Shown piece by piece: positions 1-64,000 of a stretch of DNA of 64,000 bases; the first letter of the stretch is position 1; the number at the start of each line of letters is the position of its first letter. The position numbers and the translations under genes are program-made. The stretch is from assembly GCA_024583055.1 (NCBI GenBank), contig CP102145.1:310001-374000 (forward strand). Reading direction: 5' to 3'. The notes beneath the pieces were generated by a model that was given only the letters and a program-made list of their open reading frames with translations, ran no database searches and was not told where the DNA came from. The DNA comes from Streptococcus suis (GTDB taxonomy: Bacteria > Bacillota > Bacilli > Lactobacillales > Streptococcaceae).

Positions 1-96
1 ACCCCTTTCTACACACTCAATCGAGGCGTAAAAAGATTTCATATCAACAAAAGCGATATCTGACTGTGGTTCCTTTGAATAGTCAATATAACCCAT
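1..96 (-). CDS. Y-family DNA polymerase (UmuC/UvrX-like), 5' end only
   Basis: Partial gene; only the first 32 residues are in the window and the rest runs off the left edge. The translation has the Y-family opening pattern, with 'AFVDMKSFYASIE' carrying the first catalytic Asp and the Phe-Tyr-Ala steric gate region. Such proteins perform error-prone translesion synthesis and are SOS-type genes in Gram-positive chromosomes, prophages and ICEs. It lies directly after a 42-residue ORF and an S24 repressor on the same strand with gaps of only a few bases, which suggests one DNA-damage-inducible operon. The start at 96 is chosen because it begins the family motif at the normal distance. Confidence 0.85.
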   Translation of the reverse strand, partial: MGYIDYSKEPQSDIAFVDMKSFYASIECVERG

Positions 97-100
97 AGCA

Positions 101-229
101 TTACCTCGCTTTGAGCTTTCCTAGTTCTTCGACAAGTTCGCTGACGTAATCTGTTATGTCATATTCTTTCTTGTCAGGAACAAATATAATGTGTTCGTCT
201 TTGATGTAAATCATGTTCTCTACATTCAC
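101..229 (-). CDS. small conserved-position protein between S24 repressor and UmuC-like gene (42 aa)
   Basis: A 42-residue ORF starting at GTG (229) two bases after the S24 gene's stop and ending four bases before the polymerase start. The start is preceded by GAGG at good spacing within the end of the upstream gene. The sequence is acidic with a helical C-terminal half ending 'ELVEELGKLKAR'. I do not recognise a domain. Its tight packing between a damage-responsive repressor and a lesion-bypass polymerase suggests translational coupling and a role in the same response (inference). Confidence 0.6.
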   Translation of the reverse strand: MNVENMIYIKDEHIIFVPDKKEYDITDYVSELVEELGKLKAR

Positions 230-231
230 AT

Positions 232-924
232 TTATACCTCCTCGACTGGTGTAAAATGCCCGACAACCTTACCAACGATATAAAGTTCATCCTCAAATGG
301 GATAAATCGTTCAGGAACAGATGGATTGATGGAAACCATACGAAAACCGTCTTCGACACGGAATAGTTTTTTGATATATATCGAACCGTTCCAATTCAGT
401 GCATAAACAGCACCGTCATAATCATATCCTGTCGCTTTGATTAAGGCCACATCTCGGTGTTTATAGACCGGTTCCATGGAAGAACCATCAATCCAAGCAG
501 CAATATCAAAGCCACTGTACTCATCCTCAGAATAGACTGTTTCAGTTTCATACTCATCAAAATACCCTGCACCAGGTCCAGCAGATAGCTGTACCTCAGA
601 TAAGACTTTATAAGAGTAGAGTGGTAGGACTTTTTCTGTAATTTCTTGTTGAGTAAGTAAATCCTCAACGTAATTTTCTGCAGCCAATTTATTTTCATCG
701 TTGAGACGTAAGTAGTTTTCGACAATCTTGTATTCTGATTCGAAATATGTCTCAGCCACTTGGAAAATTTTTGCCAAAGCTGACAAATTTTTTTGATTTG
801 GTTTTGTAATTCCAGCTTCCCACTTACTGATTGTTATTCGACTAACACCCAATTTTAGTGCAACTTCCGTCTGTGAAATGCCTAGTTGCTCACGTTTTAC
901 TTTTAATTTTTGAGGCGCGAACAT
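232..924 (-). CDS. S24 (LexA/HdiR-like) self-cleaving transcriptional repressor
   Basis: 230 residues. An N-terminal helix-turn-helix of the Cro/CI type (about residues 8-60, 'LGISQTEVALKLGVSRITIS') is followed by an S24 peptidase domain (about 105-225). An Ala-Gly pair at 115-116 fits the self-cleavage site, Ser149 in 'GSSMEP' the nucleophile, and Lys185/186 in 'SIYIKK' the general base. The Ser-Lys spacing of about 37 matches LexA. HdiR of Lactococcus lactis and relatives repress umuC-type genes until DNA damage promotes self-cleavage. Here the gene heads the operon with the polymerase. Its start at 924 has GGAG seven bases upstream, and a palindromic operator sits just beyond. Confidence 0.85.
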   Translation of the reverse strand: MFAPQKLKVKREQLGISQTEVALKLGVSRITISKWEAGITKPNQKNLSALAKIFQVAETYFESEYKIVENYLRLNDENKLAAENYVEDLLTQQEITEKVLPLYSYKVLSEVQLSAGPGAGYFDEYETETVYSEDEYSGFDIAAWIDGSSMEPVYKHRDVALIKATGYDYDGAVYALNWNGSIYIKKLFRVEDGFRMVSINPSVPERFIPFEDELYIVGKVVGHFTPVEEV

Positions 925-933
925 AGTTTCTCC

Positions 934-989
934 TTTTTGTTACTTTATAAAGTTACAAAAAGTATAAAATAAATTTTGAATTTTGGCAA
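934..989 (-). promoter_or_regulatory. promoter and palindromic operator of the S24 repressor operon
   Basis: On the minus strand -35 TTGCCA (984-989) and -10 TATACT (961-966) are separated by 17 bp. A 28-bp near-palindrome (934-961) with centre ACTTTATAAAGT and arms TTTTTGT.. / ..ACAAAAA has one mismatched pair. It overlaps the edge of the -10 and the expected start site. That position fits autorepression by the S24 protein. Confidence 0.7.
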
Positions 990-1034
990 GTGGGAATGTC
1001 AATTTGTAAAACTTAAATTTACAAATGATTCATG

Positions 1035-1066
1035 AAAAAAATCCCGCCAAATTATTTTGGTGGGAT
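1035..1066 (-). terminator. Rho-independent terminator downstream of guaA
   Basis: An 11-bp stem, ATCCCGCCAAA paired with TTTGGTGGGAT with one G-T pair and a 4-nt loop, is followed on the minus strand by a T run. It lies about 100 bp after the guaA stop. Confidence 0.75.
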
Positions 1067-1165
1067 TTTGGTGGGGTACCAAATGATTTTATACCCCTTT
1101 TTACGTTTTATAATAGCTCAAAATGCAGTTAAATCAACAATCTTGGTTCAAATTAGTTTATTAAA

Positions 1166-2716
1166 TTATTCCCACTCAACTGTTGCTGGTGGTTTGCTTG
1201 TAATGTCGTAGACGATGCGGTTGACGTGGTCGACTTCGTTGACGATGCGGACAGAGATTTTCTGAAGGACTTCCCATGGGAGTTTTGCGAAATCAGCAGT
1301 CATTCCATCAACAGAAGTGATAGCACGGATAGCAATGGTATAGTCATAAGTACGACCGTCTCCCATGACACCTACCGAACGAACTCCAGTATTGACCGTG
1401 AAATACTGCCACACATCACGGTCCAGGCCAGCCTTGGCAATTTCCTCACGGAGGATAGCGTCTGACTCACGGACAGTGTAGAGTTTTTCCTCGGTGATTT
1501 CGCCCATGATACGGATAGCCAGTCCAGGACCTGGGAATGGCTGACGCCACACAACCTCATCAGGCATACCGAGTGCCGTACCTAGCGCACGTACTTCATC
1601 CTTGAAGAGGGTATTGAGCGGTTCAATCAACTCAAATTGCATATCCTCTGGAAGTCCGCCCACATTGTGGTGAGACTTGATTGTCTCAGCCGTATCCGTC
1701 CCAGACTCGATAATATCGGTGTAAAGCGTGCCTTGAGCCAGGAATTTTACATCTGTCAACTTGCTTGCCTCGTCATCAAATACGTAAACAAATTCATTAC
1801 CGATGATTTTACGTTTCTTCTCAGGGTCAGATACGCCAGCAAGTAAATCAAGGAAACGTTTAGAAGCGTCTACGCGAATGATATTGAGACCGAATTTGCC
1901 ACCCAACATCTCCATTACCTGGTCACCTTCATTTTTACGGAGCAAGCCGTGGTCAACGAAGATACAAGTCAACTGGTCACCGATCGCACGTTGCAGAAGG
2001 ACACCGACAACAGAAGAGTCCACACCGCCAGACAGACCCAGAAGAACCTTCTTGTCTCCAACAGTTGCACGGATTTTCTCGATTTCAGTCTCGATGAAGT
2101 TTTCCATGGTCCAGTCGCCACGCGCACCACAGATACCAAAGGCAAAATTCTTCAAGATGTCGTTACCGTATACGGAATGACGAACTTCTGGGTGGAACTG
2201 GATACCGTAGATGCGGCGTTCGGTATTTTCAATGGCAGCATAAGGGCAATCCGCAGACAGACCGACCAAGTGGAAGTCAGCTGGAATTTCCGTCACAGCG
2301 TCACCGTGGCTCATAAGAACCAATTGCTCAGAAGGAGTGTCAGCAAAAAGAGCAGACTCAGCCTTGAGTTCAAGTGTTGACTGACCATATTCACGGTTAC
2401 CAGCCTCGCCAGCAGGCACCACCTTACCGCCCAATTTATGGGTAATTAGCTGCATACCGTAGCAAATCCCCAAAATTGGAATCCCCAGTTCAAAAATTTC
2501 TGAGTCAATGTCAAAGGCATTTTCCGCGTAAACTGAGTTTGGCCCACCAGAAAGAACGATACCAATCGGATTGATTTGGCGGACCTCCTCAGCAGTAATT
2601 TTGTGGTTTTTCAGTTCTGAAAAGACACCGAATTCACGGATGCGACGTGAAATCAGCTGGTTGTACTGGCTACCATAATCCAGAACGATAATTTTTTGGA
2701 CATCTTGTTTTGTCAT
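1166..2716 (-). CDS. guaA: GMP synthase (glutamine-hydrolysing)
   Basis: 516 residues from the ATG at 2716. This makes GMP from XMP, ATP and glutamine in cytosolic purine synthesis. The class I glutamine amidotransferase domain comes first, with nucleophile Cys in 'GICYGMQ' and the His-Glu pair in 'QFHPEV'. The ATP-pyrophosphatase domain follows with the P-loop 'GLSGGVDSS', then the C-terminal dimerisation domain ending 'PPATVEWE'. The frame is open nine codons further upstream, but the codons before 2716 lack family similarity and a G-rich Shine-Dalgarno lies just before this Met. The gene diverges from the gntR-type gene. The 3' end of guaA is a known integration site for mobile elements in streptococci; only a possible remnant is seen here. 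Confidence 0.97.
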
Positions 2717-2938
2717 GTTTTTCCCTTTCCATTTGAAAATCATTCAAATACTGATAGCTATTTTACCATAAATACGAACATTTTCCAAACTATATTTGTC
2801 AATTATCAGTTTTCCAAACTATGGCTATTTTTTTGAAATCCCCTGTTCGTTTTTTTCTTGAATTTACTGATTTTATTTGAGCAGATTACCAGTCATTGTT
2901 TGCCTGTCTTATTTTTACTCATAAAAAACAGCTGACCT

Positions 2939-2967
2939 TTGTAAAATTGGTCTAATTTTGGTAGACT
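2939..2967 (+). promoter_or_regulatory. promoter of the GntR-type regulator with an overlapping inverted repeat
   Basis: -35 TTGTAA (2939-2944), a 17-bp spacer and -10 TAGACT (2962-2967). GGTCTA at 2949-2954 and TAGACT at 2962-2967 form an inverted pair across the spacer and -10, as expected for an autoregulated HutC-type repressor. Confidence 0.5.
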
Positions 2968-2988
2968 AGACGAAGAGAGGTTTGACAA

Positions 2989-3687
2989 ATGAAAGCAGCA
3001 TATATTTCCATTCACGATAAGATTAAGGAGCAGATTGACCAGGGCGTTTGGAAGATTGGCCAGCGCCTGCCCAGCGAGCGTGACCTGTCCGATGAGTTCG
3101 GCGTTTCCCGCATGACCCTGCGCCAAGGCATCACCCTCCTGGTCGAAGAAGGAGTGCTCCAGCGTAAGGTCGGTTCCGGCACCTATGTGGCCAGCACTCG
3201 AGTTCAAGAAAAGATGCGCGGCACGACCTCCTTTACAGAGTTGGTTCTCTTGCAGGGAAAAAAGCCGAGCAGTAAGCTCTTGTCTTACACTCGGACCAAA
3301 CCAAATGAAAAAGAAGTTGAGCAGCTAGCCTTGTCCAAAGGGGAATATGTCGTCCGGATGGAACGGGTTCGCTATGCTGATAATGTCCCTGTCGTTTATG
3401 AAGTTGCCAGCATTCCGGAGCGTCTGATTAAAAGTGTTCCCAAGGAGGAAGTGACCAACCATTTCTTCAAGACCTTGACGGACAATGGCTATAAAATCGG
3501 CACCAGCAAGCAGACCATTTTTGCACGGCTGGCCAATGAGAAGGTGGCTAACTACCTAGACATCAGCAAAAATCAGCCAATTTTGGCTCTGAGACAGGTT
3601 TCCTACCTGGATGACGGCCAGGCCTTTGAATTTGTTAACAGCCAGTACGTTGGCGAACGGTTTGAGTTTTATTTGGAGAATAATTAG
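2989..3687 (+). CDS. GntR/HutC-family transcriptional regulator with UTRA domain
   Basis: 232 residues. An N-terminal winged helix-turn-helix (about 1-70, with 'LPSERDLSDEFGVSRMTLRQ') is joined to a UTRA ligand-binding domain (about 90-230, ending 'FEFVNSQYVGERFEFYLEN'). Members of this subfamily sense small metabolites, often sugar phosphates or amino sugars; the effector here cannot be read from the sequence. The gene is divergent from guaA. The start at 2989 has GAGAGG about eight bases upstream. Confidence 0.9.
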   Translation: MKAAYISIHDKIKEQIDQGVWKIGQRLPSERDLSDEFGVSRMTLRQGITLLVEEGVLQRKVGSGTYVASTRVQEKMRGTTSFTELVLLQGKKPSSKLLSYTRTKPNEKEVEQLALSKGEYVVRMERVRYADNVPVVYEVASIPERLIKSVPKEEVTNHFFKTLTDNGYKIGTSKQTIFARLANEKVANYLDISKNQPILALRQVSYLDDGQAFEFVNSQYVGERFEFYLENN

Positions 3688-3719
3688 GAAAAGAGCAAGC
3701 AAAATAGAGCCTTTCGACT

Positions 3720-4064
3720 CTATTCAAAAATATAATTGTAAAGCTGAATGACTTTCTGGAAAGTCCAAGTATCTAACTGTGTGATTTTGCTGGCATTCCT
3801 AGCTATGAAATCAAAAGTATAGAGTTGCGTAGGATTGACGAATCCGGCGACTTTTTCTGAGTCAATCGGCACAGATAGCCCGCGGCTCTCTAAAGTTTTT
3901 GCACCGTGTGTAATAGGACAGACAGCGACGAAACCTGTTGCTCGGCTGTATTTTTGACTGGAGATAACTAAAGCAGGACGGCGATTCTGAATTTCCTTGC
4001 CAGCAGAAGGGTCAAAATCAATCCAGATAATATCCTGCTTTTGAGGAATATATTCAACCTTCAT
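3720..4064 (-). CDS. PemK/MazF-family endoribonuclease toxin
   Basis: 114 residues from the ATG at 4064. The PemK/MazF fold is shown by 'GDIIW'-like 'QDIIWIDFDPSAGKEIQ', the conserved 'RRPALVISS' strand and the 'VCPIT' strand. Such toxins cut mRNA at short motifs. The start is inside the end of the upstream antitoxin frame (overlap of 11 bases), the usual arrangement for coupling. A longer open frame to 4148 is rejected because it is antitoxin sequence in the wrong frame. The toxin frame is intact while its antitoxin frame is broken, which is unusual. It may be inactive, low-expressed or neutralised by another antitoxin. Confidence 0.85.
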   Translation of the reverse strand: MKVEYIPQKQDIIWIDFDPSAGKEIQNRRPALVISSQKYSRATGFVAVCPITHGAKTLESRGLSVPIDSEKVAGFVNPTQLYTFDFIARNASKITQLDTWTFQKVIQLYNYIFE

Positions 4065-4268
4065 TATCGAGTAACACCTCCCCTTCAAAGTCATTTTCCA
4101 TGATGAAGGGTTCCATATTGTCAAAGGGATTAGGGATTTTGGACGCAAGAATAATCACATCATCAACTCCTTTGTAGACAAGGAATTCTTTGCCCTCACT
4201 AATACCTAGTTCTTTAGGAATGGTTACTGCCAGTGAATTACTACCTTACGCGTTTTCACAGTATTCAT
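4054..4268 (-). pseudogene. MazE/AbrB-type antitoxin gene with a one-base deletion
   Basis: Starting at the ATG at 4268, after a good GGAGG, the protein reads MNTVKTRKV and then hits a stop after 14 codons. Skipping one base near 4240-4245 restores an AbrB-like antitoxin of about 71 residues with 'NSLAVTIPKELGI' and the acidic tail typical of MazE partners, ending in the overlap with the toxin start. The 215-bp span is one base short of a whole number of codons, consistent with loss of one G in what should encode Val-Gly-Asn. It could be a real mutation or a sequence error. Confidence 0.75.
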
Positions 4269-4288
4269 AAAAGTATACCTCCGTACAT

Positions 4289-4317
4289 CGTATACACGAT
4301 TTTGACAAAAAAGTCAA
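4289..4317 (-). promoter_or_regulatory. promoter of the MazEF-like pair
   Basis: Minus-strand -35 TTGACT (4312-4317), a 17-bp spacer and -10 TATACG (4289-4294). Two GTATAC palindromes flank the start region (about 4273-4278 and 4290-4295) and could be the antitoxin operator. Confidence 0.6.
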
Positions 4318-4358
4318 AGGTTTTTGAGTATTTTCGCTCGTCTTAAAACTCTCTAAAT

Positions 4359-4383
4359 AGACGTAAATAAAATTATGCAAACA
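4359..4383. repeat. copy of a 25-bp TTTGCATAA/TTATGTAAAC imperfect palindrome
   Basis: On the minus strand it reads TTTGCATAATTTTATTTACG, with a degenerate second arm. It is one of five related copies in the core part of the window. This copy is not directly behind a stop codon. Confidence 0.45.
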
Positions 4384-4387
4384 AATG

Positions 4388-4418
4388 ATCCGTTTTCCCA
4401 CTAGAAACGGATTTTCTT
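4388..4418 (+). terminator. hairpin with T-rich tail upstream of ylxM
   Basis: The stem ATCCGTTT/AAACGGAT (4388-4395 with 4405-4412) is followed by TTTTCTTATTT on the plus strand. It would block read-through into ylxM. No plus-strand gene directly precedes it, so it may insulate the ylxM promoter. Confidence 0.5.
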
Positions 4419-4442
4419 ATTTATTAACGCTAGAATTTTTGA

Positions 4443-4448
4443 TATAAT
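4443..4448 (+). promoter_or_regulatory. extended -10 element of ylxM-ffh
   Basis: A TGATATAAT extended -10 has its last base only seven bases before the ylxM ATG. The predicted start site therefore falls at or next to the start codon, and no Shine-Dalgarno is seen. A leaderless message is possible. Confidence 0.5.
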
Positions 4449-4455
4449 AAAGTTT

Positions 4456-4788
4456 ATGGAAATTGAAAAAACCAACCGAATGAATGCCTTATTTGAATTC
4501 TACGCTGCCTTATTGACGGACAAGCAAATGAACTATATCGAGCTATATTATGCGGATGATTATAGTTTAGCAGAGATAGCTGAGGAATTTCAGGTGAGCC
4601 GTCAGGCGGTTTATGATAATATCAAACGAACCGAAAAATTGCTAGAGGACTACGAAATGAAGTTGCACATGTACTCGGACTATGTTGTGCGCAGCCAAAT
4701 TTTCGATGAGATTTTGGAAAAATATCCAGAAGATGCTTTTTTGCATGAAAAAATCTCTGTCCTGACCAGCATTGATAATCGAGATTAA
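4456..4788 (+). CDS. ylxM: YlxM-family SRP-associated DNA-binding protein
   Basis: 110 residues, the usual length for YlxM. The sigma-70 region-4-like helix-turn-helix is clear ('[20 protein letters not shown]', about 33-55) and is followed by a helical tail. It is encoded 11 bp upstream of ffh, the conserved arrangement in Firmicutes, and in Streptococcus YlxM is reported to bind SRP components and modulate SRP GTPase activity. No convincing Shine-Dalgarno precedes the ATG at 4456; an internal Met (codon 9) is the only near alternative and also lacks one. Confidence 0.92.
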
Positions 4789-4799
4789 AAGGAGAACAC

Positions 4800-6368
4800 A
4801 TGGCTTTTGAGAATTTAACCCAGCGTTTGCAGAACGTATTTAAAAATCTGCGTGGAAAAGGAAAAATCAGCGAGAGCGACATTCAAGAAGCGACCAAGGA
4901 AATCCGTTTGGCCTTGCTTGAGGCGGACGTTGCCTTGCCAGTCGTCAAAGATTTTATCAAGAAGGTGCGTGAGCGTGCCATTGGCCACGATGTCATCGAT
5001 ACCCTCAATCCAGCTCAACAAATCATCAAGATTGTCGACGAAGAATTGACGGCGGTTCTGGGTTCGGAAACGGCTGAAATTATCAAATCACCGAAAATTC
5101 CAACCGTTATCATGATGGCTGGTCTCCAAGGTGCTGGTAAGACGACCTTTACCGGTAAATTGGCCAACAAACTCAAGCAAGAGGAGAATGCGCGTCCTCT
5201 CTTGATTGCGGCGGATATTTACCGTCCAGCGGCCATTGACCAGTTAAAAACGCTAGGGCAACAGATTGATGTTCCTGTCTTTGAATTGGGCAACCAAGTT
5301 CCTGCCCTTGAAATTGTGCGCCAAGGTTTGGAACAAGCCAAAGCCAACCACAATGACTATGTCCTCATCGATACGGCCGGTCGTTTGCAGATTGACCAAG
5401 CCCTGATGGCGGAATTGCGTGATATTAAAGACTTTGTCCAACCAAATGAAATCCTCTTGGTAGTCGATGCCATGATTGGTCAAGAGGCCGCTAATGTTGC
5501 CAAGGAATTTAATGACCAGTTGGCGATCACTGGTGTGATTTTGACCAAGATTGACGGTGATACGCGTGGTGGTGCGGCGCTTTCTGTTCGTCACATTACT
5601 GGCCAACCTATCAAATTCACTGGTACTGGTGAGAAAATCACGGACATCGAAACCTTCCATCCAGACCGTATGTCATCTCGTATTCTCGGTATGGGGGATA
5701 TGTTGACGCTGATTGAAAAGGCCAGCAAGGAGTACGACGAGAAGAAATCATTGGAACTGGCGGAAAAAATGCGCGAGAACACCTTTGATTTCAACGATTT
5801 CATTGACCAGCTCGACCAAGTACAAAGCATGGGACCGATGGAAGACTTGCTCAAAATGCTTCCTGGTATGTCAACCAATCCAGCTCTGGCAAATCTAAAG
5901 GTTGACCAAAAACAGATTGCTCGTAAGCGTGCCATTGTGTCCTCAATGACGCCTGAAGAACGAGAAAATCCGGATTTATTAACTCCGAGCCGTCGCCGTC
6001 GGATTGCGGAAGGTTCAGGGAATAGCTTTGTCGAAGTCAATAAATTTATCAAGGATTTCAACCAAGCAAAATCCCTCATGCAAGGCATGATGTCTGGTGA
6101 CATGAGCAAAATGATGAAACAGATGGGCATTAACCCTAATAATCTTCCGAAAAATATGCCAAACAATATGGATATGTCTGCCTTAGAAGATATGATGGGT
6201 GGTAGCGGAATGCCCGATATGAGCCAACTGATGGGCGGGGCTGGTATGCCTGACATGTCATCCATGTTTGGTGGTGGGCTCAAAGGCAAGATTGGAAAAT
6301 TTGCCATGGAGCAGGCCATGAAACGTCAAGTCAACAAGATGAAAAAAGCTAAGAAAAAGCGTAAATAA
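4800..6368 (+). CDS. ffh: signal recognition particle GTPase Ffh
   Basis: 522 residues, normal for streptococcal Ffh. It binds signal sequences of nascent membrane and secreted proteins and docks with FtsY. The order is the N domain (1-90), the G domain with P-loop 'GLQGAGKTT' and 'DTAGRLQ', 'TKIDGD' and the closing loop, then a methionine-rich M domain (about 320-450) and an unusually Met/Gly-rich tail (about 460-500) before a Lys-rich end. It follows ylxM by 11 bp with AGGAG before the ATG. No terminator is apparent before the amylase gene 30 bp downstream. Confidence 0.97.
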   Translation: MAFENLTQRLQNVFKNLRGKGKISESDIQEATKEIRLALLEADVALPVVKDFIKKVRERAIGHDVIDTLNPAQQIIKIVDEELTAVLGSETAEIIKSPKIPTVIMMAGLQGAGKTTFTGKLANKLKQEENARPLLIAADIYRPAAIDQLKTLGQQIDVPVFELGNQVPALEIVRQGLEQAKANHNDYVLIDTAGRLQIDQALMAELRDIKDFVQPNEILLVVDAMIGQEAANVAKEFNDQLAITGVILTKIDGDTRGGAALSVRHITGQPIKFTGTGEKITDIETFHPDRMSSRILGMGDMLTLIEKASKEYDEKKSLELAEKMRENTFDFNDFIDQLDQVQSMGPMEDLLKMLPGMSTNPALANLKVDQKQIARKRAIVSSMTPEERENPDLLTPSRRRRIAEGSGNSFVEVNKFIKDFNQAKSLMQGMMSGDMSKMMKQMGINPNNLPKNMPNNMDMSALEDMMGGSGMPDMSQLMGGAGMPDMSSMFGGGLKGKIGKFAMEQAMKRQVNKMKKAKKKRK

Positions 6369-6398
6369 TCCGTTCTCCACAAATAGAAAGAAGATTTG

Positions 6399-7850
6399 AT
6401 GACACGTTCTACATTAATGCAATACTTTGAATGGTATCTGCCTGCTGATCACGACCATTGGAATCGGCTAAAAAATGACGCTCCGCATCTGAAAGAATTA
6501 GGAATTAGCCATGTTTGGACGCCACCTGCCTTTAAAGCGACAGGACCAGATGACGTCGGCTATGGGATTTATGACCTGTTTGATTTGGGAGAATTCGACC
6601 AAAAAGGTACCATTTCAACCAAATACGGAACAAAAGATGAGTATCTGGCTGCTATTCATGCTCTCAACGAACAAGGGATAGCAGTGATTGCGGATATTGT
6701 CCTCAACCACAAAGCTGGTGGAGACTACCAAGAAAGCTTCCAAGTTCGTCGGATGAACCCTGATAATCGGCAAGAAAGTCTTTCTGAACCCTATGAAATC
6801 AAGGGTTATACTGGTTATGATTTCCAAGGTCGTAACGATGCCTACAATGATTTTAAGTGGCATTGGTATCATTTCACAGGGCTTGATTTTGATGCTGCCC
6901 ACAATGAAACGGGCATTTATCAAATCGTAGGAGAGAACAAGGGCTGGGCCAATCAAGATCAGGTCGACGGAGAGCACGGGAACTACGATTACCTGATGTT
7001 CAATGACATTGATTTCAAACACCCAGAAGTAGTAGAGCATCTCAAAGATTGGGTAAAATGGTTTATCGAAACAACTCAGGTTGATGGCTTTCGGATTGAC
7101 GCTGCCAAGCATATTGGGGAAGATTTTATCGCTTCCTTTATGGAATTTGTCCGACAAGAAATTAAGCCTGACCTGTACGCTTTCGCAGAATATTGGAAAG
7201 ACAGTGAAGCAGATAGTCAAAGTTATATCGACGGTACAGATTACCAACTTGACTTGGTGGACGTTCCGCTCCACATGAATTTCTTTCAGGCGGGTAATGA
7301 AGGGCAATCTTTCGATTTACGGACCATTTTTGATGGTAGCTTGGTGAAAACAAAGCCTGATTTTGCCGTTACATTTGTCGAAAACCATGATACACAACGT
7401 GGACAGGCGCTAGAATCAACAGTTGCAGATTGGTTTAAACCAGCTGCTTACGCCTTAATTTTGCTACGTCAACAAGGATTGCCAACCTTATTCTACGGTG
7501 ATTATTACGGTATTTCAGGTGAATTTGGACAAGCTGCCTTCAATGAAATCTTGGATAAATTACTTGCTATCCGTCAACATCATACCTACGGTCCACAGAT
7601 TGATTATCTGGATCATCCAAATTGTATTGGTTGGGTTTGCCAAGGGGATAATGAGCATCCTAAAGGTCTAGCCTGCGTTATCAGCAATGCAGATGAAGGA
7701 TACAAAGACATGGATATGGGAATTTTAAATGCTGGAAAAGTATTTGTAGATGCAACCGGTCATCGACAAGACACCGTTCAATTAGATGAAAATGGATGGG
7801 GGCGTTTCTATGTCAATCCAGGCTCGGTTTCCGTATGGGTAGAAGAATAA
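6399..7850 (+). CDS. cytoplasmic alpha-amylase (GH13)
   Basis: 483 residues from the ATG at 6399 (a TTG lies one codon earlier). It hydrolyses alpha-1,4-glucans. There is no signal peptide, and the length and the 'MQYFEWYLP' opening match intracellular bacterial alpha-amylases (AmyA/AmyS-like). Catalytic residues can be read: nucleophile Asp234 in 'GFRIDAAKH', acid/base Glu264 in 'FAEYWK' and Asp331 in 'ENHDTQ'. It lies 30 bp after ffh and may be partly co-transcribed. A hairpin and T run follow the stop. Confidence 0.93.
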   Translation: MTRSTLMQYFEWYLPADHDHWNRLKNDAPHLKELGISHVWTPPAFKATGPDDVGYGIYDLFDLGEFDQKGTISTKYGTKDEYLAAIHALNEQGIAVIADIVLNHKAGGDYQESFQVRRMNPDNRQESLSEPYEIKGYTGYDFQGRNDAYNDFKWHWYHFTGLDFDAAHNETGIYQIVGENKGWANQDQVDGEHGNYDYLMFNDIDFKHPEVVEHLKDWVKWFIETTQVDGFRIDAAKHIGEDFIASFMEFVRQEIKPDLYAFAEYWKDSEADSQSYIDGTDYQLDLVDVPLHMNFFQAGNEGQSFDLRTIFDGSLVKTKPDFAVTFVENHDTQRGQALESTVADWFKPAAYALILLRQQGLPTLFYGDYYGISGEFGQAAFNEILDKLLAIRQHHTYGPQIDYLDHPNCIGWVCQGDNEHPKGLACVISNADEGYKDMDMGILNAGKVFVDATGHRQDTVQLDENGWGRFYVNPGSVSVWVEE

Positions 7851-7859
7851 CTAACAATT

Positions 7860-7894
7860 AAGTTTGCATAACGAATGTTATGTAGACTTTTTTT
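7860..7894 (+). terminator. amylase terminator that contains a copy of the 25-bp palindromic repeat
   Basis: AGTTTGCATAAC and GTTATGTAGACT pair around a GAAT loop and are followed by seven T. Positions 7863-7887 are one copy of the TTTGCATAA-TTATGTAAAC family described in the findings. Confidence 0.65.
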
Positions 7895-7921
7895 GTAATA
7901 TAAGTTATAAAGTAAACTATC

Positions 7922-7951
7922 TTGAGTATTAATGTCTGAAAATTGTATAAT
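7922..7951 (+). promoter_or_regulatory. promoter of the glucosaminidase remnant
   Basis: -35 TTGAGT (7922-7927), an 18-bp spacer and -10 TATAAT (7946-7951), 15 bp before the start codon. Confidence 0.55.
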
Positions 7952-7966
7952 GATTACCATTAAACT

Positions 7967-8517
7967 ATGAAAAAGGATTTAGGTATTATGCAGTATTCAA
8001 GAAGTCAATATTTTCAATCAATGAAAAAACATCCTCTCTCAATATTACTGACAGTGGTATTGTCTATTTTAACGATTTGTTTATTTGTATTTGGGAATAA
8101 GACGATTCGACAGGCTGAAGCTACAGATATGATTTGTATCCATCTGTCATGATTGCACAGGCTATACATGAATCTAATTATGGACAATCTGGGTTATCAA
8201 TTTCCCCGTACAATAACTTATTTGGTATCAAGGGAGCATACAATGGACAATCTGTATCCCTTCAAACATGGGAAGATGATGGATATGGAAATACCTATGA
8301 TATCGTTGATTATTTTCGTACTTATCCAAGTTATTATGAGTCTTTAGCTGATTACGTAAACATTGTTTGCCAACCTCACTTTAACAGTGTTTGGCGTTCC
8401 AACACCAGTAACTACTTGGATGCTACTAAAGTAGCTAATTTAATTTGGAATCCATATCGCGCACAATATACAACTCAAGAGACTCTAAATCTTGATATCG
8501 CTTGGGCAAATCGCTAG
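7967..8517 (+). pseudogene. decayed secreted glucosaminidase (peptidoglycan hydrolase)
   Basis: Two overlapping frames make one decayed gene. The first (7967-8152) encodes a basic N-terminus and one hydrophobic segment, like a signal or membrane anchor, ending '..RQAEATDMICIHLS'. The second (8134-8517) begins inside a glucosaminidase domain with 'YPSVMIAQAIHESNYG', whose Glu is the usual catalytic acid, and continues to '..WNPYRAQYTT'. Intact family members have several dozen extra residues between the anchor and this motif, so an internal deletion that also broke the frame is likely. The promoter and terminator remain. Confidence 0.75.
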
Positions 8518-8562
8518 AATCTTCTATTCATCTATATTTATACATACAACAATGAACTAACT

Positions 8563-8608
8563 AAACCCAGCTAGACTGATTATTCAATTTAGCTGGGTTT
8601 TAATATGT
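8563..8608 (+). terminator. Rho-independent terminator after the glucosaminidase remnant
   Basis: The stem AAACCCAGCTA/TAGCTGGGTTT (8563-8573 with 8590-8600) is followed by TTAATAT on the plus strand. Confidence 0.75.
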
Positions 8609-8705
8609 AAAATGTAAAAAAGTCAGGGAAGTGCTAGTATAGTTTCTTTCAGTCTTGATAGAAGTTTAGTAATGACCTAGTTGTATAACAAATATTTTAA
8701 ATAAT

Positions 8706-8747
8706 TCCATTATAATGGACATTTTTATATTTTTCCATTAAAATAGA
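8706..8747 (+). promoter_or_regulatory. tandem TCCATTATAATGGA-type operator/promoter of the SatD-like gene
   Basis: A perfect 14-bp palindrome TCCATTATAATGGA (8706-8719) and a degenerate second copy TCCATTAAAATAGA (8734-8747) begin exactly 28 bp apart. Both contain -10-like hexamers (TATAAT, TAAAAT). The second ends at the start codon. A regulator binding both would cover the promoter. Confidence 0.55.
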
Positions 8748-9407
8748 ATGATGGATAAAATGATGATGATTACTGGCCAGATTACACCTTTATCAAGCCA
8801 ATCACAAACAGAAATAAACATTCTCACGATTATTAGTCGTCTAAATCAGGTTTATGCTAGTCAATTATTGACTGATTTTACTCTCCATAGAGGTGGACTG
8901 CTAGAGGCTCAAGTCAAACCCAACGCGGATTTATTGCAAATTCTTGATTATTTACATCTGTCTCTGGCCGAAGGTTATCAGTTGCAAATAGGAATTGGTT
9001 TGGGTGAGCTGGATGATGCAGTGCAGAAAACCAGCATTTTCTCAAGCAATTCTCAAGCTCAGCATGAGGCTGAGAAAGCCCTAACTTTAGTCCAGACACA
9101 AGACGATTACGGAAGTAGAGCCAACGGATTTTCTTCCGACTATCCCCATATTGACAAGGTCATTAACAGTCTTTTAGCGACCAGCGATTTTATGCGAGAT
9201 CGGTGGAGTCATTCGCAAAAGCAATTCATCCTAAGATTGGTAGAGACTGGCATTTATTCTGAACATTTTAAGCAAAAATCACTAGCTCAGAAACTGAAAC
9301 TCAGTCAAAGTGCCTTTACAAAACGGGTCAAATCAACAGGCATCAAGGTCTATCTCCGTAATCAAGAAACGGCTATGGAGTTAATGATGCAGTTATCAAA
9401 TAAATAA
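8748..9407 (+). CDS. SatD-family protein
   Basis: 219 residues (or 214-215 if it starts at the Met run near 8760). The N-terminal half resembles SatD of Streptococcus mutans (secretion and acid tolerance locus): 'ITGQITPL..', a strand-helix segment 'IISRLNQVYASQLLTDFTLHRGG', and 'LQIGIGLGELDD..' with 'DYGSRANGF'. The C-terminal part (about 150-215) has a helix-turn-helix-like 'LKLSQSAFTKRVKSTGI', suggesting DNA binding. The exact function is not established. No satE or other partner gene is adjacent. The promoter is palindromic, so the gene may regulate itself (inference). Confidence 0.6.
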   Translation: MMDKMMMITGQITPLSSQSQTEINILTIISRLNQVYASQLLTDFTLHRGGLLEAQVKPNADLLQILDYLHLSLAEGYQLQIGIGLGELDDAVQKTSIFSSNSQAQHEAEKALTLVQTQDDYGSRANGFSSDYPHIDKVINSLLATSDFMRDRWSHSQKQFILRLVETGIYSEHFKQKSLAQKLKLSQSAFTKRVKSTGIKVYLRNQETAMELMMQLSNK

Positions 9408-9413
9408 AAAATA

Positions 9414-9438
9414 GTTTACATAATATTTAATATGCAAA
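9414..9438. repeat. copy of the 25-bp palindromic repeat
   Basis: GTTTACATAATATTTAATATGCAAA on the plus strand is the reverse orientation of the TTTGCATAA-TTATGTAAAC element. It begins seven bases after the SatD-like stop and lies before the convergent acetyltransferase. Confidence 0.6.
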
Positions 9439-9447
9439 TTTTGGATT

Positions 9448-9882
9448 TTATAAATTCAAACGAAATACGATTTCATCTCCGTCAGCATCACCTGTTTCCA
9501 CAAATCCAAGGAATCCATATCGTTTTCTTGCTAAATAATTGTTTTCAAGGATACATAATTCAACGGCTGAAAAACGTTTTTCTCTACGAATATTGCCTAA
9601 AAATTGATTCATAGCTTGTCGACCATAGCCCTGACCCTGATAATGTTTATCAATCAAAAATTCTGATAGGTGATAGGCTTGGACTTGAGGTAAATCGTGA
9701 TACATGATTAAACCGACAGGCAATTGATGGTCATAAATCAAATAAGCCTGGCTATTAAATTCACGGTAGGCAAAAGCTTGAGCCAGCGTGATCATCTTAT
9801 CAGCAACAAAGCCTGTCTGTGAAGGAAAAATGGAAAGCGGAATTCGCCAGTTGTCAGGATTGATAGGTATGAAATTTAGCAT
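9448..9882 (-). CDS. GNAT-family N-acetyltransferase
   Basis: 144 residues from the ATG at 9882, chosen because GAGGTGG lies upstream at proper spacing; a Met four codons earlier lacks this. The acetyl-CoA binding loop 'HYQGQGYGRQAMNQF' (motif A, Q/RxxGxG/A) is clear, followed by 'VELCILENNYLARKRYGFLGF' (motif B) typical of the spermidine/spermine acetyltransferase-like branch (BltD, PaiA). The substrate cannot be assigned. Confidence 0.85.
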   Translation of the reverse strand: MLNFIPINPDNWRIPLSIFPSQTGFVADKMITLAQAFAYREFNSQAYLIYDHQLPVGLIMYHDLPQVQAYHLSEFLIDKHYQGQGYGRQAMNQFLGNIRREKRFSAVELCILENNYLARKRYGFLGFVETGDADGDEIVFRLNL

Positions 9883-10094
9883 AAATTTAACCACCTCAGA
9901 ATTTATACATATCTATTATCAAACTAGAAAAATGTACTTTTGAAAAAATTTCCAGTTTTCTAGTTAATAAAGTACATTTTTATGGAAAAATAAGGGTATC
10001 TAGAAATTCCAGTTTAGCCTTGAATTAAGTACATTTTTAGCTGATTTTTCCTAAAAAAAATTTTTTTGGTTATAAAATTGACAATTTATATAAC

Positions 10095-10125
10095 ATCTTT
10101 CCGAAAAACTATAATTTTCTTGAAA
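10095..10125 (+). other. difSL: difSL chromosome dimer resolution site
   Basis: A 31-bp sequence beginning ATCTTTCCGAAAAAC and ending TTTTCTTGAAA matches the streptococcal/lactococcal dif site acted on by XerS, and lies about 150 bp upstream of xerS as in other streptococci. It marks the replication terminus. Confidence 0.9.
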
Positions 10126-10148
10126 CTTATATAAAACTATGGTATACT
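10120..10148 (+). promoter_or_regulatory. xerS promoter overlapping difSL
   Basis: -35 TTGAAA (10120-10125) is the last six bases of difSL. A 17-bp spacer leads to -10 TATACT (10143-10148). XerS bound at dif would occlude the promoter. Confidence 0.6.
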
Positions 10149-10278
10149 ACTGGTATGATAACTAGAAAAAATTTTTGCCGAAAATATGTACTTTATAATT
10201 TCGAAATAAATGCGAAGGACGAAAATTCTTCCAAAATACAATCCTTAATTTTAAATAAAATATCTCGGAGAAATCATC

Positions 10279-11349
10279 ATGCGTCGTGAATTATTATTGG
10301 AAAAAATTGAGGAATTGAAAGAAATCATGCCTTGGTATGTCTTGGATTATTACCAATCCAAGTTGGCGGTTCCCTATAGTTTTACAACCCTTTATGAATA
10401 CCTCAAAGAATATCGTCGTTTTTTTGAGTGGTTACAGGATTCAGATTTGGTATCTGTGGAACGGATTGCTGATATTCCGTTGGATATTCTAGAACATTTG
10501 ACCAAAAAAGATATGGAAGCCTTCATTCTTTATCTGCGGGAGCGTCCCTTACTGAACGCCAATACCACGCAGAATGGTGTGTCGCAGACCACCATAAACC
10601 GCACTCTGTCGGCACTTTCTAGCCTCTTCAAGTATTTAACCGAAGAAGTGGAAAATGATCAGGGTGAGCCCTACTTCTACCGTAATGTCATGAAAAAGGT
10701 GTCGACCAAGAAGAAAAAAGAAACCTTGGCTGCCCGGGCGGAAAATATCAAGCAGAAACTCTTTTTGGGCGACGAAACCATGGAATTTCTGGAATACGTG
10801 AAAACAGAATACGAAAATAAACTCTCCAACCGTGCAAAATCTTCTTTCCGAAAAAATAAGGAGCGTGATTTAGCCATTCTTGCCCTGCTCTTGGCCTCTG
10901 GCGTCCGTCTGTCTGAGGCCGTCAATTTGGACCTCAAGGATGTTAATCTGAAATTGATGATTATCGAAGTCACTCGAAAAGGTGGTAAACGGGATTCTGT
11001 TAATATTGCTGGCTTTGCCAAGCCCTATCTGGAAGCCTATATGACCATCCGGCAGCAACGCTACAAGGCTGAAAAGACTGACGTCGCATTCTTTCTGTCC
11101 GAATATCGTGGGATGCCCAATCGCATGGATGCCTCTTCTATTGAAAAAATGGTTGCCAAGTATTCGGCTGATTTCAAAATTCGTGTAACGCCCCACAAAC
11201 TCCGCCACACACTTGCGACCAGACTCTACGATGCAACCAAGTCGCAGGTCTTGGTCAGCCATCAACTGGGGCATGCCAATACGCAAGTTACGGATTTGTA
11301 TACCCATATTGTCAATGATGAGCAAAAAAATGCATTGGACAAACTTTAA
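10279..11349 (+). CDS. xerS: tyrosine recombinase XerS
   Basis: 356 residues, the exact usual length for XerS. This single recombinase resolves chromosome dimers at difSL in streptococci, with FtsK control. The N-terminal SAM-like DNA-binding domain (about 15-145) precedes the catalytic domain with Arg in '[10 protein letters not shown]', Lys in 'TRKGGK', the 'HKLRHT' box, 'HQLGHA' and the nucleophile Tyr in 'TDLYTHI'. GGAG lies upstream of the ATG at 10279. The long leader (about 125 bp) after the promoter includes AT-rich repeats. Confidence 0.97.
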
Positions 11350-11374
11350 TTTGCATAATTTATTTTATGTAAAC
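11350..11374. repeat. copy of the 25-bp palindromic repeat
   Basis: TTTGCATAATTTATTTTATG followed by TAAAC begins one base after the xerS stop codon. It has no T run. Confidence 0.6.
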
Positions 11375-11409
11375 ATCAATAACAAAACTACTAATTAGTG
11401 AGTTAATAT

Positions 11410-11437
11410 TTGATTTTTATCGATATTGTATTAAAAT
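11410..11437 (+). promoter_or_regulatory. promoter of the YczE-like gene
   Basis: -35 TTGATT (11410-11415), a 16-bp spacer and -10 TAAAAT (11432-11437). The -10 ends only six bases before the ATG, so the transcript may be leaderless. Confidence 0.5.
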
Positions 11438-11443
11438 AGAATT

Positions 11444-12067
11444 ATGAAAATCGTAAAATTTGTTATTGGAATCACAATCATGGCCATTGCTGTTGCCATG
11501 TCAAAAATATCCCTGCTCGGCACGTCGCCAATTGCTGCTGTGCCCAACGTCGTCTCAGAATCTATGGGTTCATCCATCGGTCTGAACACGGCGCTCTTCT
11601 TAGCCTTGCTAGTTGTTATTCAGCTCGTCTTGGCTAGTCCAAAGAAGATGAGCGAGGCAATTCCTTACCTCATTCAGTTAATACCCGGAACCTTGTTTGG
11701 CTTGTTTATTAACTTTTTCTACGGTCTGTTCGCTCCAATCTTGTCCAGTAAATCTTATCCAGTCCAGTTGATTGTCTTGATTATCTCTGTCTTTATCTTG
11801 GCAATCGGTGTCATTGTTGAGGTCAATGCGGATACGATTGTCATGCCGGGCGAAGGGTTGCCCAAAACAATTGCCCAAGTGACCAATAAACCATTTTCTA
11901 GCGTCAAATTGGCCTGTGATATTGGAATGGTTGTAACAGCGCTTCTTCTCTCTTTCCTCTTTGGTAATCCATTTCTAGGAATTCGCGAAGGAACAATTAT
12001 TGCCATGCTCTTCACTGGACCAATTATCTCGCTCTTGCAACAACTTGCTTTCAGAAGAAAAAAATGA
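11444..12067 (+). CDS. YczE/YitT-like integral membrane protein
   Basis: 207 residues with about five hydrophobic spans (near 5-22, 47-64, 77-97, 108-128 and 157-175), ending 'LAFRRKK'. The overall pattern, including 'LGTSPIAAVPNV' and the 'NADTIVMPGEGLPKTIAQ' loop, matches the YczE/YyaS (DUF6198) group of uncharacterised membrane proteins. No transport substrate is known. It is monocistronic: a near-leaderless promoter precedes it and a hairpin follows it. Confidence 0.8.
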   Translation: MKIVKFVIGITIMAIAVAMSKISLLGTSPIAAVPNVVSESMGSSIGLNTALFLALLVVIQLVLASPKKMSEAIPYLIQLIPGTLFGLFINFFYGLFAPILSSKSYPVQLIVLIISVFILAIGVIVEVNADTIVMPGEGLPKTIAQVTNKPFSSVKLACDIGMVVTALLLSFLFGNPFLGIREGTIIAMLFTGPIISLLQQLAFRRKK

Positions 12068-12093
12068 GGTTGTACTTCCAATCTCATTTTTCT
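12057..12093 (+). terminator. terminator of the YczE-like gene
   Basis: AAATGAG and CTCATTT arms enclose a short stem-loop and are followed by TTTTCT on the plus strand. The hairpin starts inside the last codons. Confidence 0.55.
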
Positions 12094-12123
12094 ATGCCAA
12101 TTTTCTAATCGGAATTTACTACT

Positions 12124-12158
12124 AAAAACGAGACCAAGAAATCCTAGTCTCGTTTAGC
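12124..12158. terminator. hairpin between convergent genes
   Basis: AAACGAGAC and GTCTCGTTT form a perfect 9-bp stem around a 12-nt loop just downstream of the beta-helix protein gene (minus strand). It can serve either strand. Confidence 0.6.
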
Positions 12159-12165
12159 TTCATTC

Positions 12166-13458
12166 TTAAAATCGTTTTTCAACAGTTTCATCGCTGAAGG
12201 CTTTGCTATTGTTGCCCAGTGCAGCGACTTTACCATCCACTGCGACTTGGTCTAAACGACCGCCTTCTTCCATAGTGACAGTTGTAACATTATCACCGTG
12301 GCTAAGGATAGAGCCTTTGACATGAAGTTTATGAAGGTAACCGCCATCTTTGATAGAAAAGGCATGGGCTGGAAGATCCACGTTGACACCTTTTACAAGA
12401 GATTGGCCAACACCACCGTGGGTTGTAATATCGCCTTCAATATGCAGTTCACCGACTTCTTTGGAAATTTGAATACCAACAGCACCGTCATTGTAGGTAT
12501 TGATTTCAGCAAAATGACCGACTTTCAAGGTACCATCGTATTGATTGTAGGCGCGAGCTCCGACACCGTAGGTAGAAATGGCTTTTTTCGCTTGGAAATC
12601 ATTGACAGTACCGAAGTTTACGAAACCAACACCAGATTGACCGTAGGAAATCACTTCATCTTCTACGACCCATTTATCAACAGTTCCCCAAGCATCCAAG
12701 ACCATGTCATTGACGCCGTAAGTAACGGTTTTACCGAGCTGATACAATTCGTGAACATGGGCACCATAGACAACAAAGACACCACCGGTGATGAAATCTG
12801 CCGCACCTTGAGGAACGAGACCAGTAGAATAAACTGAACCCAAGACCATTTTATCCATCGCAACTTGACCACCAGCATCATTGAAACCTGAAACAAAGAC
12901 ACCAGATCCGATGACAGGTTGACCGTCTTGACCGATGTTCAATTCACTGATAGCTGCTGTAATCTTACTGTTAGCATCGGGGTTAAAATTGTAAAGGGTA
13001 TAAGCACCTTGCAGGACGTTTACGCCATATTTTTGTGGTTGCTCAAGGTAGGTGCGCGTATCTGCTTTGCGAACCAAGACGTTATGTGTGTCGACATGTG
13101 CAGTCATGGTTGGTGCACGGAAAATCATTGAAATTTGACCGTCCACGATCAAGTTTATAAGTGAAATCTGACCAAAGTTGTCACGAACTTGTTGTGGCAC
13201 AAGTGAAATAGCTTTCTTATCTTGAAGAGCTGAGATTGTTAAATCAGAAATCTTAGCATCGCCTTTCAAGATAAAACCATCAGAATGTGAAAAGAATACA
13301 GTTGGCAGAACGCCATTTTCTTGTGCTTGACCTTTGATGTCGATACCAGCTGGAAGATAGATGGAACTTGCAAAAGTCATGGTACGTGTGATAACAATTT
13401 CTTTTTCATTATTGTCCAAAGCGTTAATTAATTGAGTAGGATTTGAAACGAGTGTCAT
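12166..13458 (-). CDS. predicted right-handed beta-helix protein of unknown function
   Basis: 430 residues from the ATG at 13458, which has GAGG upstream; 35 further upstream codons are not supported. The sequence is a long series of short strand-turn units rich in Gly, Val, Asn and Asp ('VYGAHVHELYQLGKTVTYG', 'TYGVGARAYNQYDGTLKVG'), the look of a right-handed parallel beta-helix. There is no signal peptide, no membrane segment and no sortase motif, so it appears cytosolic. I do not recognise a catalytic motif. It has its own promoter and a hairpin downstream, so it is probably monocistronic. Confidence 0.6.
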   Translation of the reverse strand: MTLVSNPTQLINALDNNEKEIVITRTMTFASSIYLPAGIDIKGQAQENGVLPTVFFSHSDGFILKGDAKISDLTISALQDKKAISLVPQQVRDNFGQISLINLIVDGQISMIFRAPTMTAHVDTHNVLVRKADTRTYLEQPQKYGVNVLQGAYTLYNFNPDANSKITAAISELNIGQDGQPVIGSGVFVSGFNDAGGQVAMDKMVLGSVYSTGLVPQGAADFITGGVFVVYGAHVHELYQLGKTVTYGVNDMVLDAWGTVDKWVVEDEVISYGQSGVGFVNFGTVNDFQAKKAISTYGVGARAYNQYDGTLKVGHFAEINTYNDGAVGIQISKEVGELHIEGDITTHGGVGQSLVKGVNVDLPAHAFSIKDGGYLHKLHVKGSILSHGDNVTTVTMEEGGRLDQVAVDGKVAALGNNSKAFSDETVEKRF

Positions 13459-13489
13459 GTTAAGTACCTCACTTTCTTTCTGTAAGTCT

Positions 13490-13517
13490 ATTTTATCACT
13501 AATTATTGATAAGTCAA
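13490..13517 (-). promoter_or_regulatory. promoter of the beta-helix protein
   Basis: Minus-strand -35 TTGACT (13512-13517), a 16-bp spacer and -10 TAAAAT (13490-13495). Confidence 0.6.
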
Positions 13518-13588
13518 GCATTTTGTGTGAAAATTTAAGAAAAAATCTTGTAAATGTTTTCAAAACTGCTTAAAACTAGCCAGAAAAA

Positions 13589-13613
13589 CACCAAAAAGCC
13601 AACCAAGTGGCTG
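13589..13613 (-). terminator. terminator of the phosphoglucomutase gene
   Basis: Minus strand: AGCCA-CTTGGT-TGGCT stem-loop followed by TTTTTGG and further T-rich sequence, just after the stop at 13626. Confidence 0.55.
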
Positions 13614-13625
13614 ACTTTCATCTAA

Positions 13626-15131
13626 TTATGCTAATTCTTTTAATTTGGTCTGATTAACAGCTGGATAGCCGTCCAAGAATTCAGACAAACGTTTCAAAAT
13701 GCTCGGCATATAACCTGATTGGTCGTTTTCAATTTGAAGGACCAGGAGCGGTTCGTGGAGACTCATGCGGAGAAGGAACCAGCCGTCTCCATAAGGGTCT
13801 GTTACATCAAAGCGCACTCCTTCTTCATTCTCTGGATTGAAAATAAAACCGGTAATGGATGTCGCTTGCAAGTCGGCAATGACTTGCTCACCTAGAGCGC
13901 GATAATCCTCAACTTCCAACTTAAAGCGCACTTCCTGCGTTTCTAAAGGTTGTTTCAGCTGTGCAATCAAATCATCCAGGGACTTGCCATCCTTTTGCAA
14001 CTGAGGCAGAAGCATGAGAATTTTGGCAGCCACATAGGTACCGTCATCCAAGAAATAATTTTCCTTAAAGGCTGCATGACCTGACGTCTCGATAGCCAAT
14101 TGACAATCCACACCAGCTTGGTTGGCAGCAATGGCGCGATTGATCACATTACGATAACCTGAAATATAGCGAATTTGCTTGCCACCCAGACTTTCGATAA
14201 AATCTTTTAGGTGTTCTGAGGTTGGGGAATTGGTGACAATGCTCGTACCCGGATGCTCGGACAAGGTAATTTGAGCCAAGACAGCAATTAGATTGTTACG
14301 ATTGAGAATTTGTCCTGACTTGGTAACCAAGGCAGCGCGGTCCACATCTGTATCAAATATAATGCCTAAGTCGGCACCTTGTTTAAGTACTGCTTGACGA
14401 ATACTTTCCATGGCCTCTTTGTTGTCAGGATTTGGGACATGATTAGGGAAGGTACCGTTCGGTTCTAAAAACTGTGAACCCGTTGTATCAGCTCCCAGCT
14501 CGGCCAAAACTTTTTCCGCAAAGAAACCGCCTGCACCATTTCCAGCATCGACGATGATATTGAGTCCGGTCAATGGCTTGTCTTGACCATCGCAGGCTGT
14601 ACGAATTTTATCAACCAAATCTTGGGCATAAGGCGTAATCAGATCCGCATGGGTCAGACTTCCCAGACTTAAGGCTGGGAATGCCTCTGTATGCGACAAG
14701 ATATAGTCAATATCCTCGTGTTCCGCTCCGCCATTTTGCGAAAAAATCTTGAGACCATTAAAATAATAAGGCAGATGGCTGGCAGTAATCATCACCCCTG
14801 CGTGGCAGGCAAACTGCGGATACTGGGTGCTCATGAAGAGAGCTGGCGTTGTGGCCATACCAAAGTCAATCACCTGAACACCCAGACCAACAGCTTCTTC
14901 GATAAAAGCATCTGCCAAATCTGGACCGCTCAGACGGCTATCACGACCGATACCAATGGTCAATTTTCCTTCTTTATAGAGAGTGGACAATTCCTGATTT
15001 TGGGTCAGCCAATGAATCAACCCTCTAACAATCTCCTTGGTTGCTTGGGGCGTCAATTTAACAGCATATTCGTCAGTAGCAATGGCAATCCCGCGAATGT
15101 CAGATCCATTTTGCAAAACATGATGAGACAT
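13626..15131 (-). CDS. phosphoglucomutase/phosphomannomutase family protein
   Basis: 501 residues. It interconverts hexose 6- and 1-phosphates for cell-envelope sugar synthesis (family role). All four alpha-D-phosphohexomutase domains are present: the active-site phosphoserine loop 'MITASHLPYYFNG', the metal-binding loop 'IIFDTDVDRA', the sugar-binding 'ETSGHAAF' loop and the phosphate-binding 'DPYGDGWFLLRMS' near the C-terminus. The active-site loop has His-Leu-Pro after the Ser where ManB/Pgm often have HNP. It stands alone with a hairpin after the stop; glucose versus mannose preference cannot be read. Confidence 0.88.
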   Translation of the reverse strand: MSHHVLQNGSDIRGIAIATDEYAVKLTPQATKEIVRGLIHWLTQNQELSTLYKEGKLTIGIGRDSRLSGPDLADAFIEEAVGLGVQVIDFGMATTPALFMSTQYPQFACHAGVMITASHLPYYFNGLKIFSQNGGAEHEDIDYILSHTEAFPALSLGSLTHADLITPYAQDLVDKIRTACDGQDKPLTGLNIIVDAGNGAGGFFAEKVLAELGADTTGSQFLEPNGTFPNHVPNPDNKEAMESIRQAVLKQGADLGIIFDTDVDRAALVTKSGQILNRNNLIAVLAQITLSEHPGTSIVTNSPTSEHLKDFIESLGGKQIRYISGYRNVINRAIAANQAGVDCQLAIETSGHAAFKENYFLDDGTYVAAKILMLLPQLQKDGKSLDDLIAQLKQPLETQEVRFKLEVEDYRALGEQVIADLQATSITGFIFNPENEEGVRFDVTDPYGDGWFLLRMSLHEPLLVLQIENDQSGYMPSILKRLSEFLDGYPAVNQTKLKELA

Positions 15132-15191
15132 AAAAAACCTCCAATGAAATACTATCCTTAGTATAGCACTTTTGGAGGCGGTTGCAAACTC

Positions 15192-16130
15192 TTAATCTGA
15201 TTTAAATATCCGCACATTTGTCCCAACTTCAACCTGACTGTCCACATCAATATCTAATTCTAGCTGGTGCAAGACGCGCTTGGTGAGATAGAGGCCAAAA
15301 CCAGTGGCTTTCTGGTGTTCACGTCCATTATAGCCCGTAAAACCTTCGTCAAAAAGACGCGGAATATCCTCGGGCAAAATGCCTAATCCTGTATCAGAAA
15401 TCGTAATTCCCTTGTCCAAAACAATGATTACTGAACCACCCATTTTGTTGTATTTCAGGGCGTTGTCCAAGACTTGCGATAGGGCAAAACTCAGCCACTT
15501 ACGGTCTGTTTTCAGCTGCCAATCCCCGTCGATAGCGACACTTATCTCGCGTTGCAGAAATTGTTGCCGGTATTTCTTGACCAAATCCACCACTACTTCT
15601 CTCACTTGGACCATTTCAAAGCGAAAATCCGAAGCTTGATTGGACAACTTGAGATAATTGAGCAAATTAGCCATGTAATTGTCCAAGCGCAGCAATTGTT
15701 GGTCAACATCTGCCTGTTGCAAATTGTCCGTCTGGCTCATGAGGGACAGGGCAGCCAAAGGAACCTTCATCTGGTGGGACCACATTTTTACCAGAGCCTG
15801 CAAATCCTCTTCACGCGTTTTATAGGCCAATAACTGCTCCTGCCACTGCTCCTTTTCCGTTGAAAGGACCTGTAAATAGGCCAGATCAGACGGTTTATCC
15901 AGCAAGGCAAGGTCCTTATCTGTTAGATTTTCCAAGGCTTGCATTCGCTGGCGGAATTTCCAATAGAGACCAAGACTGAAAAGAATCAAGATGCTCAAGG
16001 AAAATAGCAGAGCTTGGTACAAGAATGTAAGGGGAAGCCGATAGAGATAGAAAAGCAGGATAAAACCGCAAACTAGCAAGAGGTAGGCTAGCAATAAACT
16101 CCTGTATTCTCTTAAAAATTTGGCTATCAT
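15192..16130 (-). CDS. Bce-type intramembrane-sensing histidine kinase
   Basis: 312 residues. Two transmembrane helices (about 12-30 and 37-56) are separated by only a few residues, the hallmark of intramembrane-sensing kinases that take their signal from a BceAB-type transporter. The dimerisation/phosphoacceptor motif is 'KMWSHQMKVPLAAL' with His119. The ATPase domain has the N box ('VLDNALKYN'), G1 ('ISDTGLGI') and G2 ('ATGFGLYL'). It overlaps the response regulator gene by 4 bp, so the two are translationally coupled. Confidence 0.9.
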   Translation of the reverse strand: MIAKFLREYRSLLLAYLLLVCGFILLFYLYRLPLTFLYQALLFSLSILILFSLGLYWKFRQRMQALENLTDKDLALLDKPSDLAYLQVLSTEKEQWQEQLLAYKTREEDLQALVKMWSHQMKVPLAALSLMSQTDNLQQADVDQQLLRLDNYMANLLNYLKLSNQASDFRFEMVQVREVVVDLVKKYRQQFLQREISVAIDGDWQLKTDRKWLSFALSQVLDNALKYNKMGGSVIIVLDKGITISDTGLGILPEDIPRLFDEGFTGYNGREHQKATGFGLYLTKRVLHQLELDIDVDSQVEVGTNVRIFKSD

Positions 16131-16801
16131 TTGACAAGATACCCCACTCCCCGCACCGTATGAATGCGGTCAAAACCCAGTTCACCTGTTTTCTTGCGTA
16201 GTCGGGTCATATTGACATTGAGTGTATTTTGGTCGATAAATTCTTCATTTTCCCACAAGCTTTCCAACAAAACTTCCTTGCTCACAATCTGCCCAACCTG
16301 TTGCATAAGTGGCGTTAAGATTTTCGTCTCTGTCGGAGATAGCTGGATACTGGATTTGCCATCAGAAAAGCGCCCGTCAGGACTGAGTTTAAACTGATCC
16401 ACTTGCAAATCCGCTGTCTTACTAAATTGATTAACCCGACGTAGGAAGGCACCGATTTTGGCATCCAAAATCCCAAGTGAAAATGGCTTGGACACAAAAT
16501 CATCACCACCCATGTTCATAGCCATGACTGCATTCATCTCATCATCGCTAGAGGAGATAAAGATAATGGGCATGGTCATGGTTTTACGGATTTCCGTCGT
16601 CCAGTAAAACCCATTGTAATAAGGCAGGCTAATATCCATCAAGACCAGGTCTGGTTGGAACTCAACCACTTCCTGACTGACAGCTCGGAAATTCTGCACA
16701 CTTTCTACCTGATAAGATTTTCCCAAATGCTGCTTCAAGAGTTGGACAATTATCTCATCGTCTTCAACAATATAAATCTTCTCTTTTTTCATCATCTTCA
16801 T
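16127..16801 (-). CDS. OmpR-family response regulator (BceR-like)
   Basis: 224 residues from 16801; starts at 16795 or 16792 are also possible and none has a strong Shine-Dalgarno. The receiver domain has the acidic pair 'EDD', phosphoacceptor Asp56 in 'DLVLMDISLP' and the 'SKPF' Lys. A winged-helix DNA-binding domain follows (about 130-224, ending 'TVRGVGYLVK'). BceR relatives bind TNACA-N4-TGTAA, and exactly such boxes occur at 20785-20798 and 21768-21781 in this window, making those promoters likely targets (inference). Confidence 0.9.
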   Translation of the reverse strand: MKMMKKEKIYIVEDDEIIVQLLKQHLGKSYQVESVQNFRAVSQEVVEFQPDLVLMDISLPYYNGFYWTTEIRKTMTMPIIFISSSDDEMNAVMAMNMGGDDFVSKPFSLGILDAKIGAFLRRVNQFSKTADLQVDQFKLSPDGRFSDGKSSIQLSPTETKILTPLMQQVGQIVSKEVLLESLWENEEFIDQNTLNVNMTRLRKKTGELGFDRIHTVRGVGYLVK

Positions 16802-16806
16802 TCTGC

Positions 16807-16836
16807 AAAAGCCAGGACACAGGTCTTGGCTTTTTA
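16807..16836 (-). terminator. terminator between relBE and the two-component genes
   Basis: AAAAGCCAGGAC and GTCTTGGCTTTT (16807-16818 with 16823-16834) form a stem with T runs on both sides, directly at the end of relE. Confidence 0.6.
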
Positions 16837-17100
16837 TTTATATACTTCTTTTCGATGCCCGACTTCAAGGGCTGTTACGATCAATTTATCATCCTCAATG
16901 CTGACGATGACCCTGTAATTGCCGATACGGTACCGCCATTGGCCCGAACGATTGGCCGTCAAGGCTTTTCCGTATTGTCTGGGGTTGTCGGTCACATGAC
17001 TGGACAGGTAGTTGGTAATCTGTTTTTGGGTAAACTTATCCAACTTTTTCAATTGTTTAATAAAACGACTGGTCGGTACGAGTTTATAACAGGTCTTCAT
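16834..17100 (-). CDS. RelE/ParE-superfamily toxin
   Basis: 88 residues, the normal RelE length. 'YKLVPTSRFIKQLKKLDK', 'LTANRSGQWRYRIGNYRVIVSI' and the basic C-terminal 'VGHRKEVY' match RelE mRNA interferases, with the Arg/His/Tyr set placed as in active toxins. It overlaps the antitoxin gene by 17 bp. The pair sits between the Bce-type transporter and its two-component system, which divides that module. Confidence 0.9.
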   Translation of the reverse strand: MKTCYKLVPTSRFIKQLKKLDKFTQKQITNYLSSHVTDNPRQYGKALTANRSGQWRYRIGNYRVIVSIEDDKLIVTALEVGHRKEVYK

Positions 17101-17335
17101 CCGTCAACCCCAACTCTTCCAACATCTCCTCCCAGCTAATCGGCTCAATTCCATTCGCCAAGTCTGCTTGGTATTCTGCCCAAGCAATGTCTGCCACACG
17201 GGCATCGTATTCATCTTCAAGGGCTTCAAGGGTTTTAGTCCGAATGAGTTCTGACAAGCTGACACCTTCAAACTTTGCCATAGCCTGCATAAAGAGCTTG
17301 TCCTGCTCAGAAACTTTCAATGTAATAGCTGCCAT
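17084..17335 (-). CDS. RelB-like antitoxin (DUF6290 type)
   Basis: 83 residues. The N-terminal ribbon-helix-helix ('AAITLKVSEQDKLFMQAMAKFEGVSLSELIRTK', about 1-45) is followed by an acidic tail that would wrap the toxin. GAGG precedes the ATG at 17335. The promoter upstream carries a perfect TGGTATTACCA inverted repeat, the probable operator for autorepression. Confidence 0.9.
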   Translation of the reverse strand: MAAITLKVSEQDKLFMQAMAKFEGVSLSELIRTKTLEALEDEYDARVADIAWAEYQADLANGIEPISWEEMLEELGLTDEDLL

Positions 17336-17361
17336 TTTTCTTACCTCTTATAGTATTCCTT

Positions 17362-17400
17362 TGGTATTACCATTGTAACACTATTTCCCTAGAAATGCAA
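17362..17400 (-). promoter_or_regulatory. relBE promoter and operator
   Basis: Minus-strand -35 TTGCAT (17395-17400), a 17-bp spacer and -10 TACAAT (17372-17377). The palindrome TGGTATTACCA (17362-17372) touches the -10. Confidence 0.6.
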
Positions 17401-17427
17401 GAAATCTCGCACAAGGCGAGACTTCTG

Positions 17428-19398
17428 CTACCGTTCAATAATACGATAATAGGTTCGGCTGGTCCACTTGTAAATGACAAAGTAGATCAAGACAACTGCA
17501 AGCAATGTAATACCACTGACCGTATAAATCATTAGTGATGAAGTAACACCAAAACTCAGTAGCATTTGCTTCAGCATGACCAAGGCTACCACAAAATGCA
17601 CAGTTGCCATGACCAAAGGCATAAAGAAGACCGTAAGTGTTTGGGAGTTAATGGTCTTTTTGACCGCTGCTGCACTCATGCCCACTTCTTGTAGGATCTT
17701 GTAGGATTTCTTGTCTTCATGCCCTTCTGAATACTGCTTATAGTATATAATCAGGGCTGCACCCAGTAGGAAACTAATTCCCAGCAAGAAACCAGTAAAG
17801 AGGAAACCGCCTGTAAAGCCCATCTGTAAATTGTTGAAATCGGATTTTTGCATAGCATATCCTAGGAATTCTCCGTTTGCATCGTTGATATTATAAGAGT
17901 CCCCAGCTTGCTCACCAATCGAAGCAACCTCTTCATCAGTCAAGTCGGTAAAGACACGGTAGTCCAGACTGACTGTATACCCTTGCGGATTATTGGACTC
18001 GTAATACTCACGAACAGCATCCAACACAGTGTCATCACTGACTACCATAACGGCGGCATTTAGCGTATTGTAGTTGTCTGGGAAAATAGCCTGGTCAAGA
18101 TTGGCTACATTCTCAAAGGTTTGATCGCCTAAAACAAGCTCTTTCAACGATGGTTTTTCGCTCGGACGCATAAAGACCACTTGATTGGCAGCAAGCTCTG
18201 GCAGGTCATTCCCCAATTTTCTGAAATCATCTTGCGTGATGAAGTAGGTAAAGGCTATTTTGCTAAAGTCTGGATTGGAAATGGTTTCCGGGCTAATGAT
18301 AATCTCTTCACCACCATCATAGACCAACCCAGCTTGATAGGTCAGGTAGGATAGATTGTCATTAGCTTTTTCTGGAAAATGGCTGAGCACCGATTGCTGA
18401 TAGGCAGCTTCACCTTGACTTCTATCCGAAACTTTATAGGTAATAGATGTTTCCTTGGGATATAGTGCACCTGTCATACTGCTCATACCTGTATAAAGAG
18501 ACGTTGTGGTCGCAATGGTCACAAAGGCCATGACCGCAAGTAGCGTAATATTGGCCAAACCCGTTGCGTGCTGTTTCATCCGGAAAATCATCTGCGAAGT
18601 CGTAATGAAATGCTCTGGCGTATAGAAATACCGCTTGTTTTTCCGACGAGCCTTCAAATACCAAGTCATAAAGCTGATATAGAACAGATAGGTCCCCGCA
18701 ATGACAAAGAGCACTGCGATGAAGAAACGATAGATGACAACTAACCCTGCTGCTTTCGATGAAAGTGATAGGTAGTATCCAACACCCAGTCCCACTACAC
18801 CAAGGGCAGCCAGAAGGACATTGCCTTTTGGCTCCTTCTCCCCCTTCTCGCTGGCACGGAACAAAATCAGTGGACTGGTCTTACCAATGGTCCGAATGGC
18901 CAGCAATTCCAAGAGAAAGAAGATACCAGCAAAGAGAAAGGCGGTCATGACAAAGGCCAGAGGATCTATTCCAAAATGTAAATCACTATAATGTGTTATA
19001 TTGACAAAAATCAAGTAGAGAACATTTGCAAACACACCAGCTAAGACAGAACCAAGAACCACAACCAGTAAGAATATCATCATCAATTCTAGACTGGCTA
19101 TCAATGCTACCTTTTTCTTGTTCATCCCCAGAATGTTATAGAGACCAAATTCTCTCGCCCGTTGTTTCATCAAGAAATTAAAACTGTAAATCTCCATAAT
19201 GACCGAGAAAATGGTCAGAACAACAACACCAAGACCGATAGAAACGGCACCAGAGCCCATGGTCTTCATAACTGGACTCAGCATGAGCAAGAACATGGAA
19301 CAAATCAGAGTAAATAGCACAAGACTGGCTAAAACGAAGGGAGCAAACTCACCCATGGATTTTCGGATATTTTGCCCAGCAAGTTTGAGGTAAAACAT
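17428..19398 (-). CDS. BceB-type ABC transporter permease
   Basis: 656 residues. It has the FtsX/BceB layout: one N-terminal helix, groups of transmembrane helices, a large extracytoplasmic domain between about 300 and 530, then three final helices. BceAB transporters free cell-wall precursors from peptide antibiotics and signal to their cognate kinase (family knowledge). It starts immediately after the ATPase stop, so the two are co-translated. The drug bound by the large loop cannot be predicted. Confidence 0.9.
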   Translation of the reverse strand: MFYLKLAGQNIRKSMGEFAPFVLASLVLFTLICSMFLLMLSPVMKTMGSGAVSIGLGVVVLTIFSVIMEIYSFNFLMKQRAREFGLYNILGMNKKKVALIASLELMMIFLLVVVLGSVLAGVFANVLYLIFVNITHYSDLHFGIDPLAFVMTAFLFAGIFFLLELLAIRTIGKTSPLILFRASEKGEKEPKGNVLLAALGVVGLGVGYYLSLSSKAAGLVVIYRFFIAVLFVIAGTYLFYISFMTWYLKARRKNKRYFYTPEHFITTSQMIFRMKQHATGLANITLLAVMAFVTIATTTSLYTGMSSMTGALYPKETSITYKVSDRSQGEAAYQQSVLSHFPEKANDNLSYLTYQAGLVYDGGEEIIISPETISNPDFSKIAFTYFITQDDFRKLGNDLPELAANQVVFMRPSEKPSLKELVLGDQTFENVANLDQAIFPDNYNTLNAAVMVVSDDTVLDAVREYYESNNPQGYTVSLDYRVFTDLTDEEVASIGEQAGDSYNINDANGEFLGYAMQKSDFNNLQMGFTGGFLFTGFLLGISFLLGAALIIYYKQYSEGHEDKKSYKILQEVGMSAAAVKKTINSQTLTVFFMPLVMATVHFVVALVMLKQMLLSFGVTSSLMIYTVSGITLLAVVLIYFVIYKWTSRTYYRIIER

Positions 19399-20151
19399 CT
19401 ACTCACCCCCTAAAAGTGCAGACATATTGAGCGAAATTTCCTTGGCAAAGTCCTGATTACTCTTGCCTGCCTTGTACAATTGATGGAAAATCCGACCATC
19501 CTTGATGAAGAGGACTCGTTTGGCATGGCTGGCTGCATTGGCTGAGTGGGTCACCATGAGAATAGTTTGCCCGTCACGGTTAATCTCTTCAAACAAATTC
19601 AGCAAGTCTTCCGAATTGCGGTAATCTAGGGCAGCTGTCGGTTCGTCCGCTAGGATAATCTGTGGCTGGGTAATCAAACTACGAGCAATGGCCACGCGCT
19701 GCTTTTGTCCACCAGAAAGTTCAAAAGGACGTTTTTTCAGCAAATCTTGAATCCGCAGTTTTGGCGCCAAAACTTTCAAACGTTTTTCCATTTCCTCATA
19801 GCCAGTACGTGCCAATACCAGAGGTAAAAAGATATTGTCTTGGATGGACAGGGTATCCAAGAGATTAAAATCTTGGAAAACAAAACCTAGATTACGCAAA
19901 CGGAAATCGGCCAGCTCGCTCTCCTTGATTTTGGTAATATCTTGATTGTTCAAGAGAACAGAGCCACGAGTTGGCTTGTCCAGGGTTGCAAGAATGTTGA
20001 GTAAGGTCGTTTTACCAGAACCACTTTCGCCCATAATTGCAATGAATTCACCCTTATCGACTTTGAAGTCCACATCTTGAAGGGCACGCGTTTCCTCTTT
20101 TGAAAAACGTGTGCGGTAAACTTTTTCTAAATGATTGATTTCTAATAACAT
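19399..20151 (-). CDS. BceA-type ABC transporter ATP-binding protein
   Basis: 250 residues with Walker A '[12 protein letters not shown]', the signature 'LSGGQKQR', Walker B '[12 protein letters not shown]' and the switch His in 'MVTHS'. It pairs with the permease downstream and is preceded by the lipoprotein gene with an 8-bp gap. The order peptide-lipoprotein-ATPase-permease suggests a single transcript from the BceR-box promoter near 20740. Confidence 0.93.
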
Positions 20152-20159
20152 ACAAACTC

Positions 20160-20549
20160 CTAATTGTTTTCTTTGGATAAATCAACTGTATCAAGTAATG
20201 CTTGATAGTCGATTCGGTCTGATTCAGCAATATTATCTTCTAAATCCACCTTATAATAACCATCCTGGACACCGATGGCCCATTCTTTGTTAGTGGTTAT
20301 ATAGAGATTATTCAAGGATACTGTCTTTTTCACTGCCCCTTCTTCTTTGACAACAGGCCAATCCATAAACGGAACTTCTGTTCCTTGAATACTATCTTCG
20401 GCAACTTCCTGTTTGCTAACGGCATAGTCTTTTCCTTTGTAATGGAAAGTTTGATAGCCCTCATCAAAGCTAAGGCCTGCTGAAGAGGAAGAACAAGCAG
20501 CTAACATTATACTGCCCAAAGCCAGCAAGCTAAATACTTTCTTTTTCAT
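20160..20549 (-). CDS. small lipoprotein of the Bce-type operon
   Basis: 129 residues. A classic lipoprotein signal with lipobox 'MLAAC' (Cys19) is followed by a Ser-rich linker and a compact domain with Tyr- and Trp-rich strands. Surface lipoproteins in such operons can act as immunity factors (NisI-like role), but I see no recognisable family motif. It is 8 bp from the ATPase gene and directly after a 46-residue ORF. Confidence 0.8.
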   Translation of the reverse strand: MKKKVFSLLALGSIMLAACSSSSAGLSFDEGYQTFHYKGKDYAVSKQEVAEDSIQGTEVPFMDWPVVKEEGAVKKTVSLNNLYITTNKEWAIGVQDGYYKVDLEDNIAESDRIDYQALLDTVDLSKENN

Positions 20550-20561
20550 CGTTTCCTCCCT

Positions 20562-20702
20562 CTAGTATGCCATAAATCGCATACTTTGCAAATCATGGGC
20601 GAGCTCTTCTAAGAATAAGGTTTGTTCCATGAGTTCAGCTTTCTCTTTTTCTGAGAATACCTTTTCTTCTATTCTCTTTGCTTGTAGAAATTTGAATGAC
20701 AT
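20562..20702 (-). CDS. small basic/acidic helical peptide, first gene of the Bce-type operon (46 aa)
   Basis: 46 residues starting 'MSFKFLQAKRIEEK', largely charged and probably one long helix, ending 'RFMAY'. GAAGGA precedes the ATG. It lies between the BceR-box promoter and the lipoprotein gene. A paralogous sequence with the same first eight residues lies after the second BceR-box promoter at 21685. I know of no described family; a leader or regulatory role is possible (inference). Confidence 0.65.
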   Translation of the reverse strand: MSFKFLQAKRIEEKVFSEKEKAELMEQTLFLEELAHDLQSMRFMAY

Positions 20703-20734
20703 ATGATTTCCTTCTTTCTGTTTCTTATGAGTTT

Positions 20735-20798
20735 ATTATAGATGATTTAGTCAACCTATTCACTTACAGTTCTGACGCAAAAACTTACAAGATTGTAA
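20735..20798 (-). promoter_or_regulatory. BceR-type regulated promoter (operon A)
   Basis: -10 TATAAT (20735-20740, minus strand) with no good -35. Upstream are two boxes whose starts are 21 bp apart: TTACA-GTTC-TGACG (20764-20777) and TTACA-AGAT-TGTAA (20785-20798). The second fits the BceR consensus TNACA-N4-TGTAA exactly. A weak -35 plus upstream boxes suggests activation. Confidence 0.75.
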
Positions 20799-20800
20799 GT

Positions 20801-21538
20801 TTAGAGAAAATAACCAATCGTGGCCAGTAGCCACAAATGAAGCGGATAGAAGATGTAAAAGAAATAACGTGAAAACGCTGTGCGGGGCCCTGCTTGTCCA
20901 TTATAATGACTTAGAATTGGCAAGACTAAGATAAATAACCAGTCAGCATTGTAGAGCATCATCTGGACAGTCATTTCAATACTTTCATAAGGCTGATAGG
21001 ACAAAAATAGCAAGAATAGGGCAAATAACCCGTAGAACAAGTTGCGTTTGAATAGTGACTTACGACCTAAATAGGTGATGAGGATGAAGGGCAAGACCAC
21101 ATAGCCACCTTCTGTTAAAAAGGCACCTAAGATGGTCAACAGTCCAACCGATAGGACTTGAAGGATTTGTTGCTTTCTAGTGTGTTCAGCAAAATTTCTA
21201 AGACAAACCAGTAAAGTTAATCCAACAGCTAATGTCAAAAAGATATTGTTACCGATGTAAATATCTTTTGATTGGTAAAGACTGTTTATCAAAACATTTC
21301 CAGTGGCCATCAGCCCTGCTGCACCATATAGTCGCAAAAGATAGTTTTTGACATTTCTCGTATGAAGATAGCCTTCAACCAACATGTAGGCAAAGAAGAC
21401 TGCGACGCATCGAGTGACCATGTGAAAGACCATACTAAGTTGGTCTGGGATAAAATCTGGTATGATTTTCAGATGATCCAAAACCATTATGCCAGCCATA
21501 GCGAGTTTCAGTTGATATGCATTGTACGATTTCACCAC
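20801..21538 (-). CDS. TraX-family membrane protein
   Basis: 245 residues, with eight or so hydrophobic segments. The opening 'LKLAMAGIMVLDHL' and the closing 'FFYIFYPLHLWLLATIGYF' are typical of TraX-like acyltransferase-fold proteins. E. coli TraX acetylates pilin, but chromosomal streptococcal members have no known substrate. It follows the second BceR-box promoter and the broken peptide gene, so it is probably induced with the neighbouring ABC operon. Its stop is three bases from box 2 of operon A. Confidence 0.8.
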   Translation of the reverse strand: MVKSYNAYQLKLAMAGIMVLDHLKIIPDFIPDQLSMVFHMVTRCVAVFFAYMLVEGYLHTRNVKNYLLRLYGAAGLMATGNVLINSLYQSKDIYIGNNIFLTLAVGLTLLVCLRNFAEHTRKQQILQVLSVGLLTILGAFLTEGGYVVLPFILITYLGRKSLFKRNLFYGLFALFLLFLSYQPYESIEMTVQMMLYNADWLFILVLPILSHYNGQAGPRTAFSRYFFYIFYPLHLWLLATIGYFL

Positions 21539-21546
21539 TTAAACCT

Positions 21547-21685
21547 CCTAGTACATCCAGTTACGTTGAAAGAGTTCGTGTTCTAATTCGAATAGTAATT
21601 CAGCTTGTTTTTCCTGTTTTTCTTGTCGTTTACTTTCTTGTGTTTTACCAAAAATGTGTTTTGCTTGTAAAAATTTGAATGACAT
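21547..21685 (-). pseudogene. second small-peptide gene, frameshifted
   Basis: It starts 'MSFKFLQAK', identical for nine residues to the peptide at 20702, but one extra A in a run of five near codon 9 leads to a stop after 13 codons. Removing one A restores a 45-residue charged helix ending 'LFQRNWMY'. GAAGGA lies upstream. It could be a sequence error, phase variation at the A run, or true decay. Confidence 0.6.
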
Positions 21686-21717
21686 AAACTTTCCTTCTCT
21701 CTGTTTCTTATGAGTCT

Positions 21718-21781
21718 ATTATAGAAAATAGTTCTGCCTTGTTCCCTTACAGTTCTGACGCAAAAACTTACAAGATTGTAA
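21718..21781 (-). promoter_or_regulatory. BceR-type regulated promoter (operon B)
   Basis: -10 TATAAT (21718-21723) with boxes TTACA-GTTC-TGACG (21747-21760) and TTACA-AGAT-TGTAA (21768-21781). The spacing and box bases are identical to operon A, while the DNA between boxes and -10 differs, so the match is functional and not just a recent copy. Confidence 0.75.
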
Positions 21782-21823
21782 GAAAAGAAAAAAGACACCA
21801 TTTCTGGCATCTTTCAATTCATT

Positions 21824-22990
21824 CTATTTTGTTAAACCAATGTAGGCAATCATTTCATCCAACTCTTCCTTGCTCTCTGTCACAAGGAGGTAGGCATCAT
21901 TTCCTTGCAATTCTGCAAAGGCATCTGGCATGCGTTTGACGGTTTTAATCTTACCAGCGAATTTCTGATGAATGTCATCTGCAGAGTGAACATAGTCAGT
22001 TGTATCACGACGAGTTGCTACCAAGCAGTATTGTGGTTCAAATCTACGTTCCTCAACTGTACCACCTGTTGCAACATTGGCATAATCACGGAAAAGATCA
22101 ATGGAATGGGCATAGTTGTAGGCTTCAACTGTGAAACCACCTGCCATACGGTTGTTGTATTCAATGGCAATGTAATCATCACCTTCCTTGAAAAATTCAA
22201 TATGGAAGAAACGCTCCCTCATACCAAAAGCCTTGATAATAGCTCTGCCATATTCCACCAACTTAGGATCCAGCTCTTTCTCGATAAAGTAGGCATTGTC
22301 CTTCTTGGTTTGCATCAACTCAAACGGTGTGTGAGTATAGGTCAAGCCTGTTTCAAAAATAACATTGCCGTCATGGTCTAACAAACCATCATAAGTAGTG
22401 ATAATACTTGAATTGACGAATTTTTCAAAGAAATAGACAGTGGTTCTATCCCAGTTTTCAATAAATCGATCAAAATCTTCTTTATTCTCGATTTTGAAGG
22501 TACCAGATGCACCAACACCATTATCTGGCTTAGCAATCATTGGGAATCCAACATTCTTCAAAGCTCTGCCAAAGTCACGATCTGTTTTAACAACAACACC
22601 TGGAACGACTGGAACTCCTGCTTTTTTGAAATATTTTTTCATTTCAGACTTAAATTTAGTCTTTTTCAGGTGTTTTGGTTTGGCTCCAAAGATATTAAAT
22701 TGCTCACGGAGGGCTGCGTCGTTTTCAAGCCAGTGCTCATTGTGGGATTCTACACGATCAATTGGTCCATGTTTGTAAATCAAGAAAGCAGCTGCACGCT
22801 TAACTTCGTCAATATTTTCCAAATCTTCCACACGGAAATATTCTGTTAAGGCATTGCGGAGCTCTTCTGGTAATTGATCGTAAGGCTCTTGTCCAATACC
22901 TAGAACGGTAACACCTTCTTTTTTAGCCAATTCAATGGTAAATGGTTGAAAATTTTCTGGATAAAAGGGAGAAATAACGAGATAATTCAT
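21824..22990 (-). CDS. ATP-grasp ligase-like protein
   Basis: 388 residues. A pre-ATP-grasp N-terminal region is followed by the ATP-grasp fold: 'FPMIAKPDNGVGASGTFKI' is the glycine-rich phosphate-binding loop, 'FFEKFV' gives the adenine-binding segment, and 'FHIEFF..IAIEYNNRMAGGF' carries the Mg2+-binding Glu and Asn. Such enzymes join a carboxylate to an amine or thiol. The substrate is unknown. The gene is the last of a three-gene operon with two esterase-like proteins, a grouping also seen in other streptococci. Confidence 0.8.
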   Translation of the reverse strand: MNYLVISPFYPENFQPFTIELAKKEGVTVLGIGQEPYDQLPEELRNALTEYFRVEDLENIDEVKRAAAFLIYKHGPIDRVESHNEHWLENDAALREQFNIFGAKPKHLKKTKFKSEMKKYFKKAGVPVVPGVVVKTDRDFGRALKNVGFPMIAKPDNGVGASGTFKIENKEDFDRFIENWDRTTVYFFEKFVNSSIITTYDGLLDHDGNVIFETGLTYTHTPFELMQTKKDNAYFIEKELDPKLVEYGRAIIKAFGMRERFFHIEFFKEGDDYIAIEYNNRMAGGFTVEAYNYAHSIDLFRDYANVATGGTVEERRFEPQYCLVATRRDTTDYVHSADDIHQKFAGKIKTVKRMPDAFAELQGNDAYLLVTESKEELDEMIAYIGLTK

Positions 22991-23010
22991 AGGCAGTCCT
23001 TTCTAATTTT

Positions 23011-23757
23011 TTAAAGTCCGATGGAGTGAAGGAAGAAAGGCATTTGTTTCCTCCACCAAACCCAATCATGCGCCACATCCGTACCCCAGGTATCGAACCA
23101 AGCTGGGATATTTTTCTCTTCAAATGCGCGTTTTAGATTATAAAATGAGTCTAAGCCATCTTGCTCCCAATCGCCCAAGCCTGTGCAGACAATGATATCA
23201 GCCTGACGGTATTTATCAATAAACCAGCCGTCGTTTTGGTTCCAAATGTAATCTGATGGTGAGTTCTGATAAACGACATCATCATGTCCATAATCATGGT
23301 TGTTGTTAAAGAATCGAGCATCATAGACACCTGAAAGTGCAATAACTTTTGTGAAAACATCTGGATGTTGCAGGAAGAAGTTGAGCGCGTGGTATGCACC
23401 CATTGAGCAACCAGTTGTCATCATCCCATCAAACCAACCAGTCTTATGTTTAATAAATGGAATCGCTTCTTCAATCACATAACGTTCATAGGCACGGTGA
23501 GCTTCAGCCTTATCATGAATAGACTTCCAGTCCGCCAACCAACTTTCCTTATCGTGACTGGTTAGGGTGAAAAATTGAACATGACCAGCCTCGATAGAGC
23601 CACGACAAGCTTCAATCATTCCAAAATCTGCGTATTCATTGTACGAACCGCCTGATGAGGCAAAAACAACTACTGGAATACCCGCGTGACCATATCTGTT
23701 CACATTCATTTCTCGACCAAGATGGCCAGACCAGTGACTTAAAAATTCTACATGCAT
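23011..23757 (-). CDS. esterase-family alpha/beta hydrolase
   Basis: 248 residues from the Met at 23757, which has AGGAG at good spacing (a Met two codons earlier is too close). The nucleophile elbow 'TTGCSMGAYHA' gives Ser118, with 'ICTGLGDWE' and a late 'AHDWVWW' His providing the rest of the triad. It resembles the putative esterase (esterase D/YqiA-like) family. It sits between another hydrolase and the ATP-grasp gene with short gaps (27 and 20 bp), so all three probably act in one pathway. Confidence 0.8.
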   Translation of the reverse strand: MHVEFLSHWSGHLGREMNVNRYGHAGIPVVVFASSGGSYNEYADFGMIEACRGSIEAGHVQFFTLTSHDKESWLADWKSIHDKAEAHRAYERYVIEEAIPFIKHKTGWFDGMMTTGCSMGAYHALNFFLQHPDVFTKVIALSGVYDARFFNNNHDYGHDDVVYQNSPSDYIWNQNDGWFIDKYRQADIIVCTGLGDWEQDGLDSFYNLKRAFEEKNIPAWFDTWGTDVAHDWVWWRKQMPFFLHSIGL

Positions 23758-23784
23758 ATTCATTCTCCTAACTAATTCTTTACA

Positions 23785-24609
23785 TTACCATTTTTCGCTT
23801 AAAAAGCGCAAGCAATCTGGCAAATAAGCTGCCCAAGCTTCCTCATTATGAATGGCACCGGAAACAACTTCCAAGGCAATATTGTCCAAATCAACCCCAC
23901 CTGCTATCAATTGACGATAGTAAGTCAGAGAGGAATTGATATAGGATTGCTTGATATTACCTGCCATCAGGGTTTTATCTGTATCATCTGCTTCTTCTGT
24001 TCCAACGTAGATATAAACACGTTGGTCCTTATCCAAGGCTTGTCGTTCAATATAACGGTCGAAAGCTTCTTGATGTAGCCAGTTTGCAGAAGAAAATACT
24101 CCCAAACAGCCGATTTGGTCCTGATAGGCCAATCCCATAAACTGAGTGATATTACCGCCAAGTGATGAGCCGATCATGGCGGTGTGAGCCTTGTCAGGCT
24201 TGGTGCGATAGGTTTGGTCAATGAAGGGCTTGACCACATCCATGACAAATTCAGCATACAGGGTCCCTTTCCCACCAAACTGAATACCAGGAATGCCCAT
24301 CTCACTATACTTCCAAGCAGCATATTCATGCATGCGCTCCAAACCATCATTGTCAATGGCCACAATAATCATTTTTTCAATATCAGGATTTCGTTTGATA
24401 GTTGGAATCACCTTCCAGGAATGTCCTGAAAAGGCTTCTTTACTATACAAGACATTTTGTCCGTCATGAAAATAGACAACTGGGTAGGTTTTATCCACAT
24501 CTTCCTCATATCCTTTTGGCAATAAGACACGGACTCGGCGTTTTCTAGTTGTAAATGGCACTTCCAATTCATGCGTTTTCATATCCAAATAAAAGTAGGA
24601 CTTATTCAT
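23785..24609 (-). CDS. alpha/beta hydrolase, putative esterase (Fes/IroE-like fold)
   Basis: 274 residues. 'YPVVYFHDGQNVLY' and the nucleophile elbow 'AMIGSSLGGNITQF' are hallmarks of the putative esterase family that includes enterochelin esterases. A late 'GAIHNEEAWAAYLP' gives the likely His. There is no signal peptide, so it acts in the cytosol. It is the first gene of the operon, has its own promoter and a CodY-like box, and ATGAAT.. starts after an AAAGAGATAG-type ribosome site. Confidence 0.82.
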   Translation of the reverse strand: MNKSYFYLDMKTHELEVPFTTRKRRVRVLLPKGYEEDVDKTYPVVYFHDGQNVLYSKEAFSGHSWKVIPTIKRNPDIEKMIIVAIDNDGLERMHEYAAWKYSEMGIPGIQFGGKGTLYAEFVMDVVKPFIDQTYRTKPDKAHTAMIGSSLGGNITQFMGLAYQDQIGCLGVFSSANWLHQEAFDRYIERQALDKDQRVYIYVGTEEADDTDKTLMAGNIKQSYINSSLTYYRQLIAGGVDLDNIALEVVSGAIHNEEAWAAYLPDCLRFLSEKW

Positions 24610-24638
24610 TGCTATCTCTTTCTAACAGTGTTTTTAGT

Positions 24639-24674
24639 ATTATACCACAGATTTTCTGAAATATTCAGAAAATT
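24639..24674 (-). promoter_or_regulatory. promoter with CodY-like box for the esterase/ATP-grasp operon
   Basis: Extended -10 TGGTATAAT (TATAAT at 24639-24644). Upstream AATTTTCTGAATATT (24660-24674, minus strand) matches the CodY consensus AATTTTCWGAAAATT at 14 of 15 positions, and an overlapping second half-site lies between it and the -10. This suggests repression when branched-chain amino acids and GTP are high. Confidence 0.6.
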
Positions 24675-24699
24675 TAGTTATATTACGTCATTTTTCGGA

Positions 24700-25728
24700 T
24701 TATCCGAACAATTTTTGCTCAGTTTTCAAGCGTTCCTCGTAGACTCGACGGTAACGTTCCAGTTCTTTCAGTTCACGACTGGTCAGATTTTCAAATATAG
24801 CCAATTCAATCCTGTCCTTATCACGTCGCCAGGTCGCAACCAGTCGTCCCTTGTAGAAAACAACGGGTTTGATAATGCCTGTCAGCGTATAAATCTGCCG
24901 AATATGCTTGGGCTCAAAGAAGGGATTGGCTTTCTTTTCGTAACCTAGCAAAAGTTGGTCAAAACCTGCAATGAAGAGGCAGTCTGGTACTTCTGCTTCT
25001 TCTAATTTTCCTAGATAAAAGCGTTCTTCCCCTGCTACTTCAACGATTTTTAGGTCTAATTGTTTCATCCAATTTAGGACCGTAGATTTATTTTCCTTGA
25101 AGTAGTAACGGGCATCCGCTAAGCTGACAGGACCAAAACCTGAAAAATACCGCCGTGCGATTTCCAACTCTGCTTTTTCCCGTGAAAGTGGCTGAAAGTC
25201 TGTCAGGCGATGAAAACGTTTGGCACCGTACTCCTGATAGATTTCCCCACGCTCGACCATGTAGCGAAAAAGGCCTCCCCAAGCGTTGAAGATCTGCTTC
25301 TCCTCTTCCTGCGTCATCTTTTCCGCACGACAGAGGATTTTCAGCTCCTCGCGGGTCATAGGGGCTTGTTCCAAGGTTTCTAGGATGAGCCGATGATACT
25401 TCTGCTTGGTTTGAGGTGAAAAATCATCGCGACCGACGGTTTGAAGATAGCCGGTACTAGCCATCCGTCCCTCGTGTATATAGAGAGGAATTTCCGACTT
25501 GAGATAGGCATGAACCGTTCGCCGAATGGACCACTGACGTGTCAGTTCTTGCTGCCAGCTCCCCTCATGAAAATCCTCTGCTGTCATACGGTTGCGAAAT
25601 CCAATATGAACATATGGTTGAAACTGAGCCTGCAAACCATTGAGATTTTGGCAGATTTGCTGGGCAGACTGGGGTGTCAATAAGCCCTGCTTCTGCAAGA
25701 TAATCCTCTTCCAAGTATCGTGATTCAT
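24700..25728 (-). CDS. winged-helix DNA glycosylase-like protein (AlkZ/HTH_42 family)
   Basis: 342 residues. The family of tandem winged-helix proteins includes E. coli YcaQ/AlkZ, which unhooks DNA interstrand crosslinks. The catalytic Q-x-Q motif is present as Gln33-Ala-Gln35 in 'NGLQAQF', and the conserved 'FIAGFDQLLLGY' and 'GRLVATWRR' strands are in place. It is preceded by an AAGGAG site and appears monocistronic. Confidence 0.8.
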   Translation of the reverse strand: MNHDTWKRIILQKQGLLTPQSAQQICQNLNGLQAQFQPYVHIGFRNRMTAEDFHEGSWQQELTRQWSIRRTVHAYLKSEIPLYIHEGRMASTGYLQTVGRDDFSPQTKQKYHRLILETLEQAPMTREELKILCRAEKMTQEEEKQIFNAWGGLFRYMVERGEIYQEYGAKRFHRLTDFQPLSREKAELEIARRYFSGFGPVSLADARYYFKENKSTVLNWMKQLDLKIVEVAGEERFYLGKLEEAEVPDCLFIAGFDQLLLGYEKKANPFFEPKHIRQIYTLTGIIKPVVFYKGRLVATWRRDKDRIELAIFENLTSRELKELERYRRVYEERLKTEQKLFG

Positions 25729-25804
25729 CGTATTTCTCCTTCGGTTTTCTAACCCCAGTATAACACAAAAGACACCCGGAGGTGTCTGGAGATAGCTGAT
25801 TATC

Positions 25805-27139
25805 TTAGTAGTCCAAAAACTCTTCCAAGTCCTTAAGGGAACGCTCTGCTATTGCCTCATAACGCTCCTTCTTATCGCGGATACGCGGACCGTCCAGCTC
25901 CTTGATGATGCCAAAGTTGACATTCATAGGCTGGAAGTGCTTGCTTTCGGTATGCGTGATGTAGAATGGCAGAGCACCGATGGCTGTAGTCTGTGGGAAG
26001 ATAACTGGTTCTTCGCCACGGAAGCGACGAACAGCATTGATACCAGCCACTAAGCCAGAGGCGGCAGACTCGACATAGCCTTCCACTCCTGTCATTTGAC
26101 CTGCAAAGAACAGATTTGGATTTTTCTTGGTGGCAAAGGTCTGTTCCAATAAGTTTGGCGAATCCATGTAGGAATTGCGGTGCATAACACCATAGCGGAC
26201 AAATTCTGCATTTTCAAGTCCTGGAATCATCTGGAAGACCCGCTTCTGCTCACCCCACTTGAGATGGGTTTGGAAGCCTACGATATTGTAGAGGCTGCCA
26301 GCTGCGTTGTCCTGACGGAGTTGGACAACAGCATAGGGTGTCTTGTATTCACCGTCACGAGGCCCCTTGTAGTCTTCTGGATATTCCAGACCAACTGGCT
26401 TCATTGGTCCATAGAGCATGGTTTTGATTCCACGTTTGGCCATGACTTCAATTGGCATACAGCCTTCAAAGTATTTTTCTTTTTCAAAGGAATTGAGCGG
26501 CGCCTCTTCGGCTGAAATCAAGGCTTCATAGAAAGCGGTAAACTGCTCCTTGTTCATGGGAGCATTGAGATAGGCAGCCTCTCCCTTGTCATAACGGGAC
26601 TTGAGATAGACCAAATCCATGTTAATGGTCGAGCTATCCACAATCGGTGCTGCCGCATCGTAGAAGTAAAAACCATCGCCACCATTCAGTGCATGAATCT
26701 TCTCTGCCAAGGCGTCTGATGTCAAAGGCCCCGTCGCGATAACTGTGATGGCATCTTCTGGAATGTCCGTAATCTCGCCACGAATGACCTCAATCAGAGG
26801 GTGCTTGTGAATCTCATCTGTGACCGCTTGGGAGAAATTCTCACGGTCCATGGCCATAGCACCACCAGCAGGAACACGGTGAGCTTCACCAGCCCGCATG
26901 ATAATGGAATCCAAACGACGCATTTCCTCCTTGAGCAGACCGACAGCATTGGTCAAACTATCGCCACGGAAAGAGTTGGAACAAACCAACTCGGCAAACT
27001 TGTCTGTCTTGTGCTGGGGCGTCGGCTTGACACCACGCATCTCGTAGAGTTTGACAGGAATGCCACGCTTGACAATCTGATAAGCAGCTTCAGAACCAGC
27101 CAAGCCGGCTCCGATAACGTTAATGTGGGTTTGAGACAT
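25805..27139 (-). CDS. trmFO: methylenetetrahydrofolate-tRNA-(uracil-5-)-methyltransferase TrmFO
   Basis: 444 residues, the standard length. It forms 5-methyluridine at position 54 of tRNA using methylenetetrahydrofolate and FAD. The N-terminal FAD-binding '[14 protein letters not shown]', '[25 protein letters not shown]' segment with its catalytic Cys, and the C-terminal '[19 protein letters not shown]' are all conserved. The 5' region carries a hairpin (27174-27197) that may influence expression. Confidence 0.97.
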
Positions 27140-27173
27140 GAAACTAATACCTCTAGCCAGAATATCTGACTAC

Positions 27174-27197
27174 TGTTTGGGAATACCCCAAAACAGA
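27174..27197 (-). promoter_or_regulatory. hairpin in the trmFO leader
   Basis: CTGTTTTGGGG and CCCAAACAG pair around a short loop about 35 bp before the start codon. No T run follows, so it is more likely an mRNA leader structure than a terminator. Confidence 0.35.
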
Positions 27198-27247
27198 ACC
27201 TTTCTAAATTTTATACCTATCTAGTATATCAGAAAATGGCTAGAAAA

Positions 27248-27281
27248 GACAAAACTACCTTCATTGAAATGAAAGTAGTTC
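27248..27281 (-). terminator. terminator of the HAD hydrolase gene
   Basis: On the minus strand AACTACTTTCATT and AATGAAGGTAGTT form a long stem with a 3-nt loop, then TTGTCTTTTC. Confidence 0.65.
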
Positions 27282-27287
27282 CACCGT

Positions 27288-27312
27288 TTTGCATAATATA
27301 TTTTATGTATAT
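27288..27312. repeat. copy of the 25-bp palindromic repeat
   Basis: TTTGCATAATATATTTTATG then TATAT lies 22 bp beyond the stop of the HAD gene (minus strand). Confidence 0.6.
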
Positions 27313-27334
27313 TCTTTACTGTTCTATCGCTTAT

Positions 27335-28084
27335 TTACAATAGTTCCGCTATATCTCCAATAACCTCAAAATTCCAACCAAGTCTCCTGTAAGAGTCGAT
27401 TTCTTCCTGACTATACGGGAAAGTATTCAGCAAAATGGAATCCATTCCCAATTCATGAGCAATAGCTATATCGGATGTCAAATCATTACCAACCATAACC
27501 GTTTCCCCAACATCAAGATTATTTTCCTCTAAAACCAGTTGAAGAAATGCCGGTTCAGGCTTCTTCATCTTAAAGTCAGAAGAGATATAAATTTTTTCCA
27601 TCAAATCAGCACAACCTGTCTGTTCAATTTCTGCCTGAGTAAAAATCCGTTGAGCATTGGAGAGAATAAATAATCGCGCTTCTCTATCTTTTAATGTCTG
27701 TAGACTAGTTAGGGTATTTTCATAAGCCTCTAACTTTTCACGTGAAAGCACGCGGAAAATCGTGGCTACTACTTGTCCAAAAGTCTCTAAATCAGTCGGC
27801 TTATTGGTACTTTGGTTTTCATTTGGTGCATCCGTTAATAGACGAATGAAGATTGTTTCTAAATCAATTTCGACATACTGATAACTCACTGTTTCCGCGA
27901 GAGAGCTCTCTGCCTCTTCTACAAAACGATGATAGGCATTTTTCAACTGGCGCGGTCGATAGGAACAACCAAAAGCATTGTAAATCTGTGTTAGCTGATT
28001 CCAGACCTCTAGTTTATTCTCATCTGTACGAATATCAACCAATGTACCATAAAAATCGAAGATATAGTTTTTGTAACTTTTCAT
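27335..28084 (-). CDS. HAD-superfamily hydrolase
   Basis: 249 residues. The HAD motif I 'FDFYGTLVDI' has the two catalytic Asp-like positions replaced by Asp and Tyr-Gly (DFYGT rather than DxDGT), a variant seen in many haloacid dehalogenase-like phosphatases. Motif II is 'FILSNAQR', motif III Lys in 'MKKPEPAF' and motif IV 'MVGNDLTSDI'. An alpha-helical cap lies between about 20 and 110. It sits at the chromosomal side of the ICE junction. Confidence 0.85.
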   Translation of the reverse strand: MKSYKNYIFDFYGTLVDIRTDENKLEVWNQLTQIYNAFGCSYRPRQLKNAYHRFVEEAESSLAETVSYQYVEIDLETIFIRLLTDAPNENQSTNKPTDLETFGQVVATIFRVLSREKLEAYENTLTSLQTLKDREARLFILSNAQRIFTQAEIEQTGCADLMEKIYISSDFKMKKPEPAFLQLVLEENNLDVGETVMVGNDLTSDIAIAHELGMDSILLNTFPYSQEEIDSYRRLGWNFEVIGDIAELL

Positions 28085-28156
28085 GTCTTTCTCCTAATCT
28101 TTAGACATCATTTTTTATATTATACCCCACAACGAAAACGTTTGCAACAATAGAAC

Positions 28157-28191
28157 GAAAAAAACTACCACATTAAGTGATAGGTTTTTAT
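28157..28191. terminator. bidirectional terminator at the ICE/chromosome junction
   Basis: AAAACTACCAC and GTGATAGGTTTT form a stem around TTAA with T runs on both sides. In the uninterrupted chromosome it would be the rplL terminator, since it follows the GTTACTCTTAAATAA end (inference). Confidence 0.7.
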
Positions 28192-28208
28192 TTTGATTGG
28201 AAACTCTA

Positions 28209-28223
28209 TTATTTAAGAGTAAC
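28209..28223. other. ICE attachment site core (rplL 3'-end type)
   Basis: TTATTTAAGAGTAAC is the 15-bp core known for ICESa2603-family elements and the S. suis 89K island, which insert at the 3' end of rplL. Read on the minus strand it encodes Val-Thr-Leu-Lys-stop, the rplL terminus. It lies 45 bp from the integrase stop. The partner copy and rplL itself must lie beyond the right edge. Confidence 0.85.
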
Positions 28224-28267
28224 TGTTGCATTTCTCTCTAAACCCTTACAAATCAAGGGTTTTATGT

Positions 28268-29452
28268 TTAAATTGTATAGTTGGTGGGGTCTTGGTGGGG
28301 TCTCAAACCTGATTTAACCAAGTAATTTGTAATATCATTTCCACCTGTTGCTTTCTTACTCGCATAGATATGCGAGTAGGTATTCAATGTTGTTGCTTTG
28401 TCGACTCGACCCGAGCGAGCTGCGACAAATAGAACATCTTTCCCAAGCTCATTTATCATAAATGAATCGTGAGAGTGTCTCAAACCTTTTCCAGTGATTG
28501 CAGGAACTCCCACAATTTTTGCTTGCCGTTGTAAAATTCTTGTCAGAGTTGTCTTGTGTAATGGTACTTCCATTCTAGCAAGAACAAAATCAGAATCCTG
28601 ATTGTTAACTTGAATTTCTCTCCATGCCTCCAATATTTTAGTAGTCATGTCATCAAGTTCAATAAACCTCATTCCAGATTCCGTCTTGGTGCGTTCTTTA
28701 CGAACATAGCTTCCATTGCCCAAATCTTCCAAGGTTGATTGAACATGTAGCAGTTTCTTAGACAAATCAATATCCGACCAAATCAGACTTAATCCTTCTG
28801 ATACTCGAAGACCTGTCATAAAGTAAAGCCACACTATCATGTGTTTGTACCGTCCGTCATAGGTCGTTACATCAAATGAAGAGACAATTTTTTGAAAATC
28901 TTCAAATGTCCAAAATTCTGTTTGGCTACGCTCTCCTTTAATATTATCTAATTTCCCACACGGGAAATCATCTATATATTCCAATCGTTCTGCATAGCCC
29001 AAAACTTTCTTGAATCGGCTCCATACACCTCTAGCATAGTTCGGAGAAAAATTTTCCTGAAGATAGATTCGGAAACTTTCACAATCCCTGACTGTAATAT
29101 CAACTAACTTCTTTTTCGGAAACCGTTTCTTGCATAAGTCAAAAGCTGGTTGAGCAGTCCTGTAGGTAGAGCCTTGAACAATTTTGGAATAATAAGGAAG
29201 AAAGACATCGTCCATAAATTCCACAAAAGTCAAATCGCATTCTTTTGCTTCAGCAAGTTTATTATACTCAACACGGATTCGACATAGCTCATCAAAAGCC
29301 TGTTTTTCAGACTTAAACGGATTTCCGTTCTTATCCTTATAACTTTTAACACGTCTCCGTTTGCCTGTGATTGGGTCTTTTGAAAATTCTGTTTGGTAAT
29401 AGATATTACCGTTTTTGTCTTTAGAAACACCTTTATATTTATTATTAGCCAT
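28268..29452 (-). CDS. int: ICE tyrosine integrase
   Basis: 394 residues from the ATG at 29452, which overlaps the end of the DUF3173 gene; earlier codons are not supported. It has an N-terminal arm-binding domain ('KGVSKDKNGNIYYQTEF'), a SAM-like core-binding domain (about 60-165) and a catalytic domain (about 170-380) with Arg in 'TGLRVSEG' and the Tyr in 'TTLNTYSHI'. The usual HxxR reads 'KGLR' and the usual 'LGH' reads 'SGR', so two conserved histidines are not where expected. This may be a family variant. It lies next to the att core. Confidence 0.9.
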   Translation of the reverse strand: MANNKYKGVSKDKNGNIYYQTEFSKDPITGKRRRVKSYKDKNGNPFKSEKQAFDELCRIRVEYNKLAEAKECDLTFVEFMDDVFLPYYSKIVQGSTYRTAQPAFDLCKKRFPKKKLVDITVRDCESFRIYLQENFSPNYARGVWSRFKKVLGYAERLEYIDDFPCGKLDNIKGERSQTEFWTFEDFQKIVSSFDVTTYDGRYKHMIVWLYFMTGLRVSEGLSLIWSDIDLSKKLLHVQSTLEDLGNGSYVRKERTKTESGMRFIELDDMTTKILEAWREIQVNNQDSDFVLARMEVPLHKTTLTRILQRQAKIVGVPAITGKGLRHSHDSFMINELGKDVLFVAARSGRVDKATTLNTYSHIYASKKATGGNDITNYLVKSGLRPHQDPTNYTI

Positions 29453-29705
29453 TAGCTTCAAGCTCCTTTCCGTTGAAAGGCAACTCAAAGCCCAGCATTT
29501 CTTCTACTATATAAGCAGGTGCAAGGTTCAATCTCACATTGTCAAAGGGCGATTGGGTTAATTTTACCATATTATCCGAAGTTGCGCTAGTTTCAATGAA
29601 TAATTGAACAGCAATTGCCTTTGCTTCTCTAATAATGTCTCTAGCTGTATGTTCTGGAAATCCTAAATTCATTAAATCTTTATGATTAACTGTCTGCTTC
29701 TTCAT
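29445..29705 (-). CDS. DUF3173 protein (excisionase-like partner of the integrase)
   Basis: 86 residues from the Met at 29705. 'LMNLGFPEHTARDIIREAKAI' is a helix-turn-helix-like element typical of DUF3173 proteins that lie next to ICE integrases in streptococci. It overlaps the rep gene by about 20 bp and the integrase by 8 bp, so the three are translationally linked. A role in directing excision is inferred from position. Confidence 0.8.
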   Translation of the reverse strand: MKKQTVNHKDLMNLGFPEHTARDIIREAKAIAVQLFIETSATSDNMVKLTQSPFDNVRLNLAPAYIVEEMLGFELPFNGKELEANG

Positions 29706-30552
29706 TCTCAAAATCTTCTTTTATATTTTTACTTCTGATTTTACTCTTTATCACTGTCTCTGGACTTGTTTCTTGAAGGAGTTCATTCTGGTCGTTTTCC
29801 TTTAGATTATAGATTGAGACTGTAGGGGAAAATTTTTGTGTTTCAATGTCTATCTCCCCTGAAATGAATGCGGGAGTAAAGTCCGCTAAATCTTGGTCTG
29901 AGAGATTTAAAAAGTCTACCTCAGGTTGTTTCAATCCACGACTAACAAAATAGCGCGGCTGTTTGTAACCTGTTGGGATTGCCATCAGGTCTTTGGTTAT
30001 GTACTTGGAAATATAGTTCGCTGTCTTGGCTCGGTCTTGTATGTGAGATACGGTACTAAATCCATTTTTCCAAGTTGGTGCATTGTAAATTTGAAGGCCA
30101 CCTTTTTTAATGAGCCGATTCGTTTTCGGATTTCTAGCCTCAGCTAGTGGTGGATTAAATCTTTTCGTGATACCGTGGAAATGGATCCGTCCACTCTTAT
30201 GTAGCTCTGCCACAAAGATGTAGTCGAATTTTCCATACGTTTCACGTTGATACTTGAGCCATGCTCTCAGCCTCTGCTTGGCATAAGGATAATCTCTAGA
30301 ATCAACTTTTTCATCGTTAAATGTTAGTGTCCAAAAGAGGTCAAAATCATTAGATTGGCAATAGTAACGAATTTTCCGTCTAATTTTCTGTGCTTGCTGG
30401 TACTGATAGATTTCTTCCTCGTCTGGGTCTCGGACTTTTGGCTCAATATTTTTTACTGTAGGTGGTCTTGGCTTTTTCTTGATTTTTTGATACTTGATAA
30501 TCTCCACATGGTCTGGGAATCTTATCCTTTTCGCGTTGTACTCTTCTGACAA
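29686..30552 (-). pseudogene. HUH-type replication initiator (Rep), 5'-truncated
   Basis: 288 residues remain. The HUH metal-binding motif 'GRIHFHGIT' and the catalytic Tyr in 'NYISKYITKD' are intact, as expected for a rolling-circle Rep that allows ICE replication after excision. The frame stays open upstream through 'AGHYDLSEEYNAKRIRF' into sequence that follows the tet(O) stop, and there is no normal start or ribosome site; a TTG at 30552 is the only candidate. Related proteins have extra N-terminal residues before the 'YNA+RIRFP' segment, so the 5' end was lost when the tet(O) cassette joined. Confidence 0.7.
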
Positions 30553-30579
30553 GTCATAATGACCCGCCTTTGCAAGCTG

Positions 30580-32499
30580 TTAAGCTAACTTGTGGAACAT
30601 ATGCCGAACCTTATCTATACGGCTATTCGGGCGGCGGGGTTGGCAAATAAATTTACCAATAGCTGGCTGGTATCCTTTTAACTCTGTCAAGCAGACTCCC
30701 TGCCCATTTGTGAAATAAGTTAAATCGTTCCTGTATTCTTGAATACATCTAGCAGGGATTTCTCCTTTCAGAATGACCTCGTCATTCTTTATCTGAGTAC
30801 TTACAATATCTGCACAATACCTTGGAGCATCATGATACGCCCGTGAGAGATATTCCTGCGGTGCATAAATTTCAAAGTGGAGATATGGCTCTAATAGTTC
30901 TGTCCCTGCTTTTTTTAAAGCCTGCTCCAATACGATAGGGGAAAGCAGCCGAAAGTCTGCGGGGGTACTTACAGGACTATAATACAATCCATATTCAAAA
31001 CAGATTTTACAGTCTGTCACTTTCCATCCATACAGCCCCTGCTCGCAGCCATAAAGAACCCCCTCCATAACCGCATTTTGGAACGATTGATTTAAATATC
31101 CAAGTGAAACTCTGCTTTCATACTGCACTCCGCTTCCAATAGGGAGCGGCTCTATGGACAACCCGACAGAAGCCCAGAAAGGATTTGGCGGGACTTCTAT
31201 GTGGATGGTATATTCTGCTTTTCTAAGCGGTCTTTCCATATATATAACAGTAGGCTCTTTTATTTCTGCCTCCACATGATATTTTTCCTCAAGGATGGCA
31301 CAAATGACTTCCATCTGCACATTCCCCAAAAAAGAAAGTATAATCTCATGCGTTGTAGTATCCACATAATATTTTAAAAGAGGGTCGCCATCTGAAATTT
31401 CTGTAAGTGCCCCAAGCAATATTTCCCGCTGTTCAGGTTTCTTTACTGCAATCGTTGTTTGGAGCATAGGGAGAGGATTTTCAATAAATTTTCTCTGCGG
31501 CAACAGCATTTCGTTCCCCAAAATACTGTTTAGCTGCAAAACATCATTTGGTAAAATTACAATATCACCAGAGCAGGCTGTATCGGATGAATATAATTCA
31601 CCGTTTGTCGGAACACACATCTCTGTGATTTTTATTTTCTCTTTTTCAGATATTCTAATAACATCCCTCAAATGCAATGTTCCGCTATATATACGCACAT
31701 AAACAAAACGCCGCCTTTTCTCTGAATATTCAATCTTAAAAACCTGCCCGCATAGTTCAGATTGACCTTCAGGCGTTGATGAATAAAATTTACTGGCAAT
31801 TACTTCTATAAGCTGCCGAATCCCCAGATTGTTTTTAGCGCTTCCGTGATAAACGGGAAATAACGTTCCGTTTTGGAATCTCCTGTTTTCTTCCTGTTCC
31901 AGTTCTGACATTTTAAACGGTTTCCCTGACATATATTTCTCTAATAGTTCATCGTTTCCCATAATTACCGCATCCCACTGTTCCATATCGTCATTGTCCG
32001 TTACATTTATATGGGGATGCTGCCCAACCTTTTGCTTCACTATAATTTCCGAAGAAAGCTTTGCTTTCATTTCTTGATATACCATTGGCAAATCAATCCC
32101 CTCTTGGTCAATTTTATTGATGAAAAAAATTGTCGGAATCTTCATTGTCTGTAGTGCATGAAACAGTATACGGGTCTGTGCCTGTATGCCATCCTTTGCA
32201 GAAACTAATAATACTGCTCCGTCTAATACGGATAAAGAACGGTATACTTCCGCCAAAAAATCCATATGGCCTGGCGTATCTATAATGTTGACTTTTACAT
32301 CCTCCCACTGAAAAGATGTCACTGCTGTCTGGATAGTGATTCCCCTTTGACGCTCCAAATTCATTGTATCTGTCCTTGTTGTGCCTTTATCTACGCTCCC
32401 TGGTTCTGCAATTGCACCACTGGTATACAATAAACTCTCCGTTAATGTTGTCTTTCCTGCGTCAACGTGAGCCAGAATGCCTAAGTTAATTATTTTCAT
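30580..32499 (-). CDS. tet(O): tetracycline resistance ribosomal protection protein Tet(O)
   Basis: 639 residues, the exact Tet(O) length. It is an EF-G-like GTPase that removes tetracycline from the ribosome. G1 '[12 protein letters not shown]', 'RGITIQTA', 'DTPGHMDF' and 'NKIDQEG' are present, and the whole reading agrees with Tet(O) as I know it, including the C-terminal '[19 protein letters not shown]'. A mosaic with tet(W)/tet(32) cannot be fully excluded without alignment. An AGGAGG site precedes the ATG, and a tet(M)-type attenuation leader lies upstream. Confidence 0.95.
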
Positions 32500-32534
32500 G
32501 TGATTTTCCTCCTATCAACACCCAAAAAAGGGCA

Positions 32535-32575
32535 TAAAAATACCCAGTGATAAATACTCCTATCACTGGGTAAAT
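32535..32575 (-). promoter_or_regulatory. attenuator hairpin of tet(O)
   Basis: TACCCAGTGATA and TATCACTGGGTA (32541-32552 with 32561-32572) form a strong stem followed on the minus strand by TTTTTATG, as in the tet(M)/tet(O) transcriptional attenuation leader. Confidence 0.85.
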
Positions 32576-32723
32576 AACTCCAATAGCCCCAAAACACTTA
32601 TATGTTTTCGGGCATATAAAATTACATGATAAAAGTATTCTTAAACTGGGTACAAAAAACTAAGCCCCATATTAAAAGTGAAACGGGACTGCTACTTTTT
32701 GTTCCCACTATCAAATTGACAGT

Positions 32724-32747
32724 TTATTTAAGAATACCTTGCCGCAT
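32724..32747 (-). CDS. leader peptide of tet(O) (MRQGILK)
   Basis: Seven codons starting at ATG 32747, with AAGGAG upstream. The GGTATTCTTAAA coding DNA pairs with GTTTAAGAATAC downstream (around 32638-32651). This is the same leader known from tet(M). Tetracycline-slowed ribosomes on it are thought to favour read-through. Confidence 0.75.
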   Translation of the reverse strand: MRQGILK

Positions 32748-32825
32748 ATTTATTAACTCCTTGTATAATACTGAATCTAATTATATTCCTTAACCCTTTA
32801 TTTGTCAAGCTGACAAACTAAAGCA

Positions 32826-32860
32826 GAAAAAGCGGCAGGATTTCCCCCTGCCACTAATCA
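32826..32860 (-). terminator. terminator of tnpV
   Basis: GGCAGG and CCTGCC with a short loop just past the tnpV stop, followed by T-rich sequence on the minus strand. Confidence 0.45.
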
Positions 32861-32865
32861 TCTGT

Positions 32866-33240
32866 TTATGCAAAAATAATTTCCTTTTCCACAATCTCCC
32901 TCGCACAAGCCCTTATGTTATTGAGGCATCCTGTCCATTCTAAGGCGTTTTCTGCCTTTAGCTGTTCCGTTATGCCCTGTGCCTGTTTCATACCCTCTAT
33001 GAGCCTTTCAAAGCGTTCCTGTGCCTGTCTGTCAATGTCGGCAAGGTAAGCGTTAAGTCTGCCGCTTGTAAGAAGATTGGTGTATGTAACTTTGCAGTGA
33101 TGCTTCAGATAATCCAAATGCCGCTGTCCCCAGATGCCTATCGGCTGTTCTTCTTCGGCGGGTACAGTTAAGCACGGTATTAAATAATCGCCTTGCCTTT
33201 CGTATTTGCCGCCCATTTCCTCAAAAATTGTCTTTGCCAT
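32866..33240 (-). CDS. tnpV: TnpV-family transposon protein
   Basis: 124 residues matching TnpV, a small protein of Clostridiales/Streptococcus resistance transposons: 'GIWGQRHLDYLKHH', 'LLTSGRLNAYLADIDRQAQER'. Its role is unknown; it usually accompanies resistance genes. AGGT lies nine bases upstream. Its 5' region is fused directly to the truncated helicase gene, so it and tet(O) arrived as a single cassette. Confidence 0.85.
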   Translation of the reverse strand: MAKTIFEEMGGKYERQGDYLIPCLTVPAEEEQPIGIWGQRHLDYLKHHCKVTYTNLLTSGRLNAYLADIDRQAQERFERLIEGMKQAQGITEQLKAENALEWTGCLNNIRACAREIVEKEIIFA

Positions 33241-33718
33241 TGTCTGTTACCTCCACATTCTTTTTTATTTTGAATGTCCGCAAAATCCGTCCTACATCAG
33301 ACGGCCTCCAGGGAACGTCTAAATGGTGGACTGCTTTCATACGTGATTGGACGTTTAATCCTGTTCCCCCTTTTTCCGTAGAAGCCATGAGAATCCGTAC
33401 TTCTCCACTATTGACCTTGCGTGACAGAGAGTTTTTCTTTTCATCAGTATTGGCATCATGGACAAAGGCAATTTCTTCTTTTGGAATCCCTCGATCAACC
33501 AGCAAAGCTTTCAGTTCATTGTAAACATCAAAGCCATCTTCCTTACTCTTAGGCGTTCCAATATCTGAGAAAATCATCTGGGTAGCTTTCTCATTTTCTC
33601 CCTCACGGTAAATCCGCTCGACATTATCGACTACTTGAAGGATTTTCTGATTATCCGATAAGGAGTAAGCAGGGTCAATCAACCGCATATCAATAGCTAG
33701 TTTTCTGGCTTCTCCTGT
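33221..33718 (-). pseudogene. 3' exon of the SNF2/methylase gene, truncated at its end
   Basis: 165 residues after intron removal, starting 'TGEARKLAIDMRLIDP'. It contains the helicase C-terminal RecA fold with 'ILMASTEKGGTGLN' (motif V region) and 'VHHLDVPWRPSDV', just before the expected motif VI. After that the reading enters tnpV-upstream DNA ('FKIKKNVEVTDNG') and stops. Several hundred residues found in related ICE proteins are missing. The junction lies around 33,275-33,300. Confidence 0.8.
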
Positions 33719-36113
33719 GTAGGGTAGGATACTAGCGAGGTAGTCATTGCGACCCCTTTTCCATCATCCCCCCACCGAACCGGACATGATACTTTCGCAT
33801 CATCCGGCTCTCCAGTAATTTCATTTCATAAACGTGTATTTATTGAACCATTATGTATTGCATGGTGACAATCCCGACAAGTCACTAGCGTTTTTCGACA
33901 TCTTGCTGACATGATTTCTTTCCACTTTGGAACTAATTTCCCATTGTGTTTGTTCAAGTCTGCTAATTTTCTGATATGATGTACCTCTATGTTCTCTTCA
34001 CTTCCACATAGCTCACACTTATTTGCGAGTAATCGCTTGATAAGCTCTGTTCGACCACCATAAACTTGATACGGAGCATCTTCTATTACAGCTTTCTTTT
34101 TATAAGAAAGTGAAATGCCACCCCACGTTGCAACTAGAGGAGGTTTATCTTCTCGAGGCACAACTACCTGTAAACACGGCACAGTTCGGCCATTCGTGCT
34201 AGTTGTGGTAGTCTTATATTTAGCTAACATTTTATTAATGGATGACTTATGTTTAAATGCTAATGTTTTAAGGAGTGATGTTTCCATATACCAATAGACT
34301 TTTGAGAACCATGACAAATTTTGTGCCAATATATAATATTGAACCAGCCCTCTATATTCTTGTTGGTAAGTTTGAACGATACTAAAGTCATCATCATGCA
34401 ATAAGTTATTACGATGAATAGCTTTACCATTTTTCATGTATTGGCGGCATTTGCTTTCAATAACCGATGCAGGTACAAATAATGCGATAACACCATTGGC
34501 ACTCCGTCTCCCTTTGTTATCAATATAATCATTGACACGTTGTGCTTTTATCTCATATCCCAGAAATTTAGCTGATTCTCCAGTCGCATGGGTAATCAAA
34601 GTCTTTTCTTGAGAAAGTTCCAAAGATAACTTAGTATTTAAAAAGTCTCCAATTTGCTTCTTTATAGCCTTTGCCTCAGCTTTTGAACCTGTAAAGCCTA
34701 GAATAAAGTCATCCGCATACCGAACATATCTTAATCTCCGATAGCTGGTATCATAAGTATCAACTGAAGGGAGATTTCTTCTCTCAACAATTAACTGATG
34801 AGCTTTTTTATAATCTCCTTTATCCTGATAGCATTTAATTCTTCTACTCAAACGATTATAGGCTGAGTTTGCTTTCTGCTTGTTACCTCTTGTATATTGA
34901 GGTATCAGTTCTTCACCGACCCACTTATCAAATTGATGTAAATAGATATTAGCTAATAAAGGACTAATAACTCCACCTTGCGGTGTTCCACTAATAGTCT
35001 TGTGAAACTTCCAATCATCAAGATATCCTGCCTCAAGCATATTTTTGATAAGCCTAATAAACCGACCATCCTGAATTTGTCTAGACAACATAGTGATTAA
35101 TACATCATGGTCAATCGTGTCAAAATAACTAGAGATATCTCCTTCTATGAACCAACGTGTCCCTTTCCAGGTCTGAATTTCTTGTAAAGCTGTATGACAC
35201 CCTCTTTTTGGTCTAAAACCATGAGAATGTTCACTAAATTGTGGCTCATAATAGGCTTCTAATATCATGCGAATCACTTCCTGAAGAAGTTTATCACTCC
35301 ATACTGGTATTCCCAAAGGACGGTGTTTTCCATTCTTTTTAGGAATGTACTCTCTCCTAGCTGGTCTCCAGTAATAGGTTTCTTGTCTTAATTGTTCAAT
35401 AATCATATCTATTTTTTGAATAGACATTCCATCAATCGTTTCCTCTGTAACACCCTTTGTCATTGCTCCATTATTCGGGTATAACTTTGCATAGGCTATC
35501 AGATAGAGTTCACGATTAAATAGTAACTTATAAACCCTTTCGAGTGGTTTATCTTGTTTTCCACGTTCATGAATGACCGTTAAAATAGTTTTGGCTGTAC
35601 GCATCCCACGCACCTAATCCTTTCTAACTAATCGAAATTACCTGTCACCCTTCGCCATGTACAAGGATTTCCCTTGCTCGGACTACTACGGTGACTCCGT
35701 TACCATAAGGGTCTCCCCTCTTAGGCAATCCTGCTATTCGTTAAAAATGTACGTTCTAGTAACCCTTAGGTTCCTCACTCATTCCTTTATTCATACTTAT
35801 CGTATGCTCTTTTACTGTAGAAAGTTATTCGTCCAAAATCACAACAACGAATATACAGTAACATCGGTCTCAGTTACTTTCCGATGGGCGATGCTTTGCA
35901 CCTAGTCAGAATTGAGGTTCAAGCAGTTTAGCCTTAACCATAGGTTACGGAACTTGCGGCACATCAAAGCGTTGTAACTCGCTCCTTATCCGCTTTACTA
36001 ACATGCTATTGTCCCCTTTGGGTTTCCCCGCTAGGTTAGTTAGTTGTTCCTATTATTTACTTTCAATAATATCCCTCTGTGAGGGAGATACATTTTTACG
36101 CTTAACAGCGCAC
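33719..36113 (-). mobile_element. group II intron 1 in the SNF2/methylase gene
   Basis: A 2,395-bp intron with 5' GTGCG (36109-36113) and 3' ..CCTAC (33719). Domain V is the classic 34-nt hairpin at 33777-33810 starting GAGCCGG and with a GAAA-like loop. A branch-point A lies near the 3' end. Removing it joins ..AAA ATC to ACA GGA.. in frame, giving 'DNMLKITGEARKLA'. It carries the RT ORF at 33826-35613; 35614-36113 is intron RNA domain I with no gene. Confidence 0.9.
33826..35613 (-). CDS. group II intron-encoded reverse transcriptase/maturase with HNH endonuclease
   Basis: 595 residues. RT palm motif 'YVRYADDFILGF', preceding 'GTPQGGVISPLLANIYLH' and 'FIEGDISSYFDTIDHD', followed by a maturase/thumb region and a C-terminal HNH domain with zinc-type Cys in 'CELCGSEENIEVHHIRKL'. 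It splices its intron and copies it into new sites. The sequence is unlike the second intron protein in the window (about 61-63 kb), so the two introns arrived separately. Confidence 0.93.
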   Translation of the reverse strand: MRGMRTAKTILTVIHERGKQDKPLERVYKLLFNRELYLIAYAKLYPNNGAMTKGVTEETIDGMSIQKIDMIIEQLRQETYYWRPARREYIPKKNGKHRPLGIPVWSDKLLQEVIRMILEAYYEPQFSEHSHGFRPKRGCHTALQEIQTWKGTRWFIEGDISSYFDTIDHDVLITMLSRQIQDGRFIRLIKNMLEAGYLDDWKFHKTISGTPQGGVISPLLANIYLHQFDKWVGEELIPQYTRGNKQKANSAYNRLSRRIKCYQDKGDYKKAHQLIVERRNLPSVDTYDTSYRRLRYVRYADDFILGFTGSKAEAKAIKKQIGDFLNTKLSLELSQEKTLITHATGESAKFLGYEIKAQRVNDYIDNKGRRSANGVIALFVPASVIESKCRQYMKNGKAIHRNNLLHDDDFSIVQTYQQEYRGLVQYYILAQNLSWFSKVYWYMETSLLKTLAFKHKSSINKMLAKYKTTTTSTNGRTVPCLQVVVPREDKPPLVATWGGISLSYKKKAVIEDAPYQVYGGRTELIKRLLANKCELCGSEENIEVHHIRKLADLNKHNGKLVPKWKEIMSARCRKTLVTCRDCHHAIHNGSINTRL

Positions 36114-39100
36114 GATTTTAAGCATGTTATCTCTACTTGGATCAACACTACCTGACTTGATAGCGTCTGAACGCTTTACCAGCTCTTCCAAATAGTATTT
36201 CTGAGCTTGCGTTAACTCGCTTTCCACCGCAATAATCTTAGCTTCAGGTACAGGTAAGTCGAGCATATCTGAGGTCTGAATATCGGCAGTTTCCTTGTAA
36301 ATTCGCATGAGTTCAGGAAGGTTGACAAATTTCTTGAATCGTTTCTTTGGTTGGTACTTATCTCCTGTCGGGGCTAGTTCCATAGAGTTTTCAATATTCC
36401 CAAAAGCCCCAACCCATGAATCAAAATTGGATACCTGGTATCGCTCTAAAACATCAGGTTGAATGTAATTCATCATGGTGAAAAGTTCACTAATAGAGTT
36501 AGAAACTGGTGTTCCTGTCGCAAAAACGACATTTCTATCTCCATGCTCTGCCTGAACCTGTCTCACCTTCATCTCCATATCCACGTTCTTTTTAGAAGTT
36601 GTGTTGGTGATTCCAGCTACATTCCCAAGTCCAGTGATTGGACGGATATTCTTGAAGTGATGAGCCTCATCCACAAAGAGAAAATCAATGCCAAGGTTTT
36701 CAAATTCAATAAAGGTATCTCGCTCTAGTTTTTGGAGTTCTTCCAACTGGTGTTCCAATCCCTTAATCGAACGTTCCGCTTCTTTCACCGTGTAATCAGA
36801 GTCACTTCCTAGTTTAATTTCTCTGAGTTGCTCAAGTTTGTCATTGATATAGGTGACCTGTTTTTCACGACTCATCGGTATCTTCTCAAATTGTGAATCC
36901 CCAATGACAATGGCATCATAGTCCCCTGTAATAATCCGAGACACAAACTGCTTACGTTTGGCTTTGGCAAAGTCTTTCTTAGTAGTCACATAGACTTTCT
37001 TGGTAGGGAAAAATTTCATGATTTCTTGACCAAACTGGGCAGTTAAACTAGAAGGGACCACATAAAGTGGTTTATGTACCATTCCGAGTTCTTTCAGTTT
37101 GAATCCTGCCCCAAGCATGGTAAGTGTTTTACCTGAACCAACTTCATGAGCTAGTAGGGCACGTTTTTCCTCCACAATTCGTTGAATGGCATTCTTTTGG
37201 TGAGGACGTAAGGAGATATTCTGGGCAAGTCCATCAATGGTTAAATGACTACCATCATAGGTCTTTGATACTGTACGATTATAGAGACTGTTATAGGTGT
37301 CTTCAATCATCTGTTGGACTTCTGGATACCTTGCTACAAAACCTTGAAAGAGTTCTTGTAGGTGTGTTTCCTTGGCACGCAGGACTGTTGTTTTCTCTAC
37401 ATCCGTCACATTCTTTTTCTTATCCCCTTCAACAATTTGTTTTGTGATCGTTGGTTGATTGGAATTCAGGAGATTTTCGAAGATTTTTCGACCACTATCA
37501 TAGCGTGAAGCAGGGACACCTAGACTTCTATCCGTTGCGTTGGAATAGGTGTAGGCAAATTTAGATTGGTAAGTGATAACCCCGTCAATGGGACTGACTT
37601 CAAGGACTGTCGCTACTTCTTGGTCTGACAATTCATAGGCATTCCCCATAAAGGTTTCTTGGGCAAATTTTCCGTAAATAGACAAAGGAATCCAGCGTGA
37701 ACCGATTCGATAATCAATGTCTGCCAAGGTAATGCGGGCTGGTTTGACCGTTTCTAGTAGCCCTGCATAATGTGACCAGTCAAAGTCCTGATTGTCTTGT
37801 TTGACAAATAGGTCCACCACTTCTAACTTGCTAACGACATCACCTGACAGAAAGTCTTGACGAGAAACATAGGTCAATTCTCCATTCAAATACTTCTCAG
37901 GATCAGGCATAATGAGGTCACCTAACTCCTCAATCAAGGTCATCTTCGATTCAACCTGATAGATAGACATCATATAAGCAAAATCAACACCTCGTCCGTC
38001 AGCCAAGCTCGAATTTAAGGCATCAAGGGCAGTATGTACCTTTTTAACCTCTTTTTCAGGACGCACTAGAGCCTTCTCAAAGGCAAGGGACTTGGTGTAG
38101 ATAACAGACTTTCCACTTGGATCCAGACGTTCATCTTCCAAACTAGCAAGAAGCGAATACTTATCATCACTATCAAAAAGATTGCGGTTCACAGCACTAT
38201 TCAAATACCCAAAGCGTTTGACAAAGCTATCATAGGTATGATTGAGGTTGCCTAACAAATGGTTAAAGGTACCCTTATCGTAGTCATAATAGCGTTGAAT
38301 GGCAATAACTTCTTGGTAGGCATTGCGAATATCGACCATTCCTTTGATTCGTGCCACTTCTTTATCAGACAAAGGAGCTTCATAGAAAACTGTCTTTTTA
38401 TAATATCCCTTAAACTGTCCGCGTTTAGCTGCATCATCGGTCACATAGACATCCAGAGCAGTGTTATCAGTCACTTCTAAGGCATTAAAGCGATCAATCT
38501 GCTTTTGAGAATGTTTGGTGTCCCACGCTTTGAAGTTGCCCTCTTCATCGACATAGTAACTGATTTCTTCCGTCTTGGTTCCGACTCGAATGCCTTTATT
38601 ATCTCGATAGTAAACTGTAGAACCCTGGTAACCAAAACTATACTGACCAAGATTCTCTCTCATTTCTGCTGGTATGGAGGTATCAATGACTTGTTTGGTC
38701 AACACATTTGGATTAATGATGACTTCATTTCTATCAATCTTTCTTGGGGCTTTTACTTGATGTAGAGCTGCTTCAACACTTGCAATCAAGTCATCACTAG
38801 TCCCCTTAACAGAAAGTGTTCCTCCGTTAAAATTTCTGACCTCGTAGGTTCCTAGCACTTGGCTATTGTATTCTCCATCAAAGTAAGGATTGAGCCAAAT
38901 GCGACTATCCTTGTCATAGCGAATGGAACCTGAAAAGGCTAAGTCGTCTGCCACATATCCCTTGTCTAAGTGTTTCTGGAAGAATAACATATCCGTTGTG
39001 ACACTCGTTCCTGCAATGGCCTTAAAGGCAGAATCAGGCAGTCGAACCCCACCAAGAAATTCAGTTGTCTCACGAATATCTTGTAAAATATTTTCTGTTC

Positions 39101-41090
39101 GCTTATCCATAGTTCCTGTGGAAGAGATAATCGCTACTTGTCCACCATCATGGACCAAATCAAGTGACTTTTTGACAAAGTAGTCATGAATCATATAAGG
39201 CTTATCGTACCTGTTATCCGCAATTCGTATATTGGCAAACGGCACATTTGAAATCACCAAATCAAAACTATTGTCGTTAAAAGCTACCGTCTCAAAGCCC
39301 TTAATTTCAATGTGACTATTGGGATGAAGGTGTTTGGCTATAGCTCCTGTGATGGTGTCTAACTCTACACCATATAACTCACTCTTTTCTCTTAAGTGTT
39401 TGGGCATTGCTGCAAAGAAATTCCCTGTTCCCATGGAAGGATCTAGGATTTTGCCACCTGTAAAGCCATCTCTTTCCAACTTATCCCACATCTGACGGAT
39501 CAGGGCTGGGTCTGTGTAATAGGCTGTCAGAGAGGACTGTTTCATATCCGAATACTCTTTATCTGTGACTATGCTTTTCAGTTCTTCTCGTTCCTTAGAA
39601 AATTTTGGATTATAGTCATCAAAGAAATCATTGGCTAGTCCACCCCAGCCCACATACTTGGCAAGGAGTTCTTGTTCACTTGTACTTGCCTGACGGCGTC
39701 CCGTTTCAAGTGTTTTAACCAAACGAATGGCCGCAATGTTTGTCTCAACCTTATCTCTAGCAGTCTTAGGATAAAAGTCCGTCATATCTTCTGGAAAATA
39801 AAAGTCCGTTACTGGAATCTCTGGAATTGTTTCGACTACTACCTCTTCAGGAATTTGACTATCTGTTTCTTCAAGATCAGTATCGTTATGACCTTTTTCT
39901 GAACCATCTGGTTCCAATAGTCCAATACTCTGAACTGGCTCCTCTTCCAGAAATGAGAATAGGTTTAATTCTTGGTCCGCTTCTTCTAACTCTGTTTGTG
40001 GTTCAGCCTTTGGCTGATGAAGTGCCTGACTGACTTCTTCCCAGGTCCTCAAATAAAGAACTGGATTTTGTTCAATGATATCCGAAAAGTCATTGACTAA
40101 CTCAATCCGAATCAAACCGTTCAATCGAGCATCGCTGACCGACACGACCTCAAAGTCCTGTCCCTTATAGGAAACCAATGACCCCAGAGGAAAAGTGTCC
40201 AATACTCTCTGGACTAGTGGATTTTCCGCAAATTCTTCATCAACCACTACTTTCGACTCAGCTTTCTCTAGCTTGCTTTTCCAATCTCTGAGGGTTAAAT
40301 CTGGCTGATTACCTTTATCTTTTTCAAATTGTTCCGCATCTTCTCTGCTAAGTTCTTGGTGTAAAAAGGCGTAGGCAACTTGTCGCAGCTCTTCAATGGA
40401 AAGCTGGCTACCAAAGAAAAATTCAACCTTTTCATGACTCAATCCCATTTGGAATAGTTCTGTCGCAAGGGCTAGTTGAGTTACCGAGGCTTTGGGATAG
40501 CCACCTAGTAAAGCAAGGTCCGCATTTTTCAAACGAAAACGACCTGCCGCATCCAATAAAATACCGACTTGGTCTGGGTCAAACTGAGATAGCTCAATCC
40601 CCACTTGAGTCAATTTTTCTTGATTTTCTATCCTAATGGCTTGTCCAATTTTTTCTAATTCCTTTTCTTCGACTCTAGTCAGCGTTCGTTTCAACTCATA
40701 GGGACTACCATCAGCTTCTAGATAGGTGAGTAACTCCTCGCCATCAAAGACTGGTGTCATTTCCATCTCAGTGTCAAAATCACCTCGTCTAAAACTTGGG
40801 ACTTTGGAACGTTCATTTCGAATTTGGTCAAAATATGTTAGAATCTCAAATTTACGTCGTAAAGATAACTCTTCATAAGCTGGCAGATGACTGGTTTTTC
40901 CTGTTTGAACATTCAGTTGAGACAAATCTACATCCAAACTAGCAATAACCAGAGAGCCCTCTTCTCGAAAAGATATTGCTTGATTACTACTCACTTTGTG
41001 CTCATCAACAGTTTCTTCATTTTCTAGAACTGTTTCATCAACTCTTGTTTCAAGCTCAGGCTCGTAAGTCAAGAGAAACTGCTCAATATC
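36114..41090 (-). pseudogene. central part of the SNF2 helicase/DNA methylase gene
   Basis: 1,659 codons between the IS insertion and intron 1. In order: an acidic low-complexity region, a RadC/antirestriction-like spacer, an adenine-specific methyltransferase domain with 'ILDPSMGTGNFFAAMP' (SAM binding) and 'DLVISNVPFANI' (NPPF-type catalytic motif), and a SNF2 helicase with 'LLAHEVGSGKT' (Walker A), 'LFVDEAHHFKN' (DEAH) and 'FATGTPVSNS'. Such giant proteins occur in Tn5252-type ICEs; their job (DNA protection or processing) is not settled. With the N-terminal piece and the 3' exon, about 1,982 codons were originally continuous. The IS and 3' truncation should inactivate it. Confidence 0.85.
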
Positions 41091-41099
41091 TCGGCTGAT

Positions 41100-42724
41100 G
41101 GTTAAGCCCATATAATGGTGTAAATTAATAAAAAATAAAAGAGCCATTGGCTCAGCCTTTAGGTATAATGTAAGCGACAAAACAAAACATATACAGGAGG
41201 CTAAAACAATGGCTCAACTTAATATTACATTGAATCAAGATGAAATTCTACAATTACTTTTTGATAATCGCGAGGAAGCGTTTCGTACTCTTCTTGAAAG
41301 AACACTTAACCAAGTGTTGTTAGCTGAATCCAAAGAACAACTTCAAGCTGGTCCGTATGAGCGTACAGATGACAGGAAAGATAACCGAAATGGCTTTAGA
41401 CAGCGTGAATTAAATACTAGAATTGGAAAAATTACCTTAACAGTCCCTAGACATCGTAACCAACCCTTTAAAACGATGGTTTTCGATACGTATTCACGAA
41501 GTGAAGCTGCCTTAGTAACAACAATGGCAGAGATGGTTGTAAATGGCGTATCTACACGGAAAGTTTCAAGTGTCATTGAAACACTATGTGGCACTTCAAT
41601 ATCGAAATCTGCGGTTTCTGAGACCTGTAAGATCCTCGAGAAGGAAGTTGAATTATTCCGAAATCGCCCCTTAGAAGGCAGATATCCATTTTTAACGGTG
41701 GATGCTACCTATTTTAAAGTCCGTGAGGACAACCGTGTGATTTCTAAAGCCCTCATGATTGCTTATGGGACGAATGAGCACGGGAAACGTGAAGTACTTG
41801 GGTTCTCTGCCTATAAAAATGAATCTAAGGATACTTGGGTTGATTTCTTAACTCAGTTAAAAAAACGCGGTTTAAGTGGCTTAATGATGATTACTTCCGA
41901 TGCGCATGAGGGAATTATTCATGCAATCCAAAAGGTATTTCCTGATGTTCCATGGCAAAGATGTCAATTCCATTTTTCGAGGAATATTGGCGATAAATTG
42001 CCAAAGAAATACAGGTCAGCCATCCTTTCTGAGCTGAATGAGATCTTTAATTCCCAAAATAGTAAAGAGGCAAGGGTTAAGAAAAACCGGCTTATTGAAG
42101 AGTATTCTGATGTGGCAGAATCAGCGATGATTTGCTTAGAAAACGGATTTGAGAGTGCTATTACCGTGATGACGTTACCTAAATCTCTTCATAAGTACTA
42201 CCGAACCTCAAATCAAATTGAACGACTTAATAAAGAACTAAAAAGGAGATCAAATTCAATTGGTATATTTCCAAATGTCAACTCTCTTATTCGTTTAATG
42301 GGATCTGTTCTCATTGAGACCCATAACAATAACCAAGGTCGAAAAGCAATTTTTAAGAATGAAACCTTGATTAACCTTATCACATCAGGTATACGTGACC
42401 AGCTTATTCGAATTGCCGAAGAGCAAGCTGCTTACTTGGCAGCTTAATTAAAAACTTTCTTTCAATGAAACTTTTGACGAGTCGTAGATTTTGTTTTCAA
42501 AAAATTATTTTTTGTACAAACAGCAAGCTACGAAATATTAGCGATGCTCTCTTTTGTGTCAAGGTACGCATTCGCTCAAGCCCTTGACACAAATTCGCTC
42601 ATCGCTTTATTATTTCTATCTTGCTTGTTTGGCAAAAAAATGGAATGTGCGTCGGAGACTTTTGTCAAAATAGATACTTCCGTTTCTGTACCTAATGGTT
42701 TTTACACACAATTCTGGACTTGAC
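41100..42724 (+). mobile_element. IS256-family insertion sequence
   Basis: About 1,625 bp flanked by the direct repeat TCGGCTGAT (41091-41099 and 42725-42733). Imperfect inverted ends are GGTTAAGCCCATA.. and GTCAAGTCCAGA.. with GTGTAAA further in, like IS256 ends. It lies inside the SNF2/methylase gene in the opposite orientation. The frame of the host gene is continuous across the duplication (..ADR-ISR-DIEQ..). Confidence 0.9.
41209..42447 (+). CDS. IS256-family transposase
   Basis: 412 residues of the mutator/IS256 DDE type. 'YPFLTVDATYFKVRED' carries the first Asp, 'MMITSDAHEGI' the second, and the Glu follows in 'SNQIERLNKELKRRS'. 'WQRCQFHFSRNI' is the conserved C/H motif of this family. 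GGAGG lies seven bases before the ATG. The frame is intact, so the element could still move. Confidence 0.95.
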   Translation: MAQLNITLNQDEILQLLFDNREEAFRTLLERTLNQVLLAESKEQLQAGPYERTDDRKDNRNGFRQRELNTRIGKITLTVPRHRNQPFKTMVFDTYSRSEAALVTTMAEMVVNGVSTRKVSSVIETLCGTSISKSAVSETCKILEKEVELFRNRPLEGRYPFLTVDATYFKVREDNRVISKALMIAYGTNEHGKREVLGFSAYKNESKDTWVDFLTQLKKRGLSGLMMITSDAHEGIIHAIQKVFPDVPWQRCQFHFSRNIGDKLPKKYRSAILSELNEIFNSQNSKEARVKKNRLIEEYSDVAESAMICLENGFESAITVMTLPKSLHKYYRTSNQIERLNKELKRRSNSIGIFPNVNSLIRLMGSVLIETHNNNQGRKAIFKNETLINLITSGIRDQLIRIAEEQAAYLAA

Positions 42725-43198
42725 TCGGCTGATCCGATCCGCTAAATTATTAGCCACACGATACACATTGACCAAATTAGCTCCCCTACTCTTTTGTAAT
42801 AGAGAATCTGGTGAAATAGTTTGGTAGTGTCCATTTGAGTCTAATAGTTGAAAACGAGTGGCCAGATTGAACAAGGCCACTTCAATCACCAAGTCTTTTT
42901 CAGACGGCGATAGTTTGTCGAGTTTTTGGAGACCACTTTGGCCGAAAACTTGTGTATAGGTCAATAGATCATGAGCAGTATCATAAGGACTAGCCTGGAC
43001 AAAAGCTGAAACATCTGTCTCAAAGTGAAGTACCTGAACAGATCTTTTTATTCCCTGCCTATTTGTCATAAACTGACGAATAAGACTATCCCACTCCTCA
43101 TCAAAATGCTCTGCTTGGTAATATAAAAATGCCTCAAGCAGGGCTCTATCACGAGGAATGGTGGCTCTCATCATTTGTAGTAAGACTTCTTGATTCAT
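42725..43198 (-). pseudogene. N-terminal part of the SNF2/methylase gene
   Basis: 158 codons before the IS, starting at ATG 43198 where GGGAGGG is correctly spaced; the open frame to 43216 lies in the ribosome-site region. The region is helical and acidic with no recognisable domain. The apparent separate ORF ends only because it runs into the IS ('VKSRIVCKNH' is IS-encoded). Without the IS, residues '..NLADRISRDIEQFLL' read straight into the large downstream frame. Confidence 0.85.
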
Positions 43199-43247
43199 TA
43201 TTCCCTCCCATTTCAAAAAGGCTGAGAGTGTTTCTCAGCCCTTTGCA

Positions 43248-43799
43248 TTAATCTAGGACCAAGGCTCGTTGGTCTCTTTCTTGTGGAATACCTTCCATTA
43301 CAGTTGCCACATAGTGTTGTAAGAAATGACTTTTCTGGTCTAGTAAATCTTTTTGCAAGGCAAGGTGAACCAAATCTCCAAAATAATCCTGACTGGAAAT
43401 AGCCAAGTCCTGTTGGATCATGGCCTGTAAGGTTTCAAGGCTAAGTGGTGAATAATCGTCACTATCCAAAACCTCATACTGTTCCAAGGTGTCTGAGAGA
43501 CTATTTGAAGACATTAAATCCATAATAAAACTAGAGCCTTCCCCTGTTCGGTACAGCTTTTCCAGAATGTCAGTCATATCTGCCTGTACTTCATCCTGAT
43601 AACTATCAACTTTAACTCGTAGCTCATCACTTATCAAGGATAGGTCATCCTCATCCATATAATCTTGATAAACCTGATTGAGGATTGTTCTATCAGAAAT
43701 ACTTAATTCCAAAGAGAGAAAGGCTTTGATAAACTCTTGGTAATCGACCTTCTCCATTTCAGACAAAGCCTCTTTCATGGTGTCAAAGTTCCAAGCCAT
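43248..43799 (-). CDS. acidic ICE protein of unknown function
   Basis: 183 residues from ATG 43799 with AAAGGAG upstream (a GTG lies one codon earlier). The protein is strongly acidic and predicted helical ('DDLSLISDELRVKVDSYQDE', 'SISDRTILNQVYQDYMDEDD'), with no Cys and no membrane segment. I do not recognise a family. It overlaps the preceding calcium-binding mini-protein by 17 bp and lies 50 bp before the SNF2/methylase start, so the three form one ICE operon with the adhesin. Confidence 0.7.
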   Translation of the reverse strand: MAWNFDTMKEALSEMEKVDYQEFIKAFLSLELSISDRTILNQVYQDYMDEDDLSLISDELRVKVDSYQDEVQADMTDILEKLYRTGEGSSFIMDLMSSNSLSDTLEQYEVLDSDDYSPLSLETLQAMIQQDLAISSQDYFGDLVHLALQKDLLDQKSHFLQHYVATVMEGIPQERDQRALVLD

Positions 43800-43974
43800 C
43801 ACACAACTCCTTTTGTGGGACTAGTGGTGAATGTCCAGATTGTAGCTCTTCTAAATCAGCTTGACCATCACCATCTGTATCAACAGACTGCGGATTGGTT
43901 CCCAATGCTAGTTCCTGAGCATCTGTCAAACCATCTTGGTCTGAATCCTTTTCATAAATAGTTTTTGGATTCAT
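43783..43974 (-). CDS. thrombospondin type-3 repeat-like calcium-binding mini-protein
   Basis: 63 residues. 'DSDQDGLTDAQELALGTNP' and 'DTDGDGQADLEELQSG' are two Ca2+-binding loops of the bacterial TSP3/dockerin-like type (DxDxDG). There is no signal peptide, so it is unusual for the family, which is normally part of secreted proteins. Its ATG lies one base from the adhesin stop with GGAGGAG inside the adhesin's end, so translation is coupled. It may be a displaced domain of the adhesin (inference). Confidence 0.7.
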   Translation of the reverse strand: MNPKTIYEKDSDQDGLTDAQELALGTNPQSVDTDGDGQADLEELQSGHSPLVPQKELCDGLEL

Positions 43975-46900
43975 CTACTTCTCCTCCTTTTTCTTCAGTC
44001 CATAAGCCGTACCAAGTAGAATACCAGCTCCAATCAAGCCCAAAATGGATTCCTGTTCCCCTGTATTTGGCAAAACGCTTGCTGGAACAGGCGGTGCAAT
44101 AGTCTCAATTGGTGGTTGAGGTGGTGAGGGTTGATTTGGACTTGGTTCTTCAGGTTGAGGTGTATGTGTTACAACTGTATTTGAGCTGATGACATAGCCA
44201 TTCACTGTATGAAGGTAGGTATTCTCCACCTGACCAGTCGCAATCCGTTTCATCTGCAGGTAAACATCTGCCTGAAAGGCTGAATCATCAGAGATAGTCT
44301 CTAAGAAGGATTTATCAAATGAAATTGACACTAGGCCATTTTCTGTATCCACCTGTTGCAAGGTATATTTCGTGACTTCTGTTCCCTCTTTTAAGACTGA
44401 ACCGTCTTTGAGGCTGACATCCGTCATCAGATAGCTGCGGTAAACACCATTGTACTCATCATGCTTTTCATCATAGTTATCTTCAAAACCATATTCAAAT
44501 AAATCAGTCGCACGATTGCTTGGAATCAATGCTCCAACCAAGCGATAGTTAAAGGTTTGATACAAGGCCACTTCTTTCCCGTCAAGGCTCTCATCTTTAT
44601 GAGACAAGTCAATCATCACATCTTTTTGTGGGTCTAGTTTGGGAACATTATTGACAACTGTTTCCGTGACATAGGCCAAGCCAAAATCAATCTGATAGGC
44701 TGTATTTTCATACTGACCACCTGTTTTGGTCAACTCATTTTTAACAGTCATCGGGAGCGTGACAACTAAAGTTTGACCAGTCTTCACATAGGTCTCATAA
44801 AAGGTTTTGGGTTCATCGCTACTAAGAACTTGAATGGCTCCTTTAGGTGTAAACTGACGTTTAGCCATGGCATCTTGGACGACTTTCGGAGCTTCTGACA
44901 AACTAGTGTAGGTGCTGACGGAGATACCAGATACAAGATTGCCATCCTTATCCAAAACTTGAATGCCATCAGGATTTAGGGTAAGGGCTTCTTCTGGGTA
45001 ATCGTCTACCATGTAAAATCCCTTGGCAAGAACATCATCCGTCACGTCTATGTCCTTGTATTGACTGTAATCCAGTACAATTTTGTAATAATTGACCGTA
45101 TTCGGAAGAACAGTCTTTCCATCAATTGAAATACCTTCTTGATTGGTATTAGACTTATGTGGAGTTACTTTAGGGACAAAATTGGTCACCGTGTTGGTTT
45201 CATAGGCTTGCCCAAAGTCCACCTGATAAGCCACGTTTTCATAAGACTTTCCTGAATTAAGCATGGTTTCCAAAACCATCATCGGAGTGACAATGGTAAT
45301 ATTCTCCCCCTTGGTCACATAAGATTCATAAAAAGCTTGTGGGTCTTCAGGCATGAAAACTTGAAAGGCTCCTTTAGGCTGAATTTTTTGTTTCGAAAGG
45401 GCTGCTTGTAGCGTTTTAGGAGCTTCTGAAAATTGAGAATAAGACTTCACCGTGATTCCTGAAACTGTTTTGCCATCAGATGTGACAAACTGAATAGCTG
45501 CTTCATCCGGCAATAAAGCTTCTTCTGGATAATCATCCACAAAGTAAAAACCTTGTGCAATCTGAGACTTGTCTGCTTTAATCCCTCGGTATTGGTCCAA
45601 ATCCCATGAGAGAGTATAGTGATTTTGAGTTCCCACTAGCATGGGCTTCCCATTGATGTCCACTTTGTCTTTATTGAGGTTCTGTTTCTTGGGTTCTGGA
45701 GAAACAAGGGTGTTGGTCACTTCCTTGGTTTCATAGCCATTTCCAAAATCAACTTGATAAGCCTTATTTGTATAGGTCTTAGTTTGACCATAGAGACTAT
45801 CTTTCACCGTCATTTTGGTCAAAAGAGCTAAAGAAGTTCCTGTTTGAACATACTGGTCATAAAAGGCTTGGTTGTCATCCGGCAAAAAGACTTGAAAGGC
45901 ACCTGTCGGTGTAATCTTAGCACGAGCTAATTTATCTTGAAGGTCTTTAGGAGCTTCATTTAGTGAAGCATAGTTTTTAACCGTTATTCCTGATACCTTC
46001 TGACCGTCAAGGGTTGTAACAGCCGTCCCATTTTCCACCACATCAAGTACTTCTTCTGGGTAATCGTCCACAAAGAAGAAGCCTCGTGCAATTGTCTCTA
46101 TAGCAGAACGATCTCCCTTATACTGGTCCAAATCCCAAATCAATCGGTAGTGGTTGGTTGTGCCAAGGGCTACGACCATGTCATTAATGAGGACACCATC
46201 CGCATTTTCATTGTTTTTATCTGGTGTAATGAGTGTGGTTGTCTCCCCATCACCTGGTGTACGAACCGTTACAACATTTGAAGTGACTGTGTAAGCATTG
46301 GTTGTATCCTTGTTCAAAAGGAGTTTGTAACTATTGGAATAGGTTGCCCCATCATTTTGAACAGAACCATAGAGTTTTGGAGCAGTCAGTTGATAAACCT
46401 TGGTTAAATCTTTATTAACCTCCTGCAACAAGTTTTCCTTTGCAGTCAAGGTCACAAAATTCTTAGTCACATCAAAGTTAAGGACATAGTTTCCATTCTC
46501 TTTTTGTGTTGTTTCCTTATCAAATAGGTAACCAGCAGGCAAGTAGTCCTCAAAAATGAGACTAGTCGTTTGTGCACGATTGGGCGATAAGGCATCAACT
46601 GTTAAGGGATAAATCACCGTTGAATCTTTTGCGACAGTTTTCTCATGAAGATTAGCTTGGTCACTATTGACCACTTCTTTCATAATCTCTGGAGTTGTCG
46701 TCAAACGGTACGCATGATAATGGACAGTTGGTACTTGTGGTGGCGTTGGAAGTTCTTTTGGAATAGGTTTGACAGGTAAGGTTACCTTGGTCAAAGTTAG
46801 ACTAGGCTGCACCACTTCTTCCAAAGGCTTTGGCGTAAAGGTTACAGGCTTTTCTGGTGTAAATGTTTTAGGAGTAAAGACATCTGGTGTTACCGTAATA

Positions 46901-48870
46901 GGTTCTGGAACGGGTTCAAGTTCCACCGCTACATGAGGTTTAGGACTATACGGTGTTACTGTACGTGCAACTGGTAGGGTGTTTAAGGCGAACCAGTATG
47001 ACAAGCCAACATCCTGTGGCATATCGCCTTGGCCAAAGGTTACAGTGTAGGTATTTCCTGATGTGACCGTTGAGACAATAGCTCCTTTATAAGCATAACG
47101 ACTTGATGTGGTATCCCATTCCTCAGCTAAATTCAAATCACTTGCACGGTTGGAACCCAAAGAACGTGCTAGACCTTCATTAGTCACTTGAACGGTTGAG
47201 CCATTAATCGGCACAAATTTCCCAGATGAATCTTTAACATATTCTAGACCAATGTCATTATGATTGAGGGACGAGTGTGTAAAGACACCTGGTTTTTCTT
47301 TGGAGAAGGTGACTTGTGAACCGTCTTCCAAGAAATACTTAGCAACTACGCGAAACTCCATCTTATCCGTTCGCCAGTCACCATTTCCATCATTTCGGTA
47401 GGCGATAAAGCCTTCGGTTGGATCATTTGGTACAACCAGCTTCACGGCAGCGGTTCCAGCTGGTGATACAAGGTTGGTAATATCGTAAGTCACACGGCTA
47501 ATCTTTTTCCCATCAAATCGTGCATTTTGAAGATTTTGATAATTAAAACTGAGGGTCTCACCTGTTTTGAAGCTATCATAGACAAAGAATCCTGTTGAAT
47601 CCAAAATTCTTGAGTACCCACCCAGCATAGCATCGCCAGTTGAAATGATCTGATTAGGATTTCGGGTAATAGCCCCATGTTGTGCTTGGGGTTCACCATT
47701 ATTGAGATTGAGGGCTTGAGCTAGGGCTTCAGAAATATAACCTTCTTCACCTTTTGAAATCTCGGCCAAGTCACGTTGATAGCGTTCCATTTCTTTGGCA
47801 TTGTAGGCATCGATCGCTTCATTCTCTTTTCTGGCTGCGACTTCTTTTGCTTGATTGCGTTTTGTAATGGCTTCAATCTCAGCTGCTCGATCTGAAACTA
47901 ATTGTTGTTTCTCTTGATTAGCCTGATCTACCGCAGCTTGACCTGCACGGTTTTCAGCATCAACAGCTGCTTGACCAGCCTGATTACGCCTTTCAATGGC
48001 TTCATTATCTGCCTTTGCCTTAGCAAGTCCAGCTTCATTTTCTTGTTGAATGGCCTGATTTTTCGCAACAATATCATCTGCCTTTGTTTTCTTTGTTAGA
48101 TAATCTGCTACAGCTTGTTCGTTAGTTGATTGAATGGTTTCAACAGCCTTGCCATAGTTTGTATAGTCAAGTACAGATGTCCCATTTCCTGATGAAACTA
48201 CTTGTTCTTTCACTGTCACATCAGCATCTGAATACCGAGTTTTTAGGTCATTGACTTTGGTATCAACCCAAGTATTTGAATCTTTACCAGTTTGGTTGGC
48301 CCCCTCATAGGCCTGTGACAGCTCCTTATTTTCCTGTTCGATGCGGGCTTTATTCGATTCGTATGTCGCTTTGTCAGCTTTGTAGGTTTCAGTAACTTCA
48401 TTGATAGCCTTAACTTGGTTTTGGGCATCTGCTTCAGCTTTTGAAATTTGTTGGCTGGTCTCTGACGCAGAAGTTGTATTCCCCAAATCCATTGGGCTAT
48501 CTTCAACCGTAGAAACACCTTCAGCCTTTGCCTGTTCCACTGCTTGTGTTACCGTATCATGTGGTACGGTGACAGCAATCGCTCCATTAGATTGTCCAGT
48601 TAACGCTAAACTTTCAGTTTGTTCAGAAACAGGGGTTGGTTGTGTTTCTGGTAAATTCGTAGCTGGATTTTCCGTTCGTTGAATGGTGGTGTCAACTGAA
48701 GTTGTAGCTTCATCAGCATGTGCAACCGTTCCTCCCCAAGCAACAACAGCTGTCACCATGGTTCCAAGGGCAACCGAACATAAAGTACGATATTTTTTAC
48801 TCTTGCGAAAGACGTGTTTCTCGCCTTTTTCCTGATTGACAAGAAAGTGATGATTACATGTTTTGGTCAT
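43975..48870 (-). CDS. antigen I/II-family LPXTG cell-surface adhesin
   Basis: 1,631 residues. A YSIRK-like signal ('FRKSKKYRTLCSVALGTM') is predicted to be cut after Ala52. An Ala-rich heptad coiled-coil (about 130-395) contains tandem repeats such as 'RNQAGQAAVDAENRAGQAAV'. A GbpC-like V region (about 420-680), a Pro-rich stalk (about 690-765) and a C-terminal half with three related modules follow; each module carries 'LDQY' or 'YSQY' then 'ARGFFFVDDYPEE' or a close variant. It ends with LPNTG at 1600-1604, a hydrophobic span and KKKEEK. Members bind salivary and host proteins. It is on the ICE, as in ICESa2603 relatives, and should raise host attachment of recipients. Confidence 0.92.
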   Translation of the reverse strand: MTKTCNHHFLVNQEKGEKHVFRKSKKYRTLCSVALGTMVTAVVAWGGTVAHADEATTSVDTTIQRTENPATNLPETQPTPVSEQTESLALTGQSNGAIAVTVPHDTVTQAVEQAKAEGVSTVEDSPMDLGNTTSASETSQQISKAEADAQNQVKAINEVTETYKADKATYESNKARIEQENKELSQAYEGANQTGKDSNTWVDTKVNDLKTRYSDADVTVKEQVVSSGNGTSVLDYTNYGKAVETIQSTNEQAVADYLTKKTKADDIVAKNQAIQQENEAGLAKAKADNEAIERRNQAGQAAVDAENRAGQAAVDQANQEKQQLVSDRAAEIEAITKRNQAKEVAARKENEAIDAYNAKEMERYQRDLAEISKGEEGYISEALAQALNLNNGEPQAQHGAITRNPNQIISTGDAMLGGYSRILDSTGFFVYDSFKTGETLSFNYQNLQNARFDGKKISRVTYDITNLVSPAGTAAVKLVVPNDPTEGFIAYRNDGNGDWRTDKMEFRVVAKYFLEDGSQVTFSKEKPGVFTHSSLNHNDIGLEYVKDSSGKFVPINGSTVQVTNEGLARSLGSNRASDLNLAEEWDTTSSRYAYKGAIVSTVTSGNTYTVTFGQGDMPQDVGLSYWFALNTLPVARTVTPYSPKPHVAVELEPVPEPITVTPDVFTPKTFTPEKPVTFTPKPLEEVVQPSLTLTKVTLPVKPIPKELPTPPQVPTVHYHAYRLTTTPEIMKEVVNSDQANLHEKTVAKDSTVIYPLTVDALSPNRAQTTSLIFEDYLPAGYLFDKETTQKENGNYVLNFDVTKNFVTLTAKENLLQEVNKDLTKVYQLTAPKLYGSVQNDGATYSNSYKLLLNKDTTNAYTVTSNVVTVRTPGDGETTTLITPDKNNENADGVLINDMVVALGTTNHYRLIWDLDQYKGDRSAIETIARGFFFVDDYPEEVLDVVENGTAVTTLDGQKVSGITVKNYASLNEAPKDLQDKLARAKITPTGAFQVFLPDDNQAFYDQYVQTGTSLALLTKMTVKDSLYGQTKTYTNKAYQVDFGNGYETKEVTNTLVSPEPKKQNLNKDKVDINGKPMLVGTQNHYTLSWDLDQYRGIKADKSQIAQGFYFVDDYPEEALLPDEAAIQFVTSDGKTVSGITVKSYSQFSEAPKTLQAALSKQKIQPKGAFQVFMPEDPQAFYESYVTKGENITIVTPMMVLETMLNSGKSYENVAYQVDFGQAYETNTVTNFVPKVTPHKSNTNQEGISIDGKTVLPNTVNYYKIVLDYSQYKDIDVTDDVLAKGFYMVDDYPEEALTLNPDGIQVLDKDGNLVSGISVSTYTSLSEAPKVVQDAMAKRQFTPKGAIQVLSSDEPKTFYETYVKTGQTLVVTLPMTVKNELTKTGGQYENTAYQIDFGLAYVTETVVNNVPKLDPQKDVMIDLSHKDESLDGKEVALYQTFNYRLVGALIPSNRATDLFEYGFEDNYDEKHDEYNGVYRSYLMTDVSLKDGSVLKEGTEVTKYTLQQVDTENGLVSISFDKSFLETISDDSAFQADVYLQMKRIATGQVENTYLHTVNGYVISSNTVVTHTPQPEEPSPNQPSPPQPPIETIAPPVPASVLPNTGEQESILGLIGAGILLGTAYGLKKKEEK

Positions 48871-49087
48871 AAATAGTCCTTCTTTTCTTTTTTATGTAGC
48901 AACAAACTGTCACTCTTTATTAGATACGAGGGCGTTAAACGAGCACGACAAAAATAGGAGTTTTGACGAAGAACTTTCCGTTCTAGGAGAAACTCTCTTT
49001 TTTGTACAGCTCGTAGCCCAAGTTCAATACCATCATAAAAAAGAAGGCTTGATTTTGTTATCACAATAAAATGAGGGAAAAGAAAAT

Positions 49088-49134
49088 GTTGCTTTTATAC
49101 CACAAATATTGTAAAATTGTAGTGTAAAAGCAAC
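49088..49134 (+). promoter_or_regulatory. abiE promoter with flanking inverted repeats
   Basis: -35 TTGCTT (49089-49094), a 17-bp spacer and -10 TAAAAT (49112-49117). GTTGCTTTTATACCAC (49088-49103) and GTAGTGTAAAAGCAAC (49119-49134) are inverted copies with two mismatches. AbiEi of streptococcal ICEs is known to bind inverted repeats in its promoter and repress it; this layout fits. Confidence 0.8.
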
Positions 49135-49148
49135 AAGTGGGAGGCCGT

Positions 49149-49739
49149 ATGTCAAAAAAAGAGATTCTACTCGATTTTATAGAAAAGAACAATGGAATTG
49201 TCACAAACAAAGATTGTAAAGCACTAGGTATTCCAACAATATATCTGACAAGACTAGAGAAAGAAGGCATTATCTTCCGAGTTGAAAAAGGTATTTTCCT
49301 AACCCAAAACGGAGACTACGACGAATACTACTTCTTTCAATATCGTTTTCCTAAGGCTATTTTCTCTTATATTTCGGCACTGTATCTACAACAGTTTACA
49401 GATGAAATTCCACAATATTTTGATGTGACAGTTCCTAGAGGCTACCGCTTTAATACTCCTCCAGCTAATCTAAATATTCACTTTGTCTCTAAAGAATACA
49501 GCGAGCTGGGAATGACTACTGTACCTACTCCTATGGGAAACAACGTAAGGGTATATGATTTTGAACGTGTTATTTGTGACTTTGTAATACATCGAGAAAA
49601 GATTGATTCCGAACTCTTTGTCAAGACACTTCAATCTTATGGGAACTATCCTAAAAAAAATCTAGCAAAACTCTATGAATATGCGACAAAAATGAATACT
49701 TTAGAAAAAGTTAAACAAACTCTGGAGGTCCTAGTATGA
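49149..49739 (+). CDS. abiEi: AbiEi antitoxin/transcriptional repressor
   Basis: 196 residues from ATG 49149, which has GGGAGG upstream; four earlier codons are not needed. The N-terminal winged helix ('NGIVTNKDCKALGIPTIYLTRLEKEG') and the C-terminal antitoxin domain match AbiEi. It neutralises AbiEii and autorepresses the operon. The stop overlaps the abiEii start (ATGA). Its orientation is opposite to the neighbouring ICE genes, indicating an independent cargo module. Confidence 0.93.
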   Translation: MSKKEILLDFIEKNNGIVTNKDCKALGIPTIYLTRLEKEGIIFRVEKGIFLTQNGDYDEYYFFQYRFPKAIFSYISALYLQQFTDEIPQYFDVTVPRGYRFNTPPANLNIHFVSKEYSELGMTTVPTPMGNNVRVYDFERVICDFVIHREKIDSELFVKTLQSYGNYPKKNLAKLYEYATKMNTLEKVKQTLEVLV

Positions 49740-50581
49740 ATAAAGCTAAATTAACAGCACTCTGTCATAAAATATCAAAGAATACTGGTTTAACCTTTAA
49801 TTCCGTGATGACCTATTACTTTCTTGAAGTCATTTTGAAAAAATTAAGTCAAAGTTCTTATTCAAATCACTATATCTTCAAAGGAGGATTCCTACTTTCG
49901 AATGTCATCGGAGTTGAATCTCGTAGCACTGTTGATATTGACTTTTTATTCCATCAAATAACACTCTCAGAAGAAACTGTTAAACAGCAACTTGAAGAAG
50001 TTTTAGCAGATTCTGATGAAGGTATATCTTTTGTGATTCAATCAATCACAGCTATTAAAGAAAGTGATGACTATGGTGGCTATCGAGCAACCATTTTGTG
50101 CCAACTTGAGAATATTAAACAAGTTATCCATTTGGATATTGCGACAGGTGATGTTGTAACTCCTCAGCCGATAACGTACGACTATAAAGCTATTTTTGAT
50201 GAAGACAATTTTCCAATCATTGCTTATACAATTGAAACAATTCTAGCTGAAAAACTTCAAACCATCTATTCACGTAACTTCTTGAACAGTAGAAGCAAAG
50301 ATTTTTACGATGTTTATATTCTTTCAAAACTGAAGAAAGAAGACATTGACTTCATTCAGTTGAGAAATGCCTGTCAGAGAACATTTTCATATCGCGAAAC
50401 AGAACTCGATTTTGTAAAGATTATTGAACTACTCGAGAGGTTCAAATCTGACCCTATTCAGAATAAACAATGGCAAAATTATTCAAAAAAATATAGCTAT
50501 ACAAAAGGGATTTCACTTGCAGATGTTCTTGATGAGATGATTAGTCTTATTACAATTATTATTTCTACTGACTCTGATTAA
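49736..50581 (+). CDS. abiEii: AbiEii nucleotidyltransferase toxin
   Basis: 281 residues. The DNA polymerase beta-like nucleotidyltransferase core is seen as Gly50-Gly51 in 'FKGGFLL' and Asp67/Asp69 in 'STVDIDFLF', with 'TILAEKLQTIYSR' and 'SKDFYDVYIL' as the other family motifs. The AbiE system aborts phage infection; related toxins modify tRNA ends with nucleotides. It overlaps abiEi by 4 bp and is followed by a strong terminator. Confidence 0.93.
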   Translation: MNKAKLTALCHKISKNTGLTFNSVMTYYFLEVILKKLSQSSYSNHYIFKGGFLLSNVIGVESRSTVDIDFLFHQITLSEETVKQQLEEVLADSDEGISFVIQSITAIKESDDYGGYRATILCQLENIKQVIHLDIATGDVVTPQPITYDYKAIFDEDNFPIIAYTIETILAEKLQTIYSRNFLNSRSKDFYDVYILSKLKKEDIDFIQLRNACQRTFSYRETELDFVKIIELLERFKSDPIQNKQWQNYSKKYSYTKGISLADVLDEMISLITIIISTDSD

Positions 50582-50628
50582 AACTTTTAACTGCCCAACT
50601 AGGTAATCGTGACATTAAACGAAAAGGA

Positions 50629-50670
50629 TATACTAACATTTATTCATTTTGTTAGCATATCCTTTTTTAT
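50629..50670. terminator. bidirectional terminator between abiEii and the CHAP fragment
   Basis: GGATATACTAACA and TGTTAGCATATCC pair strongly and are followed by TTTTTT on the plus strand. The same right arm and tail occur after the full-length CHAP gene at about 53,740-53,762. Confidence 0.8.
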
Positions 50671-50954
50671 TTCGTCGTATACGCAAAACTCAAGCTACTA
50701 TCCACTCCAGATAATTTACGGAAGGTGTAGTTGGGATTGCCATTGTAATTGGTTTCGGAGATAAGGAATGAGCCATCTGGGTTGACTTTTTCGACGAAAG
50801 CCACATGTCCGTATTCTGTTGGTGTACCATGTCCTCCTCCCGCAAAGGAAAGAATAGCTCCAGCTTGTGGACTTGTCCCTGTCTCTCCACCGAGACTTGC
50901 GACTGTACGAACCCAATCTTGGCCATTGCCCATGGTACTGATAATCGGCAGCAC
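50667..50954 (-). pseudogene. duplicated C-terminal fragment of the ICE CHAP hydrolase
   Basis: About 92 residues almost identical to the end of the protein at 53764-56565 ('IISTMGNGQDWVRT..' to '..SLSFAYTTK', with four or five changes). It contains the catalytic His of the CHAP domain but not the Cys. There is no start signal of its own. It is the left copy of a direct repeat that flanks the Abi_2 gene. Confidence 0.85.
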
Positions 50955-50979
50955 AACCGATAACCTCCGAAGAATACTT

Positions 50980-51021
50980 AAAAATAAAAAAAAGAGGAGG
51001 ACTGACGCATCAGACCCTCCC
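50980..51021 (-). terminator. terminator of the Abi_2 gene
   Basis: GGGAGG and CCTCC arms with an inner CTGA/TCAG pair are followed on the minus strand by CTCTTTTTTTTATTTTT. In the uninterrupted gene this lies about 45 bp after the stop at 51065. Confidence 0.6.
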
Positions 51022-51120
51022 AGACGTGACTAGCACGCCCCAATTCGATACAACTATGATACCACTAATTTCGTTTTTCGTCAATAAATTTACTTAATTG
51101 TTGAATTGATGTTTTTCTAT

Positions 51121-52658
51121 GCTAAATTCTCAAAGTAAGTTCTAGTCTGTCTTAAAAACTGGAAATTAGACTGAGACAAGGAAATAAGGTAGAACTTACT
51201 ATGGGACAAGTTGGCAATCGACAATGAAAAACAAACACTTAACTCTCTCTGATCGCAACGATATTCAAATAGGAATTGAACAACTTAAGCCCTTCTCAGC
51301 TATAGCAGCTAAGTTAGGTAAAGATCCTTCTACAATCTCAAAAGAAGTTCGGAGAAATCGAGTGGTTAAAGAAAATTCTGTGACATCTAATTGTGATTCT
51401 TGCCCTCTACTCAAAAAGGCTCCCTACGTTTGTAATGCCTGTCCGAAAAAGAGAATCAATTGCGGATACCAGAAACAATTCTACTACGCAAAAAGAGCTC
51501 AGCTTGATTACGAAGCTAAGCTCTCAGACTCGAGAACAGGTGTTGCCCTAAACAAGGAAGAATTCTATCGTATGGACGAGATTGTCTCTGCAGCCATCCA
51601 AAAGGGACAACACCTCAACCATATCATCGCCTCAAACGAACTTTCGGCATCCAGAGCTTCTATCTACAGATACCTTGAAAAAGGCTATCTGTCCACAAAG
51701 CCCATTGATTTCCCCCGTGTCGTGAAATTCAGAAAGCGGAGAACCAGAAACCTACAACCCATTCCTAAAATTGCCAAAGAAGGACGGTCTTACGAGGACT
51801 TCCAACGCTTTCTCACAGAGAAAGGAATCAGCTATTGGCTGGAAATGGACACCGTTACTGGACGGATCGGCGGAAAGGTACTTCTCACCTTTAACCTCTC
51901 CTTCTGTAACTTTATCTTCGCTCGATTACTTGATAATAAAACAGCTAATGAGGTCGCTAAACATCTCTACGCTATCAAGAATGACCTACATCAGAAAGAG
52001 ATGGACTTCTGCGAAATATTTCCTGTCATTCTGACTGATAATGGCGGTGAATTCGCCAGAGTGGACGACATCGAAATGGATGTGCGTGGAGAATCTAAGC
52101 TATTCTTCTGTGACCCCAATCGTTCTGACCAGAAAGGGAGAATTGAGAAGAATCACACACTTATCAGAGATATTCTTCCTAAAGGAAGTTCGTTTGACAA
52201 CTTGACACAGGAGGACATCAACCTGGTTTGTTCGCATGTCAACAGCATCAAACGAGCTTCTTTCAACGGAAAATCCGCCTATGAACTCTTTACATTTACC
52301 TACGGTGAGGAATTGGCAACACTTTTGGGAATCTCTAAAATTGACCCTGAGAACGTCATTCAATCACCTCGATTATTGGATAAATAATCGCTAGTTTTTA
52401 TTAAAAAATAATTTCAAAAATAGAAAGGAACTTGTCCCATCCAAAATTCCAGATAGCTAGAACTTACTTTGAGACGTCTCAGAGCCAGTAACTTTAGTGT
52501 ACTCTTTTTTTCAACTTTTTCAACCCTAAAACTCACTATTATCAACATTTTTAGTCAAAAAAGAACTTAGTCTGAGACTAAATTCTGTTGATGTTATGCA
52601 GTTTTCTCAAAGTAACTTCTGGAAGGACGGGAACTAGAACTTACTTTGAGAATTTACC
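51121..52658 (+). mobile_element. IS30-family insertion with 13-bp flanking repeats
   Basis: Ends GCTAAATTCTCAAAGTAAG.. (51121-51145) and its inverse (52634-52658) match at 24 of 25 bases. GATGTTTTTCTAT lies directly outside on both sides (51108-51120 and 52659-52671). Internal copies of the end at 52457-52474 and 52604-52622 suggest the right 184 bp could be a remnant of a second copy. The region 52388-52633 has no gene. Confidence 0.85.
51224..52387 (+). CDS. IS30-family transposase
   Basis: 387 residues. The N-terminal helix-turn-helix ('LTLSDRNDIQIGIEQLKPFSAIAAKLGKDPSTISKEVRRN' region) is followed by a zinc-like Cys cluster 'CDSCPLLKKAPYVCNACPKK' and a DDE core: Asp in 'LEMDTVTG', Asp in 'ILTDNGGEF' and Glu in 'KGRIEKNH'. 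The frame is intact. It runs opposite to the Abi_2 gene. Confidence 0.95.
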   Translation: MKNKHLTLSDRNDIQIGIEQLKPFSAIAAKLGKDPSTISKEVRRNRVVKENSVTSNCDSCPLLKKAPYVCNACPKKRINCGYQKQFYYAKRAQLDYEAKLSDSRTGVALNKEEFYRMDEIVSAAIQKGQHLNHIIASNELSASRASIYRYLEKGYLSTKPIDFPRVVKFRKRRTRNLQPIPKIAKEGRSYEDFQRFLTEKGISYWLEMDTVTGRIGGKVLLTFNLSFCNFIFARLLDNKTANEVAKHLYAIKNDLHQKEMDFCEIFPVILTDNGGEFARVDDIEMDVRGESKLFFCDPNRSDQKGRIEKNHTLIRDILPKGSSFDNLTQEDINLVCSHVNSIKRASFNGKSAYELFTFTYGEELATLLGISKIDPENVIQSPRLLDK

Positions 52659-53626
52659 GATGTTTTTCTATTTGTACTGATAATCTTAAAGAGAATATCA
52701 CGATTATTGAGTGAAACATCAAATCGTTCAACAATTTCATTGAATTGATTGATGTAGTTATTGAGGACTACTGTATCAAATTTTAGAATGTTCAAAGTCC
52801 AAATTAGTAGAATGAAATAATCTTCAATGAAAACACAAGTGAATGTCGATAATCCTAAATCTTGTTTTATCTGTTTTTTGAGTGCTTTAGATACACCGCT
52901 TGAAAAATTAGCATCAAAAATCGCACTGTTGTGCATGGTAGCATTCCTTAACTCAATAAGAGCGTTGACAACTAACTCGAGAGAGTTTGACCTATTTGGA
53001 ATAATCGTGAAATCTTGATTCAATTTTTCACGACTTGACTTAGTTAAACTTCCTAAAAATCTACTAAACTGTCCTAAAGTAATAACTTCAAAATAAGCCC
53101 AGAGAGGAATTTGATAATCACTTTTTAAATAATGCTTAATGACCTCATTTTTATCTGAGTAATAGTCAATTGTATCCAGTACATTTTGTCTAGTTTCATT
53201 ATACTGATCGAGTTTATTACCATATTTTTCATGGTCTTCAGGATAGTCCATGTAACAAGCTAATTGATGTTCTAATATATCTTCTATCCCACTACTAGAT
53301 TCTGCGACTATTGAATCGATAGTCCGATTTTTTAATGCTGTCTCTACAAGCATTACTATTGGATAAAATAGTCCTTTTAACTCCATATCAAAATTGTAGA
53401 TTGCTTCAATTTCCTTAAATGAAGAAAGGGGCAGAATCCCATCTGAATTGGATTTTTTAACGAATCTATATCGTTTATAACTATGATAATATCCCATATT
53501 TAAGAGTGTGACAGAGTCACCATCTTGAATATCTATTTTATGATTTTTAAAGATATGGTTAACTAGATCCCCAGAAGTTAAACCAGTTTTCGACTCTTTT
53601 TTCATTTTTTCAATAATTGTTTCCAT
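52634..53626 (-). CDS. Abi_2 (AbiD/AbiF-like) abortive infection protein with altered C-terminus
   Basis: 330 residues as read. The Abi_2 family has an RNase-like HEPN fold; the motif is visible as 'ELRNATMHNSAIF' (RxxxxH). 'GLTSGDLVNHIFKNHKI' and 'YYHSYKRYRF' at the N-terminus match AbiD/AbiF-type proteins of lactic acid bacteria. The final eight residues ('VNSQSKF..') come from the IS. Joining the two 13-bp repeats restores 'TNRKTSIQQLSKFIDEKRN' and a stop at 51065. The change is small and the protein may still work. Confidence 0.85.
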   Translation of the reverse strand: METIIEKMKKESKTGLTSGDLVNHIFKNHKIDIQDGDSVTLLNMGYYHSYKRYRFVKKSNSDGILPLSSFKEIEAIYNFDMELKGLFYPIVMLVETALKNRTIDSIVAESSSGIEDILEHQLACYMDYPEDHEKYGNKLDQYNETRQNVLDTIDYYSDKNEVIKHYLKSDYQIPLWAYFEVITLGQFSRFLGSLTKSSREKLNQDFTIIPNRSNSLELVVNALIELRNATMHNSAIFDANFSSGVSKALKKQIKQDLGLSTFTCVFIEDYFILLIWTLNILKFDTVVLNNYINQFNEIVERFDVSLNNRDILFKIISTNRKTSVNSQSKF

Positions 53627-53721
53627 TAAAATATTCAGTAACCTCTCCTTAGTATTATATCATATCACTAAACTTATCAAAGTAACTAAAAGGTAGAATT
53701 TCTTACGAAATATTTGCAAAA

Positions 53722-53763
53722 CAATATGCTAACAAATCCAATTATTGTTAGCATATCCTTTTT
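53722..53763. terminator. terminator after the CHAP/lysozyme gene
   Basis: ATATGCTAACAA and TTGTTAGCATAT with a short loop are followed by CCTTTTTTT. The same sequence follows the duplicated fragment at 50,650. Confidence 0.7.
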
Positions 53764-56565
53764 TTATTTCGTCGTATAAGCAAAACTCAAGCTACTATCC
53801 ACTCCAGATAATTTACGGAAGGTGTAGTTGGGATTGCCATTGTAGTTGGTTTCGGAGATAAGGAAGGAGCCATCTGGGTAGACTTTTTCGACGAAAGCCA
53901 CATGTCCGTATTCTGTTGGTGTGCCATGTCCTCCTCCCGCAAAGGAAAGGATAGCTCCTTCTTGTGGACTTGTCCCTATCTCCCCACCGAGACTTGCGGC
54001 TGTTCGTACCCAATCTTGGCCATTGCCCATGGTACTGATAATTGGAATCTTCTCACCGTTTTTACCTTTGAGTTTTAGCCCCAGTTGGTTGATACGGGCT
54101 GCGACTCCCCAAGTACATTGGCCGAAAGCGTAACCCATCCCGTCACCACCTCCTGGAATAGAGTTTTCAAAAAGGTCTCCTCGTACAGCTTCAAGTGCTT
54201 TTGGATCACTTTGTGCTGTCCCACCGTTGGGTTGACTAAAGCCTTTTTCAATTTGGTAATACCACTCACTTGCCCGTGTCTGACGCTCAAGTAGCTTATC
54301 CCCTGAATTTCCTTCCCAGTAAATGAGGAAGAGTTGGGCAAGACTAGCTGGACTACCTGTATTTTTGAAGAAATCTTTTAACCAGTTGGTGTAATAAGGA
54401 CTGTCCCCATGCAACATGAAATCCAGTTGTAACTCTAAGTCATACCACTTTTGATGTTTTCCTTTGGCATATTCCAACAATAAAGTATGTCTGCGTGACC
54501 CATCCGCGGTATCTGTCCATTGGCCTAAGCCTAAACCACGTTTGAGAATATTTGGGTAACGTCCATTGTATATAGTTGGACCATTAAGTGAGAGCCAGCC
54601 CTCATCATCCCACGAACTATCTGTTGCACCAATAGGGGGAGATAGATAGTCGCCCTCGGCACGTTTCGGGTTGATGGAGGATTCTACCGACCAGTTACCT
54701 AGAATGGCTGCGATGGCTTGATTGGTCGCACCTTTGCTTTTAAGATAGTCATAAATTGCCTTGGCTCTCTCGAACTCATCGCCGCCAAACTGACCGATAG
54801 TTGGAAGGATGGTTGTCTGAACCTGGATCACTTTTGGAAAGTAGAAAGCTGGATTGACATAGACTAGCTTATCCGTGTCATCATCAACCTTTTGATAGGT
54901 GACTTTTAGACCCGTTCCGTCTTTGATCTGACCAATAATATCTCCTGCCAAGACTTGTTGATGTTCACTCACTCGGCCTGAATGAATGCCAAACAAGGTT
55001 AGTTTAGTCTTATTCACTCCCTTACCAGATGTCAAAACAACGTTCTCTCCATCAAGAGATACCTTGCCATCCATCGGAGACACAATGACTTGACCTTCTT
55101 TTGCTTCTAAGATGATATGGTGATGAAGCGTTGGTTTCTCATCAATGACCTCATACCCATATCGGTAGGTCATGTTTAAGCTATCCTCATCGGTCTGTCC
55201 CTGAAAGGGGTTGTCCAATTCTTGAAGGGCTAAATAGTTGCCTTCTTCTGTCAATTCCTTTAGTTCTTCCTGGTCCTCATCAGACAGCTTGTAAGCAGGT
55301 TCTTTATACAAGTCAGACATGGATTTAATAGAATCACCACCATTTAAGTCCGTCCAGACTTGACTGAGAAATGCTTTGTAGGTCGCACCACCTGTTTCCA
55401 TGACATCGTCAAGCTTGTAGTCTTGGTATTGATGATTCATGTAAACCATGACCTCATCAATCTTGGTGTAATAGGTAATCCCTTTTTCGTTAGTTCTCGT
55501 ATGCTCCGCATCTTCCCACGTCATGTGGGTATAGCTCTTACTCAATTCTATCTCATCTTGTTGAATGACACTACTACCTGAAACACTCATGAAAAAGCTC
55601 ATCATCAAAAGGAGTATCAAGAGAATGCCTGAGACAATCCAAGTCAAAGGATTTCCCGCAAGGACAGAAAAGAAAGTCATACTTCCCTTAATGGCTTGGA
55701 CGATTCCTTTGAAACCTGCGACACTTTGTTTTCTGACATGCTTTAAATAGGTTTGGTAGCGTCTTCTTGGTTTAAGAGGTTTCTGGCGTGTGAATCCTTT
55801 TCCCTTTTTGAAGTTCTGGAATCGTTCCTTTCCATGAGAAATTTTTGATTTGGTAATCCGCACACCAGTCTGACCACTTTTCACTGCCACCTTACCTGCT
55901 TGATAGGTTAACCTGCCATAGCGTCTGGCTTTTAAGCTAATATCCTTTAAGGTTCTTAGACCATCTAAATCATCCTCCTGTGCTATCAGGTCAAGCGATT
56001 CAGATGCAGCTAAGCCTAATCCAACTTTGACTTTGGTAGAGTTTTTCTTAGACTTTCGGACTTTCTTGAGTTGTTTAACCTCACGCTTGACAGAACTTAC
56101 GTCTTTTTCTGCACTGAGTCGATCAAATGATTTTTCTTGGTGAAACTGAAAGCGAGACTTCAGGGAAGAATTTTCTTTTTGGAAAGTAAACTTGGGATTA
56201 ACTACCTGTTGTTTCTCACTTAGTTTCACTTCTGACAGATGTTTTCTTGCCGTCCGCAAACGTTCTTGAGCTTGCGGAAGTCGATAGTTCTTGATTTCCT
56301 TTACCTTCAACAGTTTAGGAGAAACATAGGTAATTTCTTTTAAGAACTTCTCTTCTGCTTCCTTTTGGCTACTGAGTAGATTTTCTTTTAACTCTATTTT
56401 CTTATCTTGAAAAAGAGAATTTTGGGCTGGTTTTCGAAATCGTCCTTTTTTAGGAACAGTCTGTCTTAAGGTCCTAACTTCTTTCCGATAATGCATACGG
56501 GCCGATTTTAAGTTGCTTCGAAAGTTTTGCCTAGCCTGTTTGACTAGCTTTTTATCCTCTTTCAT
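53764..56565 (-). CDS. conjugation cell-wall hydrolase with lysozyme-like and CHAP domains
   Basis: 933 residues. A long, highly basic cytoplasmic region (1-290) is followed by a single membrane span (about 308-330), a degenerate M23/lipoyl-like segment (about 480-590), a phage-tail-lysozyme-like domain (about 620-780, 'IAAILGNWSVESSINP') and a C-terminal CHAP amidase/endopeptidase with Cys in 'GQCTWGVA' and His in 'YGHVAFVE'. It opens the recipient or donor wall for the type IV secretion channel (VirB1-like). It sits two bases downstream of virB4. Its C-terminus is duplicated at 50,667. Confidence 0.9.
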   Translation of the reverse strand: MKEDKKLVKQARQNFRSNLKSARMHYRKEVRTLRQTVPKKGRFRKPAQNSLFQDKKIELKENLLSSQKEAEEKFLKEITYVSPKLLKVKEIKNYRLPQAQERLRTARKHLSEVKLSEKQQVVNPKFTFQKENSSLKSRFQFHQEKSFDRLSAEKDVSSVKREVKQLKKVRKSKKNSTKVKVGLGLAASESLDLIAQEDDLDGLRTLKDISLKARRYGRLTYQAGKVAVKSGQTGVRITKSKISHGKERFQNFKKGKGFTRQKPLKPRRRYQTYLKHVRKQSVAGFKGIVQAIKGSMTFFSVLAGNPLTWIVSGILLILLLMMSFFMSVSGSSVIQQDEIELSKSYTHMTWEDAEHTRTNEKGITYYTKIDEVMVYMNHQYQDYKLDDVMETGGATYKAFLSQVWTDLNGGDSIKSMSDLYKEPAYKLSDEDQEELKELTEEGNYLALQELDNPFQGQTDEDSLNMTYRYGYEVIDEKPTLHHHIILEAKEGQVIVSPMDGKVSLDGENVVLTSGKGVNKTKLTLFGIHSGRVSEHQQVLAGDIIGQIKDGTGLKVTYQKVDDDTDKLVYVNPAFYFPKVIQVQTTILPTIGQFGGDEFERAKAIYDYLKSKGATNQAIAAILGNWSVESSINPKRAEGDYLSPPIGATDSSWDDEGWLSLNGPTIYNGRYPNILKRGLGLGQWTDTADGSRRHTLLLEYAKGKHQKWYDLELQLDFMLHGDSPYYTNWLKDFFKNTGSPASLAQLFLIYWEGNSGDKLLERQTRASEWYYQIEKGFSQPNGGTAQSDPKALEAVRGDLFENSIPGGGDGMGYAFGQCTWGVAARINQLGLKLKGKNGEKIPIISTMGNGQDWVRTAASLGGEIGTSPQEGAILSFAGGGHGTPTEYGHVAFVEKVYPDGSFLISETNYNGNPNYTFRKLSGVDSSLSFAYTTK

Positions 56566-56566
56566 C

Positions 56567-58917
56567 TCATGTCCTCATTTTTTCAGGGTCCGTACTCATG
56601 ATGTCAAAGAGCTTGGTGTGTTGTGGAATCTTATTCTTGAATGGGACAACGGTGGAACCGGCCTTAATTAAGCCTGCCCCTTTTTCAGGATTAACTAAGT
56701 ACTTCTCCAGCTCTTTAGAAAGCCCAAGCATATGCACCAATTCTTCGCGATCGCTCTTAGCCTGTTTTAAAAGAATCATGAACTCGCTATTGGCAATAAT
56801 GCGTCTGCCATTGGCATCCAAAAGAAGCGTTTCTACATTCTGAGTAATACCTGTCGGTATCGCCCCATACTTACGGACACGACTCCAAAGTTTGAAGAAG
56901 AAATCAGAAGCGTACTTATCCAGCAACAATAGCTGCATTTCATCAAAGTAAATCCAGGTCTTCTTCCCTAGTTTTTGATTTTTCACCACACGATTCCAAA
57001 TCTGGTCAAAGATAACCATGAGGGCAATCTGTTTTAATTCATCGCCTAACTTTTTGACATTGTAAATCAGGAAATGACTGTCTGTTTTAATATTGGTCCT
57101 ATGTGAAAATATGTCCAGCGACCCTTCCACATAGAGTTCCATATCCAGTGCCAAGTCCTTAGCTTCCTGTTCAGGTTGTCGAGCTAAGACAAAGACCCAT
57201 TCGACCAAGGACGGTGTGTCAAAATGCTTATATGTCAAGCGTGTCACACGATCTATCAAGGATTTTTCACGACCATCCATTTTGCGGTCTAAGAGCTTTC
57301 CTATCCAAGACAAGAGAAATTCGGACTTAACCTTAACCGGATCCTCATCCATATTCTCATCAGATAGATCTAAGACATTTAAGAAGGTAGTAGAATCTGG
57401 GGCAATATCAATACTCTCCCCACCAAAGGCTTGACCGATAATGCTGTACTCGTTTTCTGGGTCAACAATAATAATTTCAGTATCGCAATCTGCTTCCTTG
57501 AGCTTAGTAGAGATGATTTCATGTTTTGTCGCCATCCCTTTGCCAGCTCCAGAAGTCCCTAAAATCAAACCTGACGGAGTATTTAACTTGCCACGGTCAA
57601 TACTGATGATATTACTTGAGATTTGATTGATGCCATAAAATTTCCCACCCTTGTCCTGAATATCAACGGAAGTCCAAGGTGCATTCACGGCAATATTTGA
57701 AGTCAATAGAGACCGAGAAACACCTTCGAGATAGTTCTTCCCAAATGGCAAGAGACTATTAAAGGCAGCTTCTTGCATATAGGTCAAGTTATCAATAATC
57801 ATAACATTAGACCCTGCCACTTGCTTGATAATATCAAGAGATTGTTTGAGTTGATCTTCAGTATCCGCCAGCACGCCAATTAGAAATAGGGTGTCAAACA
57901 GTTTATCTCCTGTTTGGGTCATGGTTTGAAGAAGAGCTTCAGCTTCATCGATGTTGTTCTCAAGAACATGGCCGACCTTCTCCAAATAGATTCCAGTCCG
58001 AGCCATCTTTTGTTGTTCCCCAATCTTTTGCGATTCCATCAAGGTTTTCTTGGTTCGCAGCTTGGTCATGGTTTCAGACTTAGTTGATCCTTTAGCATGT
58101 AGGCTCATCATCACTTCCAAATCTGACTGCATGAGGTCACGAATAAATTTATCCCCTAGCTCCATACCATAGTCACGAACATAAGCAATCTGTAATAATC
58201 TATCGTCCAATTCAATATGATTCTTGTATTTAAAGGAAAGGTAGGTTGGGGCAATAAAGTGTTTGGTGGATTGACCTGAGAGGGTCAAATCCTCGTAAGA
58301 AAACGGGAAATGATTTTCACCTCGTAACATATCCGCAAGGACATTCACTCGCTCCTCTCCACCAAGAAGACCAAGAGATACAGCAATCTCTGAAAAACCA
58401 CTCCTGAAATATTCTCCAATTTGCGACAGAGAACGAAAAGCTAGTTTTGGTGTTTGGTCGCTCTTGCCAAATGAAAGAAACTTGACGGCTGAAAAGTTGT
58501 TCTCACCCGCCTCTAAGTTGGCATCCATCATGCGATTCAATTCATCACGATAAGCATCAAACCCATCTTCCTGCAAGGGATAGAGAATACTCTTACGGAA
58601 TTTTCCAGATTGACCTTTTGATTGAAAATGGTCAGTTGGAAATTGGTCTGATCATCCAGTGAATTGATTAAATCGGAATATTTCTCAACAATAGCTCCCT
58701 TATCGTCTAAGCCAACTGTTTGGTAATTAACATCTCCTAAGAGATAGGTTTGTGAGAAATAGCTTGGACTGACCTGCATAAGGCCATTCTGAAAAAGTCC
58801 TTGATAGGCTAACGTATTTACGGTAGAAGGGCTGATTTCCTGTTTCTGTGTTTTCATCTTTTGCTTTTTGTCATTAGAAGAGGTCTTTGATTTCATTGAG
58901 TGTTTTAATTTTTTCAC
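56567..58917 (-). pseudogene. VirB4 conjugation ATPase with one-base frameshift
   Basis: Two overlapping frames (58537-58917 and 56567-58576) form one VirB4/TrsE-type ATPase of about 783 residues. The start is GTG 58917 with AAAGGAG upstream. At 58601-58604, four A (minus strand) should be five: then 'NLEKFRKSILYPLQEDGFD' reads on. The C-terminal part has Walker A 'GTSGAGKGMATKHE', Walker B 'TWIYFDEMQLLL' and 'TGITQNVETLL'. It powers pilus and channel assembly. If real, the shift would disrupt transfer unless corrected by slippage. Confidence 0.85.
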
Positions 58918-59227
58918 GTTGGTCTCCTTTTCTTCCAGTAAATGTGCGGTCTGGCACCGTTAGTTCATAATGAAAACGGTACTTGAGGTATATTTCAAAT
59001 GGTAAATCGTTGGGGCGATAGACCCCAAATAACATGAGTGGAATGGTAAAGCTAAAAACAAAACCATAGACAAACCAATCCCCAAATTGCCAATAAAATA
59101 GGTTCAAGCCCAAAACCAAAATGGTTAGGGCGACAGCTGGAAATACAAAAATAACCTGTCTAGTTGTAAATCCCAGCCATGCCCTGTGTTGAACCTTTGA
59201 GATGTCCTTAAAGACACGTGTGTTCAT
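58874..59227 (-). CDS. PrgI-family membrane protein of the type IV secretion system
   Basis: 117 residues from ATG 59227 (GGAGA upstream). 'VFKDISKVQHRAWLGFTTRQ' and two membrane helices (about 28-50 and 55-72) match PrgI-like proteins (VirB3-like role) that lie just before virB4 in Gram-positive ICEs. It overlaps virB4 by 44 bp. Confidence 0.88.
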   Translation of the reverse strand: MNTRVFKDISKVQHRAWLGFTTRQVIFVFPAVALTILVLGLNLFYWQFGDWFVYGFVFSFTIPLMLFGVYRPNDLPFEIYLKYRFHYELTVPDRTFTGRKGDQREKIKTLNEIKDLF

Positions 59228-59288
59228 AAATGTTCTCCAATCTAAATAAGCTATAAAAAGAGGAGGCGAGATAGTGACTCCCTTCCTC

Positions 59289-60143
59289 CTACATCCCCAA
59301 AATACTTCGGGCGGTTCGTTGACTGCCAACCAAGGCAATGATTAACAAGATGGCCTGTACCAAGCCACCAAACATAATGGCAAGTGATTCCATCACTCCA
59401 GCTCCATTTGATACGGCAATCTTTCCAGCCGATTCAAACAAGGGAACAAGAGATACAATTAGAAAAATCAAAATACCTTGAACGGCATAGACCATGATGT
59501 TTTTAAGGTAACCAATCCCAACACTTCTCCAGTCATCACTAAGGAAGGTCGGAATGGTAACAGGGGCAAAAGGAATCATCAGATAGAGTTGGATAAAGCG
59601 AATGGTAATCAAGATATTGACAACCATGATGCTGGCCATTCGTACCAACCAAATGAGAATCGCAAAAAAGCCAATAATCATTTTTCCTACAATTCCAGAT
59701 CCCTTAATGCCTGAGATGGTATCATAATTAGCACCACCATTCGTGACAAGACTTGCCACTTGTTCAATAACATATGAGGCAATGGCAATAATGGCTTCCA
59801 CAATAACCGTCGTATTGGTAATCACGACCGCGACCATGATGTAGCTGACAATCATAGGTGCTATGGCTTCAAAGGTCATTGCACCGCCTGAGTTTGCGAT
59901 TTTCTTGGCCATTTTTGAAAATTCGAGTACAATAACTACCGCAAGAATAGCTACTCCCAAGGGCTGCATAATCCCCTTGGTAATGGCTGTCATGTAAGAC
60001 CACACCGTCGGATTAAAGTCCGCTAGTGACTTAACCAAGTTGGCGGTTGATTCTAAATCCACTTGAAACCCTTCAAAAAGGCTGTCGCTAGATACTTTTT
60101 CAGAGGCTAGAAATACAAAAGGTGACGTAAAATTCATTATCAT
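59289..60143 (-). CDS. VirB6/TrbL-like polytopic membrane protein
   Basis: 284 residues with about six to seven hydrophobic spans and a signal-like N-terminus. 'GIMQPLGVAILAVVIVLEFSKMAKK' and 'IRFIQLYLMIPFAPVTIPTF' match the TrbL/VirB6 proteins of Tn5252-type ICEs, which line the transfer channel. GGGGAGG lies upstream of the ATGATA at 60143. Confidence 0.85.
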   Translation of the reverse strand: MIMNFTSPFVFLASEKVSSDSLFEGFQVDLESTANLVKSLADFNPTVWSYMTAITKGIMQPLGVAILAVVIVLEFSKMAKKIANSGGAMTFEAIAPMIVSYIMVAVVITNTTVIVEAIIAIASYVIEQVASLVTNGGANYDTISGIKGSGIVGKMIIGFFAILIWLVRMASIMVVNILITIRFIQLYLMIPFAPVTIPTFLSDDWRSVGIGYLKNIMVYAVQGILIFLIVSLVPLFESAGKIAVSNGAGVMESLAIMFGGLVQAILLIIALVGSQRTARSILGM

Positions 60144-60161
60144 GTCATGTGCTGTCCTCCC

Positions 60162-60404
60162 CTAAATGGTAATCTGAGTCACAAAAGCACCAGCGGCTCC
60201 CACCATGACCCCACCAACAATTTCTAGAATGGCATTTCGGACACCTGGCCCACCATCTTTAATGTTGGTTGAAAGGTTGATAATGCCCATGACAACAAGA
60301 AAGGCTCCTACTGCAATCAAACCTTTTTGTAATAGAGACATGGCTTGGGAGAACATGGAGCTAGCGTCCACCCCGTAAACAAAGCCTGATAGTTTTTGAT
60401 TCAT
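60162..60404 (-). CDS. VirB2-like small membrane protein of the transfer system
   Basis: 80 residues from ATG 60404 with GAGGA upstream; the earlier ATG overlaps that ribosome site. It has two hydrophobic segments (about 24-44 and 56-78) around a polar 'STNIKDGGPGVRNA' loop, the size and pattern of VirB2/TrbC-type pilin-like proteins in ICEs. It lies between virD4 and virB6 genes. Confidence 0.7.
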   Translation of the reverse strand: MNQKLSGFVYGVDASSMFSQAMSLLQKGLIAVGAFLVVMGIINLSTNIKDGGPGVRNAILEIVGGVMVGAAGAFVTQITI

Positions 60405-60421
60405 ATAATTCCTCATTTCTA

Positions 60422-60963
60422 TTAATGTAGTGTCGTTTCTGTGCTTAAATCCCTTATTTTATGGCCTGACAAATCTACCTCTTCCTCAGCGGTTAGGGGA
60501 TTGATATGATAGTGCCACCAGCGTACATCGGTTTCCTTATCCGCAAGCCATTTCCAATTCTTATGTTTAAGTGGAAAATATTTCTTGGTTCGAAAAACAG
60601 GAACTCCTGCAATGCGTACGAGGCATTCATCTCGTTTCATATTCCCGACTTCATCAGCCGTCATCAAGTCACGGGCAATTTTCTGGTGAGAGGTAGAACT
60701 TGAGCCAGTCTGCCCAAAAGAGCGACTGCTACTTCTGACATCAATGGTTTGTTTGCCTAGAAGACCACTCATAAATTTGAAAGTTTCCTCGTCATTTCCA
60801 CCCAAATAGAGGAGGCTGTCACAGTTCCCCAGTATAGTTTTCCAAGCCTCTTTTTCCTTATAAAGTCCTTGGAGTTGAGCAATATTTTGGAGAATAGGCA
60901 CAAGACTCATATTCCTAGAACGAACTGTTGAGGTTTGTTCGGCAAAGTCTGGGATTTCTCCGA
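60422..60963 (-). CDS. VirD4 coupling protein, 3' exon
   Basis: About 180 residues after splicing, beginning '..GEIPDFAEQTSTVRSRNMS' and ending 'STETTLH'. This is the C-terminal part of the TraG/VirD4 ATPase that feeds relaxase-bound DNA to the channel, with 'SLVPILQNIAQLQGLY' and the 'GNCDSLLYLGGND' strand. The Met seen upstream (61054) is intron sequence and not a true start. With the 5' exon the reading is '..YLDEFANVGEIPDF'. Confidence 0.88.
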
Positions 60964-63782
60964 ATAGCGATAGGTAAGCCTCTGGTGTTACCACCTCGGG
61001 CTTTTCCCCCGCTCCACACCGTGCATGATAGTTTCCCATCACACGGCGTTCCACCGACTAAATCTTACTTTTTAGTGCCTATATAGTCCTCGAATTGTAT
61101 CATTTCTAGCTCCCTGTGTTCACGAAGCTTATTGATTTTATCTTGCATTTCTTTGGTCAATGGTAGATTTTTGAGTAGCTTACTTACTTTATTGCTATTT
61201 TCTTCTCCTACCAAATCCGATACCTCTTTTGAGAGAATAATTAAATTCCTGTAAGTATCGTTTCTTTCTCCTTTGCAAGGCTTGATGTGTTCACAGACCA
61301 TATCCACAATGGTCAAAGCATTATGCGTAACAGCACATTTGCCTTTTTGTGCTATATACCTTGAAAGAGCATTATCTGCCATCTCTAATGTAGGATAGAG
61401 ATGAGCATTTTCCATCATATACTTCATAACTTCAAAGCTGATACAGTTTTCAGCGTCTGAGTATTTCCTCACATATTTGTTGACTTCACGTCTTTTATAT
61501 TTTGGATATTCATAAGATACATATCCGACAGGAACAATCATACGACCATTTATCCATCTACATTGTTTGGACTTTCCGTACTTATCCAAGATGTATTTGC
61601 TTGTAATTTCACCTTGTTTCTCTATGGGAAAGCATCGTTTGTTATGATTCATTCCGTTACTTTTCCCTGTAACCTTAAAGGCTATTTCCGCAAAGTCGGA
61701 TGACACAAGCGTTGCCATACAGTAATAATTGTGCATTCCCATTACCATAGCGTTGTAAAGACTTATATTTTTATCTAATTCACTTTGTTTGCTTGGGTTT
61801 TTAATATCTTTCCAAACAGAACCCAGTTTACTGATAACCTTGACTTTACTCTTATCTGCCATATGGGAACGAATAATCCACTTATTCCCTTTTGGTACTA
61901 CCTTGAATTTTATTCCAAGAAAAGTCGTGTAGTTCTTTCTAAGGTTAGTAATTCCTGATTTTTCATCACTTGTCTTCAAGTGAAGATTTTCAGCTAACCA
62001 TAGCTTTGTCGCACCCATTACCTTAACCGCTGTCACATAATCTCTACAGAATATTTTAAAATCATCCGCATATCTTACGATATACATTTCTTTTAAGTCG
62101 GTTTTTGCTCTGAGCTTGTTCCATTTCTGCGTTCGGTCTATTGTGAGTATGTTTCCCTCGTTATCAACCTTTGTAAACTCGTAGCCTGTACTTCCCTCTT
62201 TGATTTTGAACATTTCCCACTGATTAGCAACCCACCAGTCCAGTTCATTCAACACTACATTAGCTAATAGCGGAGATAGAATACCACCTTGAGGTGTACC
62301 TGTTTCTGGTGTGATGACGATATCTTTGAATAGAATATCTGCTTTTAACATTTGCTTGATTATCATAATCAGCTTTCTGTCCTGTACTCCCAATCCCCAT
62401 AACTGACGGATAAGTTTTGAGTGGTCAATATTATCAAAGAATCCTGTAATGTCTACATCTACAACAAAGTGCAGATTTTGTATTTGTGCCATTTTATAGC
62501 ACTGTGCTATTGCGTTCTGTGTAGACCTGTACGGTCTGAAACCATTGTTTCTTTCGTGAAACTTAGCTTCACAGATTGGCTCTAACACCTGTAAGACACA
62601 CTGTTGTATCAGTCTGTCCCAAATACTCGGAATTCCAAGAGGTCTTGTCTTTCCATTATCTTTCGGGATTTCTACTCGTCTAATTTTCTTTGGTTGATAA
62701 TAGTTCAACTTGTTTCTGATGGTTTTTATGACCATTTCGATAGGTAATTTCTGTATTTCTACAATCGTTTTACCATCTGTACCAGGAGTTTTACTCCCGT
62801 TATTTTTACAGATATTTCGATATGCAAGTATGATGTTTTGTTCAGAGACAATCATTGGCATGAGCCTATCAAATCTCTTACCGTTCAGGCTATCTTCATA
62901 AAGCTGATAACCTATTTCTTTAGCGTCATACCTTTCTGCATTTCGTTCTGCTTTATTTACAATTCGTTTTGCCATAGTAACCAACTCCTTATCGGAGAAT
63001 GATTTTTTCTTAGTCGCACCACGACAGCTATGAAAATCTCCTTTTGGTGATTACTATATAGACATGAAAGAAAATTTAGTATCGGCTTGTGGCTATCCCT
63101 CCACCGCTTATTATCACGGTTTCTTTGGTACTGTGCCACTACTCTCACAACCACAAATGCACTTATTGTAGAAAATGTTCTTTCAGACTTTTCATTTTCG
63201 ATACAACTACGGTACTTTGTCGCTGATACAGTCAGCTCCCGTATTGGTTGCTTTCCACGTTCCACATAACTTAGGATTGTTACCACTTAGGTCATTCCTT
63301 TAGCCCTGCAAGTATTATCTTCAAGACTTTTCTCAAGATACCTGTGTCCTGTAAACACAGAGGGTATTTCATACTAACAACTTTTACTTTACCCCACTTG
63401 CGTACCCACTGGTACACTGGCATTTCTACCAGCCATTCGTTTAGAGCCGTACATTCGGAATTTTGTCAGACCGCCTATTTGGTCATTCTAACCATATGGC
63501 AACCCCGCCCGCACTGTCACACACAACACCTACCTCTAGGTATCTTTCCTAGTATTTCTACTTTAGGGTGTGCTTCGCACGACTTCTCCGAGCTTATAAC
63601 CTTAGTCGTCTGTATTCAACTAACGCTATTCGAAGTATTAGCGAATTCCCTTCTGGGCGTTACCCCTTCATTTGAAATTTTAGTTATGCAGTTCTCTAAA
63701 ACCACATTATTAAATTATTTGTGACTTTAGGCTACGCTTTTGTCGGTTATTCCTACCGCTTTGGGCGTAGAACGTGTCACAC
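60964..63782 (-). mobile_element. group II intron 2 in virD4
   Basis: A 2,819-bp intron with 5' GTGTG (63778-63782) and 3' ..CGCTAT (60964). Domain V is at about 61016-61049 (GCCGTGTGATGGGAAAC.. loop). Removal joins AAT G to TC GGA, restoring Asn-Val-Gly-Glu in frame. It carries the RT ORF at 61065-62975. The 800 bp at 62,985-63,782 are intron domain I RNA with no gene. Confidence 0.9.
61065..62975 (-). CDS. group II intron-encoded reverse transcriptase/maturase
   Basis: 636 residues from ATG 62975. It has the RT motifs 'PKDNGKTRPLGIPSIWDRL', 'NNGFRPYRSTQNAI', 'GTPQGGILSPLLANVVL' and 'IVRYADDFKIF', then a maturase region and a C-terminal HNH-like stretch ('KCAVTHNALTIVDMVCEHI', 'NDTYRNLIIL'). 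It differs strongly from the RT of intron 1. It probably mediated insertion into the conserved virD4 ATPase gene, a frequent intron target. Confidence 0.92.
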   Translation of the reverse strand: MAKRIVNKAERNAERYDAKEIGYQLYEDSLNGKRFDRLMPMIVSEQNIILAYRNICKNNGSKTPGTDGKTIVEIQKLPIEMVIKTIRNKLNYYQPKKIRRVEIPKDNGKTRPLGIPSIWDRLIQQCVLQVLEPICEAKFHERNNGFRPYRSTQNAIAQCYKMAQIQNLHFVVDVDITGFFDNIDHSKLIRQLWGLGVQDRKLIMIIKQMLKADILFKDIVITPETGTPQGGILSPLLANVVLNELDWWVANQWEMFKIKEGSTGYEFTKVDNEGNILTIDRTQKWNKLRAKTDLKEMYIVRYADDFKIFCRDYVTAVKVMGATKLWLAENLHLKTSDEKSGITNLRKNYTTFLGIKFKVVPKGNKWIIRSHMADKSKVKVISKLGSVWKDIKNPSKQSELDKNISLYNAMVMGMHNYYCMATLVSSDFAEIAFKVTGKSNGMNHNKRCFPIEKQGEITSKYILDKYGKSKQCRWINGRMIVPVGYVSYEYPKYKRREVNKYVRKYSDAENCISFEVMKYMMENAHLYPTLEMADNALSRYIAQKGKCAVTHNALTIVDMVCEHIKPCKGERNDTYRNLIILSKEVSDLVGEENSNKVSKLLKNLPLTKEMQDKINKLREHRELEMIQFEDYIGTKK

Positions 63783-64000
63783 CATTCGCAAACTCATCCA
63801 GATAGCTTCTAACATGAATCGGCAGTTGCCCTTTAAAGTCCACATCAGCCTGTCTGGTCAAAGTGGAGAAAACCGTAGAGAAAAATAATGCAGATAGAAA
63901 ACGAAAGGTCGTATCATTATCTGGAATAACAAGATATACCATGGTCTTTTGAGTGCCCCACGTTTTCAAATCCATAGTGTCTTTTTGCGTCAAATCAATC
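63783..64000 (-). CDS. VirD4 coupling protein, 5' exon (runs off the window)
   Basis: The visible 72 or so residues end in 'RSYLDEFAN' just before the intron. They belong to the VirD4 P-loop ATPase region; 'IHVRSYLDEFAN' carries the Walker B DE pair. The Walker A and N-terminal membrane part lie beyond position 64,000. Confidence 0.88.

What the first reader, a model, noticed from the sequence alone, without database searches (positions are those of the whole stretch)
20562..21781. Twin small peptides under duplicated BceR boxes link a TraX-like protein to a Bce transporter
Two promoters share the same pair of boxes (starts 21 bp apart, one a perfect TTACA-N4-TGTAA), each followed by an ORF starting MSFKFLQAK. 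One drives peptide-lipoprotein-ABC genes, the other a broken peptide gene and a TraX-like membrane protein. A peptide leader in Bce regulons and a TraX-like partner are, to my knowledge, not described. This could be a previously uncharacterised antimicrobial-peptide response unit in which TraX modifies the envelope.
Basis: partly seen in the sequence, partly recalled or inferred. Interest (0 to 1): 0.75.

Follow-up and report, generated by a model that had tools for sequence, protein, structure and literature searches.

The report
Micropeptides in a streptococcal antibiotic-stress regulon
In Streptococcus suis, one resistance regulator appears to switch on two neighbouring operons that each begin with a tiny conserved protein, one leading to an antibiotic-sensing pump and the other to a likely membrane acetyl-transferring enzyme, and similar tiny genes sit at the same place in other streptococci.

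Summary
Two promoters 983 bp apart carry the same paired box (TTACA-N4-TGTAA-N16-TGTAA), which occurs exactly twice in the 2.19 Mb genome. Each precedes an intact 45-46 aa ORF starting MSFKFLQAK. One leads to a NisI-like lipoprotein and BceAB, the other to a TraX-family membrane protein. Both peptides evolve as proteins (dN/dS 0.20 and 0.18), though the middle of PepB is near neutral. PepA lies upstream of BceA in 23 of 23 genomes; PepB goes with this TraX in 6 of 6 found. Different 36-43 aa ORFs sit under the same box beside bceA in other streptococci, including named S. anginosus, S. intermedius and S. gordonii; in some they have their own promoter, which argues against a purely cis-acting leader. 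Of 35 streptococcal TraX genes, 34 have the box upstream, against 27 of 428 other ORFs. TraX has the acyltransferase-3 K-X10-H motif in 51 of 52 sequences and its model is most like HGSNAT. Best reading: an NsrR/BceR-type regulon with trans-acting microproteins and an envelope acyltransferase. What the peptides do is inference; homology between the S. suis and the other peptides is not shown.

The parts
21747..21781 (-). paired BceR/NsrR-type box of the pepB-TraX promoter
   Evidence: exact match to TTACA-N4-TGTAA-N16-TGTAA, one of two in the genome
21718..21723 (-). -10 element TATAAT of the pepB promoter
   Evidence: read by eye; present in the aligned relatives
21548..21685 (-). PepB, 45-aa microprotein, intact
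   Evidence: dN/dS 0.18 over 7 distinct coding sequences; codons 10-22 near neutral
20801..21538 (-). TraX-family membrane protein, likely acetyl-CoA-dependent acyltransferase
20764..20798 (-). paired BceR/NsrR-type box of the pepA-lipoprotein-bceAB promoter
20735..20740 (-). -10 element TATAAT of the pepA promoter
   Evidence: read by eye
20562..20702 (-). PepA, 46-aa microprotein
   Evidence: dN/dS 0.20 over 18 distinct coding sequences; 23 of 197 genus genomes
20160..20549 (-). NisI/SpaI-like lantibiotic-immunity lipoprotein
   Evidence: NF033433 E 3.6e-15; nisin immunity protein 5xhb E 3.6e-8
19399..20151 (-). BceA/NsrF-type ABC ATPase
   Evidence: PF00005; relatives beside boxes
17428..19398 (-). 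BceB/NsrP-type permease, 656 aa
   Evidence: FtsX domain; BceB 7tcg E 6e-28
16127..16801 (-). response regulator, NsrR/BceR type
   Evidence: 5dcl/5dcm E 1.6e-88
15192..16130 (-). sensor histidine kinase
   Evidence: HATPase_c

Best explanation
This is an NsrR/BceR-type peptide-antibiotic response module with two regulator-activated operons that arose by duplication of one promoter plus peptide unit. When BceAB with the histidine kinase senses a wall-active peptide, the phosphorylated regulator binds the paired boxes and starts two transcripts. One makes PepA, a NisI-like lipoprotein and BceAB; the other makes PepB and TraX. The boxes, gene order, intact ORFs and selection on the peptides are shown. 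Regulator binding is inferred from the motif and from published work on relatives. TraX most likely works as a membrane O- or N-acyltransferase that uses acetyl-CoA to modify a wall or membrane component (about 0.6; substrate unknown). PepA and PepB most likely act in trans as small helical partners of the membrane protein made beside them, tuning BceAB-kinase signalling or stabilising the transporter and TraX (about 0.45, inference only).
For: Exact box pair found only at these two promoters in the genome. Regulator, permease and lipoprotein match NsrR (label recalled), BceB and NisI. PepA lies upstream of BceA on the same strand in the window and 22 of 22 relatives: in 18 relatives with at most the lipoprotein between, in 4 (L310-L313) with a three-gene ABC unit as well; in one of these four, G052, the bceA frame is interrupted. 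PepB was found with this TraX in 6 of 6 genomes. dN/dS (summed over pairs, no tree) 0.20 for PepA (18 sequences; the most divergent ones dropped), 0.18 for PepB (7), 0.23 for the 36-aa type (19); pN/pS below every column-shuffled control, 200 shuffles each. PepA is kept where the lipoprotein is lost (L019, L024) or cut short (L012). In a BceA survey of 30 loci, 19 have a 36-aa ORF between box and bceA, 5 another ORF of 37-46 aa just before bceA. Box-peptide-second box-bceA in L300, L301, L303 and in named S. anginosus J4206 and S. intermedius, so the peptide has its own promoter there. TraX with box within 300 bp: 34 of 35 against 27 of 428 other ORFs; 30 of 30 in the best-scoring set, partly the same genomes. 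TraX motif and fold. An acyltransferase-3 lies between box and bceA in L239.
Confidence: 0.5

Rival explanations
1. The peptides are cis-acting mini-cistrons: their translation opens or couples the ribosome-binding site of the next gene, and the product does nothing in trans.
For: Stop-to-start spacing is short: 12 nt (PepA) and 9 nt (PepB) in the window, about 13-14 nt in the 36-aa type loci. The first nine codons are almost invariant between PepA and PepB, as a copied initiation region would be. The middle of PepB is near neutral.
Against: Overall dN/dS 0.18-0.23 in three peptide sets, tails included. No unusual RNA structure (z -0.83 and +2.0), no Rfam match. In S. anginosus, S. intermedius, L300, L301 and L303 a second box follows the peptide; in L303 bceA starts about 0.5 kb after it.
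Confidence: 0.25
2. The twin arrangement is promoter capture: TraX was put under control by copying the pepA promoter and gene start, and PepB is a passenger.
For: 66-bp and 52-bp near-identical repeats. In most other streptococcal TraX loci the box lies about 100 bp upstream, leaving no room for a peptide. TraX plus PepB is in 6 of the 23 genomes with PepA. Codons 10-22 of PepB are near neutral.
Against: PepB keeps an intact frame with dN/dS 0.18 over 7 sequences and its own conserved tail NWMY. In G124 the peptide is intact although TraX is interrupted.
Confidence: 0.2
3. The peptides are exported signals or bacteriocin-like products whose immunity genes are the lipoprotein and BceAB.
For: A NisI/SpaI-type lipoprotein lies next to PepA, and BceAB-type transporters act on peptide antibiotics (PMC9020739, listing and passages).
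Against: By eye no signal sequence or double-glycine leader; the peptides are highly charged; no modification gene was recognised among the neighbours examined; PepA is kept where the lipoprotein is lost.
Confidence: 0.05

Closest known systems
S. agalactiae nsr operon (NSR, NsrFP, NsrRK)
   Same: NsrR-type regulator (best solved match 5dcl/5dcm; label recalled), BceAB-type transporter and kinase in one locus
   Different: A NisI-like lipoprotein where NSR sits (order recalled); microprotein genes at the front of each operon; a second operon with TraX. NSR-like genes were recognised by eye in that slot in L221 and L255
S. suis SstFEG-BceAB-BceRS locus (PMC6819616, passages read)
   Same: Probably the same locus: L310-L313 have box, PepA, lipoprotein, three-gene ABC unit, BceAB, then the regulator, with the kinase where the stretch reaches that far. 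Published: bacitracin induction of sstFEG and bceAB, and BceRS dependence
   Different: The passages read name neither PepA nor TraX; the window has TraX upstream and no SstFEG. The published locus itself was not fetched
S. pneumoniae TCS01-BceAB (PMC9020739, passages and section 10; PMC11034029, passages)
   Same: Same box; published box 227 bases before bceA agrees with 226-227 in the 36-aa-type loci (corrected for the codon printed)
   Different: Kinase and regulator not beside bceAB; the parts read do not mention the ORF; no named pneumococcal record was examined
S. mutans BceR/MbrC regulon (PMC7609970, PMC9360744, passages)
   Same: Box motif; several bacitracin-induced genes besides mbrAB, among them SMU.302, SMU.862-864, SMU.1479, SMU.1856c
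   Different: I could not identify SMU.302, SMU.862, SMU.1479 or SMU.1856c; one could be a TraX-like or small protein, which would lower the novelty
Acyltransferase-3 / transmembrane acetyltransferases (OafA, HGSNAT)
   Same: K-X10-H in the first helix; fold match to acetyl-CoA-bound HGSNAT
   Different: Falls in PF05857, not PF01757; no RXXR; 245 aa
TraX of the F plasmid (pilin acetylation; recalled)
   Same: Pfam PF05857
   Different: No conjugation gene recognised among the neighbours examined; sits under a Bce box

Membership tests
BceAB/NsrFP-type resistance module | OmpR-type regulator of the BceR/NsrR type beside a kinase | tested here: met
   (NsrR label of 5dcl/5dcm recalled)
BceAB/NsrFP-type resistance module | BceB-type permease with ATPase BceA | tested here: met
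BceAB/NsrFP-type resistance module | kinase with two membrane spans and hardly any extracellular domain | tested here: inconclusive
   read by eye only
BceAB/NsrFP-type resistance module | BceR box upstream | tested here: met
   motif from PMC11034029 and PMC9020739
BceAB/NsrFP-type resistance module | induction by peptide antibiotics through the adjacent regulator | not testable with these tools
   published for a probably equivalent locus (PMC6819616)
TraX family (PF05857) | Pfam profile above the gathering score | tested here: met
   57.4 bits, cut-off 25
F-plasmid TraX (pilin acetylase) | conjugation/pilin gene context | tested here: not met
   none recognised among the neighbours examined; only the genes were run against families
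Acyltransferase-3 (PF01757) | R/K-X10-H in the first transmembrane helix | tested here: met
   K11-X10-H22; 51 of 52 aligned sequences; motif from PMC7448272
Acyltransferase-3 (PF01757) | PF01757 profile match | tested here: not met
   no match for this protein at E up to 0.1; 2 of 52 aligned sequences match
Acyltransferase-3 (PF01757) | RXXR motif | tested here: not met
   by eye: R61 and R69 are not spaced RXXR; PMC7448272 calls it highly but not absolutely conserved
Transmembrane acetyltransferase fold (HGSNAT) | fold similarity to a solved member | tested here: inconclusive
Attenuation leader peptide | structured leader with terminator or sequestered start site | tested here: not met
One peptide family across streptococci | profile homology between the S. 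suis and the other peptides | tested here: inconclusive
   hhalign probability 3%, E 0.015

The most novel reading that the evidence does not exclude
Streptococcal Bce regulons carry an overlooked class of 36-46 aa microproteins, made from the same box as the transporter and sometimes from a promoter of their own, that act in trans as subunits or governors of the BceAB-kinase complex. In S. suis a duplicated copy has been re-assigned to a TraX-type acetyltransferase, so the same response couples antibiotic sensing to acetylation of the envelope.
Probability: 0.35. Interest if true: 0.78.

Novelty: new variant of a known kind. Interest (0 to 1): 0.6.

Why it matters
Bce-type modules are usually described as transporter plus two-component system. 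A selected microprotein at the front of the operon in S. suis, and similar ORFs in S. anginosus, S. intermedius, S. gordonii and many unnamed relatives, would be a missing component that simple removals can test. The box-TraX link (34 of 35) gives a functional handle on a widespread but little-studied membrane family: acetylation of an envelope target during attack by peptide antibiotics.

Tried and rejected
Single box at up to 2 mismatches in the window: not above chance. PepA/PepB homologues outside the S. suis group of species: none recognised in the protein search by one sequence (81 hits) or by profile (105 hits at E up to 0.1); that search needs shared 5-residue words. Common ancestry with the other peptides: not supported. 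Amphipathic-helix idea: hydrophobic moments no higher than in shuffled peptides, dropped. PepA model: one helix, pLDDT 81, pTM 0.44, no use for function. RNA attenuation: no support. TraX profile against sequences of solved structures: no match up to E 1. Foldseek on 'pdb' was never accepted, so only VIA-align's second look was seen. ORFs were picked by frame, start and ribosome site, so unconserved ones may be chance.

Literature (open-access library only): TraX with BceR and streptococcus, no paper; TraX with BceAB, one paper, matching an author name; TraX with two-component, nisin and streptococcus, six listed, none on the subject by title; TraX with acyltransferase, streptococcus and lantibiotic, 77 papers holding three of the four terms, 20 listed, none on the subject by title; TraX family with streptococcus, two, of which one was opened and only lists such a protein in Pseudomonas; BceAB with small protein and leader peptide, 65 papers, 12 listed, none on the subject by title; bceA with ribosome profiling and small ORF, 32 papers, 10 listed, of which PMC9426450 has no bacitracin mention in its main text (supplements not read). 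Ouyang 2010 (PMC2935011), the S. mutans BceR paper, is not held.

Full report
Identity and anatomy. The window is G000:C1:310001-374000 of a 2.19 Mb genome. Its nearest named relatives for these genes are Streptococcus suis, so I treat it as S. suis or a sister species. On the minus strand, in order of transcription: paired box, PepB, TraX, paired box, PepA, NisI-like lipoprotein, BceA, BceB, a ParE-type toxin-antitoxin pair, response regulator, kinase. PepB is a complete 45-aa frame, not a broken gene.

Boxes. The pattern TTACA-N4-TGTAA-N16-TGTAA with no mismatch occurs twice in the genome, both here; two sites have one mismatch, and at up to three mismatches the counts (58 and 51) are like those of the reversed control (53 and 44). 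The first box is TTACAA-TC-TTGTAA, the form PMC11034029 quotes for BceR of S. mutans (passages). A TATAAT follows and no good -35 is seen by eye, as expected for an activated promoter. In the window the two 35-bp boxes are identical, while they differ in each of the five other genomes with both copies. That may mean recent copying between the promoters, but the longer promoter-to-codon-9 stretch is only 84% alike between the window's two copies and 98% alike between its pepA copy and that of G117, so any copying was short.

Peptides in the S. suis group. PepA-type peptides were found in 23 of 197 Streptococcus genomes and in 81 protein clusters, S. suis or S. parasuis in nearly all that are named; a profile gave 105. 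In the window and in 22 of 22 relatives BceA lies downstream on the same strand. In 18 of the relatives at most the lipoprotein lies between; in 4 (L310-L313) a BcrA-like three-gene ABC unit does as well, and in one of those, G052, bceA is interrupted. [quoted passage not shown] I did not fetch that strain's record, so identity of the loci is inferred. The lipoprotein is missing in L019 and L024 and truncated in L012, yet PepA stays. PepB was found in 6 genomes, the same 6 that carry the close TraX (78% identity or more); in G124 TraX is interrupted, its pieces lying in different frames.

Selection. dN/dS is 0.20 for PepA (18 distinct sequences of full length and standard ends; the divergent forms L021-L024 dropped), 0.18 for PepB (7) and 0.18 for the neighbouring lipoprotein (15). 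Observed pN/pS lies below every column-shuffled control for each peptide (200 shuffles each). By parts: the first nine codons are almost fixed at the protein level, the tails are constrained, and codons 10-22 of PepB are near neutral (pS 0.244, pN 0.192). Sums are over pairs without a tree. I conclude that the peptides are translated and that their two ends matter.

The same position elsewhere. From the list (124 of 197 genomes with a match at up to one mismatch; only part of the places listed) I chose 40 stretches by hand. They hold 41 usable box pairs: 15 lead within 130 nt to bceA, 17 to bceA after more, 1 to TraX, 8 to something else. The intervening genes vary: soluble and membrane mini-ORFs, lipoproteins, NSR-like genes (by eye) and one acyltransferase-3 (PF01757 E 2e-8).

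In a BceA search of 30 chosen genomes 29 had a hit and 30 loci were kept. Of these, 19 have a 36-aa ORF (like MKRILQKKTRKPSQKDIERVQLGCAMMQAQFQLMGY) between box and bceA, 5 another ORF of 37-46 aa in that place (two of the five from one genome; one with no perfect box), and 6 none recognised. A recheck on 28 loci selected for the 36-aa ORF (24 genomes; one further locus gave no bceA) found box, ORF, bceA in that order in all, which is not an independent test. By similarity the ORF is in 85 of 197 genomes, 64 with E under 1e-6 and 21 with weak scores up to 0.1. Of the 21 I looked at four (G046, G113, G147, G056), and each has a 42-43 aa ORF upstream of bceA. Named records with such an ORF: S. 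anginosus J4206, S. intermedius SK54 and S. gordonii DD07, the last being the same record as G056. The bceA copies beside TraX in named S. sanguinis, S. cristatus, S. sinensis, S. anginosus and S. intermedius loci showed none. The published pneumococcal box, 227 bases before bceA (PMC9020739), agrees with the 36-aa-type distance, so I infer the ORF is there; no named pneumococcal record was examined.

In L300, L301, L303, S. anginosus and S. intermedius the order is box, peptide, second box, bceA (boxes perfect in three of the five, one mismatch in L300 and L303). There the peptide has its own promoter. This is the main argument against a purely cis-acting leader. Profile comparison does not show that these peptides and PepA are related.

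TraX. The named-collection scan kept the best 80 of 392 relatives. In the 35 of them labelled Streptococcus, 34 have a box with at most one mismatch within 300 bp upstream (the exception is L178), against 27 of 428 other ORFs of at least 150 aa, real genes or not, in the same loci; perfect boxes 27 of 35 against 10 of 428. Two of the 35 TraX frames are short (L123, L142). Many loci are close relatives, so these are not independent events. Of the other 45 loci, 10 have such a box, among them Floricoccus, Eubacterium yurii and Peptostreptococcus russellii. In the best-scoring 30 loci of the genus search, the window included and partly the same genomes, 30 have a box, 26 perfect. BceAB lies next to TraX in S. 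sanguinis, S. gordonii, S. anginosus, S. intermedius, S. cristatus and S. sinensis but not in S. oralis.

Mechanism. Shown: sequence, order, boxes, selection, co-occurrence, TraX motif and model. Inferred: regulator binding, co-induction, acetyl transfer, trans action of the peptides. Likely course: peptide antibiotic, BceAB-kinase signal, phosphorylated regulator on the paired boxes, two transcripts, transporter plus lipoprotein for protection and TraX for envelope modification, peptides as small partners. A second Bce module in the genome (C1 about 886.3-890.9 kb; regulator 44%, BceA 57-58% identical) has a one-mismatch box and no peptide recognised, and must be excluded as the true regulator.

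Novelty. Bce modules, their box and their induction in S. suis and pneumococcus are known. My searches showed no paper joining TraX with Bce and, in listings seen in part, none on a microprotein in these operons, within an open-access library. The S. mutans regulon has members I could not identify (PMC7609970, passages). I rate it a new variant of a known kind.

Noticed in passing
window 16834-17335: A ParE-type toxin with its antitoxin (PF05016, PF19807) sits between bceB and the response regulator; not found in L308 and L309, about 70% identical in some relatives and 95-99% in others.
   Followed up: partly
G000 C1 about 886.3-890.9 kb (L316): A second Bce module (regulator 44%, BceA 57-58% identical) with a one-mismatch box before bceA and no peptide ORF recognised.
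   Followed up: partly
L226, L229, L230, L255, L259: Hydrophobic mini-ORFs of 35-52 aa lie downstream of the Bce box and ahead of bceA in other streptococci; in four of the five (not L255) there are two in a row, the second with WYW(S/I)GR(R/K)P (by eye).
   Followed up: no
L239 (G026): An acyltransferase-3 gene (PF01757, E 2e-8) follows one Bce box pair; a second pair overlaps its end, just before bceA, in a place comparable to TraX.
   Followed up: partly
L237, L254: Bce-type paired boxes directly precede ABC units that look BcrA-like by eye instead of bceAB.
   Followed up: no
L306 (G124): TraX is interrupted (pieces in different frames) while PepB, PepA and both boxes are intact.
   Followed up: no
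L313 (G052): bceA is interrupted, lying in two overlapping ORFs, and PepA is a shortened 39-aa form.
   Followed up: no
L307, L308: Genes that look like transposases by eye lie between the ATP-grasp gene and the pepA promoter, where PepB-TraX lies in the window.
   Followed up: no
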